Assembly (NCBI RefSeq): GCF_003641145.1
Contig: NZ_CP032744.1
Span: 1,054,001-1,118,000 of the forward strand
Reading direction: 5' to 3'
Source of the DNA: Lactiplantibacillus paraplantarum
Lineage (GTDB): Bacteria > Bacillota > Bacilli > Lactobacillales > Lactobacillaceae
DNA: 64,000 nt
Part shown: positions 1-64,000 of the stretch, piece by piece
How positions within the stretch are numbered: position 1 is the first letter of the stretch
How the letters are laid out: the number at the start of each line of letters is the position of its first letter
Position numbers and translations under genes: made by a program
Notes under the pieces: generated by a model
Told to the model about the DNA's origin: nothing
The model's database searches: none
The model's input: only the letters and a program-made list of their open reading frames with translations

Positions 1-1620
1 GTAACCGTCGTTGCCGGCGCATCCGTACTATTCTTAGCTGCTTGTGGCTCAAGCAAGAGTTCTTCAAGTTCTAAGCAAACGGCCAATTGGACCGAATCAG
101 CGGAATTACCAACAATGGACATTTCTAAGTCCACCGACGTGGTTAGTTCGAACGCGTTGAATAACACCAATGAAGGGTTATACCGTCTCGGTAAGAACGG
201 TAAGGTTACACCCGGAATTGCAAAATCCACTAAAGTTACTAATGGTGGGAAGACATATACGTTCACTTTACGGAAGAACGCAAAATGGAGTAACGGGGAT
301 AAAGTTACCGCTAAAGATTTCGTTTATGGTTGGCAACGAACCGTTAATCCTAAGACTGCGTCACAATACGCATACTTATATTCAGGGATTAAGAACGCCG
401 ACGACATCGTCAATGGTAAGAAGCCCGTTTCAAGCTTAGGGATTAAAGCCGATGGCGATTACAAGTTGACGGTCACGTTGGACAAGCCAATTGCTTACTT
501 TGACAAACTGATGGGCTTCATCAACTTCTTCCCACAAAATGAAAAAGTGGTTAAGAAGTATGGCTCTAAATATGGGACGAGCAGCAAGGCCATGGTTTAT
601 AACGGCCCTTACAAGATGACTGGTTGGACGGGGACAAACCTTTCTTGGACCTTGAAGAAGAACAATGATTACTGGGATAAGAAAGCTGTCAAGATGGATA
701 GCATCAAGTACCAAGTTGTCAAGGATGCTTCGACTGGCTTGAACTTGTTTAACTCTAATAAGGTTGATTACACAACCCTTTCGAGTGAACAAGTCAAGAA
801 CTATAAGAATGATAAGAACTACTTAGTTCGGAAGACGGCCTCGACTTTCTATATTGAATTTAACCGTAAGGACAGCGATGCGACATTGGCGAAGGCTTTC
901 AAGAATCAAAAAATTCGTCAAGCCTTGTCATTGGCTATCAACCGGAAGTCATATGTAAACAATACCTTGGGCAACGGTTCAACCGTTTCTAAAGGGTATG
1001 TTTCTGAAGACTTAGCTAAGAACCCAACGACTGGTAAGGACTTTACGACCGATGCCGCTGTTCCTTCTGCAGTCGACTACGACTTAACGAAAGCTAAGAA
1101 GTTGTGGAAAGAAGGAATGAAAGAAATTGGCGAAACAAAGCTGAATGTTAAGCTACTTTCTGACGATACTGATGGTGGTAAGAAGACGACTGAATTTATT
1201 CAAGGTGCTTGGGAGAAATTGCCTGGTCTGACTGTTACTAACCAGAACGTGCCATTCAAGACCCGTCTCCAACGGTCACAAAATGGTAACTTCGATACAG
1301 TGGTCTCTGCCTGGAACGCTGACTTCACTGATCCAATTTCCTTCTTGTCACTCTTCACGTCTGACAACTCATACAACAATGGGAAGTACGACAGTGCCGC
1401 TTACGACGCTGCTGTGAAGAAAGCTGAAGGGGCCGATGCCAACAACAAGACGGCTCGCTGGGCTGACATGGTCGCTGCCGAAAAGCAATTGATGAATGAT
1501 CAAGGGGTCATCCCAATTTATCAACAAGCTTCAGCAACGTTGACACGAAGTGATCTGAAGGGCATCATCTACAACACTGCGGGCTCTAACTACAACTTCA
1601 AGTACATGTCCGTTAAATAA
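1..1620 (+). CDS. oppA: Oligopeptide ABC transporter substrate-binding lipoprotein (5' truncated)
   Basis: The reading frame is open from base 1, so the start codon lies just outside the window; 539 codons are present. The first residues are the end of a lipoprotein signal peptide with lipobox L-A-A-C (Cys codon at 43-45) followed by a Ser-rich linker, so the mature protein is lipid-anchored on the outer face of the membrane. The rest resembles the SBP_bac_5 family (OppA/DppA), about 540 residues, which captures peptides for the importer. Genes for two permeases and two ATPases follow in the same direction. The internal ATG at 115 is not the start because the signal sequence lies upstream in frame. 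A hairpin after the stop probably lets oppA be made in excess of the membrane subunits. Confidence 0.93.
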   Translation, partial: VTVVAGASVLFLAACGSSKSSSSSKQTANWTESAELPTMDISKSTDVVSSNALNNTNEGLYRLGKNGKVTPGIAKSTKVTNGGKTYTFTLRKNAKWSNGDKVTAKDFVYGWQRTVNPKTASQYAYLYSGIKNADDIVNGKKPVSSLGIKADGDYKLTVTLDKPIAYFDKLMGFINFFPQNEKVVKKYGSKYGTSSKAMVYNGPYKMTGWTGTNLSWTLKKNNDYWDKKAVKMDSIKYQVVKDASTGLNLFNSNKVDYTTLSSEQVKNYKNDKNYLVRKTASTFYIEFNRKDSDATLAKAFKNQKIRQALSLAINRKSYVNNTLGNGSTVSKGYVSEDLAKNPTTGKDFTTDAAVPSAVDYDLTKAKKLWKEGMKEIGETKLNVKLLSDDTDGGKKTTEFIQGAWEKLPGLTVTNQNVPFKTRLQRSQNGNFDTVVSAWNADFTDPISFLSLFTSDNSYNNGKYDSAAYDAAVKKAEGADANNKTARWADMVAAEKQLMNDQGVIPIYQQASATLTRSDLKGIIYNTAGSNYNFKYMSVK

Positions 1621-1677
1621 TGATGTAAATCCACAAAAAAGTGTGTGTGCTTTAACTGAATGAATGTGAAGCAAAGG

Positions 1678-1712
1678 GGTAAGGATTGACACATTGTTAA
1701 TCCTTACCATTT
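1678..1712 (+). terminator. Intra-operon attenuator between oppA and oppB
   Basis: A perfect 10-bp stem (1678-1687 with 1699-1708) is followed by a T-rich stretch. It lies between oppA and oppB, so it probably stops part of the transcripts after the binding-protein gene. The base of the stem also overlaps the -35 region of the putative internal promoter. Confidence 0.6.
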
Positions 1713-1723
1713 TGTTTTATAAT
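1694..1723 (+). promoter_or_regulatory. Putative internal promoter for oppBCDF
   Basis: TTGTTA at 1694-1699 and TATAAT at 1718-1723 are separated by 18 bp. The site sits just after the oppA attenuator, about 50 bp before oppB. This is a sequence match only. Confidence 0.45.
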
Positions 1724-1775
1724 GAGGGATGTCATTATTTTTTAAGTTGATTTTAATAGAATGCGAGGAATTCTC

Positions 1776-2705
1776 ATGAGAAAGTATCTTTTAAAGCGGA
1801 TATTTTACTTGTTCCTGACATTATTCATTGTGGCGACTGCCACGTTCTTCTTGATGAAGTTAATGCCCGGAACACCGCTGCAAAATGAAGCTAAATTGAC
1901 GCCTAGTGAAAAGGCATCGATTTTAGCCCAATATGGGTTGGATAAGCCCGTATGGTTGCAATACTTCATTTATATTGGCGGAATCTTCAAAGGGAGCTTA
2001 GGTTTATCCTTCCAGTTCTCTGATCAAGCCGTTAGCTATTTAATTGGTAGCCGGATGGGACCATCCATGCAATTAGGTGGTCAAGCCATGGTTGTTGGGA
2101 TCATCTTTGGGATAATCCTTGGGGCCGTTGGGGCCATCAGAAAAGATACTTGGGCTGACCGCTTAGCAACGATTTTATCGATTCTAGGAATTGCGGTACC
2201 AAGTTTCGTATTGGCAATCTTGCTTCAATACTACCTTGGTTTGAAAGCCGGTTGGTTCCCAGTTGCTGGTTGGGAAGGCTTTGCTTACACGATCTTACCA
2301 ACGTTAGCTTTGGCCGCCAGTCCGTTGGCCGAGACGGCGCGGTTTATCCGAACCGACATGGTCGACGTGCTAAGTTCGGATTATATTGAACTAGCTAAGG
2401 CGAAGGGGCTTTCTAAGTTCGGCATTGTTTACCATCATGCGTTACGGAATAGTCTGATTCCAATGGTTACTTTGATTGGGCCACTAGCTGCCGCACTGAT
2501 GACGGGTTCAATGGTTGTTGAAAACATCTTCTCAGTACCTGGGATTGGGGAACAATTCGTTAAATCAATTCTGGTTAACGACTACCCAACGATCATGGGT
2601 GTGACGATTTTCTATTCAGCACTCCTTTGCTTACTATTATTGTTGACCGATATTGTCTACGGAATTATTGATCCGCGGATTCGTTTAAATGGAAATGGGG
2701 ACTAG
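1776..2705 (+). CDS. oppB: Oligopeptide ABC transporter permease OppB
   Basis: A 309-residue polytopic membrane protein of the OppB/DppB permease family. It has an N-terminal membrane helix, then the binding-protein-dependent transport domain with about six helices in total. The EAA loop that docks onto the ATPases is visible as A-K-A-K-G-L-S...H-A-L-R-N around residues 205-225. I start at 1776 because GAGGAA at 1765-1770 is well placed for it; the in-frame ATG at 1761 has no good ribosome binding site. It pairs with OppC, whose gene starts 3 bp after this stop, to form the channel through the membrane. Confidence 0.93.
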   Translation: MRKYLLKRIFYLFLTLFIVATATFFLMKLMPGTPLQNEAKLTPSEKASILAQYGLDKPVWLQYFIYIGGIFKGSLGLSFQFSDQAVSYLIGSRMGPSMQLGGQAMVVGIIFGIILGAVGAIRKDTWADRLATILSILGIAVPSFVLAILLQYYLGLKAGWFPVAGWEGFAYTILPTLALAASPLAETARFIRTDMVDVLSSDYIELAKAKGLSKFGIVYHHALRNSLIPMVTLIGPLAAALMTGSMVVENIFSVPGIGEQFVKSILVNDYPTIMGVTIFYSALLCLLLLLTDIVYGIIDPRIRLNGNGD

Positions 2706-2708
2706 TTA

Positions 2709-3743
2709 ATGGCAGAAAATCCAAGCAGTATTGATATTAAGCCCGGCGACTTCGAGCCGTTAGACAAGCAAGCGGGTCCTGACAATGAACGGATCGCAGC
2801 GCCTTCATTGACGTTCGGCCAAGATGTCTGGCGGCGGTTGAAATCAAATAAGACTGCCTTTGTCAGCTTTATCGTGTTAGTATTCTTGTTCTTAGTGGCG
2901 TTTGGTGGCCGCGCAGTCTATCACGTTGATCCTAACGCACAATCACCACGGTACGCGAACTTACCACCGAAGATTCCGGGTGTTAGCATCCACGGTTTGA
3001 ATGGTCATTTGACCCAATCTGGTAAGGATGTCGATGCGTACGCGGCAGCTGGTGCCAAGTCGGACGTGCATTATCTTCTTGGGACTGATTATCTCGGCCG
3101 GGATTTACTTGCACGGATCATGTATGGGACCCGGATCTCACTTGAAATTGCGCTGATTGCTACGTTGATTGACCTGACGATTGGGGTCGGATTCGGGATA
3201 CTCTCCGGTTGGAAAGGTGGGCGCGTCGATTTGTTCATGCAACGTGTGATCGAAATCCTCTCGTCCATTCCACAATTAGTTATCATGGTGTTAATGGCTA
3301 CTGCCTTTACAAAGACTGGGATGGCCTCGATCATTGCAGCCATCGCAATCACTGGTTGGACGACGATGGCGCGGCTGACCCGGGCACAGACCTTGCAGTT
3401 GAAAAACCAAGACTTTATTTTGGCCGCACGGACACTCGGTGAGTCGCCCGTCAAAATCGCTTGGAAACACTTGTTACCAAACCTTTCAAGTGTCATTATT
3501 ATTCAAACGATGTTCACAATTCCGAGCGCGATCTTCTTCGAAGCGTTCTTGAGTTATATCGGGATTGGGATCAGTTCACCACAAGCTTCATTGGGGACGT
3601 TGATCTCTGATGGGCAGAAGAACTTCCAATTCTTGCCATATCAGATGTGGTACCCGGCTATCGTGCTGATTATCTTGATGCTCGCCTTTAACTTATTAGG
3701 TGACGGGATGCGCGATGCGTTTGATCCAAAGTCGAAACGTTAG
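2709..3743 (+). CDS. oppC: Oligopeptide ABC transporter permease OppC
   Basis: 344 residues. A hydrophilic N-terminus of about 45 residues is followed by a first membrane helix, an external loop of about 70 residues, and the core permease domain. The EAA loop reads A-A-R-T-L-G-E-S...H-L-L-P-N. Length and layout match the OppC/DppC family, the second half of the peptide channel. The gene sits 3 bp downstream of oppB with GGGGA ahead of the ATG, and the oppD start follows 15 bp after its stop, so the genes are co-transcribed. Confidence 0.93.
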   Translation: MAENPSSIDIKPGDFEPLDKQAGPDNERIAAPSLTFGQDVWRRLKSNKTAFVSFIVLVFLFLVAFGGRAVYHVDPNAQSPRYANLPPKIPGVSIHGLNGHLTQSGKDVDAYAAAGAKSDVHYLLGTDYLGRDLLARIMYGTRISLEIALIATLIDLTIGVGFGILSGWKGGRVDLFMQRVIEILSSIPQLVIMVLMATAFTKTGMASIIAAIAITGWTTMARLTRAQTLQLKNQDFILAARTLGESPVKIAWKHLLPNLSSVIIIQTMFTIPSAIFFEAFLSYIGIGISSPQASLGTLISDGQKNFQFLPYQMWYPAIVLIILMLAFNLLGDGMRDAFDPKSKR

Positions 3744-3758
3744 GAGGACGGCAGCACT

Positions 3759-4838
3759 ATGGAAAAACCAGAAAATGTGATTGAAGTTCGCAATTTGGAA
3801 ATTAATTTCCATACCTATGCGGGCGAAGTTAAAGCCATCCGTGACGTTAGCTTTGATTTGCGTAAGGGTGAAACCTTGGCAATTGTTGGTGAATCAGGCT
3901 CTGGTAAGTCAGTGACGACCCGTTCACTGATGGGCTTGTTAGCACCCAATGCTGAAATTAAACGTGGGAGTATCATGTTCCACGGTGAAGATATTATTAA
4001 AAAGTCCGAAAAAGACATGCAACACATTCGTGGTAAGGATATTGCCATGATTTTCCAAGATCCGATGACTTCGTTGGACCCAACGATGCGGATTGGGATG
4101 CAGATTGCGGAACCTTTGATGAAGCATAAAGGGTTAAAGAAAAAAGAAGCAATCGCCCAAGCGTTGGAAATGCTGAAGCTGGTTGGGATTACTAATCCTG
4201 AAGGCCGCATTAATGATTATCCGTACCAATTCTCAGGTGGGATGCGGCAACGGATCGTGATCGCGATTGCGTTAGTATGTTATCCAGAAGTTCTGATTGC
4301 CGATGAACCAACTACGGCCCTGGATGTCACGATTCAAGCCCAAATTTTAGACTTGATGAAGGATTTACAAAATCGAATTGATACGTCGATTATTTTCATT
4401 ACCCATGATTTAGGGGTCGTCGCCGGTATGGCTGACCGAGTCGCCGTTATGTATGCCGGTAAGATCGTGGAATACGGAACGGTCGATGAGATCTTCTTCA
4501 ATCCACAACATCCATACACGTGGGGGCTATTAAATTCGATGCCGACCTTAGATACTGAAAGTGGATCATTGTCAGCGATTCCAGGGACGCCACCAGACTT
4601 ATTGGAACCCCCAGTTGGCGATGCCTTTGCAGCGCGGAGTGATTACGCAATGAAGATTGATACCGAAAAGGAACCACCGTTCTTTAAGGTATCAGATACG
4701 CATTATGCAGCAACTTGGTTACTGCATCCAGATGCACCTAAAGTCACGCCACCGGCTGAGATTGTCCGACGGCAACAAAAGTTTGCGGCCATGCAAAAAC
4801 CGCAAGCGCCAATTTCAGATCCTGCAGTAAAGGAGTAA
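3759..4838 (+). CDS. oppD: Oligopeptide ABC transporter ATPase OppD
   Basis: A 359-residue ABC ATPase. Visible motifs are Walker A (GESGSGKSVT, near residue 45), signature SGGMRQR, Walker B VLIADEPTTALD and the H-loop ITHD. The C-terminal extension with P-H-P-Y-T-W-G-L is the oligopeptide/dipeptide transporter domain (oligo_HPY) typical of OppD. It powers peptide import as a heterodimer with OppF, encoded 6 bp downstream. A GGAGG ribosome binding site lies at about 3743-3747. Confidence 0.94.
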   Translation: MEKPENVIEVRNLEINFHTYAGEVKAIRDVSFDLRKGETLAIVGESGSGKSVTTRSLMGLLAPNAEIKRGSIMFHGEDIIKKSEKDMQHIRGKDIAMIFQDPMTSLDPTMRIGMQIAEPLMKHKGLKKKEAIAQALEMLKLVGITNPEGRINDYPYQFSGGMRQRIVIAIALVCYPEVLIADEPTTALDVTIQAQILDLMKDLQNRIDTSIIFITHDLGVVAGMADRVAVMYAGKIVEYGTVDEIFFNPQHPYTWGLLNSMPTLDTESGSLSAIPGTPPDLLEPPVGDAFAARSDYAMKIDTEKEPPFFKVSDTHYAATWLLHPDAPKVTPPAEIVRRQQKFAAMQKPQAPISDPAVKE

Positions 4839-4844
4839 GTAGAC

Positions 4845-5810
4845 ATGCCTGATGAACGTAAGAAAATTTTAGAAGTACGCCATTTAAAGCAATACTTTAA
4901 TGTTGGCAAACGTGATGAAGTTCGGGCCGTTGATGACGTCTCCTTTGACATCTATGAAGGTGAAACATTCGGTTTAGTTGGTGAATCTGGTTCCGGGAAG
5001 ACCACGACTGGTCGCTCCATCATCCACTTATACGAACCAACTGATGGTGAAATTATTTTTGACGGCAAGGACGTTTCTAAATTGCACACTAAGAAGGAAC
5101 GCCATGAATTCCGGCGGGAAATCCAAATGATTTTCCAAGATCCATACGCCTCACTGAATCCGCGGATGAAAGTTAAGGATATTGTTGCTGAAGGCATCGA
5201 TATTCATGGTTTAGCCAAGGACGATGCTGACCGAACGAAACAAGTAGAAGACTTGCTTGAAACCGTTGGGCTCAATAAGGATCATTCTAGCCGGTATCCA
5301 CATGAATTCTCTGGTGGGCAGCGGCAACGAATCGGGATTGCCCGGGCGTTAGCCGTGGAACCTAAATTTATCATTGCTGACGAACCGATTTCAGCGCTGG
5401 ACGTTTCGATTCAAGCGCAAGTTGTCAACTTAATGAAGGAACTTCAAGTTAAGCAGAATTTGACGTACCTATTTATTGCCCATGACTTGTCGATGGTCAA
5501 GTATATTAGTGACCGCATCGGCGTCATGCATTACGGTAAGATTCTTGAGATTGGTCCAGCTGATGAAGTCTATAATCATCCGCTGCATAAATACACCGAG
5601 AGTTTGATCTCAGCAGTGCCGGTCCCTGATCCGGAATTTGAACGTAATCGTAAGCAGGTGCCTTATGACGAAACGACCGAGCACGACGGCAAGAAACGTC
5701 GAATGGTTGAAATTGCTCCGGGACACTTTGTACGAGCTAGTGAGGAAGAGATTCCAGTCTATACGAAGCGGGCAGTTGAGGCCGGCTTAATCACAGAATT
5801 TTCTGAATAG
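4845..5810 (+). CDS. oppF: Oligopeptide ABC transporter ATPase OppF
   Basis: A 321-residue ABC ATPase, partner of OppD. Motifs: Walker [11 protein letters not shown], signature SGGQRQRIG, Walker [14 protein letters not shown]-loop IAHD, and a C-terminal oligo_HPY-type segment ([10 protein letters not shown]). It is the last gene of the opp operon and is followed by a strong hairpin terminator. Peptide import of this kind feeds amino acid nutrition in lactic acid bacteria. Confidence 0.94.
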
Positions 5811-5818
5811 TGGTTAGT

Positions 5819-5859
5819 AAAACAGACATCGAGTGCGAATGCTCGACGTCTGTTTTGTT
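5819..5859 (+). terminator. Terminator of the opp operon
   Basis: A 15-bp stem with one mismatch (AAAACAGAC...TCGAG against CTCGA...GTCTGTTTT), an 8-nt loop, and a short T-run directly after the oppF stop. Confidence 0.85.
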
Positions 5860-6136
5860 ATTCAGTAAAATGTTTGAATCGACTGTCTTGATAAGTTAAT
5901 TGATTGATAACTATTATAATTAACTCATGTTAACTGGATATATAAAATTAATATATATAAAATATTCGTAATGAATGACGATTGAAATACTGATGGCATA
6001 AGGATGGTGAACGCTCCTTGATTAGATAAACTGTGACCCGTAGTCAAAGTTATTTGTGTAAAGCGTGTAATTATGCAATAATAATAACGTTAATAAAGTT
6101 TATTAACAAATATAACTATTCATCTTAATAATTGAT

Positions 6137-6164
6137 TCGCACCATTTTTAAAAAAATATTGCGA
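6137..6164. repeat. 28-bp palindrome, copy 1 (TCGCA - N18 - TGCGA)
   Basis: The ends TCGCA (6137-6141) and TGCGA (6160-6164) are inverted, and the centre is an A/T run that is itself nearly palindromic. A second copy lies 121 bp downstream in the opposite orientation and matches at 25 of 28 positions. Candidate operator for the adjacent MarR-type regulator; function is inference. Confidence 0.6.
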
Positions 6165-6257
6165 GTAAAACGGTGATCTCATTGAGGTTATCTAGGATGC
6201 GGTTAGCAACAAGCAATGACCAATTACATCAAAAAGGTTGATTTAATAGGAATCAGC

Positions 6258-6285
6258 TCGCACTATTTTTTTAAAAATCATGCGA
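6258..6285. repeat. 28-bp palindrome, copy 2 (inverted copy)
   Basis: The same architecture as the copy at 6137-6164: TCGCA (6258-6262), A/T core, TGCGA (6281-6285). Its reverse complement aligns with copy 1 at 25 of 28 bases. It ends 65 bp before the chosen start of the MarR-type gene. Confidence 0.6.
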
Positions 6286-6349
6286 ATGGCGGTTTGATTG
6301 TGTGGATGGTTAGTGAAAAATGACAACTTTCAGGAAGGATGCGATTAAT

Positions 6350-6739
6350 ATGCAACAATCTATTAATTATATTATGAATATCATGCACCTTGAACGCGAC
6401 TTAAAACGACTTACATCTAACTGGTCGTCCGCTACGGGGCTTAGTTTGAATGAATTACGGATTTTAGTCTACGTTGAACAACATCCAGGCATTCAAATTG
6501 GTGACGTTGCAGATGCCTTGAACGTGGCTAAGGCCTCATTGGCACAAAATATTGGGACTCTGATTACCCAGGGATGGTTGAAAAGCCAACCAATTAAACA
6601 AGACCGGCGTTTGCGGGTGTTAACACTCACTAAAACTGGTCAGGAACGAATGAAAGAAGTCGATGCCCAGCTGACCCAATCACTCGATACAACGCCGGCA
6701 ACGCAATTAGCAGATCAATTATCGGCCTTACAACTATAG
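6350..6739 (+). CDS. MarR-family winged-helix transcriptional regulator
   Basis: 129 residues from the ATG at 6350, which has AGGAAGGA at 6332-6339; the in-frame ATG at 6320 lacks such a site. The protein has the MarR layout: an N-terminal helix, then a winged helix with L-S-L-N-E-L-R-I-L, recognition helix region V-A-K-A-S-L-A-Q-N-I, and the wing K-Q-D-R-R-L-R-V-L-T-L-T-K-T-G. MarR proteins dimerise and bind palindromic operators, often near their own gene; the two 28-bp palindromes upstream are candidates. The ligand and targets cannot be read from the sequence. The C-terminus is short for the family. Confidence 0.85.
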   Translation: MQQSINYIMNIMHLERDLKRLTSNWSSATGLSLNELRILVYVEQHPGIQIGDVADALNVAKASLAQNIGTLITQGWLKSQPIKQDRRLRVLTLTKTGQERMKEVDAQLTQSLDTTPATQLADQLSALQL

Positions 6740-6785
6740 ACTGACGTACACGCTCACGGATGATTAAGTGAAGGTATAACCTTAA

Positions 6786-6826
6786 CGCGGGACAAAGGGG
6801 AAGACTCTTTGTCCCGCGCTTTTATT
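6786..6826 (+). terminator. Terminator after the MarR-type gene
   Basis: A perfect 12-bp GC-rich stem (6786-6797 with 6807-6818) is followed by CTTTTATTTT. Confidence 0.9.
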
Positions 6827-6936
6827 TTGAGATTTACTGATGAGGGGAGCGTTATAAGTTAATAATTACTCAGCTTAGTTTACGCTAGGTTAAGTAATTT
6901 GGAGTTAATAAAACTGATTGAGGTGTAATAAAACGT

Positions 6937-7488
6937 ATGCATTATAATGTTGAACCGCTGCGAACTACGCAAGAAATCGATGATTTTTTGTGGGCTGTGT
7001 CGCAAGCGCGTTATGGGGAACGTAACCGCATGATTGTTTTGGTCGGTATTAATACCGGGTTACGAATGAGCGACATTTTAAGACTAACGGTTGGGCAAGT
7101 TCGAGGTAGAGACCGCGTCATGATTATGGAACAAAAGACTGGTAAGAAGCGTTGGCTGTTCTTGAAAAATCTAAAGACTGAATTGGGCCGCTTTACGCGC
7201 TATCGGGCCACTAGTGAACCATTGTTTTGTAGTGATCGGGGTGGTGCGTTGACTGTGAATGGTGTCTATCGGGTCTTCCAGACTGCTAGTGAGTATCTTG
7301 AACGTGATGATATTGGGACACATACATTGCGTAAGACCTTTGGATATCACTATTATCAACAGACGCATGATATTGCTGGTTTGATGATGATTTTTAATCA
7401 TTCTAGTGAACAGGTCACAAAGCGCTATATTGGAATTGAACGGGACAACTTAGAGCGGCAGTTATGGGACTTTAAACTAGGGGTTTAG
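6937..7488 (+). CDS. Short tyrosine recombinase / integrase-like protein
   Basis: 183 residues with the catalytic core of a tyrosine recombinase: Arg43 (G-L-R-M-S-D), a Lys-rich beta-hairpin (Q-K-T-G-K-K-R), His129-x-x-Arg132 (T-H-T-L-R-K-T), His155 (F-N-H-S-S) and the nucleophile Tyr164 (R-Y-I-G-I). All key residues are present, so it may be active. It lacks the N-terminal core-binding (SAM-like) domain of XerC/D and phage integrases, which usually reach 290-400 residues. GAGGTG precedes the ATG. It lies beside a toxin-antitoxin module, so it could belong to a mobile or degraded element, but no attachment repeats were recognised. It could equally be a stand-alone chromosomal recombinase. Confidence 0.8.
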   Translation: MHYNVEPLRTTQEIDDFLWAVSQARYGERNRMIVLVGINTGLRMSDILRLTVGQVRGRDRVMIMEQKTGKKRWLFLKNLKTELGRFTRYRATSEPLFCSDRGGALTVNGVYRVFQTASEYLERDDIGTHTLRKTFGYHYYQQTHDIAGLMMIFNHSSEQVTKRYIGIERDNLERQLWDFKLGV

Positions 7489-7594
7489 TTGCTCATTGAC
7501 TAGCTATTGGGATTAGGAGACACTAGATTTGTGATAGAAGCAGTGGTTTACGTGAGGCTATAGTAATAAAAATATTTTTATGGAACGTTTCACG

Positions 7595-7633
7595 TTTGGA
7601 TGATGCTAATATGTTGTAAAATACAGATGTATT
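7595..7633 (+). promoter_or_regulatory. Possible promoter/operator of the DarTG module
   Basis: A weak -35 (TTTGGA, 7595-7600) and -10 (TAAAAT, 7617-7622) are 16 bp apart. The -10 overlaps a perfect inverted repeat AATACA-GA-TGTATT (7620-7633), which could be an autoregulatory operator. Sequence match only. Confidence 0.3.
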
Positions 7634-7716
7634 CATATCGGAACACTACCATTTTAAAATAGTGAGTGGTGTATGATAAATGTGAGAGACAATGGTTTAC
7701 GATTGGAGGGCAAATT

Positions 7717-8655
7717 ATGTTAATGTACGTTAATTCAAATCTTTTTGATAGCCCCGCCCAAGTGTTGGTGAATACTGTTAATACAGTTGGTGTTATGGGG
7801 AAGGGAATTGCACTTCAATTTAAAAAACTTTATCCTGAAATGTTTAGGAACTATCAACATTTCTGTGAGAGCGGTGCTTTGACGGTAGGAAAATTATATC
7901 TATATAAAGCACCAGGAAAATGGATCTTAAACTTTCCAACTAAAAAGAATTGGCGAAATAAATCGCAATTGGCATACATTGAGGCCGGCCTACAAAAGTT
8001 TGTAGCGACCTATCAGGAAAAGGAAATCGAATCTATCTCGTTTCCACAATTAGGGACTGGAAATGGTGGCCTTGATTGGGAACGAGAAGTTCAACCGTTA
8101 ATGGAAAAGTATTTGCGAAAATTGCCAATTAAAGTCTATGTCCATATTTATACTGGATGGGAAAAACAACCAGAGTATAAGAATATCAAGGAAATGCGTA
8201 CTTGGATCGAGAGTGAGCCGGATTCTTTGAGCTTTACAGAATTTAAGCGAGATTTCATTACGGCTCAAACAGGGACTAACTTCGTTGAAAAAAATCGACG
8301 TATTCAGATTGTTGATGATGATGAACCGGTAGATGCAACCGCAGGAAGTTTTATGAAGATTACACATCAGGATACCAATATAGCTTATGCGATTACACAG
8401 ACTAATTTCACTGACATCTGGACTCGACTTCGAGATCAAGGAATACTTTTGGATGTTGATTTGCCACAGTCGGTGCTGGAACATCAAGATAATGGTCTTT
8501 TAAAGCAATTATTAGTGAAAATACCCTATATTACAACGCTATCGGTCAAAATAGGCGAGGATAAGACCACGGCGCTATCATTACGTAAGCGGGCCCTATC
8601 AGAGCGTGCTACCAAGAAGTCGGCTGCTTACTCTGAAATTCTAATGGAGGGGTAG
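7717..8655 (+). CDS. darG: DarG-like macro-domain antitoxin (DNA ADP-ribosyl glycohydrolase)
   Basis: 312 residues from the ATG at 7717, which has TGGAGGG 8 bp upstream; an earlier in-frame start at 7666 has no such site. Residues 1-150 form a macro domain with the DarG-type signature: V-N-T-V-N-T-V-G-V-M-G-K-G-I-A-L-Q-F, then N-F-P-T-K-K-N-W-R-N-K-S and Q-L-G-T-G-N-G-G-L-D-W. In known DarTG systems this domain removes ADP-ribose from thymidine in DNA, and the C-terminal domain binds the toxin. Here residues 160-312 form such a second domain, which I do not recognise in detail. The toxin gene starts 1 bp after the stop, so the two are translationally linked. Confidence 0.85.
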   Translation: MLMYVNSNLFDSPAQVLVNTVNTVGVMGKGIALQFKKLYPEMFRNYQHFCESGALTVGKLYLYKAPGKWILNFPTKKNWRNKSQLAYIEAGLQKFVATYQEKEIESISFPQLGTGNGGLDWEREVQPLMEKYLRKLPIKVYVHIYTGWEKQPEYKNIKEMRTWIESEPDSLSFTEFKRDFITAQTGTNFVEKNRRIQIVDDDEPVDATAGSFMKITHQDTNIAYAITQTNFTDIWTRLRDQGILLDVDLPQSVLEHQDNGLLKQLLVKIPYITTLSVKIGEDKTTALSLRKRALSERATKKSAAYSEILMEG

Positions 8656-8656
8656 T

Positions 8657-9703
8657 ATGTTATATCAAGATACTGTGGATCGTCTACTAAGTGGCAAGAT
8701 TGATATTGGTCTTAATCCAACTAAACGAAAATATTGGCCACGTTTTGCTTTTCACTTCACCGATATTGATAACGCAATTGATATTTTAAATCAAGGTTTT
8801 TTAGTTTCGAGGGAATATGCTAAAAAGTATGGTGTAATGCGCAATGATAATGCTAGCAATGTGGTGATTAGTCAGACTAACGAGAATGTTAAGAGTATGG
8901 TGCGGCTGTATTTTCGGCCGCGGACGCCAACGCAGTATTATAACGAAGGTTTTCAGACTTCGTATAGGTGTAACCAGAGTGATCTTCAAGCGAATTGTCC
9001 GGTACCGGTGTTCTTTCTGTTTGATCTGGTAAGTCTTTTAAAGTGCCCTGATGTTCAATTTTCAGATCGGTCGTTGGCTAGTAGCGGAACTTCGCTAATG
9101 AGAACACCGACAGAATTTAGTCGATTGCCATTTGATAAGATTTATCATGATTCAGGGATGGCGGGACTAGATAGTTTGCAGCGAAGAAAGATTACGCAGC
9201 ATAAACACGCGGAAATTGTTGTACCGCAAAAGCTTGATTTGAGTTTACTTAAACTGATTTATGTTCGATCAATTGCTGAAAAAACGACCTTATTGGAAAA
9301 ATTACATGCTGATTGTAATTTTCGGTATGATTCGCTTATACAGGTGGGTGATGAATCTACTTTTTATATGGATAGAAATTTCATTCAGAGCGTTAATATG
9401 AACACTAGGTATCTGCATATCAAGAGTAATGTTAAAGATCCTTATCCTAAAGAATGGGGCAGAGAGACTAAATTTGCCATCAATCCTGACAGTGAAAATC
9501 GTTACTTGAACGTGGTTGTTAACATCTCTTTGCCAAGCGGAAGGATGGTTAGTTGGCCGGGATCTGATCATCGGGCAGTTTTACACAATAAAATGGATTT
9601 TAGGTGGCCTAATCCTTTAAATAACTATCAAGTAGAAGTTTTGATTGATGGTCATGTCGCTTACTATAATCACTTTGAACAAATTGATGATGCGCCATTT
9701 TAG
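8657..9703 (+). CDS. darT: DarT-like toxin: DNA thymidine ADP-ribosyltransferase
   Basis: 348 residues, with GGAGGGG just before the start. The N-terminal 215 residues match the DarT (DUF4433) fold: F-H33-F-T35-D-I with G-F-L for the NAD site, Y85-F-R-P-R89-T-P for the conserved arginine motif, and K-H-A-E186-I-V-V-P carrying the likely catalytic Glu. DarT modifies thymidine in single-stranded DNA with ADP-ribose and blocks replication; with DarG it acts in toxin-antitoxin control and phage defence. Residues 216-348 are an extra C-terminal domain not found in the usual DarT of about 210 residues. The order antitoxin-toxin is the reverse of the best-known darT-darG operons. Both genes look more AT-rich than the flanking core genes, which suggests transfer. 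Confidence 0.85.
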   Translation: MLYQDTVDRLLSGKIDIGLNPTKRKYWPRFAFHFTDIDNAIDILNQGFLVSREYAKKYGVMRNDNASNVVISQTNENVKSMVRLYFRPRTPTQYYNEGFQTSYRCNQSDLQANCPVPVFFLFDLVSLLKCPDVQFSDRSLASSGTSLMRTPTEFSRLPFDKIYHDSGMAGLDSLQRRKITQHKHAEIVVPQKLDLSLLKLIYVRSIAEKTTLLEKLHADCNFRYDSLIQVGDESTFYMDRNFIQSVNMNTRYLHIKSNVKDPYPKEWGRETKFAINPDSENRYLNVVVNISLPSGRMVSWPGSDHRAVLHNKMDFRWPNPLNNYQVEVLIDGHVAYYNHFEQIDDAPF

Positions 9704-9755
9704 ACGCGAGACGGGCTGGCTTTTATCTAAAATGACGATTGACATTGGTCGTTAA

Positions 9756-9802
9756 AAAATAAGGGAAGTATCCGGATTAATCCGAATGCTTCCCTTATTT
9801 AG
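9756..9802. terminator. Bidirectional terminator between darT and clpE
   Basis: A long hairpin: AAATAAGGGAAG (9757-9768 region) pairs with CTTCCCTTATTT, and an inner stem surrounds GGATTAATCC. A-rich and T-rich flanks let it work for both convergent genes. Confidence 0.85.
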
Positions 9803-9808
9803 GTCTGT

Positions 9809-12025
9809 TTATTCAGTCTTAGTTTCAGCCGCCAAAACAATCTTGCCGTCTTCAACTTTTGCGACCATATTCTTAACGTCGCCATGGTCCAAATAGAAGT
9901 CGGCGATGCGATCTTCGATTTGTTCCTGGATAACGCGCCGAAGTGGCCGAGCGCCCATTTGTGGGTTGTAACCTAGTTCAACGAGCTTTTCCTCAACGGG
10001 TTCTGTCACGTGAACATGTAAGCCTTGGTTAGCTAACATGCCGTTGACATCTTCGATCATCAAGCCAACAATCTTCATCAAGTTTTCCTTGGATAGCGCG
10101 TTGAATTGAATGATGTCATCAAACCGGTTTAAGAATTCTGGTTTGAAGTAATCTGTCAAGCGGCTAGTGATGTCGTGGGTCTTACCTTCAGCAGCAGCAC
10201 CAAAGCCGACATTAGCCTCACTGTCGCCAGTTCCAGCGTTGGAAGTCATGATGATAATCGTATCCTTGAAGCTGACCGTCCGGCCTTGTGAGTCGGTTAA
10301 ACGGCCATCATCGAGAATCTGTAAGAACATGTGCATGACATCCGGATGAGCCTTTTCAACTTCGTCTAGTAGGACCAAGCTATAAGGATGACGCCGAACT
10401 TGTTCAGTTAACTGACCAGCTTCTTCATAGCCAACATAACCAGGCGGTGAACCAATCAACTTAGCCACTGAATGGGGTTCCATGTACTCACTCATATCAA
10501 ACCGAATCATGGCATCTTGTGAGCCGAACAGTTCTTTAGCCAGTTGTTTAGCCAATTCAGTTTTACCGACCCCGGTTGGGCCGACAAACATGAAGGAGCC
10601 GATTGGCCGACCAGTCCCATTGAGACCAATCCGATTACGCCGGATGGCCCGGGCAACAGCTTCAACCGCTTGGTCTTGGCCGATGACCGTACTCTTAAGA
10701 TCAGGCGCTAAGGTCTTCATTTGGGCTTGTTCCTTAGCCTGCAAGTCACCAACTGGAATACTTGTCTTTTCTTCGACAATTTGTTCCATATCCTTGACTG
10801 TTACAGTGGCAGTGTCGTTATTAGGCTGGTCTGAACTTTCATCGGGCTTAGCTTTTTCTAACTTAGCTACTTGATCACGATAGTAGGCCGCTTTTTCGTA
10901 GTCTTCCTTCTTCAAGGCGTCCTGTTTCTGCTTTTCGGCCTCATCGATCTTTTCTTGGATCGTCTTTGGATCAACCGTCTTCAATGTTAAGTTCTTACGT
11001 GAACCGGCTTCATCGAGTAAGTCGATGGCCTTGTCGGGTAAGAAGCGATCTTGAATGTAACGGTTTGATACCTTAACTGCCGCTACGATAGCATCTTGAT
11101 CATACTTAACGTGGTGATAGTCTTCATACTTCTTTTGAATACCCTTCAGAATCTTGATGGATTCTTCGACACTTGGTTCGTTGACCGTGACCGGTTGGAA
11201 CCGGCGGGCGAGGGCGGCATCCTTTTCGATGTCGCGGTATTCATTTAATGTCGTAGCTCCAACTAATTGGAAGTCGCCACGAGCAAGGGCGGGCTTTAAG
11301 ACGTTACCCGCATCCATACCACCTTCAGCATTGCCGGCACCCATGATTTCATGGATTTCGTCAATGAAGAGAATGATATTCGGATTACTTTGAACTTCCT
11401 TCATTAATTGCTGCATTCGTTGTTCAAATTGACCCCGAATACCAGTCCCTTGAACAAGGGAAGCCACGTCCAAACGAATAATTTCTTTATCTAACAGTTT
11501 TTGTGGAACTTGACCAGAAACGATTTTCTGTGCTAAACCTTCCACGACCGCCGTTTTACCAACACCAGCTTCACCAATCAAAACGGGGTTATTCTTGGTC
11601 CGGCGATTTAAGATCTCGATAACACGATTGATTTCGTTATCGCGACCAATCACTGGATCAATTTTGCCCTGTTTAGCTTGCGCGGTTAAGTTGAAACCGT
11701 ATTGACCAAGGAGGCCACCGCCGTTGTTATTGCCACGACGATTACCGCCATTAGGACCAGCTGGCTGGGTCGGTGGGGTCTGTTGTTGCCGGTACGCGTT
11801 AGAATCAACGCCGCCCTGCATTGCACGGAAAATGTCGTCAAGACCACCAAAACCGAATGGATCTTGTGCCATATCAGCACCTCCAACTCCGTTATTTGGT
11901 TGCTGTTCCTGATTCTTTAGCAGTTGATAGCAATTTTGACAAAGGTTGATTTGTCGCCGCTGACCGTTGACGCTCGTATATAAATGAATCGTCGCTTCGT
12001 TCTTATGGCAATTGTCACAAAGCAT
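9809..12025 (-). CDS. clpE: ATP-dependent Clp protease ATP-binding subunit ClpE
   Basis: 738 residues, a class I Clp/Hsp100 unfoldase with two AAA+ modules: Walker A motifs GEAGVGKT and GPTGVGKT, Walker B LFIDEIHE and [14 protein letters not shown]-type coiled segment ([17 protein letters not shown]) lies between them. The N-terminal zinc finger Cys3/Cys6 and Cys29/Cys32 is the ClpE hallmark and separates it from ClpC. I start at the ATG at 12025 because the family begins with M-L-C-x-N-C; the reading frame is open upstream to 12079. It feeds proteins to ClpP under heat and protein stress. A CtsR operator lies over the promoter. Confidence 0.94.
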
Positions 12026-12099
12026 TATGCTGTCACACACCTTTCGCATCAGAAATATAACTAAATCGATTAGGATCATAGTTAAAGGTTCATCGGCTC

Positions 12100-12116
12100 T
12101 TTGACCTTTGTTGACC
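12100..12116 (-). promoter_or_regulatory. CtsR operator of clpE
   Basis: On the reverse strand, heptads GGTCAAC and GGTCAAA are spaced by 3 bp, matching the CtsR consensus of tandem RGTCAAA heptads. It lies just downstream of the promoter -10, where CtsR binding would block transcription until heat stress. Confidence 0.88.
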
Positions 12117-12126
12117 TTTGATTATT

Positions 12127-12154
12127 AGTATAGCGAATTTATGGACTGTTGCAA
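12127..12154 (-). promoter_or_regulatory. Promoter of clpE
   Basis: On the reverse strand, -35 TTGCAA (12149-12154) and -10 TATACT (12127-12132) are 16 bp apart, directly upstream of the CtsR box. Confidence 0.7.
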
Positions 12155-12506
12155 GTGAAAAGCCTCAGGGTCAAAACTGGACGTGCGGCCTAATTAATTC
12201 GCAACGACTAATTGATTCAAATATTTCTGAAGAGTCTGGATAGTTGCAACTCATAGCTTGTCATGTAACCGGATTCGTTGTATATTAATTATCTGGCTAG
12301 GATAAGTTATGTGTGCAACTGTCTGTCTATATTATAGTACAAAGCGGTTTTTTTGCATGCATCGAGCCTGACCAGTTTTGATGTTTGTTAGGAATGGCCT
12401 TTCATTGGCAGTCACCAACTGTCAGTGAGCGGCGGAGGGCCTTAACCAACGGCATTGATTGTGATGCAGCAATGTGTCAACCTAACTTTGAGGAGGCGGT
12501 AATTGT
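12155..12506. other. Divergent intergenic region with leader of the small gene
   Basis: About 350 bp without a gene between the clpE promoter and the small gene at 12507. It holds a good forward promoter at 12258-12286, leaving a 5' leader of about 210 nt. The leader contains an imperfect hairpin around GGCAGTCACCAACTGTCAG (12407-12425), whose role is unknown. Confidence 0.5.
12258..12286 (+). promoter_or_regulatory. Promoter upstream of the small unknown gene
   Basis: -35 TTGTCA (12258-12263) and -10 TATATT (12281-12286) have the optimal 17-bp spacing. Confidence 0.55.
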
Positions 12507-12704
12507 TTGGCAACGGATTATACTCAATTAATGGAAGCGTTACGTCATGGCGAACGCGAAAGTTTTACCGTGACGCCGGATGAATTTATGGCTTTTCACG
12601 ATGCTTATATGAAATATGAGTATCGGAAACGAGTCATTGGTATGGCGGACTTAGATGGCCGTATCGTTTACCATTTCGAGAAGGATGGTAAGACAACCAA
12701 TTAA
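12507..12704 (+). CDS. Small conserved-looking protein of unknown function
   Basis: 65 residues, TTG start with a strong AGGAGG at 12491-12496, 10 bp upstream. The product is hydrophilic and acidic/basic mixed, with no membrane segment, no cysteine and no motif I recognise (key stretch G-M-A-D-L-D-G-R-I-V-Y-H-F). It lies between divergent clpE and ptsHI, in front of its own promoter. No function is proposed. Confidence 0.65.
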   Translation: MATDYTQLMEALRHGERESFTVTPDEFMAFHDAYMKYEYRKRVIGMADLDGRIVYHFEKDGKTTN

Positions 12705-12728
12705 TAGGCCTAGCTTGAATGAAAGGGC

Positions 12729-12757
12729 TTGTATTTTAATTGGATAATTGCTATCAT
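12729..12757 (+). promoter_or_regulatory. Promoter of ptsHI
   Basis: -35 TTGTAT (12729-12734) and -10 TATCAT (12752-12757) are 17 bp apart, about 100 bp before ptsH. Confidence 0.6.
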
Positions 12758-12853
12758 CATTATTAAGGGCTCTTGAGCATACGTGTTGGCGGCAACTCGA
12801 ATGGACTCGGAACCAATTTTAAATTTATTTATCTTGAAGGAGATCGAATAGTT

Positions 12854-13120
12854 ATGGAAAAGAAAGAATTTCACGTAATCGCAGACACTGGTATCCACGC
12901 ACGTCCCGCAACTTTATTGGTACAATCAGCAAGTAAGTTCAACTCAGAAATTACGTTGCAATACCAAGACAAGTCCGTTAACTTAAAGTCCATCATGGGT
13001 GTTATGTCACTCGGTGTTGGTAAAGATGCTGACGTTACCATTTCTGCTGAAGGTGCCGACGAAGCCGACGCCATCGCAGCTTTAACTGATACGATGAAGA
13101 AAGAAGGATTATCTGAATAA
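12854..13120 (+). CDS. ptsH: Phosphocarrier protein HPr
   Basis: 88 residues, the standard HPr length. His15 in G-I-H-A-R-P-A is the site phosphorylated by Enzyme I, and Ser46 in K-S-I-M-G-V is the site for HPr kinase. His15-P passes phosphate to sugar-specific Enzyme II proteins; Ser46-P HPr acts with CcpA in carbon catabolite control of Gram-positives. The ATG at 12854 follows GAAGGAG. The stop overlaps the ptsI start by one base, so HPr and Enzyme I are translationally coupled. Confidence 0.97.
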
Positions 13121-14850
13121 TGGCTGAAAAGGTACTAAAAGGAATTGCGGCCAGTGATGGTATTGCAATTGCTAAGGCCTATATGCTAGTTGATCCAGAT
13201 TTATCATTCGAAAAAACAACGGTTTCTGATACGGATGCCGAAGTTGCACGGTTACATGACGCTTTCGATGCTTCCAAGGCTGAACTAAAGGTCATTAAAG
13301 ACAAAGCGGTTGAAAACTTGGGTGAAGAAGAAGCGGAAGTTTTTGAAGCTCATATCACCATTTTGTCTGACCCAGAGATGCTTGGGCAAATTGAAGGTAA
13401 GATTAAGGATGATAAAGTCAATGCTGAAGAAGCGTTGAAGGAAGTTACTGATACTTTCATTTCAATGTTCGAAGCAATGACGGACAATGCATATATGCAA
13501 GAACGAGCTGGTGATATTCGCGACGTGACGAAGCGGGTCTTAAGCCACTTGTTAGGGGTAACCTTACCAAGTCCAGCTTTAATCGACTCCGAAGTAATCG
13601 TGGTTGCCCACGATTTAACACCTAGTGATACGGCTCAACTTGATCGCAAGTATGTTAAGGGCTTCATTACTGACATTGGTGGTCGGACTAGTCATTCGGC
13701 TATCATGTCACGGACGCTTGAAATTCCAGCGGTCGTTGGTTCTGAATCTGCTACGACTGATATCAAAGAAGGCGACGCGGTTGTCTTGGATGGTATCAAT
13801 GGTGACGCTTTAGTTACGCCAACGGATGCTGAAGTTGCCGATTACCAACAAAAGGCTAAAGACTTTGTTGCGCAAAAGGCCGAATGGGCGAAGTTGAAAA
13901 ACGAAGCCACCGTTTCTAAGGACGGCAAGCACTTTGAATTAGCTTCTAACATTGGGACACCGGACGATATGGACGGCGTTTTGGATGCTGGCTCTGAAGC
14001 CATTGGGTTGTTCCGGTCAGAATTCTTGTACATGAATAGTTCAGAATTACCTGACGAAGATACCCAATTCGAAGCTTACAAGAAGGTTGTCGAAGGAATG
14101 AACGGCAAACCGGTTATCGTTCGGACCATGGATATCGGTGGTGACAAGGAATTACCATACTTGCCATTACCTGATGAAATGAACCCATTCTTAGGTTACC
14201 GGGCTATTCGGATTTCCCTTGATCGCGATGACATTTTCCGGACCCAGTTACGGGCGTTATTACGGGCGTCACATTACGGTCAATTACGGATCATGTTCCC
14301 AATGATTGCTACGCTTGATGAATTCCGTAAAGCTAAGGCCATTTTTGAAGAAGAAAAGGCTAAGTTGGTTGCGGCTGGTACGCCAGTTGCTGATGACATC
14401 AAGCTTGGTATCATGATCGAAATTCCAGCAGCAGCTATTTTAGCTGACCAATTTGCTAAGGAAGTTGACTTCTTTAGTATTGGGACTAATGACTTGATCC
14501 AATACTCCTTTGCTGCCGATCGTGGCAACGAACAAGTGTCATACTTGTATCAACCGTACAACCCATCGTTGTTACGCTTGATCAAGCATGTCATTGACGC
14601 TGCTCACGCTAACGGTCGCTTCACGGGGATGTGTGGTGAAGTTGCTGGGGACCAAATTGCGGTACCATTATTGATGGGCTTAGGCTTGGATGAATTCTCA
14701 ATGAGTTCAACTTCCGTGCTTAAGACACGTTCATTAATGAAGAAACTTGATACTAAGGAAATGGCTAAGTTAGCTGATAAGGCACTTAACGAGTGTGTCA
14801 CTAACGAAGAAGTCAAGGAATTAGTTGAAAAGAACGTCTTTGGTAAATAA
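13120..14850 (+). CDS. ptsI: Phosphoenolpyruvate-protein phosphotransferase (Enzyme I)
   Basis: 576 residues. The N-terminal HPr-binding and phosphohistidine domain has the active His192 in [12 protein letters not shown]. The C-terminal PEP-binding barrel has M-D-I-G-G-D-K, F-R-S-E-F-L-Y, and the closing signature [13 protein letters not shown] and G-M-C-G-E. It takes phosphate from PEP and gives it to HPr, starting all PTS sugar uptake. It shares TAATG with ptsH and is followed by a terminator. Confidence 0.97.
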
Positions 14851-14861
14851 ACGATTAAGCT

Positions 14862-14892
14862 AAGAGCAAATCTGCGGATTTGCTCTTTTTTT
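14862..14892 (+). terminator. Terminator of ptsHI
   Basis: A perfect 11-bp stem (14862-14872 with 14877-14887) is followed by a T-run. Confidence 0.92.
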
Positions 14893-15497
14893 GTGCGCCG
14901 GCATTGGTAGTACGTTAATCCATAATGACTGCAATGGTTGGTGAAAATTAGAACGTCCAGCCAGACATTACATTTGTAAGTGGCGTCATAAGGCTGGCGT
15001 TCTTAAAGATAGTTTTTGGCGCTTACCTTGGAAGTGTGCATTTCTAGCTGACATAATTTCAGTTGGGGTATATCCGCCTAGGAGGATGGCCAGGATTAGC
15101 ATTGGTTAAAAGGCTTGTGGCGGGCTGTCAGCTGATAGTGCTGGAAAGCAAAATGTCGTAGCACGCATTTTGACGAGCGAGGAGGTAGCCGCTTGCTACG
15201 AGCTGGCATTGATGGTACTAAGGGACTTACAACGTGCTTACATCGTGGAGACAGAATATGGCTTAACATTTTCATAATCTGTGACTAATTTTCAGTCAGC
15301 GCTTAGATGGGACTTCTTTGCCACGAACTCTTAATTTATATTAAGATTATTTGCAACTCGGATATTTAACCAATATAATGTTTATAATATAGGCATTAAG
15401 TCGTATTTCGTCACGACCGTGTATTAATGGTCTAAAAGCGGTTAAGCAACATCAGTTAACGACATTGTTGATTGATGGAGATAAGGGGAGAATCTAC
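14893..15497. other. Long intergenic region without a recognisable gene
   Basis: About 600 bp with no credible coding frame. It contains a long-loop inverted repeat, GAACGTCCAGCC (14951-14962) against GGCTGGCGTTC (14992-15002), whose 3' arm TAAGGCTGGCGT recurs at 39108-39119. The region probably carries the promoter of the downstream glycosyltransferase operon; I could not assign it firmly. Confidence 0.5.
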
Positions 15498-16676
15498 GTG
15501 AATATCGGGATATTTACAGACACATACTATCCACAAGTGAGTGGGGTCGCAACGTCAATTAAGGTGTTGCGCAATCAACTCGAACGGGCTGGTCATCAAG
15601 TCTATATCTTTACGACCACGGATCCCCATGTTGATAAGAATATTTATGAACGAAATATTTTTCGATTTACGAGCATTCCGTTTGTTTCGTTCACGGATCG
15701 GCGAATCGCTGTTCGGGGACTGTTTAAAGCTTACCAAGTTGCTAAGGATCTCGGACTAGATATTGTTCATACTCAGACAGAGTTCTCAATGGGGATGATT
15801 GGTAAGTTTGTTGCCAAGCAATTAAAAGTGCCATGTATTCATACCTATCACACCATGTATGAAGATTATTTACATTATATTGCCAATGGAAAACTGTTAA
15901 AACCATACCACGTTAAGGAAGCCACCCGAGCGTATTGTTATCATCTCAATGGGATTGTCGCACCCAGTGAGCGAGTAGCCAAGACACTTACTGGCTACGG
16001 GGTCAAGGCACCAATTCGGATTATTCCCACTGGGATTGATATTAATCAGTACGAACAGCAATCGACGGCTGATTATCGACAAAAACTTGGTTATCAGCCC
16101 GAGACGCCCGTGTTATTGTCATTAAGTCGGTTGGCGTATGAAAAAAACATTCATGAAGTCATTGCGGCGTTACCGGCGATCTTAGCGCAAGTGCCAACTG
16201 CCCAATTGCTCATTGTTGGGGATGGTCCGGCACGTGAAACGCTGGAAAATCAAGTTCAGGATGCTGGGCTAACGGCGCATGTTCAATTCACTGGTGAAAT
16301 TGATAATGATGAAGTTTATAACTACTATCAGATGGCGGACTTGTTTGTTTCGGCTTCTAATTCGGAATCACAGGGGCTGACGTATATTGAAGCGCTAGCT
16401 GCAGGGCTTAAAACGGTGGTTGCATCTAGCCCGTATACGGATCAGTTATTAGATGATCCATCACTGGGAACGACATTTACTAGTGAGGCCAGTTTGGTTA
16501 AGGACGTGGTGCGCTATTTACAGCACCCTAACACTTTTAATGATCCCAAACCTCGTCAAAAGAAGCTTTATCAAATTTCAGCGGAGTATTTTGGCAAGCA
16601 GGTCATCAACTACTATCAAGACGTGCAGTTGGCATATTCTGAATCAACGGATAAGTCGGCCAACATTAGCAATTAA
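15498..16676 (+). CDS. GT4 glycosyltransferase, probable glucosyl-diacylglycerol synthase
   Basis: 393 residues from a GTG at 15498 with AGGGGAG 7 bp upstream; the family start N-I-G-I-F-T-D-T-Y-Y-P-Q-V-S-G follows directly. GT-B fold with N-terminal acceptor domain (H-T-Q-T-E-F-S, H-T-Y-H-T-M-Y) and C-terminal nucleotide-sugar domain with the EX7E motif E-S-Q-G-L-T-Y-I-E. This matches the 1,2-diacylglycerol 3-glucosyltransferases of Gram-positives, which place the first sugar of the membrane glycolipid. A second glycosyltransferase and a membrane protein follow in the same operon, as in other Firmicutes glycolipid loci. The precise sugar is inferred. Confidence 0.85.
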   Translation: MNIGIFTDTYYPQVSGVATSIKVLRNQLERAGHQVYIFTTTDPHVDKNIYERNIFRFTSIPFVSFTDRRIAVRGLFKAYQVAKDLGLDIVHTQTEFSMGMIGKFVAKQLKVPCIHTYHTMYEDYLHYIANGKLLKPYHVKEATRAYCYHLNGIVAPSERVAKTLTGYGVKAPIRIIPTGIDINQYEQQSTADYRQKLGYQPETPVLLSLSRLAYEKNIHEVIAALPAILAQVPTAQLLIVGDGPARETLENQVQDAGLTAHVQFTGEIDNDEVYNYYQMADLFVSASNSESQGLTYIEALAAGLKTVVASSPYTDQLLDDPSLGTTFTSEASLVKDVVRYLQHPNTFNDPKPRQKKLYQISAEYFGKQVINYYQDVQLAYSESTDKSANISN

Positions 16677-16756
16677 CGTGTGTCGAGAAACGAATGAGTA
16701 TCACTGATAGTTCAGGGATGCTTATTCGGTATGGGCCACGTGTGAGGGGACGAATT

Positions 16757-17779
16757 ATGTTAGACATTACCATGTTTTCAAAAGCCGACTCGGTCAAGGG
16801 TCAGGGGGTCGGCAGCGCCTATTTAGAATTAATGCGGTTGTTACGAACCCATTGGCAGGATGAATTTAATATTAAGGTTAATCGGTATGGTCATGCGGCA
16901 ATTTCACATTACCATACGGTTAATCCGATGTTTTATTTATCCACATTTATGCCCAACCGTGGTCGTAAGATTGGCTACGTGCATTTCTTACCAGAGACAC
17001 TCGAGGGGAGCTTGAAGCTGCCACGACCGTTTCAAGTAATTTTTAATCGCTATTTGATCTCTTTTTACAAGCGGATGGATCACATTGTGGTCGTGAACCC
17101 GACCTTTATTCCAAAACTAGAAGCCTATCATATCAAACGGGCGGATGTAACCTACATTCCTAATTTTGTTAGTAAACGTGAGTTTTATGAAATGACCAAG
17201 GCCAAACAGTTGCGCTTACGCCAGCAGTACGGTTATGATCAAAACAAATTTATGATTATTGGGACTGGTCAGATTCAAGACCGGAAAGGTGTTCCTGACT
17301 TTATTACGTTAGCGAAGCAGAATCCAGATATCCAGTTCGTGTGGGCCGGTGGATTTTCATTCGGCCGGATTACGGACGGTTATCAAGAGTTGAAGCGTGT
17401 GGTGGATAATCCGCCCGCTAACCTGTCTTTCCCAGGAATTGTGCCGCGTGAAAAATTGGTGGATTATTATAACATGGCGGACTTATTCTTGCTGCCTTCT
17501 TATAATGAACTATTCCCAATGTCGGTTTTAGAAGCCTTTAGTTGTGGTACCCCAGTCTTGTTGCGAGATTTGGATTTGTACCGGGCCATCATTGATGGTT
17601 ACTACCAAGCAGCCAGTGATGTCGATGATATGCAACAGCAGATCGACCGCTTACGACATAATCCAGCTGGGTTGCAATTTTTACATGACAAGGCAGTGTT
17701 AGCTGCTCAGGATTATTCTGAGGAACGGCTGGCTAAGATTTGGCATGATTTTTATTTGCAACAGGCAAAAGAGGGGTAG
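16757..17779 (+). CDS. GT4 glycosyltransferase, probable second step of glycolipid synthesis
   Basis: 340 residues from the ATG at 16757 with GAGGGG just upstream; an in-frame ATG at 16694 lacks a ribosome binding site. It has a GT-B fold with the EX7E motif E-L-F-P-M-S-V-L-E in the nucleotide-sugar domain. It resembles the CpoA/BgsA-type enzymes that add a second hexose to monoglycosyl-diacylglycerol. With the preceding gene it would make the diglycosyl lipid used as lipoteichoic acid anchor and membrane bilayer modulator. The added sugar (glucose or galactose) cannot be told from sequence. Confidence 0.8.
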   Translation: MLDITMFSKADSVKGQGVGSAYLELMRLLRTHWQDEFNIKVNRYGHAAISHYHTVNPMFYLSTFMPNRGRKIGYVHFLPETLEGSLKLPRPFQVIFNRYLISFYKRMDHIVVVNPTFIPKLEAYHIKRADVTYIPNFVSKREFYEMTKAKQLRLRQQYGYDQNKFMIIGTGQIQDRKGVPDFITLAKQNPDIQFVWAGGFSFGRITDGYQELKRVVDNPPANLSFPGIVPREKLVDYYNMADLFLLPSYNELFPMSVLEAFSCGTPVLLRDLDLYRAIIDGYYQAASDVDDMQQQIDRLRHNPAGLQFLHDKAVLAAQDYSEERLAKIWHDFYLQQAKEG

Positions 17780-17782
17780 TCA

Positions 17783-18838
17783 ATGACAAGAAAAAACATC
17801 TGGTCATTACTCGTGATGGTTGCGCTTGGTGTCGGCATTTCTTGGTACTCGTTGCGCAACGTTAAGTTAAGTAATCTGATGGACGACATCCTCACCTTGA
17901 ATTGGTGGTGGTTGTTAGTGGCTTTAGGCTGTGTTGGACTGTACTTTGGCCTAGAAGCGGTGGTCGTGCAAAAGTTTGTCAGACATCGCTATCGGAATTA
18001 TACGTTTAAAAATGCCTTACGTGTGCCTTTAGCGGAGCAGTTATTCAACGGTATTACGCCGTTTTCTTCAGGTGGTCAACCGGCTCAGATTTTTGTGATG
18101 GCTCAGTCAGGAATTGATGCGGGGCGTGCAAGTTCGGTCGCACTGATGAAGTTCGTTGTCTTTCAAGCGATGGTGGTTTTAAACTTCCTATTTGCAATGT
18201 TAATTGGGTTCCATTACTTGGCTGAGAAGTTAAGCTACTTATCGTTATATGTACTGTTAGGTTTTCTTATTCACTTCGCAGTGATTGTTGGCCTACTACT
18301 GGTAATGTACTGGTATAACTTTACGAAGCGGGCAGTCAAGGTTGTATTGGCACCCGTGGGTTGGTTTATGAAAGCCGAACGATTTGCCAAGCTTGAAAGC
18401 AATATTAGTGAAAAAATCGACTCGTTTTACGAAGAAAGTGTTCGGATGACCAAGGACTGGCGGATGCTGGTCGAAGTTTGTATCGTGACATTTTTGCAGT
18501 TGTTAGTTTACTACTTGATTCCATATTTTATTATGCGGGCAATGGGGATTGATGACGTTAATTTGATCATGGTGACGAGCCTGAATGTTTTGATCTTCTT
18601 AGTCACATCTCTGTTTCCAATTCCCGGTGGGGCTGGCGGCGCTGAGTTTGGCTTTACCGCCTTGTTTGCAAAGTTTATTCCTAGTCATAGTAAGTTAATT
18701 CTGGCGATGTTAATTTGGCGGATCTTGACGTACTATCTAGGCCTATTTTTGGGGATGATCGCAATGGCGATGCGACCCGAAAAAGCTGAAGAAATTCCGA
18801 TTGTTGCGCCTGATCAGTCGGATTCACAAGAACAGTAG
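17783..18838 (+). CDS. YbhN/MprF-type polytopic membrane protein (LPG synthase TM-like)
   Basis: 351 residues with about eight membrane helices. The conserved motifs of the lysylphosphatidylglycerol synthase transmembrane family (UPF0104) are visible: P-F-S-S-G-G-Q-P-A-Q and F-P-I-P-G-G-A-G-G-A-E-F-G-F. The soluble aminoacyl-transferase domain of full MprF is absent, so only the flippase-like module is present. It starts 3 bp after the second glycosyltransferase; an inferred role is moving or handling the glycolipid made by those enzymes. Confidence 0.8.
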   Translation: MTRKNIWSLLVMVALGVGISWYSLRNVKLSNLMDDILTLNWWWLLVALGCVGLYFGLEAVVVQKFVRHRYRNYTFKNALRVPLAEQLFNGITPFSSGGQPAQIFVMAQSGIDAGRASSVALMKFVVFQAMVVLNFLFAMLIGFHYLAEKLSYLSLYVLLGFLIHFAVIVGLLLVMYWYNFTKRAVKVVLAPVGWFMKAERFAKLESNISEKIDSFYEESVRMTKDWRMLVEVCIVTFLQLLVYYLIPYFIMRAMGIDDVNLIMVTSLNVLIFLVTSLFPIPGGAGGAEFGFTALFAKFIPSHSKLILAMLIWRILTYYLGLFLGMIAMAMRPEKAEEIPIVAPDQSDSQEQ

Positions 18839-18843
18839 TTTGA

Positions 18844-18875
18844 ATGAGTCGACGTTATTGTTCGGCTCATTTTTC
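18844..18875 (+). terminator. Terminator of the glycolipid operon
   Basis: A 9-bp stem (18844-18852 with 18862-18870, one G-U pair) is followed by TTTT. Confidence 0.8.
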
Positions 18876-18902
18876 GCGGTTATTTAATTAGAGGAAGGTA
18901 CT

Positions 18903-20150
18903 ATGTTAAAGTTAATTAAACAGCGGTTAGTCTGGGGATTAGTGTTGATGACAGCTGTCGGCGGTTGGTTAAGTAACAGTCAAACGGCTCAAGCGGCCAG
19001 TAGCAAGGCTGATGAAGTCAAAGCAGCTTACGTAATGGATGCCAAGACTGGTCAGGTGGTCTACGCCCAAAATGCTGATCAGCAGTTGCCAATTGCATCA
19101 TTAAGCAAATTGATGACACTCTATTTAGTTGAACGAGCCATTGAACGTGGTCAAATTAAGTGGACGGATACGGTGCCTATCAAAAAAAATGTTCGTAAGA
19201 TGGCGACTAGTGCAACATTGTCAGTGATGCCAATGCCTGCTAAGGAGAACTTTACGGTCAAGGAATTATTCGCGGCCACCTTGGTCGGCTCCTCAAATAG
19301 TGGGGCAATTGCGTTGGGCGAGTATGTTGCTGGTAGTAATGCTAAGTTCATTAAGCTAATGAATCAACAAGCAGCCCACTGGCACCTAGATGCCAGTTTT
19401 ATTAGTGCATCGGGGCTGGATAATACGGATTTAACCAATTACAATCTCAAACTCAAGGGGACCAGTGAGCAGGGGCAGAACTTAGTGTCAGCACGGGCAG
19501 TCACGATTATTGCGCAACATCTAATCAATGACTATCCAGAAGTTATCGATGTTGCTAACCAACGTTCAGTTAAAATTCATAAGTATACTGTCCCGACTTC
19601 GGTAGAGATCCTAAAGGGAGAAAAATCCTATGATCCCCGAGTACCGGTGGATGGATTGAAGACGGGATATACGAATCAGGCAGGCGCTTGCTTGGTGGCG
19701 ACTTATCAACAAAATGGTCGGCGGATGATTGCCACAACGCTTGGTGGTGCTTGGCAGTTTACAGCTAATAACAACTTGCGACTGATGCTTAAAACGACGG
19801 AGCGGTATCAGTCAGTTGTTCCAAAAGAGATCAATTATCAGATTCCAGGAACAACAACGAAGGTTCGCCTGGTGACAAAGCGCAATACGACAATGTGGGC
19901 TAATAGTAAGCAACCATTGACGCAGACGAAGATTGCTTTATGGCCACTGCATCGAACGGAACCAAACTATGTGGCCGCGAACACGGCAGTTCTCAAAGTA
20001 CGGTTGACTGACCCGCTATCGGGAACCACGCAAGAAGTGGTCTATCGGACACCGGAAGCATTAACAATGCTAGGGCCGCTACAATGGGCAACGACGCCGG
20101 CAAAAAGGACTGTGACGACGCCGACTGGTGCGTATGCGTTTGCAAAGTAA
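18903..20150 (+). CDS. dacA: D-alanyl-D-alanine carboxypeptidase (PBP5/DacA type)
   Basis: 415 residues with a signal peptide (cleavage near A-Q-A at residues 29-31). The penicillin-binding motifs are all present: S66-L-S-K69, S130-S-N132 and K-T-G in V-D-G-L-K-T-G-Y-T. A C-terminal beta-rich domain follows, as in PBP5-like enzymes; a clear C-terminal amphipathic anchor is not obvious. It trims the terminal D-Ala from peptidoglycan pentapeptides outside the cell and so limits cross-linking. AGAGGAAGG precedes the start. A terminator separates it from the glycolipid operon. Confidence 0.93.
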   Translation: MLKLIKQRLVWGLVLMTAVGGWLSNSQTAQAASSKADEVKAAYVMDAKTGQVVYAQNADQQLPIASLSKLMTLYLVERAIERGQIKWTDTVPIKKNVRKMATSATLSVMPMPAKENFTVKELFAATLVGSSNSGAIALGEYVAGSNAKFIKLMNQQAAHWHLDASFISASGLDNTDLTNYNLKLKGTSEQGQNLVSARAVTIIAQHLINDYPEVIDVANQRSVKIHKYTVPTSVEILKGEKSYDPRVPVDGLKTGYTNQAGACLVATYQQNGRRMIATTLGGAWQFTANNNLRLMLKTTERYQSVVPKEINYQIPGTTTKVRLVTKRNTTMWANSKQPLTQTKIALWPLHRTEPNYVAANTAVLKVRLTDPLSGTTQEVVYRTPEALTMLGPLQWATTPAKRTVTTPTGAYAFAK

Positions 20151-20194
20151 GTTGTCGTAGCCATATGGTTATGGATTGTAATAATGAGAATGAA

Positions 20195-20240
20195 AAAAGG
20201 GACGCCAACTGCTGGTAAACAGTAGTTGGCGTCCCTTTTG
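20195..20240. terminator. Bidirectional terminator between dacA and the aminotransferase gene
   Basis: A perfect 16-bp stem (20195-20210 with 20224-20239) with A-run and T-run flanks lies between dacA and the reverse-strand aminotransferase gene. Confidence 0.93.
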
Positions 20241-20333
20241 GGGATTACAGGATTGGATTGGTCATTGGCTAACGTTTCCGTCGAGTCCAAGTATTGACTG
20301 TCACGACACTAGCTGATTAAAGCATGGTCATGA

Positions 20334-21521
20334 TTAGTTGACATGGTTAGTTGGATTTTGCATATAAGCGGTTAAGCGGTCCATGGCTTGATGAAGCTTT
20401 TCCATGCTGGCGGCGTAGCTTAGCCGAACGTACCCTTCACCCTCGGCACCAAAGCCGGTACCAGGAATAATAGCGAGTTGATTTTTACGCGCAAGGTCTT
20501 TGCAGAAGGCCATCGAGTCTTGTTGGAAACCAGCTGGAATCTTAGCAAAAATGTAAAAGGCCCCAGTCGGACGAGCAATTTTGAAACCAAGCTTCGACAT
20601 CGTTTGGTAGACGAAGTCTCGACGTGCTTGATATTCTTGCCGCATTGGTTGTGCATCATCGATTCCGTTGGTAAGGGCTTCAACCCCGGCTTTCTGAGCA
20701 ATCGTGGTCGCAGCGGTGACGTAATACTGGTGGACCTTCTTCAGTTGTGCGGTCATTTCCTTAGAAGCGAATAGGAATCCGATCCGCCAACCGGTCATAG
20801 CATGCGACTTGGATAAACCATTGATTAAGATCACTTCATCAGGAATAAACTTAGCAATTGAAACGTGGTCACTGCCATAAGTTAATTCACTGTAGATTTC
20901 GTCGGAAACGACCCATAAGTTGTGGCGATGGAAACAGTCAGCAAGTGCTTTGATTTCATCTTCAACGTAAGTGACCCCGGTTGGATTGTTGGGGTAGTTC
21001 AACACGATACCTTTGAAGTTTTCATCAGGATGGGCAGCGATGAAGTCATCGACCATCTTAGGCGTGATGACAAAGTCGTTGACGCCAGTATCCATGAAGA
21101 GTGGCTTGGCGTGCGCTTCTTGAATGATCGGAATGTAAGCTGGAAAGATCGGTGATGGGATAATGATGGCATCACCGGGGTTGCAAATCGTTGTCAAGGC
21201 AGTGGCAATGGCTTCCGTAGCACCTACAGTCACTAAGACTTGGTCATCAGCGTCGTAGTGGATACCGTACTTTGTCTCTTGAAAGTGTGCCGCTGCTTGG
21301 CGTAGTTCCAATAGACCAGCCATGCCAGTGTAGTGAGAATAATTATCGTCGATGGCTTTTTTAGCAGCAGCCTTGACGTGTTCAGGGGTGTTGAAGTCAG
21401 GTTCGCCGAGTGTTAATTTAACCATGTCAGGAATCGCACTAACTTCCTCATCAAATTGACGGATGGCGGAAACTTGAATGTGACTGATTGTTTCATTAAG
21501 ATCGTCTCTAAATAATGTCAT
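20334..21521 (-). CDS. Class I/II PLP-dependent aminotransferase
   Basis: 395 residues, fold type I aminotransferase. Visible signatures are L-G-E-P-D-F-N-T-P, N-Y-P-N-N-P-T-G-V for substrate/PLP binding, V-V-S-D-E-I-Y, and the PLP-lysine motif N-G-L-S-K-S-H-A-M-T-G-W-R-I-G-F. This is the subgroup of PatA/AraT/AspC-like enzymes that transfer amino groups from aromatic, aspartate or N-acetyl-diaminopimelate substrates; the exact substrate is not determined. GGGAG lies before the start. It appears to be a single-gene unit. Confidence 0.9.
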   Translation of the reverse strand: MTLFRDDLNETISHIQVSAIRQFDEEVSAIPDMVKLTLGEPDFNTPEHVKAAAKKAIDDNYSHYTGMAGLLELRQAAAHFQETKYGIHYDADDQVLVTVGATEAIATALTTICNPGDAIIIPSPIFPAYIPIIQEAHAKPLFMDTGVNDFVITPKMVDDFIAAHPDENFKGIVLNYPNNPTGVTYVEDEIKALADCFHRHNLWVVSDEIYSELTYGSDHVSIAKFIPDEVILINGLSKSHAMTGWRIGFLFASKEMTAQLKKVHQYYVTAATTIAQKAGVEALTNGIDDAQPMRQEYQARRDFVYQTMSKLGFKIARPTGAFYIFAKIPAGFQQDSMAFCKDLARKNQLAIIPGTGFGAEGEGYVRLSYAASMEKLHQAMDRLTAYMQNPTNHVN

Positions 21522-21712
21522 ATATCCGAACTCCCTTTAATTTATAAGTTGTTCTAATTTTAGCACAACTTCTCATCGTCTTAGCAGGAAGTTAGGGTAT
21601 AATTATAAGTGTGAAATTTTGTGTTAAAAATAGGTTTTCTATGAAAAAACGTGTTATTAGTCCTATTTTTTGCTAGAATGTAAACAAAACTTGAAGGAGC
21701 GAGATTAGTATA

Positions 21713-21949
21713 ATGGATAAATCTGAACTATCAGCAATTCTCAAACGATTAGAAGCCATGCGGACAACTGAAGCAACCGAAGTGCAATCACGACGGTTTG
21801 AAAAGGAAGGCGTTCAACGTGGGCAAGTAGCGTACGATCCCGCCACCTCGACATATACGTTGCAAGAATTTAATCCGGACCAAACGTTTGAGTTCGATAA
21901 CATTGATCTAGTTGCCATTGAATTATACGATTTACTAACGGATAACTAG
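21713..21949 (+). CDS. YkuJ-family protein
   Basis: 78 residues, hydrophilic. It matches the YkuJ family of small Firmicutes proteins by length and by R-R-F-E-K-E-G, V-A-Y-D and the C-terminal F-D-N-I-D-L-V-A-I-E-L-Y-D-L-L. The biochemical function of the family is not known to me. GGAGCG precedes the ATG. It stands alone between the aminotransferase gene and ltaS. Confidence 0.8.
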   Translation: MDKSELSAILKRLEAMRTTEATEVQSRRFEKEGVQRGQVAYDPATSTYTLQEFNPDQTFEFDNIDLVAIELYDLLTDN

Positions 21950-22038
21950 TATTCCCCCAAAATCCAGATAGGTTTTCGATAGATCCATATTATGACGCGT
22001 TGTAATGTTGAAGAATTTTTGAAGAAATCTTCAAGATA

Positions 22039-22066
22039 TTGCTAAGTAGGACGCAACCGTTATAAT
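22039..22066 (+). promoter_or_regulatory. Promoter of ltaS
   Basis: -35 TTGCTA (22039-22044) and -10 TATAAT (22061-22066) are 16 bp apart. A transcript would begin near 22073, which rules out the in-frame ATG at 22067 as start of ltaS. Confidence 0.7.
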
Positions 22067-22105
22067 ATGGATTTGTTAATAGCAATAACGGAGGAAGAAA
22101 TTACC

Positions 22106-24211
22106 ATGCCTAAATTTATAAAAAACACGGTTGGGAAGGTCAACACGACGTTGGGCTTTTACCTCCTAACCGTGGTCTTATTTTGGCTAAAGACATATAT
22201 CGCTTATAAGAGTGAATTTACTTTAGGGGTTAAGGGACCCGTTCAGGAGTTTATCTTATTCTTGAATCCATTTCCGACAGCAATTGTGTTGCTCGGTATT
22301 GCCTTATATTTCCGGGGCCGATTAAAGTATTGGATCATGATGATCATCGACGCTCTACAGACGACGTGGTTATTTGCCAATATCTTGTATTACCGGGAAT
22401 TTTCTGATTTTATGTCGGCAGGGGTAATTAAGAGTTCTGGTGCTGCTAGCAATAATCTCGGCAAGAGTTTAGGGCAGATTATTCACGGAACTGACTTTTT
22501 AGTTTATGCGGATGTTGTGCTATTGATTCTGTTATTAGCCTTCAAGGTGATTCGAATCGATCCGCGGCCCTTTAAGATTCGGTATGCGGCAACGCTGACC
22601 ATGATTGGGGTCGCATTATTCGCTGTTGATCTCGGGATGTCCGAGCACGACCGTTCAGATTTGTTGACGCGGACGTTTGATAACAACTACATTGTTAAGT
22701 ACTTAGGGCTGAACACATATGCAGGGTATAGTTTTTATCAGACTGAAAAGGAAAGTGCCACGCGTGCACAAGCAAGTAGTAGTGATATGAAGAGTGTCCT
22801 TGCTTACCTGAAGAAAAATCAGGCTGGCGAGAACGTCAAGTACTTTGGTAAAGCCAAGGGGAAGAACGTTTTTGTGATTCACTTGGAAAGTTTCCAGCAA
22901 TTTTTAATTGATTATAAGGTTGATGGCAAGGAAGTCACACCCAACCTGAACAAGTTTTATCATGATAAGAGTACTTTGAGTTTTGATAATTTCTACCACC
23001 AAGTGGCACAGGGAAAGACCTCTGATGCTGAAATGATGATGGAAAACTCATTGTTTGGGTTACCAACTGGGTCAGCGATGACACAGTATGGGACGTCCAA
23101 TACGTTCCAGGCGGCACCAGCAATTTTGTCGCAAAAGGGTTATACAACGGCAGCCTTTCATGGGGACGTGGCTAGTTTCTGGAATCGGGATAACGCCTAT
23201 AAGTCCTGGGGGTATAATTACTTCTTCTATTCTTCTTATTACAAAGAAAAGTCAGACTATAACATTGGTTATGGCTTGAAGGATAAAATCTTCTTCAAAG
23301 ACTCGGTTAAGTACTTGGAACAGTTACCGCAACCGTTCTACGCGAAGCTGATCACGCTAACAAACCATTATCCATATGAATTAGATAAGAAGAACCAGAC
23401 GATCGATAAGACGACGACTGGGGACTCAACGGTTGATGGCTATGTGCAGACGGCCCACTATCTTGATCAAGCCTTTGCAGAATTTATTAGTTACTTGAAG
23501 AAGGCTGGCCTATATAAGAATAGTATGATTGTTTTGTATGGCGACCATTACGGTATCTCGAATAATCATAAAGCGGCAATTGCACAGTTATTAGGGAAGA
23601 AGTCAGTGACTAGTTTCGATCTGGCCCAATTCCAGAAGGTACCATTCATGATTCATTCGGAAGGAATTCAAGGTGGTGTCAACCACACGTATGGTGGTGA
23701 GATTGACGCATTGCCAACAATTTTTGATCTGTTAGGGATTAAGAACAAGGGGTACATTCAGTTTGGGACCGACTTATTGTCGAAGCAACATAACCAGACC
23801 GTGGCCTTCCGAAACGGTGACTTTGTTTCACCGACGTATACGAAGATTAGTGGGACAGTCTATGACTCGAAGACCGGTAAGAAGCTGACCGATATGACCA
23901 CTAAGCAGAAGGATACCGTTAAGCAGATGCAAAACCATGTGACAACGGAGCTCTCGCTATCTGATCGTGTCATCCAGGGTGATTTACTACGTTTCTACAC
24001 GCCTAAGGGCTTTAAGAAGGTCGATAAGTCGGATTACAGCTATAAACTGACAAAGACTCTGAAATCATTGAAGGAGATTCAAGCCGAGAACAAGACTAGT
24101 GTGCTTTCTAAGCACAAAGGGAAATCGACTGAGAGTCTCTATAAGACGGATGCACCAGAATTATCTAGTTCAAGTGACAGCAGTAGTAGCTCAAGTAGCA
24201 GTTCGGATTAA
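22106..24211 (+). CDS. ltaS: Lipoteichoic acid synthase (LtaS-type sulfatase-fold enzyme)
   Basis: 701 residues from the ATG at 22106 (GGAGGAAG upstream). Five N-terminal membrane helices (to about residue 205) are followed by an extracellular sulfatase-fold domain. Key residues: V-I-H-L-E-S (metal Glu), Thr305 in G-K-T-S-D-A-E (nucleophile, equivalent to S. aureus Thr300) and Y-G-D-H-Y-G (metal Asp-His). The enzyme cleaves phosphatidylglycerol and adds glycerol phosphate to the growing lipoteichoic acid chain. The last residues are almost pure serine (D-S-S-S...), an unusual tail for the family. The glycolipid anchor genes lie a few kilobases upstream. Confidence 0.94.
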   Translation: MPKFIKNTVGKVNTTLGFYLLTVVLFWLKTYIAYKSEFTLGVKGPVQEFILFLNPFPTAIVLLGIALYFRGRLKYWIMMIIDALQTTWLFANILYYREFSDFMSAGVIKSSGAASNNLGKSLGQIIHGTDFLVYADVVLLILLLAFKVIRIDPRPFKIRYAATLTMIGVALFAVDLGMSEHDRSDLLTRTFDNNYIVKYLGLNTYAGYSFYQTEKESATRAQASSSDMKSVLAYLKKNQAGENVKYFGKAKGKNVFVIHLESFQQFLIDYKVDGKEVTPNLNKFYHDKSTLSFDNFYHQVAQGKTSDAEMMMENSLFGLPTGSAMTQYGTSNTFQAAPAILSQKGYTTAAFHGDVASFWNRDNAYKSWGYNYFFYSSYYKEKSDYNIGYGLKDKIFFKDSVKYLEQLPQPFYAKLITLTNHYPYELDKKNQTIDKTTTGDSTVDGYVQTAHYLDQAFAEFISYLKKAGLYKNSMIVLYGDHYGISNNHKAAIAQLLGKKSVTSFDLAQFQKVPFMIHSEGIQGGVNHTYGGEIDALPTIFDLLGIKNKGYIQFGTDLLSKQHNQTVAFRNGDFVSPTYTKISGTVYDSKTGKKLTDMTTKQKDTVKQMQNHVTTELSLSDRVIQGDLLRFYTPKGFKKVDKSDYSYKLTKTLKSLKEIQAENKTSVLSKHKGKSTESLYKTDAPELSSSSDSSSSSSSSSD

Positions 24212-24229
24212 GTGAAGTAGTTTGGTATT

Positions 24230-24263
24230 AAGGATAACGCTAACGGCGTTATCCTTTTTTTTG
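24230..24263 (+). terminator. Terminator of ltaS
   Basis: A perfect 11-bp stem (24230-24240 with 24246-24256) is followed by a run of eight T. Confidence 0.95.
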
Positions 24264-24721
24264 TGATTGTAATGCGGCAAATCCGGTATTAAATATATAG
24301 TGCAGGCTAAGTGGAAAGGTCATGCGTTTAACTAGCAGGTCGGGTGGCGCCATATATTTGAGAGATATTGTAAGCTAATTATGGTAGGGCCAATTGTTAG
24401 TTGAGTCAGAGCTGTTGCTGAATACTAGGTTAATGATGCTAAGACGATGAACAGCGGTTGTAGGGAAGTTGCTGAGGGATGAGGCCAGGAGTGCGATGTT
24501 CAGCGAGTAGCTTTTGCTGTTGGCGCATTCAAAGACTGATTAATGAAAGTAAAAATATTCATTGAGGCTGGTAGGGCGAGTTGTGAAAAATAATGATTGA
24601 AAATTAAGAAAGTGGTTTGTTAAAGTTTTACTTGCTATCTTGGTGAAAACCCCGTAAAATATAGTCTATTGCGACATTAATCGGTGTTTAAAACTTTTCT
24701 GAAATTAATTCATAAAAAGGG
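24264..24721. other. Intergenic region upstream of the rRNA promoters
   Basis: About 460 bp with no credible gene and no clear site. I see only non-coding sequence here. Confidence 0.5.
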
Positions 24722-24750
24722 TTGACCCGGGTCGTTATTCTTGGTATTAT
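24722..24750 (+). promoter_or_regulatory. rRNA operon promoter P1
   Basis: -35 TTGACC (24722-24727) and -10 TATTAT (24745-24750) are 17 bp apart, the first of two tandem promoters typical of rrn operons. Confidence 0.75.
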
Positions 24751-24858
24751 ATTTCTTGTCGTTAAGAGCGATATGCAACATTACTCATTATTATGAATAT
24801 TCAAATTGATGTGAGCATTTACATTGAATAGTTATTCAAAATAATTTATAAAAAGATG

Positions 24859-24887
24859 TTGACAGCTTGTTCTGATGATGATAAACT
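24859..24887 (+). promoter_or_regulatory. rRNA operon promoter P2
   Basis: -35 TTGACA (24859-24864, consensus) and -10 TAAACT (24882-24887) are 17 bp apart. Leader sequence with TTTGAAAACTGAAC follows before 16S. Confidence 0.75.
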
Positions 24888-24938
24888 TTAATAGTTGCGT
24901 TGAGGTAATCAACGAACGATTTAGACCTTTGAAAACTG

Positions 24939-24968
24939 AACAAAGTTTCGACGAATCAAATGTGTAGG
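24939..24968 (+). other. 5' arm of the 16S rRNA processing stem
   Basis: AACAAAGTTTCGACG (24939-24953) and TGTGTAGG (24961-24968) are complementary to 26655-26679 downstream of 16S. The two arms would form the RNase III stem that frees pre-16S. Confidence 0.8.
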
Positions 24969-25068
24969 GTCTCTTGATTTTGAATCAAGAGCAAAAACAT
25001 TTGCGAAGTCAATTCGCTAGCAAATAAATTTTAGTACAACTTTAAATGAGCTTTTTAAAACTCATCAT

Positions 25069-26642
<1,574 letters not shown>

Positions 26643-26654
26643 ATATTACGGAAA

Positions 26655-26679
26655 CCTACACACACGTCGAAACTTTGTT
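26655..26679 (+). other. 3' arm of the 16S rRNA processing stem
   Basis: CCTACACA (26655-26662) and CGTCGAAACTTTGTT (26665-26679) pair with 24939-24968. Confidence 0.8.
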
Positions 26680-26721
26680 TAGTTTTGAGAGGTCTAACTC
26701 TCAATTTAATAAGCGTTTTTT

Positions 26722-26796
<75 letters not shown>

Positions 26797-26838
26797 TTGG
26801 AACCGAACCAGTTGGTTCCAATAAGTTGAATACCTCAT

Positions 26839-26911
26839 GGGGAATTAGCTCAGCTGGGAGAGCACCTGCTTTGCAAGCAGGGGGTCAGCGGTTCGATCCC
26901 GCTATTCTCCA
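26839..26911 (+). tRNA. tRNA-Ala (TGC)
   Basis: Acceptor GGGGAAT/ATTCTCC with one G-U pair; anticodon TGC. Second spacer tRNA of the rrn operon. Confidence 0.96.
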
Positions 26912-26947
26912 TTGACGACGTTGGTCGTCATTGAAACTTGTTCTTTG

Positions 26948-26979
26948 AAAACTAGATAATATCAAATATATTTTTTCAT
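26948..26979 (+). other. 5' arm of the 23S rRNA processing stem
   Basis: AAAACTAGATAATATCAAAT and the following T-rich bases pair with 30012-30040 after 23S, giving the stem cut by RNase III. Confidence 0.75.
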
Positions 26980-27070
26980 AATGAAACCGAGAACACCGCG
27001 TTTTTTGAGTTTTTTATTGAAGTTTAATTATCGCTAAACTCATTAATCGCATTTACCGTTAGGTAAATGA

Positions 27071-29990
<2,920 letters not shown>

Positions 29991-30011
29991 AGTAATTGGT
30001 GTTCCGGTTCA

Positions 30012-30040
30012 TATGAAAATATTTGATATTAGCTAGTTTT
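30012..30040 (+). other. 3' arm of the 23S rRNA processing stem
   Basis: ATGAAAATATTTGATATT and CTAGTTTT pair with 26948-26979 upstream of 23S. Confidence 0.75.
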
Positions 30041-30062
30041 GAGAGCACAAGTTTCTCAATAG

Positions 30063-30179
30063 TGTGGTGACGATGGCGAGAAGGATACACCTGTTCCCAT
30101 GTCGAACACAGAAGTTAAGCTTCTTAGCGCCGAGAGTAGTTGGGGGATCGCTCCCTGCGAGGGTAGGACGTTGCCATGC
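30063..30179 (+). rRNA. rrf: 5S ribosomal RNA
   Basis: 117 nt with the 5S helix I ends TGTGGTGACG...and GTTGCCATGC and the conserved loop CCCATGTCGAACACAGAAG. tRNA-Asn follows after only 6 nt. Confidence 0.95.
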
Positions 30180-30185
30180 GATTAT

Positions 30186-30258
30186 TCCGACATAGCTCAG
30201 TTGGTAGAGCGCTTGACTGTTAATCAAGATGTCGACGGTTCGAGCCCGCCTGTCGGAG
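30186..30258 (+). tRNA. tRNA-Asn (GTT)
   Basis: Acceptor TCCGACA/TGTCGGA, anticodon GTT. First of eleven tRNAs after 5S. Confidence 0.96.
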
Positions 30259-30276
30259 TTATCTACGGTAAGCCAT

Positions 30277-30366
30277 GGAGAGTTGTCCGAGTGGCTGAAG
30301 GAGCAGCATTGGAAATGCTGTAAACGGGTTATACCTGTTTCAAGGGTTCGAATCCCTTACTCTCCG
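30277..30366 (+). tRNA. tRNA-Ser (GGA)
   Basis: 90 nt with the long variable arm of class II tRNAs; acceptor GGAGAGT/ACTCTCC, anticodon GGA. Confidence 0.95.
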
Positions 30367-30388
30367 TTAGTTAGATATATATAAATAT

Positions 30389-30461
30389 GACCCCTTGGTC
30401 AAGTGGTTTAAGACACTGCCCTTTCACGGCAGTAACATGGGTTCGAATCCCGTAGGGGTCA
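30389..30461 (+). tRNA. tRNA-Glu (TTC)
   Basis: Acceptor GACCCCT/AGGGGTC, anticodon loop CTTTCAC giving TTC. Confidence 0.95.
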
Positions 30462-30465
30462 TTAT

Positions 30466-30538
30466 GGAGGATTAGCTCAGTTGGGAGAGCGTCTGCCTTA
30501 CAAGCAGAGGGTCACAGGTTCGAGCCCTGTATCCTCCA
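30466..30538 (+). tRNA. tRNA-Val (TAC)
   Basis: Acceptor GGAGGAT/ATCCTCC, anticodon TAC. Only 4 nt separate it from tRNA-Glu. Confidence 0.95.
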
Positions 30539-30594
30539 TCTGATGAGAATTTATTCATCAATAATTTAATAGACTCCATCATGAAGAATGATAT

Positions 30595-30667
30595 GGCTCG
30601 GTAGCTCAGTCGGTAGAGCAATGGATTGAAGCTCCATGTGTCGGCGGTTCGATTCCGTCCCGCGCCA
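30595..30667 (+). tRNA. tRNA-Phe (GAA)
   Basis: Anticodon loop TTGAAGC gives GAA. The acceptor arms GGCTCGG and CCGCGCC pair at six of seven positions; T4 faces C69. The rest of the cloverleaf is intact. Confidence 0.92.
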
Positions 30668-30672
30668 TTTAT

Positions 30673-30755
30673 GGAGGGGTAGCGAAGTCTGGCTAAACGC
30701 GGCGGACTGTAAATCCGCTCCTTCGGGTTCGGTGGTTCGAATCCACTCCCCTCCA
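30673..30755 (+). tRNA. tRNA-Tyr (GTA)
   Basis: 83 nt with a long variable arm; acceptor GGAGGGG/CCCCTCC, anticodon GTA. Confidence 0.95.
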
Positions 30756-30763
30756 TTCTTTAT

Positions 30764-30834
30764 AGGGATATAGTTTAATGGTAGAACAACGGTCTCCAAA
30801 ACCGTCGGTGTGGGTTCAACTCCTACTATCCCTG
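30764..30834 (+). tRNA. tRNA-Trp (CCA)
   Basis: Acceptor AGGGATA/TATCCCT, anticodon CCA. The genome encodes CCA directly after the discriminator (30835-30837), the only tRNA of this cluster to do so. Confidence 0.95.
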
Positions 30835-30841
30835 CCATGAT

Positions 30842-30915
30842 GGCGGTAGTGGCGAAGTGGTTAACGCACCGGATTGTGGCTCCGGCACGCGTGGGTTCGA
30901 TTCCCACCTACCGCC
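30842..30915 (+). tRNA. tRNA-His (GTG)
   Basis: 74 nt including the extra 5' G(-1) opposite the discriminator C; anticodon GTG. Confidence 0.95.
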
Positions 30916-30922
30916 CTTTGAT

Positions 30923-30994
30923 TGGGTTATAGCCAAGTGGTAAGGCAATGGACTTTGACTCCATCATGCGCTGGTTCGAATCCAGCTAACCCAG
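30923..30994 (+). tRNA. tRNA-Gln (TTG)
   Basis: Acceptor TGGGTTA/TAACCCA, anticodon TTG. Confidence 0.95.
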
Positions 30995-31016
30995 TTGGGT
31001 TTGGGTAATAAATGAT

Positions 31017-31087
<71 letters not shown>

Positions 31088-31142
31088 TTCCTGAAAAGGT
31101 TATAATCCTGATCAGATTTATGTTCCATCTAGTTATTCTTTT

Positions 31143-31227
31143 GCCGGCGTGGCGGAATTGGCAGACGCGCTGGACTCAAAATCCAGTTCCCGTTGAGGGA
31201 GTATCGGTTCGACCCCGATCGCCGGTA
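31143..31227 (+). tRNA. tRNA-Leu (CAA)
   Basis: 85 nt class II tRNA; anticodon loop CTCAAAA gives CAA. The acceptor GCCGGCG/CGCCGGT ends with a G-T pair. Last tRNA of the operon. Confidence 0.94.
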
Positions 31228-31258
31228 TCAAACCACGTATATTGTGGTATTCAATACC

Positions 31259-31297
31259 AAAAAGCAACTATACCTTGTGTATGGTTGCTTTTTTTGC
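31259..31297 (+). terminator. Terminator of the rRNA-tRNA operon
   Basis: A 15-bp stem with one mismatch (31259-31273 with 31279-31293) is followed by a T-run. Confidence 0.93.
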
Positions 31298-31871
31298 ATC
31301 ATTCGTAATTGATTGGTGGCCAATTGAGTGCAATTAAAAGGAAAATAAACGTAAGCAGTAAATAATCGACCGGATTTCCAGTAGCCGCCATATGTATTAT
31401 GATTACCTCATCAGATAAATTAGATGTCAGAAACAGGTGTGCAATTCGTAAAGTGAAGCGGGGGTGGCAATGTAGGTGTATCCTGTATTTGTGAGAGTGG
31501 ATGCCCATTGGGGTGTTGTTAAGATAAACCTGTAATTGAGTTTAGTAGCATCGGTGATTTTGGGCGCTTGGTAAGACCGTATACTAAGCGGTAAAGTATT
31601 GAACAAATGACGTTGGCGGTGCTGAGGGGGTGTAACCCTGCTTTTTTTGAGCTCATTGTGCGCGACGAAATACTGGGTCGCTAGCTTAGTCTTGAACGTT
31701 ACACTTTCCTGATACTTTTACCATTTTGATTGCAATAAGTTATCCTCACGGTCCAGGATGAACCGCGCTTACTAATACTTGCCATAAGTGGTGATTCCTC
31801 ACAATTCTGTAAATTATTGATGTACTGGCATGATTGTCAAGCACGTCGAAGGCCTAACGCGTGAACCGTCG
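31298..31871. other. Intergenic region downstream of the rRNA operon
   Basis: About 570 bp without a credible gene. A weak GC hairpin before a T-run lies near 31622-31648, orientation forward, with no gene to serve; otherwise nothing recognisable. Confidence 0.45.
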
Positions 31872-32414
31872 CTAGCCAAATAGCGGTAACGGTGCTAAAA
31901 AGTCGATATCAGTACGCTGGCTGGCGGTGCCTTCTGCTAGAATTGCCATCTGCTTGACCACTTGGGCACCAGCTTGGTGTAGGAGGGCGTTGGCAGCTGT
32001 CAACGAGCCCCCACTGCTAATGACGTCATCGATAATGATAACGCGCTTATGATTGATTAGTGCGGCATCAGTACCGTCCAAAACTAGCTGTTGTGGGGTG
32101 CTAGTCGTAATTGCGCTTACCGGTTCGCTAAGCGGGTGTTGCATATAATCCTTACGATTCTTACGTAAAACGATAAAGCGGGGGTGGTTTGTGGCCTGGC
32201 TTAGCGCCTGGGCTAGTGGAATGCCCTTACTTTCCATCGTGACTAGATAATCAAATTTAGTGGTGGTTAGCCGTTGACTGAGCTGACGGGCAGCATAGTC
32301 AGTTAATTCAGCGTCGCCTAATAGGACGAAAGAGGCAATGCTAGTCGTGGCGTTCAATCGAATCAATGGTAACTGACGTGTCAGTGGTCCTAATGTTAAC
32401 TGATAAGTTTGCAT
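31872..32414 (-). CDS. Purine-type phosphoribosyltransferase (adenine PRTase-like)
   Basis: 180 residues. The PRPP-binding motif V-I-I-I-D-D-V-I-S-S-G-G-S is intact, preceded by V-T-M-E-S-K-G-I-P-L-A, the loop typical of adenine/xanthine PRTases. Such enzymes join a purine base to PRPP to salvage it as nucleotide. The gene follows an NCS2-like nucleobase permease gene by 2 bp on the reverse strand, so uptake and salvage of a purine are likely coupled. Adenine versus xanthine specificity is not resolved. The final C-terminal residues are short. Confidence 0.85.
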   Translation of the reverse strand: MQTYQLTLGPLTRQLPLIRLNATTSIASFVLLGDAELTDYAARQLSQRLTTTKFDYLVTMESKGIPLAQALSQATNHPRFIVLRKNRKDYMQHPLSEPVSAITTSTPQQLVLDGTDAALINHKRVIIIDDVISSGGSLTAANALLHQAGAQVVKQMAILAEGTASQRTDIDFLAPLPLFG

Positions 32415-32416
32415 AT

Positions 32417-33490
32417 TTATAACCCCAATCCAATTATTGGTAAGCCAAATTTTAGTAGTGCCCCGGTCATTAGCCCCGCGAATGGATCGACAAGGGCGGT
32501 CACGACGAGGGTCACGCCCGCAACCGTGCTTAACGAGCCATGCAGGGCGGTGGTGGCATTTTCTGGGAAAATGACAATGGTTCCTAAGATAAACAAAAAG
32601 CCGGTAATTGCAGTACTAGGCACGATTTTTCCTAGCTTCGGCAGCCATCCCAGTAATAGAATCAGCATCATGATCAGCATCATTAGGATACCCGCAATTA
32701 CTGGTTCAGGCGCGCTGGCTGTCGCGGAAATAATCGTTTCTACTGGTGCACCACCCAGAAGGCTTGTTCCTAGGTCTGCTAGTGCCTGGCTGCTAGTCAA
32801 TAGATTTAGATTGACCGGGTTCGGGTGTTGCCCCGTCATTTGGCCAGTAATTAAGCCGTACGAGAGGTTAGCGCCGATATTAAGACAGGCTAGACTCAGT
32901 GCGCCTCGCAGAATTTTAAGACTGAACTGTGGTTTGACAAATTGTAATTTGCGAGTCGTCACGTGCTCCGGTAGTGTGACACGATAATGTGTCGTCGCTG
33001 CGTAACAGCTGGTCCCAATCACTGATACGGCAATTGTCCATACTAAATCTTTACTAATCAAATAAGTCGCACCCGCCAAGCCGATTGACAGCCACCCAAA
33101 TTGGGGTTGTTCATGCGCCATTTGCAACGCGATTTTAGCCAACATCACGCCAACTCCCGCCATCATCGCTGCCATAAGCTGATTGCCCAGACTGCGAACA
33201 ATGAGCGGCAGAGTACCAGTCAAGCCAATCACGAACATCAGACTCGCACCTAAAAAGATGATTGACGACCGTTCGCGTAAATTGTGTCCTAGGTGCCCGA
33301 CCAGTGCAAGGGACTCCGCTTGAAATGAAACCGGCGCAACTGAACCAGCCACTCCGTTGATTAAACCAACTAATCCGAATGAAAATGCAGTCGGAAAGAC
33401 CGCAAAACCGAGACTCATTGCCATGATTCCTTGTGGGATCCCGTTCAAAACGACCCCGATTGCTGCCAATAGATCCGCCAACCAATGCAT
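32417..33490 (-). CDS. NCS2-like xanthine/uracil permease family membrane protein
   Basis: 357 residues with about ten hydrophobic segments. The pattern (N-terminal G-V-V-L-N-G-I-P-Q-G, internal L-G-x-S-L-M-F-V-I-G) fits the sulfate/nucleobase transporter superfamily, and it looks shorter than the usual 420-450 residues of UraA/PbuX. The co-transcribed phosphoribosyltransferase gene suggests a purine base as substrate. Family assignment is by overall resemblance; substrate is inferred. The forward neighbour starts about 195 bp away, so the intergenic region is divergent. Confidence 0.65.
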   Translation of the reverse strand: MHWLADLLAAIGVVLNGIPQGIMAMSLGFAVFPTAFSFGLVGLINGVAGSVAPVSFQAESLALVGHLGHNLRERSSIIFLGASLMFVIGLTGTLPLIVRSLGNQLMAAMMAGVGVMLAKIALQMAHEQPQFGWLSIGLAGATYLISKDLVWTIAVSVIGTSCYAATTHYRVTLPEHVTTRKLQFVKPQFSLKILRGALSLACLNIGANLSYGLITGQMTGQHPNPVNLNLLTSSQALADLGTSLLGGAPVETIISATASAPEPVIAGILMMLIMMLILLLGWLPKLGKIVPSTAITGFLFILGTIVIFPENATTALHGSLSTVAGVTLVVTALVDPFAGLMTGALLKFGLPIIGLGL

Positions 33491-33684
33491 ACCAATACCG
33501 CCTTTTTTTATTTATACGAATAATATACGACTGATTAAGGTTTAAATCCAGTAAATTCGGCAATAAATCGGAACGACTGTGTTTATTAACTATTTATAGT
33601 TCGTGTTTATCTGGATGGCGATTAGTTGGCGCATGCTAGCAAGTGAGGTATACTTAGTGCTAATTAGTGAAGGGGGATGGCACC

Positions 33685-34206
33685 ATGCCAACGATTAAAG
33701 ATTATTACTTGGCAAAGCGGCCAACATTATTATTTTCGTTGCATCCAGAACCAACACAAGCGATTATCAATGGGACGAAGATTCTGGAATATCGTCGACG
33801 TTTTTTTGCACGCCCGTTTCAAGCATTTGTCTATACGACGGGGGCTAATGGAGGAATTCAACTCTTTTTGCGTTGTGATCAGGGCCTGCAACTCGCGCCT
33901 GAACAATTAGCGCTTGTAGGCGCATTGTTACAGCATGACGCGCCCACAACCACCGCTGCTTATTTTGAAGGCACTCAAGCCGGATTGGCGTTACCGATTA
34001 CGGCTTTTACAACCTTACCTAACATTCCGTTGGCACAGTTACGTCGTCAGTTTAAAAACTTTGTCACGCCGCGGAATTACGTCTTTTTAGATCAGTCTGA
34101 CCGGCAAGCACAGTTGGATTGGCTATTAACGCAACCTTGTGAGTCGCTAACTATTTTGGACTGGCGCAAACGGTATGCCGCACTGGCAACTTTGTTACAA
34201 AAATGA
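33685..34206 (+). CDS. ASCH/PUA-like domain protein
   Basis: 173 residues from the ATG at 33685 (AGGGGG upstream; the in-frame ATG at 33667 is less likely). The N-terminus shows S-L-H-P-E-P-T-Q-A-I-I-N-G-T-K-I-L-E-Y-R, which matches the ASCH pattern (hydrophobic-x-P, I-x-x-G-x-K-x-x-E-x-R) found in RNA-binding PUA-like proteins. No membrane segment or catalytic motif is clear. Function is unknown; RNA or modified-nucleotide binding is the family-based guess. Confidence 0.6.
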   Translation: MPTIKDYYLAKRPTLLFSLHPEPTQAIINGTKILEYRRRFFARPFQAFVYTTGANGGIQLFLRCDQGLQLAPEQLALVGALLQHDAPTTTAAYFEGTQAGLALPITAFTTLPNIPLAQLRRQFKNFVTPRNYVFLDQSDRQAQLDWLLTQPCESLTILDWRKRYAALATLLQK

Positions 34207-34353
34207 AGCCCAACTCGTGTTAATCAGGGCTGCACTAGTGAGCTAGTTACAAGCATCAAACAGCTACTCGTTTTGCGTTTGCTGAAAGGACTTAGCTGTA
34301 ACAGCCGCCGCAAACGGGGGGCTATTTAGCATGGCTGATTGTATTTGTTCGTA

Positions 34354-34388
34354 AAAAAAGAACCTGCCACAAGTGGTCAGGTTCTAAG
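34354..34388 (-). terminator. Terminator of the GNAT acetyltransferase gene
   Basis: On the reverse strand AGAACCTG pairs with CAGGTTCT (34359-34386) with an inner stem, and a run of seven T follows. Confidence 0.85.
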
Positions 34389-34393
34389 ATTAA

Positions 34394-34912
34394 TTACAGC
34401 ATTTTTTCATAGACGTAACAAACATCGTCGACATGGTACACGCCAACCATCTCACCAACACGTTTGAAGTTCATCTTCGCAATCAGATGTTGCATCGCTT
34501 GATTGTCAGCATGGGTATCGATACGGATGCTCTTGATTTCGGGATGTTCCGCAGCAATATGGGCGATAATTTTTTCGAACAATTGGGTCGCGTAACCATG
34601 ACCAGCATGGCTGGAATGAATTGCGACTCGGTGAATCACGACGTAGGGTGCGGTTGTATTTAACCATTGGGCATTAGCCGTATCGTAAGTCTCATCTGGT
34701 GATGGCACGACAGCGACGGCGCCGACCGTTGCGTTATCGTCGGCATTAAATAAGTACGCCGATCCTTGCATGATGTCGGCCGTGATTTGTTTGCGAGACG
34801 GGTAGTCGCCTTGCCACTGGTTGACTCCAGCTTCGGCAAGTTGATTACGACCGTCACTTAGAATGTCGATGATCGTATCGAGATCATCGAGGGTCGCTTT
34901 CTTAAAGTACAT
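34394..34912 (-). CDS. GNAT-family N-acetyltransferase
   Basis: 172 residues. The acetyl-CoA binding motif A is visible as V-I-H-R-V-A-I-H-S-S-H-A-G-H-G-Y-A-T-Q-L-F, followed by I-R-I-D-T-H-A-D-N and the final strand with K-M-N-F-K-R-V-G. This is a single-domain GNAT enzyme in the cytoplasm. The acceptor (amino acid, peptide N-terminus, antibiotic or polyamine) cannot be deduced. GAGGAG precedes the start; it is a single-gene unit. Confidence 0.9.
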   Translation of the reverse strand: MYFKKATLDDLDTIIDILSDGRNQLAEAGVNQWQGDYPSRKQITADIMQGSAYLFNADDNATVGAVAVVPSPDETYDTANAQWLNTTAPYVVIHRVAIHSSHAGHGYATQLFEKIIAHIAAEHPEIKSIRIDTHADNQAMQHLIAKMNFKRVGEMVGVYHVDDVCYVYEKML

Positions 34913-35026
34913 AATTCTGGCTCCTCTCTTGAACGGCGATTAACTGTCGAAACAGCAATCGACTTTTAAAAGTATACAGAATTTCCAGGAAAATGAAACT
35001 ATTTTCTCCCGATTTTTAGAAGATTT

Positions 35027-35863
35027 TCAGTGATAGTTTTCAAGCAAAATCTTGCGGGCTGCTTGCGCCATATCATGTTGGGTATTGTAAGCAGCGACCG
35101 CGCTAGGTGCGTACTGGTAAGCGTTGGTCCGCAAGGTTTGTTCATAAAATTCGACATATGGTAAATGAGCATCATGAGCAATCGCGATGGCTCGTTGCCA
35201 ATCAAAATCTACGGCGCGGTAATCCACTTGTTGGAGCCCCGTCTCGTCAATGGTCAGGAGCAAGTAATTCGCCCGTGGCTGGCGTAGGTGGGGATTAATA
35301 GCAGTCGGAAGGCCAACCGTCCCGGCGTTTAGAATCAGCTGGCCAGTAGTTGCGTAGCGCATGATGGGCTGGTGCGTGTGCGCATAGATGACGATATCGA
35401 CATCGCCTGCAGCGGCTTGGTCAAAGTTGGCCTGATTGGCAGTCGGTGCGAGCGCGTGGCCACTAACGATAGTTGGCAAAACATGCTGGAGGCGGATAGT
35501 TAACGGGCCAACGTGTTTGATGACCGTCATTGGTAAGTTAAGTAACCGTTCAAAGTGTGTCGAACTCAGTTGGCGCCGATCAAAAGCGGTGAGAACCGTT
35601 GCCATAATTTGCTTAGGTTTGGTGAACGTGTTGGGGTTAGCAGCCATTACTTTGCGGTAGTTTTCCTCGTGATTGCCGAGAACGTAGGCGGTGGGCTGCA
35701 CGCGGTCTAGTAAGGTGAGGCAGCGTTCTGATTCCGGTCCGCGGACGGTCATGTCGCCGACTGTCCAGTATTCGTCAACGTGTTGAGACTGGGCATCTGC
35801 TAGGACTGCTTCGAGTGCGGTGGCGTTACCATGAACGTCAGATAGTACTGCAATTTTTACCAT
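35027..35863 (-). CDS. Calcineurin-like metallophosphoesterase
   Basis: 278 residues with the full set of metal-binding motifs: S-D-V-H-G-N at the N-terminus, V-G-D-M-T-V-R-G-P, L-G-N-H-E-E-N, I-V-I-Y-A-H-T-H and L-N-A-G-T-V-G. These chelate two metals in phosphodiesterases of the YfcE / bacterial PPP-like type. The substrate is unknown. AGGAAG lies about 10 bp before the ATG. No partner gene is adjacent. Confidence 0.88.
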   Translation of the reverse strand: MVKIAVLSDVHGNATALEAVLADAQSQHVDEYWTVGDMTVRGPESERCLTLLDRVQPTAYVLGNHEENYRKVMAANPNTFTKPKQIMATVLTAFDRRQLSSTHFERLLNLPMTVIKHVGPLTIRLQHVLPTIVSGHALAPTANQANFDQAAAGDVDIVIYAHTHQPIMRYATTGQLILNAGTVGLPTAINPHLRQPRANYLLLTIDETGLQQVDYRAVDFDWQRAIAIAHDAHLPYVEFYEQTLRTNAYQYAPSAVAAYNTQHDMAQAARKILLENYH

Positions 35864-35983
35864 GTTAAGGTGCTTCCTTTCTACTATGTAAACTAAGAGT
35901 TGGTCATATGTTTTATTCGGGCAAACGTGGGTTGTAAAAATTTATGAATGTAACCACTATGAAAAGCCATCGTAACTTTTATC

Positions 35984-36083
35984 TGTTATAATGGGTATGA
36001 AACGAAGTAATATATAGCACGTATATTCAAGCCAATTCGTTTCATGCCGTGATTATCCTTGCGATAATCACGGTTTTTATTTT
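35984..36083 (+). ncRNA. Candidate small RNA with own promoter and terminator
   Basis: An extended -10 (TG-T-TATAAT, 35984-35992) lies just before a compact folded stretch. A 10-bp stem, ATGAAACGAA (35997-36006) with TTCGTTTCAT (36036-36045), encloses a small hairpin. A perfect 11-bp terminator (36047-36057 with 36063-36073) and TTTTTATTTT follow. No coding frame of note exists. No -35 was recognised. The predicted RNA would be about 80 nt, on the strand opposite to both neighbouring genes. I do not match it to a named RNA family. Confidence 0.5.
36047..36083 (+). terminator. Forward terminator of the candidate small RNA
   Basis: CCGTGATTATC pairs perfectly with GATAATCACGG, followed by TTTTTATTTT. 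The reverse strand has no T-run here, so it serves only forward transcription. Confidence 0.85.
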
Positions 36084-36510
36084 ACCATAGCCCATCGCAT
36101 AAGTTTGTTCATTGAGACTCATTGAGACTCATTAAGCTCGACTTACGTGTGGTGCTAGTCAGTTTGTTATGAATGATGATCTAATGAGCCATTAGTTGGA
36201 CTCCTGATCGTCAGTAGTGCCGCATGCTATTTCGACCCCTGGGCTGGGTGCCAATTGTTGGAACGTCCCCGACATCGGTTTGAGGCCACGCACAAGCCGC
36301 ATGCTTCAAATACGAGTCTTATTCTAAACCGAGAGTAACCTACTGCCGACTAAGCGTAATTTGGCTAATGAGCATTTGACCCCTAGGCTCTTTAGTCTCA
36401 AGCCTGTGTGGACGACGGATTAAATCTGAGTATTGCTTGATCAACGTCAACGGGTAGATGGGGATTGGACATTGATGCAGCAAGCACAAGTTAGAGTGTC
36501 ACTAGGCAAT
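36084..36510. other. Intergenic region without a gene
   Basis: About 430 bp with no credible gene. A 10-bp tandem repeat (ATTGAGACTC at 36111-36120 and 36121-36130) and a direct repeat GCCGCATGCT (36219-36228, 36296-36305) are present. TCGGTTT and AAACCGA near 36275 and 36336 form a long-range inverted pair. Confidence 0.45.
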
Positions 36511-36580
36511 AAAAAGCCGTCAGCTGCGGGAACTGATACGTCCAGCTGACGGCTTCTACCACGTGCTTCAAAACACGTGG
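36511..36580 (-). terminator. Double-hairpin terminator of mntH
   Basis: Downstream of the mntH stop on the reverse strand lie a hairpin CCACGTG/CACGTGG (36559-36580) and then a perfect 13-bp stem (36514-36526 with 36543-36555), followed by five T. Confidence 0.85.
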
Positions 36581-36593
36581 TTAAATGAAATTA

Positions 36594-37919
36594 TCAGAAT
36601 AAGCTATAGACCAAATAAATATTCAATATCGTAATTATTCCCGCTAAACCATACCCTAGCCACGTCACGATCGCCCGATTAACGTGAGTCTTCATGAGTT
36701 TGGCATCATTCGTCAACGCAACTAACGGAAGTAAGGTGAAGGGGAGCGCGATGCTGAGTGCAACTTGCGCGTAGATAATTAGATTTTCAAACGCGGCGTC
36801 GCTAAAACCGACTATCGCACCAATAATCAGGATGGGAATCAACGTGACGGCTCGGGTAAGCAAACGGCGTTGCCAAAGTGGTAAACGGATGTGCAAATAC
36901 CCTTCCATCACAATTTGACCAGCCAAGGTGCTGGTGATCGATGAAATTAAACCGGTAATCAAAAGAGCCAATGCAAATAACCAACTCATGACCGGGCTAG
37001 CAAGTATGCCGACTACGGCAGTGTTTTTGAGTCCATCAAAGACGGCTTGAAGGCTAGCTAACGCGGTCGTATGACCAAAGAAGAGCGTGCCGCCAAGGAT
37101 AAGTAAAAGTGCGTTGATTAGAAAAGCGGCAATCAAATGTACGGTCGAATCCCAATTGGCAAACCGCAACGCCTCGGTTACTTGAGCTGGATCATGGTAG
37201 TCATAACGACGACTTTGTGCAAGTGACGAGTGTAAGTATAAGTTATGGGGCATGATAGTCGCGCCTAGGATCCCTAAACTTAGAACCAGCGCAGTATGAT
37301 TCTTGATAATCAGCGGCGTCGGAACTAAGCCTAGCAGGACGTGACCAAACTGAACGTGGGCACGGCCGACTTCGATTCCAAAAATAATTCCGACGGTTAA
37401 GATGGCCAGGAGAACGATTACCTCCACGCGACGGATGCCGAATCTTAGAAATAACAATACGACTAAGACATCCGCAATTGTTAGTAGAATGCCGACAAGT
37501 AGTGGTAGACCGAATAACATCTTTAACGCAATCGCGGTCCCAATCACGCCAGTCATGTCGGTTGCCATCATTGCGACTTCGTTTAAGAGCCACGCCGCGT
37601 AACGCACGGGTCGTGGCAACTTACTGGCAATGGCTTGCGCTAAGTCTTGCCGGGCAACGACGCCGAGTTTGATTGCTAAGTCCTGCATGAACATGGCTAC
37701 AATGATGGCTAATGCTAAAACAGTTAAGAGTCGGTACTGAAACTGGCCACCACCAGCTAGTGAAGTCAGCCAGTTGCCGGGATCCATGTAACCGACCGCG
37801 ACGAGCGCACCGGGGCCACTGTAAGCTAAAAATTTACGCCAAAAAGCAGTCTGGTGAACGTCAGGAACCGCCACGCTCTGATTAATTTCTTCAAGGCTCT
37901 GATGACGATGCGATTGCAT
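36594..37919 (-). CDS. mntH: Nramp-family divalent metal (Mn2+) transporter
   Basis: 441 residues, about eleven membrane helices. The metal-binding motif D46-P-G-N49 in helix 1 and A-T-I-M-P-H-N-L in helix 6 are intact, so it should import Mn2+ (or Fe2+) with protons. Lactobacilli of this group accumulate manganese as an antioxidant, and several paralogues are usual. The start at 37919 has AGGAGG upstream. It overlaps the 3' end of hemH by 29 bp, so the two genes are co-expressed. Confidence 0.93.
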   Translation of the reverse strand: MQSHRHQSLEEINQSVAVPDVHQTAFWRKFLAYSGPGALVAVGYMDPGNWLTSLAGGGQFQYRLLTVLALAIIVAMFMQDLAIKLGVVARQDLAQAIASKLPRPVRYAAWLLNEVAMMATDMTGVIGTAIALKMLFGLPLLVGILLTIADVLVVLLFLRFGIRRVEVIVLLAILTVGIIFGIEVGRAHVQFGHVLLGLVPTPLIIKNHTALVLSLGILGATIMPHNLYLHSSLAQSRRYDYHDPAQVTEALRFANWDSTVHLIAAFLINALLLILGGTLFFGHTTALASLQAVFDGLKNTAVVGILASPVMSWLFALALLITGLISSITSTLAGQIVMEGYLHIRLPLWQRRLLTRAVTLIPILIIGAIVGFSDAAFENLIIYAQVALSIALPFTLLPLVALTNDAKLMKTHVNRAIVTWLGYGLAGIITILNIYLVYSLF

Positions 37920-38865
37920 GATTCGATGCCTCCTGTTTTTGAACGGCCAGGTCGGCTAGAAATTGACTGAAAGCCGTATCTTTATTCATCGGCGGCACTA
38001 AATCAAAGCGATTACCACCGCTAGCCCGAAACGTTTGATAATTTTGAACATAATCTTCTTCGAGCGTTTCTAAGCAGTCCACCACAAACGATGGGGTGAC
38101 TATTAATACGTTGCGTTTGCCCAATTCAACCAGCTGCATGAGCTCATTTTTTAAGTAGGGCTTTAGCCAGGGCATCGGGCCGAACTTGGATTGATAAGCG
38201 GTAATAACTTTTGCCGCCGGTAATTCTGGCAATTCAGCTAACACGGCCTTGGTTGTTGCTTCGCACTCTTGCTGATAAGGATCACCGTGACGCACCATGG
38301 CGGTAGGAATACTATGGTAACTAAAGATAACGGCATCGTAATTGTTAGTTTGGTAGCACTGCCAGACTTTGGCAGCTAATAATTGAATGTAAGTTGGTTG
38401 ATCATAAAAATGGTCAATGAACGTATGTGGCAACCCGGTCGCTTCGACTTGACGATGAATGCCCCCGTGCGTACTCTGCGTGTATTGTGGAAAGAGCGGT
38501 AGAATGAGGGGGCGCTCACAACCGGCGGCAACCATTGTTTGCAAGGTCACGCCAATGTCCGGTTGGCCGTATGTCATAGCCAGCCGAACATCCCAATCAG
38601 GTAGGGCCGTTTGCACCTGCTGACAGATAGCCTGACTGTAGACGATCAACGGTGAACCTTGTGGGAGCCAACTATCTTGATAGAAAGTGGCCGAACGCCA
38701 GGAACGGGTCGGCAAGATCAGTCCACGCAACAAGGGTTGCCAAAGTGCAGCTGGCATTTCAATGACACTTGGATCACTTAAGAATTCTTGTAAGTATGTT
38801 TTTACATCCTTAGTTTGTGGGGATGCTGGGGAACCTAAATTAACGAGTAATAGTCCTGGATGCAT
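37891..38865 (-). CDS. hemH: Ferrochelatase (coproporphyrin ferrochelatase type)
   Basis: 324 residues from the ATG at 38865 (GGAGGGG upstream); the frame is open to 38901 but without a site. Start M-H-P-G-L-L-L-V-N-L-G-S-P matches HemH. The active-site His lies in F-S-Y-H-S-I-P and the Glu in C-L-E-T-L-E-E-D-Y. The enzyme inserts Fe2+ into a porphyrin. No other heme biosynthesis gene is seen in the window, and lactobacilli of this group are generally unable to make heme from scratch. Translationally coupled to mntH by overlap. Confidence 0.92.
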   Translation of the reverse strand: MHPGLLLVNLGSPASPQTKDVKTYLQEFLSDPSVIEMPAALWQPLLRGLILPTRSWRSATFYQDSWLPQGSPLIVYSQAICQQVQTALPDWDVRLAMTYGQPDIGVTLQTMVAAGCERPLILPLFPQYTQSTHGGIHRQVEATGLPHTFIDHFYDQPTYIQLLAAKVWQCYQTNNYDAVIFSYHSIPTAMVRHGDPYQQECEATTKAVLAELPELPAAKVITAYQSKFGPMPWLKPYLKNELMQLVELGKRNVLIVTPSFVVDCLETLEEDYVQNYQTFRASGGNRFDLVPPMNKDTAFSQFLADLAVQKQEASNHAIASSSEP

Positions 38866-39200
38866 AGAAACCCCTCCAATTAATATTGATAAATTAATCA
38901 TAGCATAATCGAAAGCTTGTATATGGGGTTAATGGTTTATTTATTCGATTATCTAGTGATAATTATTTTAATGATGACATAATAAAATCTCCCACTAGCG
39001 TCCGAATTGCTAGCGGGAGATGTCACGTAATTAGTTGGTTGCTTCGTGAATCGAATAACGGCCAGAGTACAATTCAGCAGGGGAATACCAGCTACTGATT
39101 TATCGCGTAAGGCTGGCGTGTTCAGGCCTTGTTTCAGGGTAACCTGAACTGGATAGTTAGTAGTGTAGTAAAGCTTGATAAGTTGAGCTGACTAACCGTG
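38866..39200. other. Intergenic region between hemH and the permease gene
   Basis: About 335 bp with no gene. It holds the terminator at 38983-39021 and an inverted element CCAGC (39088-39092) ... TAAGGCTGGCGT (39108-39119) similar to one near 14990. Confidence 0.5.
38983..39021 (-). terminator. Terminator downstream of the amino acid permease gene
   Basis: On the reverse strand a 13-bp stem with one mismatch (38987-38999 with 39009-39021) is followed by TTTTATTAT. It lies about 180 bp after the permease stop. Confidence 0.75.
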
Positions 39201-40583
39201 TTATTTTGAAGTGTGGGCCCGCCGATAACGCTGGTTGAGATAATACCCTAGGTAACAGATGGCCACAAATGGCAGCGTATAATATAAAGCGATACGCTGA
39301 TTAGGGTCAAACCAAATCAAAATACAAGAGAGACCGCTTAAGATAAAGGCTAACCACGGGACGACTGGATAGCCGGGCGTTTTGAAGGTTAACTGATCTA
39401 ATGACTGCCCACTTTTGAGGTAGGCTTTACGGAAGTTGATTTCTGAAAGGGCAATCGCCATCCAAACAATGACGACGGCGAGTCCGGAAATGGAAACGAG
39501 CACGAGGTAGACGGAACCGGCGGCATAGACGCTTGATAGTAACGCCAAAATACCACCTAACATACTAGTAATCAGCGCAACTAGTGGGACATCGCGCTTA
39601 GTGGTCTGCTTAAAGACTTTAGGAATTGTGCCCTCATTGGCTAGTGACCAGAGCATTCGGGTGGACGCATATAGGCCGGAATTAGCAGCGGACATGATCG
39701 CAGTGAGAACCACGAAGTTCATCAAATCGGCAGCGTAGGGAATCCCGATTTCCTTAAAGACAAGGACAAAAGGGCTTTGCGTCACGCCAGCTTGTTGATA
39801 TGGAATCAGGGCCGCCATGACGAACATGCTACCAATGAAGAAAATAATTAAGCGCCACAAAGTCGTTTTGATCGCAGTTGGAATAGTGTGCGCCGGATCC
39901 TTGGTCTCACCAGCGGTAATTCCAATCAGCTCGGTTCCAGAGAACGCGAAGTTAACCGTTAACATGGTGGTGAAGACACCACCGAAGCCGTTAGGAAACC
40001 AGCCATTGCGAGTATAATTGCTGAAAAAAGGCGCGCTGGCATGTCCATGTAGCGGCAAGAGACCAAACATAGCGAGGCCACCTAAAATAATAAAGGCGAT
40101 AATTGCAATGACCTTGATGCTCGCGAACCAAAACTCGGCTTCTGCGAACCAACGGACCGACAGTGCATTGACCGTAAAGATGACCACCATAAAGACGAGA
40201 CTCCAGATCCAAGTGGCAATGTGTGGAAACCAGGTTTGCATGATCAAACCGGCAGCCGTAAATTCTGAACCGAGGGCAATCGTCCAAGTTAGCCAGTACA
40301 GAATCGCAACAGTAAAGCCGGTTCCGGGGCCGATGTATTTTTTGGCGTAGACGTGAAAAGCGCCCGTATATGGCATGGCGACTGATAGTTCCCCTAGACA
40401 TAACATGACTAAGTAAACGAGGATGGCGCCAATTGTATAGGCTAGTAGTGTTCCAATCGGTCCGGCTTGATGGATCGTATAACCGGAGCTTAAGAATAAA
40501 CCAGTCCCAATGACGCCACCGAGTGAAATCATCAGGACGTGTCGCGATTCCATTTGGCGACTGAGGTGGGTTTGTTTTGACAT
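39201..40583 (-). CDS. mmuP: APC-family amino acid permease, probable S-methylmethionine permease
   Basis: 460 residues with twelve predicted membrane helices. The APC/AAT signature is clear: [17 protein letters not shown] near the N-terminus and G-E-L-S-V-A-M-P in helix 3. It is read away from the homocysteine S-methyltransferase gene, 113 bp apart. That pairing is the classic mmuPM arrangement, so S-methylmethionine is the likely substrate; the sequence alone would allow other amino acids. AAGGAAGG precedes the start. Confidence 0.8.
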
Positions 40584-40645
40584 AATGTAACGGCCTTCCT
40601 TACTTGCAGAATTAACATGATTAGACTATGATTAGAAAATCAGCA

Positions 40646-40663
40646 ATGTTATTAGAATAACAT
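40646..40663. promoter_or_regulatory. 18-bp palindrome between mmuP and mmuM
   Basis: ATGTTATT-AG-AATAACAT is a perfect inverted repeat in the short divergent region. It is a candidate operator for a regulator of both genes; the regulator is not known. Confidence 0.45.
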
Positions 40664-40696
40664 AATGTATTAGGAGAAAGGAAGGCAATTATTGCG

Positions 40697-41605
40697 ATGC
40701 TTTCATTAACTGACTTATTAAACCGGGGCCCAGTCGTTTCAGATGGGGCGATGGCCACCGAATTAGAAAAACGGGGTGTGACCACCAATAGTGCACTGTG
40801 GTCTGCAACGGCTATGTTAGATCATCCCGAAGCAATTCAAGCGGTCCACCAAAGTTACTTAGCCGCGGGTGCTCAAATTATGACAACTAATACATATCAG
40901 GCTAACGTGCCCGCATTTGAACAGGCAGGGATTCCACTGGCGCAAGCGCGGCAATTGATTCAACAAGCCGTTAAGATTGCTCATACTGCTCGGGACGTGA
41001 GTGGTGTGACGGATGCCAGTATTGCTGGTAGTATTGGTCCATACGGTGCGTACTTAGCGGATGGGAGTGAATATACGGGAGCTTATCAGTTAACAACAAC
41101 GGCTTATCAAGAATTTCATCGCAAACGACTGGCGTTAATGATGACTGCCGGTGTTGATGTGCTCGCACTTGAGACCATGCCGCGCTTAGATGAGGTTCAG
41201 GCTTTAGTTCAGCTGATTACGGCGACGTGGTCACAGCAACCTTATTGGGTCAGCTTTAGTATTAAGGATCCACAGACGTTGTGTGACGGGACGCCGTTAG
41301 CAACAGCAGCTCAGTGGGTCGCGGCACAGCCTAACGTGGTGGCTGTGGGTGTTAACTGCACCACGTTGGAAAATATTGAACCAGCGTTGGCAACGTTAAA
41401 AGCGGCCGTTAATATTCCACTGATCGTCTATCCCAACTCGGGCGATCAGTATGATCCGGTCACGAAGACTTGGCAATCAACGAACTTAAGTCATCAATTC
41501 AGTGCTTTCGTGCCACGCTGGTTAGCAGCGGGGGCTAGAATTATTGGCGGTTGTTGTCGGACGACACCTGCTGATATTACAACGGTAGCTGAGATGGTAA
41601 AATGA
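40697..41605 (+). CDS. mmuM: Homocysteine S-methyltransferase
   Basis: 302 residues. The zinc-binding cysteines are present: Cys221 in V-G-V-N-C-T-T and Cys286-Cys287 in G-G-C-C-R-T-T-P. N-terminal V-S-D-G-A-M-A-T-E-L-E fits the family. The enzyme moves a methyl group from S-methylmethionine (or SAM) to homocysteine, making methionine. With the divergent permease gene it forms a methionine salvage route; metK nearby turns methionine into SAM. GGAAGG lies upstream of the ATG. Confidence 0.93.
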   Translation: MLSLTDLLNRGPVVSDGAMATELEKRGVTTNSALWSATAMLDHPEAIQAVHQSYLAAGAQIMTTNTYQANVPAFEQAGIPLAQARQLIQQAVKIAHTARDVSGVTDASIAGSIGPYGAYLADGSEYTGAYQLTTTAYQEFHRKRLALMMTAGVDVLALETMPRLDEVQALVQLITATWSQQPYWVSFSIKDPQTLCDGTPLATAAQWVAAQPNVVAVGVNCTTLENIEPALATLKAAVNIPLIVYPNSGDQYDPVTKTWQSTNLSHQFSAFVPRWLAAGARIIGGCCRTTPADITTVAEMVK

Positions 41606-41690
41606 TAGCGATATTATTTTGTTGAAGTGGTGTTAAGATCCAATCTTGATTACTGAGGCGTCCTGATGTTCGTTACTACTTGCAACAATG

Positions 41691-41733
41691 AAAAGCTCAG
41701 GCAAGGTCGTGTGATCTTGTCTGAGCTTTTTTT
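41691..41733 (+). terminator. Terminator of mmuM
   Basis: A stem AAAAGCTCAGGCAAG with CTTGTCTGAGCTTTT, including G-U pairs, is followed by a T-run. Confidence 0.88.
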
Positions 41734-41928
41734 GCCATTGCTGGTGTTAGTAAAATCAGATTGTTCATATTTTGGTCAAGTGACTTAAAATATGGTAATG
41801 TAATGATAGTATACAGTTATAATAGATGAAGAGGTCAATTATTAGTCTGGATTCTTGATCGTTAAAAGCAATCATATCAAGATACTGATTAAGTTGATTA
41901 CTTTAAGTTGAGAAGGGAACGGCTGAGT
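41734..41928. other. Upstream region of the glycosyltransferase gene
   Basis: TATAAT at 41818-41823 is a plausible -10 for the downstream gene; no good -35 was found. Together with the terminator before it, the mmuM-to-glycosyltransferase gap is about 320 bp without a gene. Confidence 0.4.
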
Positions 41929-43425
41929 ATGTATTATTTTGTTGGCACCGGCTTAGGTTTAAAACTAACGGGTATTGAAAAGGCACAATTGAATCGGTTA
42001 GCGTTGTTTGAAGCGGCGGGTTATCAAGCTAAGTGTGTCTATGTAACTTATAATCCACGATTGCATGAACACGCAGCACGTTTTGGCGCTCAAGGAAAAT
42101 GTTTTAGCTTGTATGACTTCTTTCAAGGCACCATGCCTGGGACGGTCACCAAGATTAATCACGATTGGCTGCATTATTGGCAAAAAATCTGTCAATTTCA
42201 AGTGATCAAGGTCGCTAATACGACAGATGTACGTGTATTAGATGCCAATGGTCAATATCTCATGTATGCTCATTTCGTGGCATCTGACTTACAACAACTA
42301 GATTATATTAATTATTTCGATCAACACGGCGTTAAGATTCGACGCGAATTTTATGATAATCGGGGCTTTCTAAGCCGAACAAGCTTTTTGGTTAAACACC
42401 AGGAAGTGCACACCGAAGTTTATTACGATTTACAAGGGCGAGTTAAGCTTATTAAACAGTATGATATCACCCAGCCAGAACCACGGTTACGGCTAATTAC
42501 ATTGAAGAACTATCAGCAACGGGACTTCTTTTTTGATTCTGAGCAAGCTTTACAAACGTTCTTTTTTGATGAATTAGCAACGGCCGATGATGTTTATTTC
42601 TGTGATCGCAACCGGCAAACAGCAGCGGCTCTCAGTAAGACGCGTCCCGCTGTGCGTGTGTGTTCGGTATTGCACAGTACTCATCTGCGAATCGGCGAAG
42701 ACGTTGTGACGGGCCAGTTAAAATCTGTTTATCGCTATGTCTTAGCTCATCCGGATTTATTTGCCCGCATCATTGTATCGACTGAGCACCAAAAACGGGA
42801 TTTATTGAAACGTTATGATCACTTACCACCAGTTGACGTGATTCCAGTTGGTTTTACGACTGAACGGCCGGTCAAGAGTGATGGTCGAGATTCACACCGA
42901 ATTATTAGTGTAGCCCGCTATTCACCAGAAAAGCAGTTACTACATCAATTGGAAGTCGTTCGCCGGTTAGTTGGTGAATTTCCTGATATTACGTTACATT
43001 TGTTTGGCCATGGTCAAAAGATTGAAACGCAGATGCGCCAATTTATCACTACCCATCACTTGGAGCGTAACATTTTCATTCGCGGTTTCTTACCAGATTT
43101 GGCGCAGGAATATCAGCAAGCTAGTCTTGCTTTGATGACAAGTGTGGAAGAGGGATTCTCATTGGCTACGATGGAAGCTGAAAGTTACGGTGTTCCGGTC
43201 ATTGGGTATCAGATTGCATACGGTCCCGAGGATATTATTGAAGATGGTGTTAACGGTTACTTAGTGACCCCCAATGACATTGATGAACTCACAATGAAAG
43301 TTCGTGATTATTTACAGCATCCTGAACAGCAGGCGAAGTTTAGTGCCAATGCTTATCGTTCTGCAGAGCGGTATAATAAACAGACAATTATTAAAAAGTG
43401 GCAACATTTATTGGCAGCGCTTTGA
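41929..43425 (+). CDS. GtfA/TagE-type GT4 glycosyltransferase
   Basis: 498 residues from the ATG at 41929 (GAAGGGA upstream). An N-terminal domain with a beta-strand add-on (Y-F-D-Q-H-G-V-K-I-R-R, Y-Y-D-L-Q-G-R-V-K) resembles the extra domain of GtfA/TagE enzymes. The C-terminal nucleotide-sugar domain has an intact EX7E motif, E-G-F-S-L-A-T-M-E. Such enzymes glycosylate wall teichoic acid or Ser/Thr-rich surface proteins. Two relatives lie at the end of the window beside the SD-repeat protein, but this copy stands alone and is terminated separately. Target protein or polymer is inferred. Confidence 0.85.
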   Translation: MYYFVGTGLGLKLTGIEKAQLNRLALFEAAGYQAKCVYVTYNPRLHEHAARFGAQGKCFSLYDFFQGTMPGTVTKINHDWLHYWQKICQFQVIKVANTTDVRVLDANGQYLMYAHFVASDLQQLDYINYFDQHGVKIRREFYDNRGFLSRTSFLVKHQEVHTEVYYDLQGRVKLIKQYDITQPEPRLRLITLKNYQQRDFFFDSEQALQTFFFDELATADDVYFCDRNRQTAAALSKTRPAVRVCSVLHSTHLRIGEDVVTGQLKSVYRYVLAHPDLFARIIVSTEHQKRDLLKRYDHLPPVDVIPVGFTTERPVKSDGRDSHRIISVARYSPEKQLLHQLEVVRRLVGEFPDITLHLFGHGQKIETQMRQFITTHHLERNIFIRGFLPDLAQEYQQASLALMTSVEEGFSLATMEAESYGVPVIGYQIAYGPEDIIEDGVNGYLVTPNDIDELTMKVRDYLQHPEQQAKFSANAYRSAERYNKQTIIKKWQHLLAAL

Positions 43426-43451
43426 GCTACCAATAAGATATACGTTAAGCC

Positions 43452-43497
43452 AAGAGCGTCTAACTAGTGTTTTTGAACTAGTTAGACGCTCTTTAGA
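43452..43497. terminator. Bidirectional terminator
   Basis: A perfect 17-bp stem (43452-43468 with 43478-43494) separates the convergent glycosyltransferase and membrane protein genes. Confidence 0.92.
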
Positions 43498-43504
43498 ATG
43501 ATTA

Positions 43505-44224
43505 TTAATAAAGTAATAAGATCAATACAAGTTGTACGCCGACATTGATCATAAGATGTAGTCGGGTCCGACCAAATGATTGCTGGCTAAACCAAACGGC
43601 AATCGTGATGAGAATGGCGAGGATGGTCTGCCACGTTAAAGGTTGTAAAAAAATGGCAATTACGAGCAGGAGCCCAGTGACAGCGGAAATCAACTGATTA
43701 ATTTGACGTTGGTGACTGAAGCTCGGAACGTACAGAAAGACGTAACTAGCTAGCATCGGGGTCAATTTCCAAAGAAACGTTGTTGATAGGTAATTATTTT
43801 GTAAATCAAAGACAGCAACTGGAATCGTGAACGTCATAATGACGCTAAAAACAACTAAGCCAAAGTAGTTTTGCATCCCGAAGCGGGGAACCGCCATGAT
43901 TAGCAGCCAGGCGCTACACGTTAGTAGTAAATATAATAGTTCGGATTCTTTGGCAATAATATTTGTAAAAGCGAAAGCAACCGTAATACCGATTGCAATC
44001 AAACTCCACTGGGGGGCGATACGCCGGTCTAGAATAATGAAGACTGCTGCCGAAACAGCTAGTGTATAGCCAATCAGTGGTAATTGGGATGCTGAAAACG
44101 TTGCTGTCTGGAACGAACGCCCGTAATCAAGGGCGGCCCACCAGCTGATGATGCTTTGGACGATGGCGAAAATGATTAATGCCACGTAATCGCGTTTAAT
44201 ATGTAATTTTCCGATTCGAATCAT
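43505..44224 (-). CDS. Integral membrane protein of unknown function
   Basis: 239 residues with about eight hydrophobic segments and short loops, and a basic N-terminus (K-L-H-I-K-R). I do not recognise a family and see no catalytic motif. It faces the glycosyltransferase gene and diverges from metK. Upstream ribosome binding site is weak. No function proposed. Confidence 0.75.
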   Translation of the reverse strand: MIRIGKLHIKRDYVALIIFAIVQSIISWWAALDYGRSFQTATFSASQLPLIGYTLAVSAAVFIILDRRIAPQWSLIAIGITVAFAFTNIIAKESELLYLLLTCSAWLLIMAVPRFGMQNYFGLVVFSVIMTFTIPVAVFDLQNNYLSTTFLWKLTPMLASYVFLYVPSFSHQRQINQLISAVTGLLLVIAIFLQPLTWQTILAILITIAVWFSQQSFGRTRLHLMINVGVQLVLILLLY

Positions 44225-44344
44225 ATTGTCAACACTCTCTAATTAGGATAATGCTTTAATCGTACCGGTCGGGGGGGCCGTCGTCAATATTTTCACGGAA
44301 TTCTTTAAAAAAAATGGTGATTGTGATAACCTTATATAGTTATG

Positions 44345-44431
44345 AGCCGTTCCCGAAAGGATAAGTTATGTCTGTTCAATTAGAATGGATCGGACTTAGA
44401 TGCCTTGTAACCGAAATTATCAAGGGGGAAT
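44345..44431 (+). promoter_or_regulatory. SMK box (SAM-III) riboswitch of metK
   Basis: The leader contains GTTCCCGAAAGGAT, ATGTCTGTTC, GGACTTAGATGCCTTGTAACC and the ribosome binding site AAGGGGGAA, in the order known for SMK boxes upstream of metK in Lactobacillales. TTCCC (44350-44354) can pair with GGGAA (44426-44430), hiding the ribosome binding site when SAM is bound. SAM would thus shut off translation of its own synthase. The insertion between segments is slightly longer than in Enterococcus. Confidence 0.88.
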
Positions 44432-44436
44432 TTATT

Positions 44437-45624
44437 GTGAGTGAAAGACACTTATTTACATCTGAATCTGTCTCTGAAGGTCATCCTGATAAGATTGCTG
44501 ACCAAATCAGTGACGCTATCCTGGACGCCATGTTGGCACAGGATCCACAAGCACGGGTAGCTGTTGAAACTTCAGTAACTACTGGGTTAGTGCTGGTCTT
44601 CGGTGAAGTCTCGACCAAGGCCTATGTTGATATTCAAAAGGTCGTGCGTGACACGATCAAGTCGATTGGCTATGTTGATGGTCAATACGGCTTTGACGGT
44701 GACAACTGCGCCGTCCTCGTTTCATTGGATGAACAATCACCAGATATTGCGCAAGGGGTCGATGATTCCTTAGAGACGCGTACGGGTGATGCTGACCCAT
44801 TAGATCAAATTGGTGCCGGTGATCAAGGCATGATGTTTGGCTATGCCATTAACGAAACACCTGAATTGATGCCATTACCAATCGCGTTGAGCCATCGCTT
44901 AATGCGTAAAATTGCAGCACTGCGGAAAGATGGGACCATTAAATGGTTACGTCCGGATGCCAAGGCCCAAGTTACCGTTGAATACGATGAAGCTAACCAG
45001 CCACAACGGATTGATACCGTGGTTCTATCGACACAGCACGATCCTGACGTTGACTTAGATACGATTCGGCAAACAGTCATTGAACAAGTGATTAAAGCTG
45101 TGTTACCAGCTGATTTGTTAGATGACCAAACCAAGTACTTGGTTAATCCTACGGGCCGGTTCGTCATCGGTGGCCCTCAAGGGGATGCTGGTTTGACCGG
45201 TCGGAAAGTTATCGTTGATACTTATGGTGGTTTTGCTCATCATGGTGGCGGTGCTTTCTCTGGAAAGGATGCCACCAAGGTGGACCGTTCTGCTAGTTAC
45301 GCGGCACGCTATATTGCCAAAAACGTGGTGGCAGCTGGGCTGGCCGATCAAGTTGAAGTGCAACTGGCTTATGCCATCGGTGTTGCCGAACCTGTTTCAA
45401 TTGCAGTTGATACTGTTGGAACGGGTAAAGTTAGTGATGAAGCGTTAATTGACGCCATTCGTCAGAACTTTGATTTACGCCCAGCAGGGATTATCGAGAT
45501 GTTGGATTTGCAACGACCGATTTACCGGCAAACCGCGGCTTATGGTCACTTTGGTCGGACTGATATTGACTTGCCATGGGAACATACTGATAAGGTTGAT
45601 GCCTTAAAAGTAGCATTTGAATAA
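44437..45624 (+). CDS. metK: S-adenosylmethionine synthetase
   Basis: 395 residues from a GTG at 44437, 7 nt after GGGGGAA. Earlier in-frame starts (44368) lie inside the riboswitch and are rejected. Signatures: [21 protein letters not shown] and [16 protein letters not shown], as in all MetK enzymes. It joins ATP and methionine into SAM, the methyl donor. Translation is probably controlled by the SMK box. Confidence 0.97.
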
Positions 45625-45667
45625 TCCGGTAATGTTAAGTCATTACGGTCTGTAGGTACTCGACGCT

Positions 45668-45701
45668 AAAAGCGACCTTGTTTTCAAGGGCGCTTTTTTT
45701 G
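45668..45701 (+). terminator. Terminator of metK
   Basis: A 13-bp stem with one mismatch (45668-45680 with 45685-45697) is followed by a T-run. Confidence 0.9.
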
Positions 45702-45759
45702 CGGACTGTTTTAATTCGATTAAGTTTTGTAATCGTAAAAGAGAAGGAGAATTGGTAAA

Positions 45760-47256
45760 ATGCAACAACGGAAAACTAACGTCATCGCTGTCACGATTGC
45801 AATCTACGTCGCTACGTTTATGAGTGCAATCGAAGGAACCATTGTATCGACGGCACTACCGACGATCGTTGGCGATCTACACGGGGTCTCATTGATGAAC
45901 TGGGTCTTTTCAATCTACCTGTTAACCAATGCGATGATGACACCGATTTACGGAAAACTCACAGATTTGGTGGGTCGTAAACCCGTGATGCAAGCTGGCT
46001 TAATTATCTTTATTGTCGGGTCAATGATGAGTGGCCTTTCTAATTCCATGCCCGTACTTATTTTTTGGCGGGCGATTCAAGGAATTGGTGCCGGGGCCCT
46101 GATGCCGGTCTCGATGACAATCATTGCCGATATTTATTCGTTTGAGCGGCGCGCTAAAGTACTTGGTTTCAATAGTTCAGCGTGGGGGATCGCGTCAGTG
46201 TTGGCACCCTTAATTGGGGGGTTGATCGTTGACAAACTCAGCTGGCATTGGATTTTCTTCATTAATGTACCGGTCGGCCTAATTACTTTGTTCTTGTTCC
46301 AATTCTATTTGCGGGAACCCAAACGGCACAATCATGTTAAGGTCGACTATCTCGGTAGTCTCTGGTTAATGCTCTTTTTACTCTGTTTGATGTTGAGTTT
46401 TCAATTGCTAGGTAACGCGACAATTAGTTGGTTAGCGGTTGGGTTGTCTTGGCTTATCAGTGCGCTGAGTTTGTGGCTATTTATTCGTCGGGAAAGTCGT
46501 ACGGATGAACCAGTCATCTCAATGGATCTGTTTAAGAATCACACGTTCATTATTCAAAATGCGGTGGCTGCACTAGTTAGTGGCTTTTTGATGGCCGTAG
46601 AAGTGTATATCCCCACCTGGACGCAGGGGATTCTAGGAGTGCCAGCTTCCTTAGCCGGCTTTGCGGTCACGCCTAGCTCATTAATGTGGATTGTTGGTTC
46701 ATTTGTGACTGGTCGCTTATTAGCTAAGTGGGCACCACGACGTATCTTGTATTTAAGCTTGTCATTTATCTTAGTGACGAGTATTTGCTTGGCATGGTTG
46801 CCAGTATCGACACCGTTCCTATGGTTCTTCTTGATTACTGCCATTGGGGGCATCGGGTTTGGTATTACGATTACTGCCACGACGGTCACGTCCCAACACT
46901 TAGTACCAGCAGAAAATGTTGGGGTTGCAACGTCATTTAACACGTTGAGCCGAACAATTGGTCAGACGTTGATGATTTCAATTTTTGGGATTGCCCTGAA
47001 TGTTGGGATGAACCAAGGAATTCAGCACCATGCTGGGACAAACATGGCGATGATGAATAAGTTAATCAACCCGCAGACAGCGACTGAATTGCCGAGTCGG
47101 TTATTACCAACGTTACATCGTATTCTGTACACTGGGCTTCACTGGGTCTATTTGATTGGACTAGCGCTAGTTATTTTAGCATTTGTTGTGAATAGTTTGG
47201 ACCGGGGAGCGCAAAAAACAGCGGCTCAGCATGCGGCTGATTTGAATCAACATTAG
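45760..47256 (+). CDS. MFS drug:H+ antiporter, DHA2 (EmrB/QacA) family
   Basis: 498 residues with about fourteen membrane helices, the DHA2 number. Motif A appears as G-K-L-T-D-L-V-G-R-K-P, motif C region as G-A-G-A-L-M-P-V-S-M and the antiporter motif W-G-I-A-S-V-L-A-P-L-I-G-G; motif D as L-P-T-I-V-G-D-L. These proteins export toxic compounds or metabolites using the proton gradient. Substrate is unknown. AGAAGGAGAA precedes the start. It stands between metK and the SD-repeat gene. Confidence 0.9.
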   Translation: MQQRKTNVIAVTIAIYVATFMSAIEGTIVSTALPTIVGDLHGVSLMNWVFSIYLLTNAMMTPIYGKLTDLVGRKPVMQAGLIIFIVGSMMSGLSNSMPVLIFWRAIQGIGAGALMPVSMTIIADIYSFERRAKVLGFNSSAWGIASVLAPLIGGLIVDKLSWHWIFFINVPVGLITLFLFQFYLREPKRHNHVKVDYLGSLWLMLFLLCLMLSFQLLGNATISWLAVGLSWLISALSLWLFIRRESRTDEPVISMDLFKNHTFIIQNAVAALVSGFLMAVEVYIPTWTQGILGVPASLAGFAVTPSSLMWIVGSFVTGRLLAKWAPRRILYLSLSFILVTSICLAWLPVSTPFLWFFLITAIGGIGFGITITATTVTSQHLVPAENVGVATSFNTLSRTIGQTLMISIFGIALNVGMNQGIQHHAGTNMAMMNKLINPQTATELPSRLLPTLHRILYTGLHWVYLIGLALVILAFVVNSLDRGAQKTAAQHAADLNQH

Positions 47257-47388
47257 TGATGTCAAAATTAATAGATTTATTGTTAGTAGCGGTTATGGAT
47301 CAGTGCAAATTTGATGGTCTTATAAAATAATTTTAAAAAAGTAAAATATTTTTTCTGGAAAGTAGTATAAATAAAATTTAAGTCATTT

Positions 47389-47432
47389 AACGAGTGTTAT
47401 GGGGTTTGGGAACCCTGTAGCACTCGTTTTCA
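47389..47432 (+). terminator. Probable terminator of the MFS gene
   Basis: AACGAGTG (47389-47396) pairs with CACTCGTT (47421-47428) around an inner GGGTT/AACCC stem, followed by TTTT-like sequence. It lies 133 bp after the stop. Confidence 0.7.
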
Positions 47433-47641
47433 TTAATATTATTTATGTTGTAAAAGTCTGATTAGCTTGAATAGGAAAAGCATAACAAGATTGACGGTGT
47501 CAACTATTGGCAAACGCATTTAATCATAGTATTATTAACGTACAACCTAACGATTAACGGTGTATACCAATAACACGCTATATGGATAGTTTGTATCATA
47601 TATGAACGGGCTTGATTAGGTTAGAGAAGGAAGGCAAAACC
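47433..47641. other. Upstream region of the SD-repeat gene
   Basis: This stretch, with the preceding 176 bp, makes a gene-free gap of 385 bp. It holds the terminator above and the promoter at 47507-47535; a leader of about 100 nt follows. Confidence 0.5.
47507..47535 (+). promoter_or_regulatory. Promoter of the SD-repeat surface protein gene
   Basis: -35 TTGGCA (47507-47512) and -10 TATTAT (47530-47535) are 17 bp apart, about 107 bp before the start codon. Confidence 0.6.
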
Positions 47642-50600
47642 ATGAAATTTCTGAGACATAAATCTTTTAGAGGAGATCCCAACGTCCACTACAAGATGTT
47701 CAAAGTTGGCCGTACCTGGGTATTTACGGCCATGGCATCGTTTGTATTGACTAGTGCTCCCCAGTTGATGGCGCATGCAGATACGGCCTCAGCGGATACT
47801 AGTAGTAGTGACGCAACGAGTAGTGCGACAAGTAGTGCGAGTTCGGGGACGGATGCGGTTGCCTCGGCAGCAGCGAGTGCGGCGGCACTGGCTGCTTCAA
47901 CGGCAAGTAGTACCTCTAGTGTGAGCGCAACAAGCACGAGTAGTACGGTAGCTTCGTCATCTTCTTCCAGTGAAACTGATAATAGTAGCAATTCCGATGC
48001 CAATTCATCAAACGAAACTGATAATAGCAGTAATTCCGATACCGGTTCGTCAAGTGTAACGAGTACAACTAGTGCGACGACAACGTCAAGCACAGCAAGT
48101 AGTAGCGCTAGCAAGACGACTAGTTCTTCGAGTGATAGCGCTAGTTCAAGTAGTGATAGTGCAACATCTGCTAGCTCAAGCACTGCTGATGACGCTAGTG
48201 CTAGTTCAGCAAGCAGTTCGACAAGCAGTACGGATAGTGCGGCCACAAGTAGTAGTTCAAATGCGGCTGATTCGACAAGTACGACTACGACGGCCAGCAG
48301 TGTTGCTGCGGCAACTAGCACGACTAATAGTGTAAAGGCTGCTGCTGAAACGGCCGGAATTACGGCATATTCAGCATCTTCAGCGAGTTCAAACACCGAT
48401 AGTACGGCTGCTAATGCGGCTTCATCATCGGCTTCATTAGCAGATTCATACGCGACACTTGCCAGCAGTTATGCTAGTTTGGTCACCAACCTAACGACGC
48501 AGGCTGCAGTCAGTGCCGCACAAAGTGCCTACCAAGAAGCCTTAAATGCGGCTGATTTGGCCCGGCATTATAATAGTATTGCAAATATGTACTTAGATGC
48601 ATTAGATAATCATGTTGGTTCAGCCATTGAAAATACACTAGCTTATGCGGATGCTAATAATTTAGCAAGTAGCGCCGCCTCTGCAGCTAGTTCATATGCA
48701 GCGTTGGCCTCAACGGCGACTTCAACAGCCAGCAGTGCTGCTACCCAAGGTTTAGTTAGTTTAGCAAGTAGCAATTATTCCGCCGCCTCAAGTGCGGCAT
48801 CTTCTGCCACGGTAGCAGCTAGCTCAGCAGCTGAAGCAGCCAATAGTGCTTATTTGGCAATGCAGTATGATAAAGGCAATACGGCCGTTTCGTCAGCGTA
48901 TACGGCTGCTTCTAGTGCAGCTGTAGTTGCTTCGACCGCTGCTTCCAATGCAGTTGCGGCCGCCGCAGTAGCCTCATCTGCTTACTTATCAACAAGTAGC
49001 AATGCAACTAATAATGACTATGAAGCGACCAGCACCGCATATGCGGCCGTTTCGTCAGCCGCAAATGATGCTGCTAATAACTACGCAACAGGGAGTACCG
49101 CCGCAAGTACAGCAACTTCGGCAGCTAGCTTTGCAAACAGCACGGCTATTAGTGATTTAGCTAGTGCAGCCTCATCTAGTGCAAACGTTGCTAACACGGC
49201 TAAGAGTACGGCTTCAAGTGCGGCCAGTGTCGCTGCAAATCAGAGCGGGACACAGGCAGCGGTTTATGCTTCTAGTGCGGCTACGGCCGCCAGTTCTGCT
49301 TCCTCAGCTTATGCGGTTGCCAGTTCGGCCGCTGTTGCTGCCGTTAGTGCTAGTGACCCTGGTACGGCTGATTCATATGCGCGGGTCGCACAATCAGCTT
49401 CATCATTAGCTGCTAGCTATGCTTCAACGGCGCTTTCCAACGCAACGTTGGCAGCTAAGTTTTCTACTAATGTTAGTGGACAACAGGTGGCAAGTTCTAA
49501 TGCAACATTAACAACAGCGACTAGTACGGAAAGTGTGTCAGTCGGTGATACGATCACGATTACTAACACGCTTAAGAATAGTACGACTTTCTATGGCACT
49601 CCAACTTATACTTGGTATATGTCGACTGATGGTAGTAGTTGGACGACTATTGCAGGGGCCAACTCTGCAACATATTCCGTAACTACTACAACCGCAGGGA
49701 CTTATTATTATCAAGCAGTCGCAACAGGAACTACGGGTGTATTGGGAACAGGAACGTACCGGGCTGCTGGTAATGTAATCACAGTTGTGGTAACTAATCC
49801 GGAAGGAAATTATTCCGACATTGCAAGTAGTTATGCTAGTCAAGCGAATAGTGCCGCATCAGTAGCCGCGTCACAAGCGGCCGCAGCAAGTAGTGCCATT
49901 GCGGCTGCTAGTTCTTCGGCCAACTTGACGGGTTCATTGGCAAGTGCTGATATGACCAACGCCAACGCATCATATAGCGCAGCTAGTTCGTACGCTTCTG
50001 TGGCATCAGGAGCAGCAAGTATAGCGGCCGATGCTAGCTCTAGTGCGGCTTCTTACGAGGCCAAGGGCGCATATATGAGTGCTAGTTTTTGGGCAGCAAC
50101 TGCTGCTAGCTATGCAAACATAGTGTCCGTGTATGCTAGCTCGGCAAGTAGTGCAGCATCTGATGCGATGGATAGCTTAAATCAAGCTTTGTCGAATGCA
50201 GTTGATGAAGATGGTGGCGATTCTGCTGCTGATTACTTGGCCTCCAGTTATGCAACGTTGGCCTCATCGTCGGCAAATGTGGCGGGTGATCAAGCATCAT
50301 TAGCGGCATCCTATGCTGCTAATGCCGCTAACGCCTATAATGTTGCTGGATCATCATTTAACACTAGCGCAACTAGTAGCTATAATGCGGCCGCTAGTTC
50401 TGCAGCTTTTGCTGCCAGTTCGTATGCGGCAGCGGCTAGTGATGCGGCAAGCTTAGCTGCTTCGTACGCAACTGATGGTAACTATACGTCTGCTGCATTG
50501 CAACAGCGATATGCGGCGCTACGGTTGTCATATGCAACTGATGAACTGGTTGCCGCTTCAAGTGCCGCCAGCGCTATTACGCAAACGGTAGTGGAAGCAC

Positions 50601-53600
50601 AATCGAGCTATTATAATTCTATCGCGACGGCGGCATCAAGCGCCGCAGCAGTGGCATCATCGGCAGCAGCAGCGGCTTCCAGTGTTGCCAATTCACTAAC
50701 TACAAAGTATGCTTCTAACACAACCTTGGGTGCTTCATATGTGGCTCAGACCAATAGTTATGCAACGACAACGATGGGGGCCGCTGCGGCGGCATCATCG
50801 GCTGCTGCAATGGCTGCACAATATACCAGTCAGGCTTCTTCGGCAGTTGTAGCTGGTGATTACGCAGCGGCAAGCTCATATGTAACTAATGCTTCGGCAG
50901 CCGCTAGTGAAGCAGCTTCATATGCAACTTTGGCGACTACGAATGCTTCTTATGGCACTTCTGCTGCAAGTGCAGCGACAAATTATTCGAACAATACTAA
51001 TTCATATAAGAGTACGAATACAGGCGATGCACTTACCATTCTTGGAATTGTTATTTCAGGTGGAATGAAGACCCAACCAGCGGCGGTGACATCAACCGTT
51101 TCCGGTGGGACTTTCACGTTATCTGCATCATCAGCGCTTGGACTTGGCGGCGTGGCCATTTCTTCAAGTACAACTTGGTATGTTCAAGTTAACGGGACTT
51201 GGCGTTCGTTGGACTGGGCTGTATCAAATAATGTGATTGATTCTTATACGACTAGTGGCAACGCAGGGTTCTTGTCTACTAGCAGTTCACTGACAGTGGT
51301 TGTTAAAGGTAGTTACACTGGATCGTTATTGTTCCAAGCAGTTCAAAGCTATTCATGGGATCTGTTAGGAATAGTTACGCCGTATACCTTTGCAAGTAAC
51401 TTAGCTGAAGTTGATGTTTATAACAGTAATATTCCAGCAACTGATATTGACATTTCAGGTGATGATTACATTGTTAATCCAACCAACAGCTCCAGTAGTT
51501 CCAATGATAAAGTCACCAGTCAGTTTACATCAACAACTAATCCAGGAAATGCGACTGGAACCATCAGTTGGACGACTAGTGATTCAAGTATTGCAACCAT
51601 TGATGATTCTGGACTTTTGACAGTTGTTGCCAATGGAACAGTTACGATTACGGTTACAATTACTAATGCGGATGGAACGAGTTATTCATCATCGAAGACG
51701 ATTACAATTGGTAGTGGACTTGATGATAAGACGATTGATGCTGGTAGTGATCTGACATGGGTTCCAGATGGCTCAACTACTGGTACTGGAAACGTAACTT
51801 ATCAATGGTACTACTCAAAAACTGCGACTGGTGATGGGGTCGCGCTGAGTGGACAAAATGGTGCGACACTTAATTTATCCAATCTAACGGTTGGTCAATC
51901 TGGCTACTATTATTTGCTTATCACTGGTACTAATACCACGAACGGTACGACAACGACTTCAACTGTGACGTTAGGTCGCGCTTATCTGACAGTTAATGCT
52001 GTTTCAACTGAAGCAGCAGATTCTGCAGCAAGTGAAGCTGCAAATTATGCTGATCAGGCAACTTCATACGGTTCGATTGCTAGTTCGTACGCGAATATCG
52101 CAAATGAATATTCGGATAAAAATTCAACTGCTAGTTCATATGCGGAACAAGCAACTGCTGCGGCTTCTGATGCACAATCTGCAGCTACAGCAGCTTCAAC
52201 GGCAGCTTCTAACGCTGCTACTGCACAGTCAACTGCGGATTCTGCTGAAGCAGCCGGAGATAATTCCGCTGCGTCAAGTTATGCGGAAGAAGCTAAGAAG
52301 AAAGCTTCTGAGGCATCTGAAGCTAAGAAGAAAGCTTCTAGCGCGGCTGAAGATGCTGGCTATTATGCGGACTTAGCTGCCAATGTTATCGAAGATGATT
52401 CAGATAGCGATGACAGTGATTCGGACTCCGACAGTGACTCTGATTCGGATAGTGATTCCGATTCCGACAGCGATTCGGATAGCGATAGTGACTCCGACAG
52501 CGACTCTGACTCTGACAGCGATTCTGACTCTGACAGTGATTCCGATTCAGACAGCGATTCGGATAGCGACAGTGATTCTGACTCCGACAGCGACTCCGAC
52601 TCTGACAGTGATTCCGATTCCGACAGTGATTCAGATTCGGATAGTGATTCCGACTCCGACAGCGATTCGGATAGCGACAGTGATTCGGATTCAGACAGTG
52701 ACTCCGATTCAGACAGTGATTCGGACTCTGACAGCGACTCAGATTCTGATAGTGATTCCGATTCTGACAGCGATTCAGACTCCGACAGCGATTCGGATAG
52801 CGACAGCGACTCGGACTCAGACAGTGATTCCGATTCTGACAGTGACTCTGATTCGGATAGTGATTCGGACTCAGACAGTGACTCGGACTCTGACAGTGAC
52901 TCAGATTCCGACAGCGATTCAGACTCAGACAGTGATTCCGATTCCGATAGTGACAGCGACTCTGACTCTGACAGCGATTCTGACTCTGACAGCGACTCAG
53001 ATAGCGACAGTGACTCAGATTCCGACAGCGATTCAGATAGCGACAGTGATTCCGATTCTGATAGTGATTCCGATTCTGACAGCGATTCGGACTCCGACAG
53101 CGATTCGGATAGCGACAGCGATTCGGATTCCGATAGTGACTCCGATTCCGACAGTGACTCGGACTCCGACAGTGACTCCGATTCCGACAGTGACTCGGAC
53201 TCCGATAGTGATTCCGATTCTGACAGCGATTCTGATTCGGATAGTGACTCGGACTCCGACAGTGACTCCGATTCAGACAGCGATTCAGACTCCGACAGTG
53301 ATTCCGATTCCGACAGTGATTCTGACTCCGATAGTGACAGTGACTCGGACTCTGATAGTGATTCCGATTCTGACAGTGATTCGGACTCGGACAGTGATTC
53401 GGACTCTGATAGTGATTCCGATTCTGACAGCGATTCGGATAGCGACAGTGATTCTGACTCCGATAGTGATTCAGATAGCGATAGTGACTCCGACTCTGAC
53501 AGTGATTCCGACTCCGACAGTGATTCAGATAGCGATAGTGACTCCGACTCTGACAGTGATTCCGACTCCGACAGTGATTCTGACTCCGATAGTGATTCAG

Positions 53601-56600
53601 GTAGCGATAGTGACTCCGACTCTGACAGTGATTCCGACTCCGACAGCGATTCAGATAGTGACAGCGACTCTGACTCGGACAGCGATTCTGATTCCGATAG
53701 TGATTCCGACTCTGATAGTGACTCAGATAGCGACAGCGACTCAGATTCCGACAGCGATTCTGACTCTGACAGTGATTCTGATTCCGACAGCGATTCGGAT
53801 AGCGACAGCGATTCCGATTCCGACAGCGATTCGGATAGCGACAGCGATTCAGACTCCGACAGCGACTCGGATAGCGACAGTGATTCCGACTCAGACAGTG
53901 ACTCGGATTCCGACAGCGACTCGGATAGCGACAGTGATTCCGACTCAGACAGTGACTCGGATTCCGACAGTGACTCAGATTCGGATAGTGATTCCGACTC
54001 TGACAGTGACTCAGATTCTGACAGCGATTCCGACTCAGACAGTGACTCAGATTCTGACAGCGATTCCGACTCAGACAGTGACTCAGATTCTGACAGCGAT
54101 TCCGACTCAGACAGTGACTCAGATTCTGACAGCGATTCCGACTCTGACAGCGATTCAGATAGCGACAGTGATTCGGACTCCGACAGTGACTCCGATTCCG
54201 ACAGTGATTCTGATTCCGACAGCGATTCGGATAGCGACAGTGATTCAGATTCGGATAGTGATTCAGACTCTGACAGCGATTCGGATAGCGACAGTGATTC
54301 GGATTCAGACAGTGACTCCGATTCAGACAGTGATTCAGACTCCGACAGCGATTCGGATTCAGACAGCGACAGCGATTCAGACTCAGACAGTGATTCAGAT
54401 AGCGACAGCGACTCCGACTCCGACAGCGATTCGGATAGCGACAGCGACTCAGATTCAGACAGCGATTCAGACTCAGACAGTGATTCCGATTCAGACAGTG
54501 ACTCGGACTCAGACAGTGACTCGGACTCAGACAGTGACTCGGACTCAGACAGTGACTCAGATTCCGACAGCGATTCCGACTCCGACAGCGATTCAGATTC
54601 AGACAGCGATTCCGATTCTGACAGTGATTCAGATAGCGACAGCGACTCAGACTCCGACAGTGATTCAGACTCCGACAGTGACTCGGATAGCGACAGTGAC
54701 TCCGATTCCGATAGTGATTCGGACTCTGACAGCGACTCAGATAGCGACAGTGACTCGGATAGCGACAGTGACTCCGATTCAGACAGTGATTCAGACTCCG
54801 ACAGTGATTCAGATAGCGACAGCGACTCGGACTCCGACAGTGACTCGGATTCAGACAGTGACTCAGATAGCGACAGCGATTCGGACTCCGACAGTGATTC
54901 GGACTCTGACAGCGACTCAGATTCAGACAGCGATTCGGATAGCGACAGCGACTCAGATAGCGACAGTGATTCAGATTCAGACAGCGATTCAGACTCCGAC
55001 AGTGATTCGGACTCTGACAGTGACTCGGATTCCGACAGCGATTCGGATTCCGACAGCGATTCAGACTCCGACAGTGATTCCGATTCAGATAGTGATTCGG
55101 ACTCCGACAGTGATTCCGATTCTGACAGTGATTCAGATAGCGACAGCGACTCCGACAGTGACTCAGATTCTGACAGCGATTCGGATAGCGACAGTGACTC
55201 CGATTCTGACAGTGATTCGGACTCCGATAGTGATTCAGATAGCGACAGCGACTCTGACTCTGACAGCGATTCTGATTCCGATAGTGATTCGGACTCCGAC
55301 TCTGATAGTGACTCAGATAGCGACAGCGACTCCGATTCCGACAGCGATTCGGATAGCGACAGCGACTCCGATTCTGATAGTGATTCCGATTCTGACAGCG
55401 ATTCGGACTCCGACAGCGATTCGGATAGCGACAGCGATTCGGATTCCGATAGTGACTCCGATTCCGACAGTGACTCGGACTCCGACAGTGACTCAGACTC
55501 GGATAGCGACAGCGATTCAGATAGCGACAGCGACTCAGACTCCGACAGTGATTCCGATAGCGACAGCGATTCCGACTCTGACAGTGACTCAGACTCCGAT
55601 AGTGATTCCGATAGCGACAGCGATTCCGACAGCGACTCCGACAGTGACTCAGATTCTGACAGTGATTCGGACTCCGACAGTGATTCCGATTCCGACAGTG
55701 ACTCAGATTCTGACAGCGATTCGGATAGCGACAGTGACTCCGATTCTGACAGTGATTCGGACTCCGATAGTGATTCAGACAGCGACTCTGACTCTGACAG
55801 CGATTCGGATTCCGACAGCGATTCAGACTCCGACAGTGATTCCGATTCTGACAGTGATTCCGATTCTGACAGTGATTCGGACTCCGACAGTGACTCCGAT
55901 TCCGACAGTGACTCAGATTCTGACAGCGATTCGGATAGCGACAGTGACTCCGATTCTGATAGTGATTCAGATAGCGACAGTGACTCGGACTCCGACAGTG
56001 ACTCCGATTCTGACAGTGACTCGGACTCGGACAGCGATTCCGACAGTGACTCTGATTCTGACAGTGATTCGGACTCCGACAGCGATTCCGACAGTGACTC
56101 CGACTCTGACAGTGATTCCGATTCCGACAGTGACTCCGACTCGGACAGCGATTCAGACTCGGACAGCGATTCGGATAGCGACAGCGATTCGGATTCCGAT
56201 AGTGACTCCGATTCCGACAGTGACTCGGACTCCGACAGCGATTCCGATAGCGACAGTGACTCCGATTCCGATAGTGACTCCGACTCTGACAGCGATTCGG
56301 ACTCCGACAGCGATTCAGATAGCGACAGTGACTCGGACTCGGACAGCGATTCGGATAGCGACAGCGATTCGGATTCCGATAGTGACTCGGACTCCGACAG
56401 CGATTCCGACAGTGACTCCGATTCTGACAGTGATTCGGACTCCGACAGTGACTCAGATAGCGATAGTGATTCCGACTCTGACAGTGATTCAGATAGCGAC
56501 AGTGACTCGGATTCAGACAGCGACTCGGATTCAGACAGCGATTCAGACTCTGACAGCGACTCGGATAGCGACAGTGATTCGGACTCCGACAGTGACTCGG

Positions 56601-59600
56601 ATTCCGACAGCGATTCAGACTCAGACAGTGACTCAGATTCTGACAGTGACTCAGATTCTGACAGCGATTCAGACTCCGACAGTGATTCGGATTCTGACAG
56701 CGATTCCGACTCTGACAGCGATTCAGATAGCGACAGTGATTCCGATTCAGACAGCGACTCCGATTCCGATAGTGATTCAGATAGCGACAGTGATTCGGAC
56801 TCCGATAGTGATTCCGATTCAGACAGTGATTCGGACTCCGACAGCGACTCAGATAGCGACAGCGATTCGGACTCCGACAGTGATTCCGATTCAGACAGCG
56901 ACAGCGACTCAGACTCCGACAGTGATTCCGATTCAGACAGCGATTCGGACTCCGACAGCGACTCCGACTCTGACAGCGATTCAGATAGCGACAGTGACTC
57001 AGATTCCGACAGCGACTCAGATTCGGACTCTGACAGTGACTCAGATTCTGACAGCGATTCAGACTCCGACAGTGATTCGGATTCTGACAGTGATTCCGAT
57101 TCAGACAGTGATTCAGATAGCGATTCGGACTCCGACAGTGACTCAGATAGCGACAGTGATTCCGACTCCGACAGCGATTCTGATAGCGACAGTGACTCAG
57201 ATAGCGACAGCGATTCGGACTCCGACAGTGATTCTGATAGCGACAGCGACTCGGATTCCGACAGCGATTCCGACTCTGACAGCGATTCGGATAGCGACAG
57301 TGACTCCGATTCTGACAGTGATTCAGATTCGGATAGTGATTCCGACTCTGACAGCGATTCGGATAGCGACAGTGATTCAGATTCGGATAGTGATTCCGAC
57401 TCTGACAGCGATTCGGATAGCGACAGTGATTCAGATTCGGATAGTGATTCGGACTCTGACAGCGATTCGGATAGCGACAGTGATTCAGATTCGGATAGTG
57501 ATTCGGACTCTGACAGCGATTCGGATAGCGACAGTGACTCAGATTCCGACAGTGATTCGGATAGCGACAGTGACTCAGATTCAGACAGTGATTCGGACTC
57601 TGACAGCGACTCAGATAGCGACAGTGACTCAGATTCAGACAGCGATTCTGACTCCGACAGTGACTCGGATAGCGACAGTGACTCCGATTCAGACAGTGAT
57701 TCAGATTCGGATAGTGATTCCGACTCCGACAGTGACTCAGATTCCGATAGTGATTCGGATAGCGACAGTGATTCCGACTCCGACAGTGATTCGGATAGCG
57801 ACAGCGACTCAGATTCCGACAGTGATTCCGACTCCGACAGTGACTCCGATTCAGACAGTGACTCGGATAGCGATAGTGACTCTGACTCCGACAGCGATTC
57901 GGACTCCGACAGTGACTCCGATTCTGACAGCGATTCGGACTCCGACAGTGACTCGGATTCCGACAGTGATTCAGATAGCGACAGTGATTCAGATTCGGAT
58001 AGCGACAGCGACTCCGATTCCGACAGTGATTCGGACTCCGACAGTGACTCGGATAGCGATAGTGACTCTGACTCCGACAGCGATTCGGACTCCGACAGTG
58101 ACTCCGATTCCGACAGCGATTCGGATTCCGACAGTGACTCCGACTCGGACAGCGACAGCGATTCGGATTCTGACAGCGATTCGGACTCTGACAGTGATTC
58201 GGATAGCGACAGCGATTCAGACTCAGACAGTGACTCGGATAGCGACAGTGACTCCGATTCCGACAGTGATTCGGATAGCGACAGCGATTCAGACTCCGAC
58301 AGTGATTCAGATTCCGATAGTGATTCAGATAGCGACAGTGACTCCGATTCTGACAGTGACTCGGATTCCGACAGTGACTCAGACTCCGACAGTGATTCCG
58401 ACTCCGACAGCGACTCAGATAGCGACAGCGATTCGGACTCCGACAGTGATTCCGACTCAGACAGCGATTCCGACTCAGACAGCGATTCCGATTCTGACAG
58501 CGATTCGGACTCCGACAGTGACTCGGATAGCGATAGTGATTCGGACTCCGACAGTGACTCGGATAGCGACAGCGATTCCGACTCCGATAGCGACTCAGAT
58601 TCCGACAGTGATTCGGACTCCGACAGCGATTCAGACTCCGACAGTGATTCTGATAGCGACAGCGACTCGGACTCCGACTCCGACAGTGACTCTGATTCCG
58701 ACAGTGATTCGGACTCCGACAGTGATTCGGACTCCGACAGCGACTCGGATTCCGACAGCGATTCAGACTCTGACAGCGACTCAGATAGCGACAGCGATTC
58801 AGACTCCGACAGTGATTCTGATAGCGACAGCGACTCGGACTCCGACAGCGATTCTGATAGCGACAGCGACTCGGACTCCGACAGTGACTCGGACTCCGAC
58901 AGCGATTCGGACAGCGACAGTGACTCAGACTCCGACAGTGATTCGGATTCCGATAGTGATTCAGATAGCGACAGTGACTCCGATTCTGACAGTGACTCGG
59001 ATTCCGACAGTGATTCGGACTCCGACAGCGATTCGGATAGCGACAGTGACTCAGATTCCGACAGTGATTCGGATTCTGACAGTGACTCGGATAGCGACAG
59101 CGATTCCGACTCTGACAGCGACTCAGACAGTGACTCAGATTCAGACTCAGACAGCGACTCAGATAGCGACAGCGATTCCGACTCAGACAGTGACTCAGAT
59201 TCCGACAGCGATTCCGACTCAGACAGTGATTCTGATTCTGACAGCGATTCGGACTCCGATAGTGATTCAGATAGCGACAGTGACTCGGATAGCGACAGCG
59301 ATTCAGACTCCGATAGTGATTCAGATAGCGATAGTGACTCCGACTCTGACAGCGATTCGGATAGCGACTTCGACAGCGACTCAAACTCCGATAGTGACTC
59401 AGATTCGGATAGTGATTCCGACTCTGACAGCGATTCAGATACTACTACTGATTCTGATTCAAATAGTGGCAGTGGTTCAGGGAGTGACAGCAATTCTAAC
59501 GGGAATTCTGGTGGCACCACTGGATCTACTGGAAATGGCTCGAGCAATACTGGGTCAACCGGATCAACTGGTTCTGGTAGCGCGACGGCATCAACAGGAG

Positions 59601-60085
59601 CAGCTTCTGGAACGGCAGGTACAGGTTCGACCACTACTGCTTCAGGGACAACTAGCTTGAGTTCAACTGCAGCTACTAGTGGTATCTCGGCAACTGCTGC
59701 GACATTGGCAGTAGCAACTCCTGCAAGTGACGGAGCAGCTACAACAGCAGGGACTACAGCAACATCGGTAGTTTACGCAGCTGCTAATGCTCAGAATGTG
59801 GATACGGGTTCGAGTGAAACCTCTGATCACACTGATTCAGATTCAAAGGACAAAGATGATTCTGATAAGGATAAGAAGTCAACTGATGCCGATAGTACGA
59901 ATGATAAGATTAATTCAAGTAATACTGATGAGAATGGTAAGACTGCATCTGATACAAGCAATAATGCTGGAACAATTTTCGGTGGCTTGTTGACTGCAAT
60001 CGCAGCTGCCGGACTTGGTGGTTGGTTCTTCTTGTTTGGTCGGCGTCGTAAAGATGATGACGAAGATGAGGAAAATCAGAAATAG
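47642..60085 (+). CDS. Giant serine-aspartate repeat surface protein with KxYKxGKxW-like signal
   Basis: 4,147 residues from the ATG at 47642 (GAAGGAAGG upstream). The N-terminus carries [10 protein letters not shown], a variant of the KxYKxGKxW signal motif of serine-rich adhesins, with cleavage likely after A-H-A. Next come a Ser/Thr/Ala-rich segment (to about 215), Ala/Ser-rich helical stretches (about 215-650, 720-1120 and 1460-1580), and Ig-like domains (about 650-715, 1130-1270, a Big_2-like one near 1290-1360, and 1365-1460). Residues 1586-3933 are an Asp-Ser dipeptide array. A Gly/Ser/Thr-rich linker and an acidic/basic segment precede a C-terminal membrane helix with R-R-R-K and an acidic tail. 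No LPxTG is visible. It probably projects an N-terminal binding region far from the cell on a long negatively charged stalk. Adhesion is inferred. Confidence 0.92.
52397..59440 (+). repeat. Asp-Ser (SD) dipeptide repeat array, 7,044 bp
   Basis: 2,348 codons of almost pure Asp-Ser alternation (about 1,174 dipeptides). The DNA has an 18-bp period: three Asp-Ser pairs whose serine codons run TCN, TCN or AGC, then AGY, with occasional 12-bp units. Only three clear non-Asp/Ser codons interrupt it: GGT (Gly) at 53600, TTC (Phe) at 59369 and AAC (Asn) at 59384, each one base from the expected codon. It forms the stalk of the surface protein, and such arrays change length by slippage or unequal recombination. 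Assembly errors are possible in an array this long. Confidence 0.95.
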
Positions 60086-60158
60086 TCACATTTAAAAGCC
60101 TATTTGATAGCCATTGCTAACGATATACGGTGTAAAATGAAATAAGGCTATTAACCAG

Positions 60159-60180
60159 AACGGGCGTAAAGCCCGTTTTG
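60159..60180 (+). terminator. Short hairpin after the SD-repeat gene
   Basis: AACGGGC (60159-60165) and GCCCGTT (60171-60177) form a 7-bp stem with a 5-nt loop and a short T stretch. It may terminate or only attenuate transcription into the downstream genes. Confidence 0.55.
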
Positions 60181-60217
60181 GCGTACATAAAAGAAAATTG
60201 AAAGAGGTAAGACTGAT

Positions 60218-61852
60218 ATGCAAAAATCTACTGTTACTAAGCTCAAACAGGCGCTGATTGAGACGGGAAATTTAAAGGATTATGGTACGGATACAGTTAC
60301 GTTGGTACTTTCTGTATCAGATCATCGACATCGTGCGGAAGTGAAATTTTATCGTTATAATTCCTTCAAGCAAGCTTGGGTAGTAGTTGCACAGCAATTG
60401 GCCAAGACACCTCAGGAGAGTTGGGTTCGGGTTGAGGCCGTACAATCAACCCAGAAGTTACCACATGAAGTCTTTGAAAAGAGGCTTGCAGCAACTTTTC
60501 GAATGAATTATTGGCGTTACGGAATTAGCTTTGATGCAGAGTTTAAAACGGCCTTGTTAGAGATGGAAAGTAATGGACAAGCATTCTTCCGTCCAAGCAA
60601 GGAACATCGAATTGGTAAAAACCGTTCGGGTTCTTGGGTTGACTATGATCGAGTGGAGCCATATCTTAACAAGCGTGAAGGAGAGTTGACAGTTGACATC
60701 CGACACACAGCCAGTGTTTGGGTTTTTACAACCGCTGGTGTGTTCACTGATGGTCAGCAAATCTGGAACCTGTCTGAGCAAGAGGATTGTGGCAAAGGAA
60801 TTCGGGTAGTGACTAACATACAGAGCGAACTGCAAGAAGTTATTGAACATGGTGAAACTTTCTTGCTCAATCAGTTAAAGGAGAACGGAAAATTTGTCTA
60901 TGGCTATTTTCCGGCTCGTCAAAGAGTTCTTAGTAACTACAACGTTGTGCGGCACTTTTCGTCGTTATATGCATTGTTGGAAGCCATTCAGTTTACAAAA
61001 CGAACTAAAGATTTTGAAAAAGTTAAGTCAGCGATTCAATGGGGCTTGGAAAATGCAACGATTGAAAAAGAGGGTGCCATCTTTTTAAATGATAATGGCG
61101 AATTAAAGCTAGGTGGACAGGCGCTATTGATGCTTACGTTGAGTAAATATCAAGATGTGACTAAAGATGAGACTTTCATGCCGATATTGATGAAGGCGTT
61201 CAAGGGTGTACCATTCTTCCGCGAATCATCAGGAAAGTTAGTCCATGTTTTGAATCCGGATTTGACACTTAAAGCAGCCTATCGAATCATCTATTATGAA
61301 GGTGAAGTAGCCTTTGCGCTTTCACGGCTGTACGAGTTGACCCATGATGAAAACGTTATGAATTTGGTTAAACAGATCTTAGATTACATGGTTGCGAATG
61401 ACTACGGTAAATATCATGATCACTGGATTTCTTATGCGATTAATGAAGCATTGTTAGTATTCCCGAATAATCGGGATTACATGAAACTTGGTTTGAAGAA
61501 CGTCTTCATTCATTTGAAATTTATCGAGGATCGTGACACAACATACCCGACGCTATTAGAACTGGTCGACGCAGCAGTTAAAATGACCGATATGATTAAA
61601 CGTTCAGGTAACGAAGATTTAATGGCACCATATGACTTGGTACGTTTGCGGCAAGTATTACGGTATCGCGCGCTATATGAAATTACGACGGGGAGTTTTC
61701 TGCCAGAAATTGCAATGTACCTTTATAATCCACAAAAGTTTATTGGTGGTTTTTATGCGCGACACGATAGTTTCCGGACACGGATTGATGACTGCGAACA
61801 CTTCCTATCAGGTTTAATCAACTACTATAACTACACGTATCGACAAGCATAA
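60218..61852 (+). CDS. Protein of unknown function beside the SD adhesin and glycosyltransferases
   Basis: 544 residues, no signal peptide or membrane helix, so probably cytoplasmic. I do not recognise it as a named enzyme. The first 200 residues are mixed alpha/beta with A-S-V-W-V-F-T-T-A-G-V-F. Residues 210-540 are helical with repeated aromatic-rich turns (V-R-H-F-S-S-L-Y-A-L-L-E-A, Y-Y-E-G-E-V-A-F-A-L-S-R-L-Y, H-D-H-W-I-S-Y-A-I-N-E-A-L), which resembles an (alpha/alpha) toroid as in six-hairpin glycosidases and uronyl epimerases. GAGG precedes the start. It sits between the SD protein gene and two glycosyltransferase genes, 26 bp before the first, so a role in glycan assembly is inferred. 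Confidence 0.75.
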   Translation: MQKSTVTKLKQALIETGNLKDYGTDTVTLVLSVSDHRHRAEVKFYRYNSFKQAWVVVAQQLAKTPQESWVRVEAVQSTQKLPHEVFEKRLAATFRMNYWRYGISFDAEFKTALLEMESNGQAFFRPSKEHRIGKNRSGSWVDYDRVEPYLNKREGELTVDIRHTASVWVFTTAGVFTDGQQIWNLSEQEDCGKGIRVVTNIQSELQEVIEHGETFLLNQLKENGKFVYGYFPARQRVLSNYNVVRHFSSLYALLEAIQFTKRTKDFEKVKSAIQWGLENATIEKEGAIFLNDNGELKLGGQALLMLTLSKYQDVTKDETFMPILMKAFKGVPFFRESSGKLVHVLNPDLTLKAAYRIIYYEGEVAFALSRLYELTHDENVMNLVKQILDYMVANDYGKYHDHWISYAINEALLVFPNNRDYMKLGLKNVFIHLKFIEDRDTTYPTLLELVDAAVKMTDMIKRSGNEDLMAPYDLVRLRQVLRYRALYEITTGSFLPEIAMYLYNPQKFIGGFYARHDSFRTRIDDCEHFLSGLINYYNYTYRQA

Positions 61853-61878
61853 TAATGAATGTCTGAAAGGGTGACTGT

Positions 61879-63387
61879 ATGTTTTACTTTATTAATGAAT
61901 ATATTCTTGGGAAGAACTCAAGTGTTGAGCACGCGGCAATTAAACGCGTGAAATTATTTAACCACCACAAGGTGCCAGCCCAAATTGTCACGAAGATGTA
62001 CGACCGCTTGCTACACCAGACAATGGGGACCTTCAAACTGGTGGATCAACAAGTATTGAACATGTTTGATTATTTTCAACAAACGACAACCGTACCAGCT
62101 AAAGTACTGCACACGGAAGATTTACAACTACCTGATGAATACGCTGTTGAAGTCGGGGCTAACTTTAGTAAGGTCTTCAACGGTGATGACCTTGTCAGCA
62201 ATGTCGGGTTCATTCCTGGCACAATTGGGCAAGTCTTTTATCAAGAATTTTTCGATAATCAAGGAAATTTGTCCGCGACCGATTTATGGGACTGGCGGGG
62301 CTTTAAGTCGAGCACCCAGTATTTTGGTCAGAATGGCAAATTAACCATGGAGCGCTACTACAACTTGCAAGGTCAGACGGTAATGGAGCAATATTATGTA
62401 CCCGATACCAACGGCAACCCATTGGCATCGCGATTGATTTTAAAAGATTATCACGGTCAAGCAGAGCGCTTCTTCCAAGATGCTAATCACTTATTCCGAT
62501 TCTTCTTGGCAGAGCTGAGCCATCAGGACAAGCAAACGACAACCTTCATTAGTGATCGTCCTGGTACAGGGGTGACACCGCTATTGGAACTTCAAGATGA
62601 TTCGCATAAATACGTGATGGTGCCAATCTATCATGCTAAGGACGTCAATGATCCGGTTCATTCAGCACTGGATGGCTTTTTAACACCGGCTTTCGATAAT
62701 TTACAGCATTTTGATGGCTTCATTACGGCTACCGAAAGCCAGGCGCAACATCTACGGACCCGTTTTTCGAAAGCGAATGTCACGGTATTACCGACCGTAA
62801 CAACTAGTCCGCTAGCGCATAGTGAGTTACAGCCAGTGGTCAAGCGGCCAAAAGAATTGTTATACGTGGGTCGGATTGCACCTGATCGCCAGCTTGATCA
62901 GATGATTCGAGTGATTGCTTTGGTTAAACAACAGCTGAAAGAAATCCAATGCGACTTTTATGGTTATGGGGATCCTGAATATATCAAGACCTTGATTAAG
63001 TTGATTGAAGAATTGAAATTAACTGATAATGTGCACTTATTGGACTACCATCCAGATTTGGAAACACGTTACAATGACTACCAGTTATTACTGAATACGG
63101 ATATTGTTGATGGGGGCCCTATGAGCATGCCGGAAGCAATGAGTCATGGTATTCCGGTTATTAGTTACCGCTTTAATTATGGCCCTAAAGATTGGATTGA
63201 TGATGGGCACGATGGGTTCATTATTGATCCTGGTAATCAATTAGCCATGCGCGACCGGATCATCGAGTTAATGACGGATACGAAGAAACTAACGGCGTTT
63301 AGTGAAGCGGCTTTTAAGAAGTTGCATACCTCCCAGACCGAGTTAAAAGTTTGGCACCGTTGGCAACAATTATTGGGTATTAAGTAG
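61879..63387 (+). CDS. GtfA/GtfB (TagE)-like glycosyltransferase
   Basis: 502 residues. The N-terminal part has the beta-strand add-on domain (F-F-D-N-Q-G-N-L, Y-F-G-Q-N-G-K-L, Y-Y-N-L-Q-G-Q-T). The C-terminal GT-B half starts at L-L-Y-V-G-R-I-A-P-D-R-Q-L-D. At the EX7E position it reads D-G-G-P-M-S-M-P-E, so the first Glu is Asp; activity may be altered or the protein may act as the non-catalytic partner (GtfB-like) of the next gene. It starts 26 bp after the unknown protein with AAGGG upstream. The next glycosyltransferase begins 12 bp after its stop, as expected for a GtfA-GtfB pair. The SD-repeat protein is the likely acceptor by location. Confidence 0.85.
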   Translation: MFYFINEYILGKNSSVEHAAIKRVKLFNHHKVPAQIVTKMYDRLLHQTMGTFKLVDQQVLNMFDYFQQTTTVPAKVLHTEDLQLPDEYAVEVGANFSKVFNGDDLVSNVGFIPGTIGQVFYQEFFDNQGNLSATDLWDWRGFKSSTQYFGQNGKLTMERYYNLQGQTVMEQYYVPDTNGNPLASRLILKDYHGQAERFFQDANHLFRFFLAELSHQDKQTTTFISDRPGTGVTPLLELQDDSHKYVMVPIYHAKDVNDPVHSALDGFLTPAFDNLQHFDGFITATESQAQHLRTRFSKANVTVLPTVTTSPLAHSELQPVVKRPKELLYVGRIAPDRQLDQMIRVIALVKQQLKEIQCDFYGYGDPEYIKTLIKLIEELKLTDNVHLLDYHPDLETRYNDYQLLLNTDIVDGGPMSMPEAMSHGIPVISYRFNYGPKDWIDDGHDGFIIDPGNQLAMRDRIIELMTDTKKLTAFSEAAFKKLHTSQTELKVWHRWQQLLGIK

Positions 63388-63399
63388 GAGGGCGCAGCG

Positions 63400-64000
63400 A
63401 TGTATTATTTCTTAAATGACAACATGCAATTTTCAAAATCAGGGATTGAACAGGCCGAAATCAATCGGCTGACCTTATTCAAAAAGCACCACGTAGCGGC
63501 TAAGATTGTCACGCGCGTGTTTGCAATGAACCTACACGATGTTCTTGATGGGGCTAAAATTGCTGATGCTGATTTTGTTAACTTATTTGATTTCTTTAGT
63601 GGGAGCCAATCCGTTAAACGACAGGCGTTTAATTTAGCGGATTTTGAAGTGCCAGCTGATGCCATCAAAACGCGGAAGGACAATCAAGTTCAAGTTGTGG
63701 AACGCGGTAAGTTAATCATGATTATTTACTTGCGGGCTGGAACTGACACGGTCAGTAACGTCCAATACTTTGATGTCAACGGCCGGACACTCAAAATGAG
63801 CTGGTGGGATACGCGCGGTTTCAAATGTTTGGAACAATTATTCGATTGGGATGGCAAAATTGCGCAGGAAGCTTACTTTGGTCCCGATGGTTTAGTCCAT
63901 GTCGAAAAGTTGCACTTATTGAATCATGCGGGGCAAGAACGCGTGACTTGGCGGGTTCTCAACTATAATGATCAAAATCATACTTTTAATGGCATGAATG
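63400..64000 (+). CDS. GtfA/GtfB (TagE)-like glycosyltransferase (3' truncated by window)
   Basis: 200 codons are open to the window end. The start M-Y-Y-F-L-N-D-N, with I-E-Q-A-E-I-N-R-L-T-L-F, is similar to the N-termini of the genes at 41929 and 61879. The beta-strand add-on domain is recognisable (Y-F-D-V-N-G-R-T-L, Y-F-G-P-D-G-L-V). GGAGGG lies just before the ATG, 12 bp after the preceding stop. The catalytic half is beyond the window, so competence cannot be judged. Probably forms a two-subunit glycosyltransferase with the upstream product. Confidence 0.85.
   Translation, partial: MYYFLNDNMQFSKSGIEQAEINRLTLFKKHHVAAKIVTRVFAMNLHDVLDGAKIADADFVNLFDFFSGSQSVKRQAFNLADFEVPADAIKTRKDNQVQVVERGKLIMIIYLRAGTDTVSNVQYFDVNGRTLKMSWWDTRGFKCLEQLFDWDGKIAQEAYFGPDGLVHVEKLHLLNHAGQERVTWRVLNYNDQNHTFNGMN

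Follow-up and report, generated by a model that had tools for sequence, protein, structure and literature searches.

A DarT/DarG-family gene pair of antitoxin-first order in Lactiplantibacillus paraplantarum, from a separate toxin branch with different second domains

A 64,000-nucleotide stretch of the Lactiplantibacillus paraplantarum genome (hereafter, the window) contains two adjacent genes that encode a DarG-type macrodomain protein and a DarT-fold protein, arranged in reversed order and carrying second domains that differ from those of the known systems. We propose, with a probability of about 0.7, that the two genes form a toxin-antitoxin module of the DarTG kind, in which ADP-ribosylation of a DNA base is reversed by the macrodomain. 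DarTG systems have been divided into two families (PMC11543638, PMC12255303); their toxins are reported to use NAD+ to ADP-ribosylate a DNA base, stalling replication, and a hydrolase reverses the modification, with DarG2 described as additionally countering the toxin by direct binding (PMC11543638, PMC5179494, PMC12255303). The kind is already known, since the names used by NCBI and the profiles of PADLOC assign such genes, by domain, to the DarT/DarG family. The variant appears to be undescribed in the searchable open-access literature, where we found only the DarTG1 and DarTG2 classes and no third one.

The antitoxin-first order noticed in the initial sequence-only reading is real. The darG-like antitoxin gene (7717–8655, + strand, 312 aa, model mean pLDDT 84.2) starts with an ATG preceded by GGAGGG, with a longer alternative start possible at a GTG at 7666, and is followed by the darT-like toxin gene (8657–9703, + strand, 348 aa, model mean pLDDT 95.7). 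Translation of the two genes is probably coupled, because the toxin gene starts 1 nt past the darG stop and a GGAGGGG sequence overlaps the end of darG. Upstream lie an integrase-like gene (int, 6937–7488, 183 aa), a MarR gene (6320–6739) and, beyond it, oppCDF-like genes; downstream is a convergent clpE-like gene (9809–12079, − strand), the opp and clpE names having been given by eye, the former without family search. The ORF list of the window holds no third + strand gene of at least 80 aa between int and clpE. An inverted repeat at 9759–9799, read by eye and absent from the repeat scan output, is a possible shared terminator of darT and clpE. For both proteins, the closest relatives with a name belong to Lactiplantibacillus, and a genome-wide search of the 3.37-Mb host genome returned this locus as the single DarT-family match.

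Three features of the DarT/DarG superfamily are present in the pair: a DarT-type ADP-ribosyltransferase (ART) domain, an H-Y-E triad and a DarG/TARG1-type macrodomain with a catalytic lysine. Pfam assigned the antitoxin to Macro (1.6e-19) and the toxin to DarT (PF14487, 1.4e-22, residues 32–217), and PADLOC assigned them to DarG (1.5e-61) and DarT (2.4e-10), respectively. Neither protein reached the NCBIfam equivalog cut-off (DarG, 195.6 of 250 bits; DarT, 24.3 of 150 bits). The antitoxin also matched PHROG family 335 ('phosphatase') over residues 3–232, past the macrodomain (8.8e-40), and relatives of the antitoxin may therefore be carried by phages. The macrodomain occupies antitoxin residues 1–150 (7717–8166, + strand) and bears the DarG signatures attributed to it earlier, with N-F-P-T-K from residue 72, W-R-N at 79 and G-N-G-G-L-D-W at 115. 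It shares 46% identity with a DarG macrodomain and superposes on it with an rmsd of 1.2 over 145 residues. K76 (codon 7942–7944, + strand), the equivalent of the DarG catalytic residue K80, is invariant in 62 aligned sequences; loss of K80 is reported to abolish turnover by Taq DarG (PMC5179494).

The DarT-type domain of the toxin spans residues 1–237 (8657–9367, + strand), with H33, Y85 and E186 forming the triad. E186 (codon 9212–9214, + strand), which had been put forward as the catalytic glutamate, indeed occupies that position. Alignments by MAFFT and by hhalign (98.4%) paired the same residues of DarT2 and the window toxin: E160 with E186, Y71 with Y85, R51 with N65, M78 with T92 and H119 with S139. 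T92 is part of a T-P-T-Q stretch (residues 90–93, 8924–8935, + strand). The DarT2 residue number M78 is our assumption; with that numbering, locus L135 has the expected R, Y, H and E at R51, Y71, H119 and E160. The numbering of R51, Y71 and H119 follows PMC11543638, and that of E160 follows PMC5179494.

Conservation was analysed in an alignment (A2) of the window toxin and 84 of the 91 proteins from a whole-protein search (P0001, which is the window's own copy, P0043, P0054, P0074, P0075, P0082 and P0088 were dropped). E186, R87 and R204 are present in 85 of 85 sequences and R83 in 84; T92 is found in 84, the remaining one having M, and arginine at column 65 in none. For the genome and viral loci, the retrieval patterns included YFRPxTP, which partly selects for T92 there, while column 65 was in no pattern. 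R51 and M78 are both kept in all 11 DarT2-branch sequences and all three sequences of a group labelled 'NPM' that were aligned; the two DarT1 domains have neither in these columns, and the DarT-like protein L120 has the R without the M. At the H119 position, histidine occurs in just 5 of the 11 DarT2-branch sequences. In EPEC DarT2, R57A and M84L, each added to the attenuating G49D, are reported to give growth like that of the dead E170A mutant (PMC13368585); by numbering, R57 and M84 should be the same residues as R51 and M78. In DarT1, alanine at M71 or R52 is described as inactivating (PMC11543638). The branch thus retains the ART triad, but residues credited with stabilising the reaction and with accepting the proton have changed. 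The replacement of R51 and M78 may mean that the chemistry is different or that certain members are inactive.

The rest of the toxin, which had been described as about 130 extra residues of no recognised fold, does exist; since the DarT-fold match runs to residue ~237, it is about 110 residues long (240–348; 9374–9700, + strand), and its predicted structure matches an Ig/FN3-like β-sandwich. The antitoxin likewise has a class-specific second domain (residues ~157–292; 8185–8592, + strand), which is predicted to be folded, more weakly at 201–210. This half was correctly reported as unrecognised at the sequence level, by Pfam, PDB and profile comparison alike. The window domain has no Pfam match up to E 0.5, and the second domains of 40 members gave only weak Pfam matches, the best at E 0.011 and none to a family shared by more than 2 of the 40. 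A profile of this domain (A7) had no significant match in the PDB (best E 0.9) and did not find 7yk3_B, the DarT-binding domain of M. tuberculosis DarG, which the control profile of DarG2 second domains (A8) found at 4.3e-37. At the sequence level, profile comparison gave no match of A7 to A8 (probability 0.5%) or to the NPM profile A9 (0.1%), while A8 and A9 are related to each other (hhalign, 96.8%). The proposal of new interaction or target domains on both partners therefore holds insofar as the second domains differ from known ones; the toxin tail, being predicted Ig/FN3-like, is of a recognisable fold.

Searching 5.8 billion proteins with A7 gave 144 matches, and a macrodomain was present in 117 of the 120 listed; none of those listed exceeds 307 aa, longer carriers probably being beyond the search length limit. 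Within that limit, the domain looks dedicated to these antitoxins. It was found at 82 of 89 loci of TPTQ toxins (the branch described below) with a short N-terminus, the others comprising two without a macro gene, two with neither and three of DarG2 type. At the four loci of TPTQ toxins with a long N-terminus, none of the three profiles matched in the antitoxin. The A8 domain was present at 13 of 13 DarT2 loci, the same 13 from which its profile was built, and the A9 domain at four of five NPM loci; since all three profiles were built from the sets that they score, own-class counts are largely circular and the lack of cross-matches is the informative part, with L095–L097 as exceptions.

In a comparison of 79 toxin-antitoxin pairs, divergence was far greater in the Ig-like domain and in the antitoxin second domain than in the catalytic domains. 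The distances of the two second domains correlate with a partial r of 0.31 (both catalytic domains controlled), compared with 0.19 and 0.19 for the cross pairs and 0.48 for the ART and macro domains; none of these four values, cross pairs included, was reached in 999 permutations, and the second-domain distances are close to saturated. The co-variation therefore hints at a contact between the two class-specific domains but does not prove one.

A phylogeny of the DarT domain, proposed as a check in the sequence-only reading, placed the window toxin in a separate branch. In this maximum-likelihood tree of 66 domains, 49 'TPTQ' sequences stand apart from DarT1, DarT2, NPM and L120 with support of 99/94; the tree is unrooted, L120, L008, L101 and L119 form long branches, and DarT1 and NPM are represented by two and three rows. 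A DarT match was obtained in 22 of 398 Bacillota genomes: six of TPTQ type (the window, L112–L114, L116 and L117), six DarT2 (L102–L107), five NPM (L108–L111 and L115/L123), two DarT1-NADAR (L119 and L121, by the NADAR-DarT1 Pfam) and three outside the named classes (L118, L120 and L122). L120 (1057–2058, − strand) encodes a DarT-like protein of 333 aa; its locus gave no macro match, and the gene is preceded by that of a 316-aa protein with no assigned role. Within the window's own family, 9 of 301 genomes have a match at E 0.001; on reading, these include a chance match (L010), a relict (L009), a toxin with a long N-terminus (L008) and a split gene (L007/L011). The best 80 of 178 loci in a scan of genome contigs represent 75 distinct genes from 11 named phyla, with four unplaced, and a Rhizobium plasmid copy adds Pseudomonadota.

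Gene order tracks the layout of toxin domains in this sample. Counting, as in the second-domain tallies above, genes that share their last 60 residues once, taking split ORFs by their largest piece and omitting ORFs with no match or a best profile score below 25 bits (among them L009, L010, L118, L120 and L122), we found 84 of 89 short-N-terminus TPTQ toxins to be preceded by a macro gene in the same orientation. In 76 of these 84 pairs the genes overlap or are at most 10 nt apart, and the largest gap is 357 nt (L025, with a split toxin ORF). Of the remaining five, L042 and L059 start less than ~420 nt from a contig end, with no macro gene found, and in three viral loci the macro gene lies on the opposite strand. 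The toxin comes first for all four TPTQ toxins whose N-terminus carries a long extension, 13 of 13 DarT2, five of five NPM and two of two DarT1. Since the reversed order and the tails are common to the branch in many phyla, they are features of the class. In the three viral loci (L095:3852–5978, L096:3853–5978 and L097:3063–5186), the genes of a TPTQ DarT and a DarG2-type antitoxin (A8, E 1.3e-15 to 2.8e-19) are divergently transcribed and form a mixed pair. The long-N-terminus toxins (L008, L101, L116 and L117) are 457–793 aa in length, and the L008 antitoxin is cut by the locus end.

Among the closest described systems is DarTG2 of Taq, EPEC and M. tuberculosis, which shares with the window pair the DarT fold, the H-Y-E triad, a DarG-type macrodomain with catalytic lysine and the two adjacent genes. 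The pair might be an ordinary DarTG2 in inverted order, modifying N3 of thymidine in single-stranded DNA exactly as DarT2 does, with neutral residue changes. This special case of our main explanation is plausible but not the version that we favour: the triad is kept and the macrodomain overlays closely with those of DarG proteins, for which thymidine-linked ADP-ribose is reported as the substrate (PMC5179494), but R51 and M78 are lost to N65 and T92, the toxin branches separately, the NCBIfam cut-offs are not reached, and the antitoxin second domain has no profile relation to the DarG2 domain found at 13 of 13 DarT2 loci. The window pair further differs from DarTG2 in the Ig-like domain of its toxin and in gene order, darT preceding darG in DarTG2. 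DarTG1 differs in its NADAR antitoxin (two of two loci here, toxin-first) and in the separate branch of DarT1; at the window locus no NADAR match was found, and the partner is a Macro protein. The NPM group likewise combines a DarT with a macrodomain, but it keeps R51 and M78 (three of three aligned), is toxin-first (five of five) and has an antitoxin second domain remotely related to that of DarG2; 'ARNPM' and 'DRNAS' are the labels given to this DarT group. Antitoxin-first order is not by itself unique, as the antitoxin gene is also upstream of the ART toxin in YarT-YbiA, although that toxin is described as a small HYD1-type ART and its antitoxin as NADAR/YbiA (PMC11125620).

Under the proposed DarTG-like scheme, the downstream gene would encode an NAD+-dependent ADP-ribosyltransferase that places ADP-ribose on a nucleobase of single-stranded DNA, and the modified DNA would block replication. 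The antitoxin macrodomain would strip the ADP-ribose via K76, and the second domain would hold the toxin, probably through contact with the Ig-like domain, the DNA groove or both. The antitoxin-first order and coupled translation would yield an excess of antidote, a balance that could be upset by a trigger such as phage infection; the module is perhaps anti-phage. The original assignment to a DarTG-type module stands as regards the DarT-fold/DarG-macro pair, its reversed order and the different second domains, but thymidine ADP-ribosylation is not readable from the sequence, two DarT2-required residues being replaced in nearly the whole branch. The fold, triad and macrodomain fit the scheme, and the residue changes leave the base open; if a DNA base is modified, thymidine has about an even chance of being that base.

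We infer even the choice of DNA over RNA. A toxin modifying mRNA, tRNA or rRNA in the manner of CmdT, RhsP2 or Tre23, with the macrodomain removing the RNA mark, would agree with the changed DarT2 residues, and RNA-targeting ARTs are on record (PMC11618068, PMC11833690). We consider it unlikely, as DNA-modifying DarTs are by far the closest folds, the antitoxin has a DarG macrodomain and no SecB-like chaperone as in CmdTAC occurs among the 25 of 105 neighbour families listed. More speculatively, the pair may represent a third DarTG class, in which a rebuilt active site (R83, R87 and R204 conserved, T92 replacing R51/M78) would target neither thymidine-N3 nor guanine-N2 but another base or position, and the antitoxin would combine a specificity-matched macrodomain with a new domain for toxin capture, one that recognises the Ig-like domain; we offer this version tentatively. 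If a third, widespread branch differs in both active site and holding domains, the chemistry known for ADP-ribosylation of DNA bases would be extended, and neutralising domains would be shown to be exchangeable while the catalytic pair stays. The public-record name of several branch toxins, 'DarT ssDNA thymidine ADP-ribosyltransferase family protein', is unwarranted before the base is measured.

The module seems to have entered a variable interval recently, as judged from relatives that lack darT at clpE, varying interval content and low GC. None of 11 same-genus stretches upstream of clpE has darT there: int adjoins clpE with darGT missing in L160, L167 and L168, marR is present without int in L170, int with ~4.3 kb of other genes in L161, and neither marR nor int is near clpE in L162, L164–L166 and L169. 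The GC content of the module is 38.6%, compared with 45.7% for the window; a value as low is reached by 3 of 311 stretches of the same size. The interval from the opp genes to clpE (window 5811–9808) varies in length and content among same-genus relatives, with genes listed for L161 only. The genome of L164 (G300) has a TPTQ pair elsewhere (L006).

In the remaining stretch, L163, an open stand-alone DarG-type macro gene of 160 aa (6805–7287, + strand) occurs with no detectable toxin, and L009, from another genus, has a 170-aa DarG-type macro gene (1751–2263, − strand) with a 61-residue toxin tail; in both, the antidote looks to have outlasted the poison. The toxin ORF of L007/L011/L036 (a single gene in these copies) and that of L025 are each split into two overlapping frames, with the antitoxin ORF intact. 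Such losses and splits, like the two lost DarT2 residues, would be expected of a relict whose fold persists without catalysis. We think this very unlikely for the branch, given the complete conservation of E186, R87 and R204 and the adjacent pairs across many phyla; moreover, toxin loss with an open antitoxin is the outcome that a live poison would select.

The neighbours of related loci are diverse (25 of 105 neighbour families listed) and point only weakly to a defence context. On the Rhizobium acidisoli plasmid (L143:1060–6799), the macro gene comes first and the locus is flanked by SIR2/ATP-binding genes and a reverse transcriptase gene.
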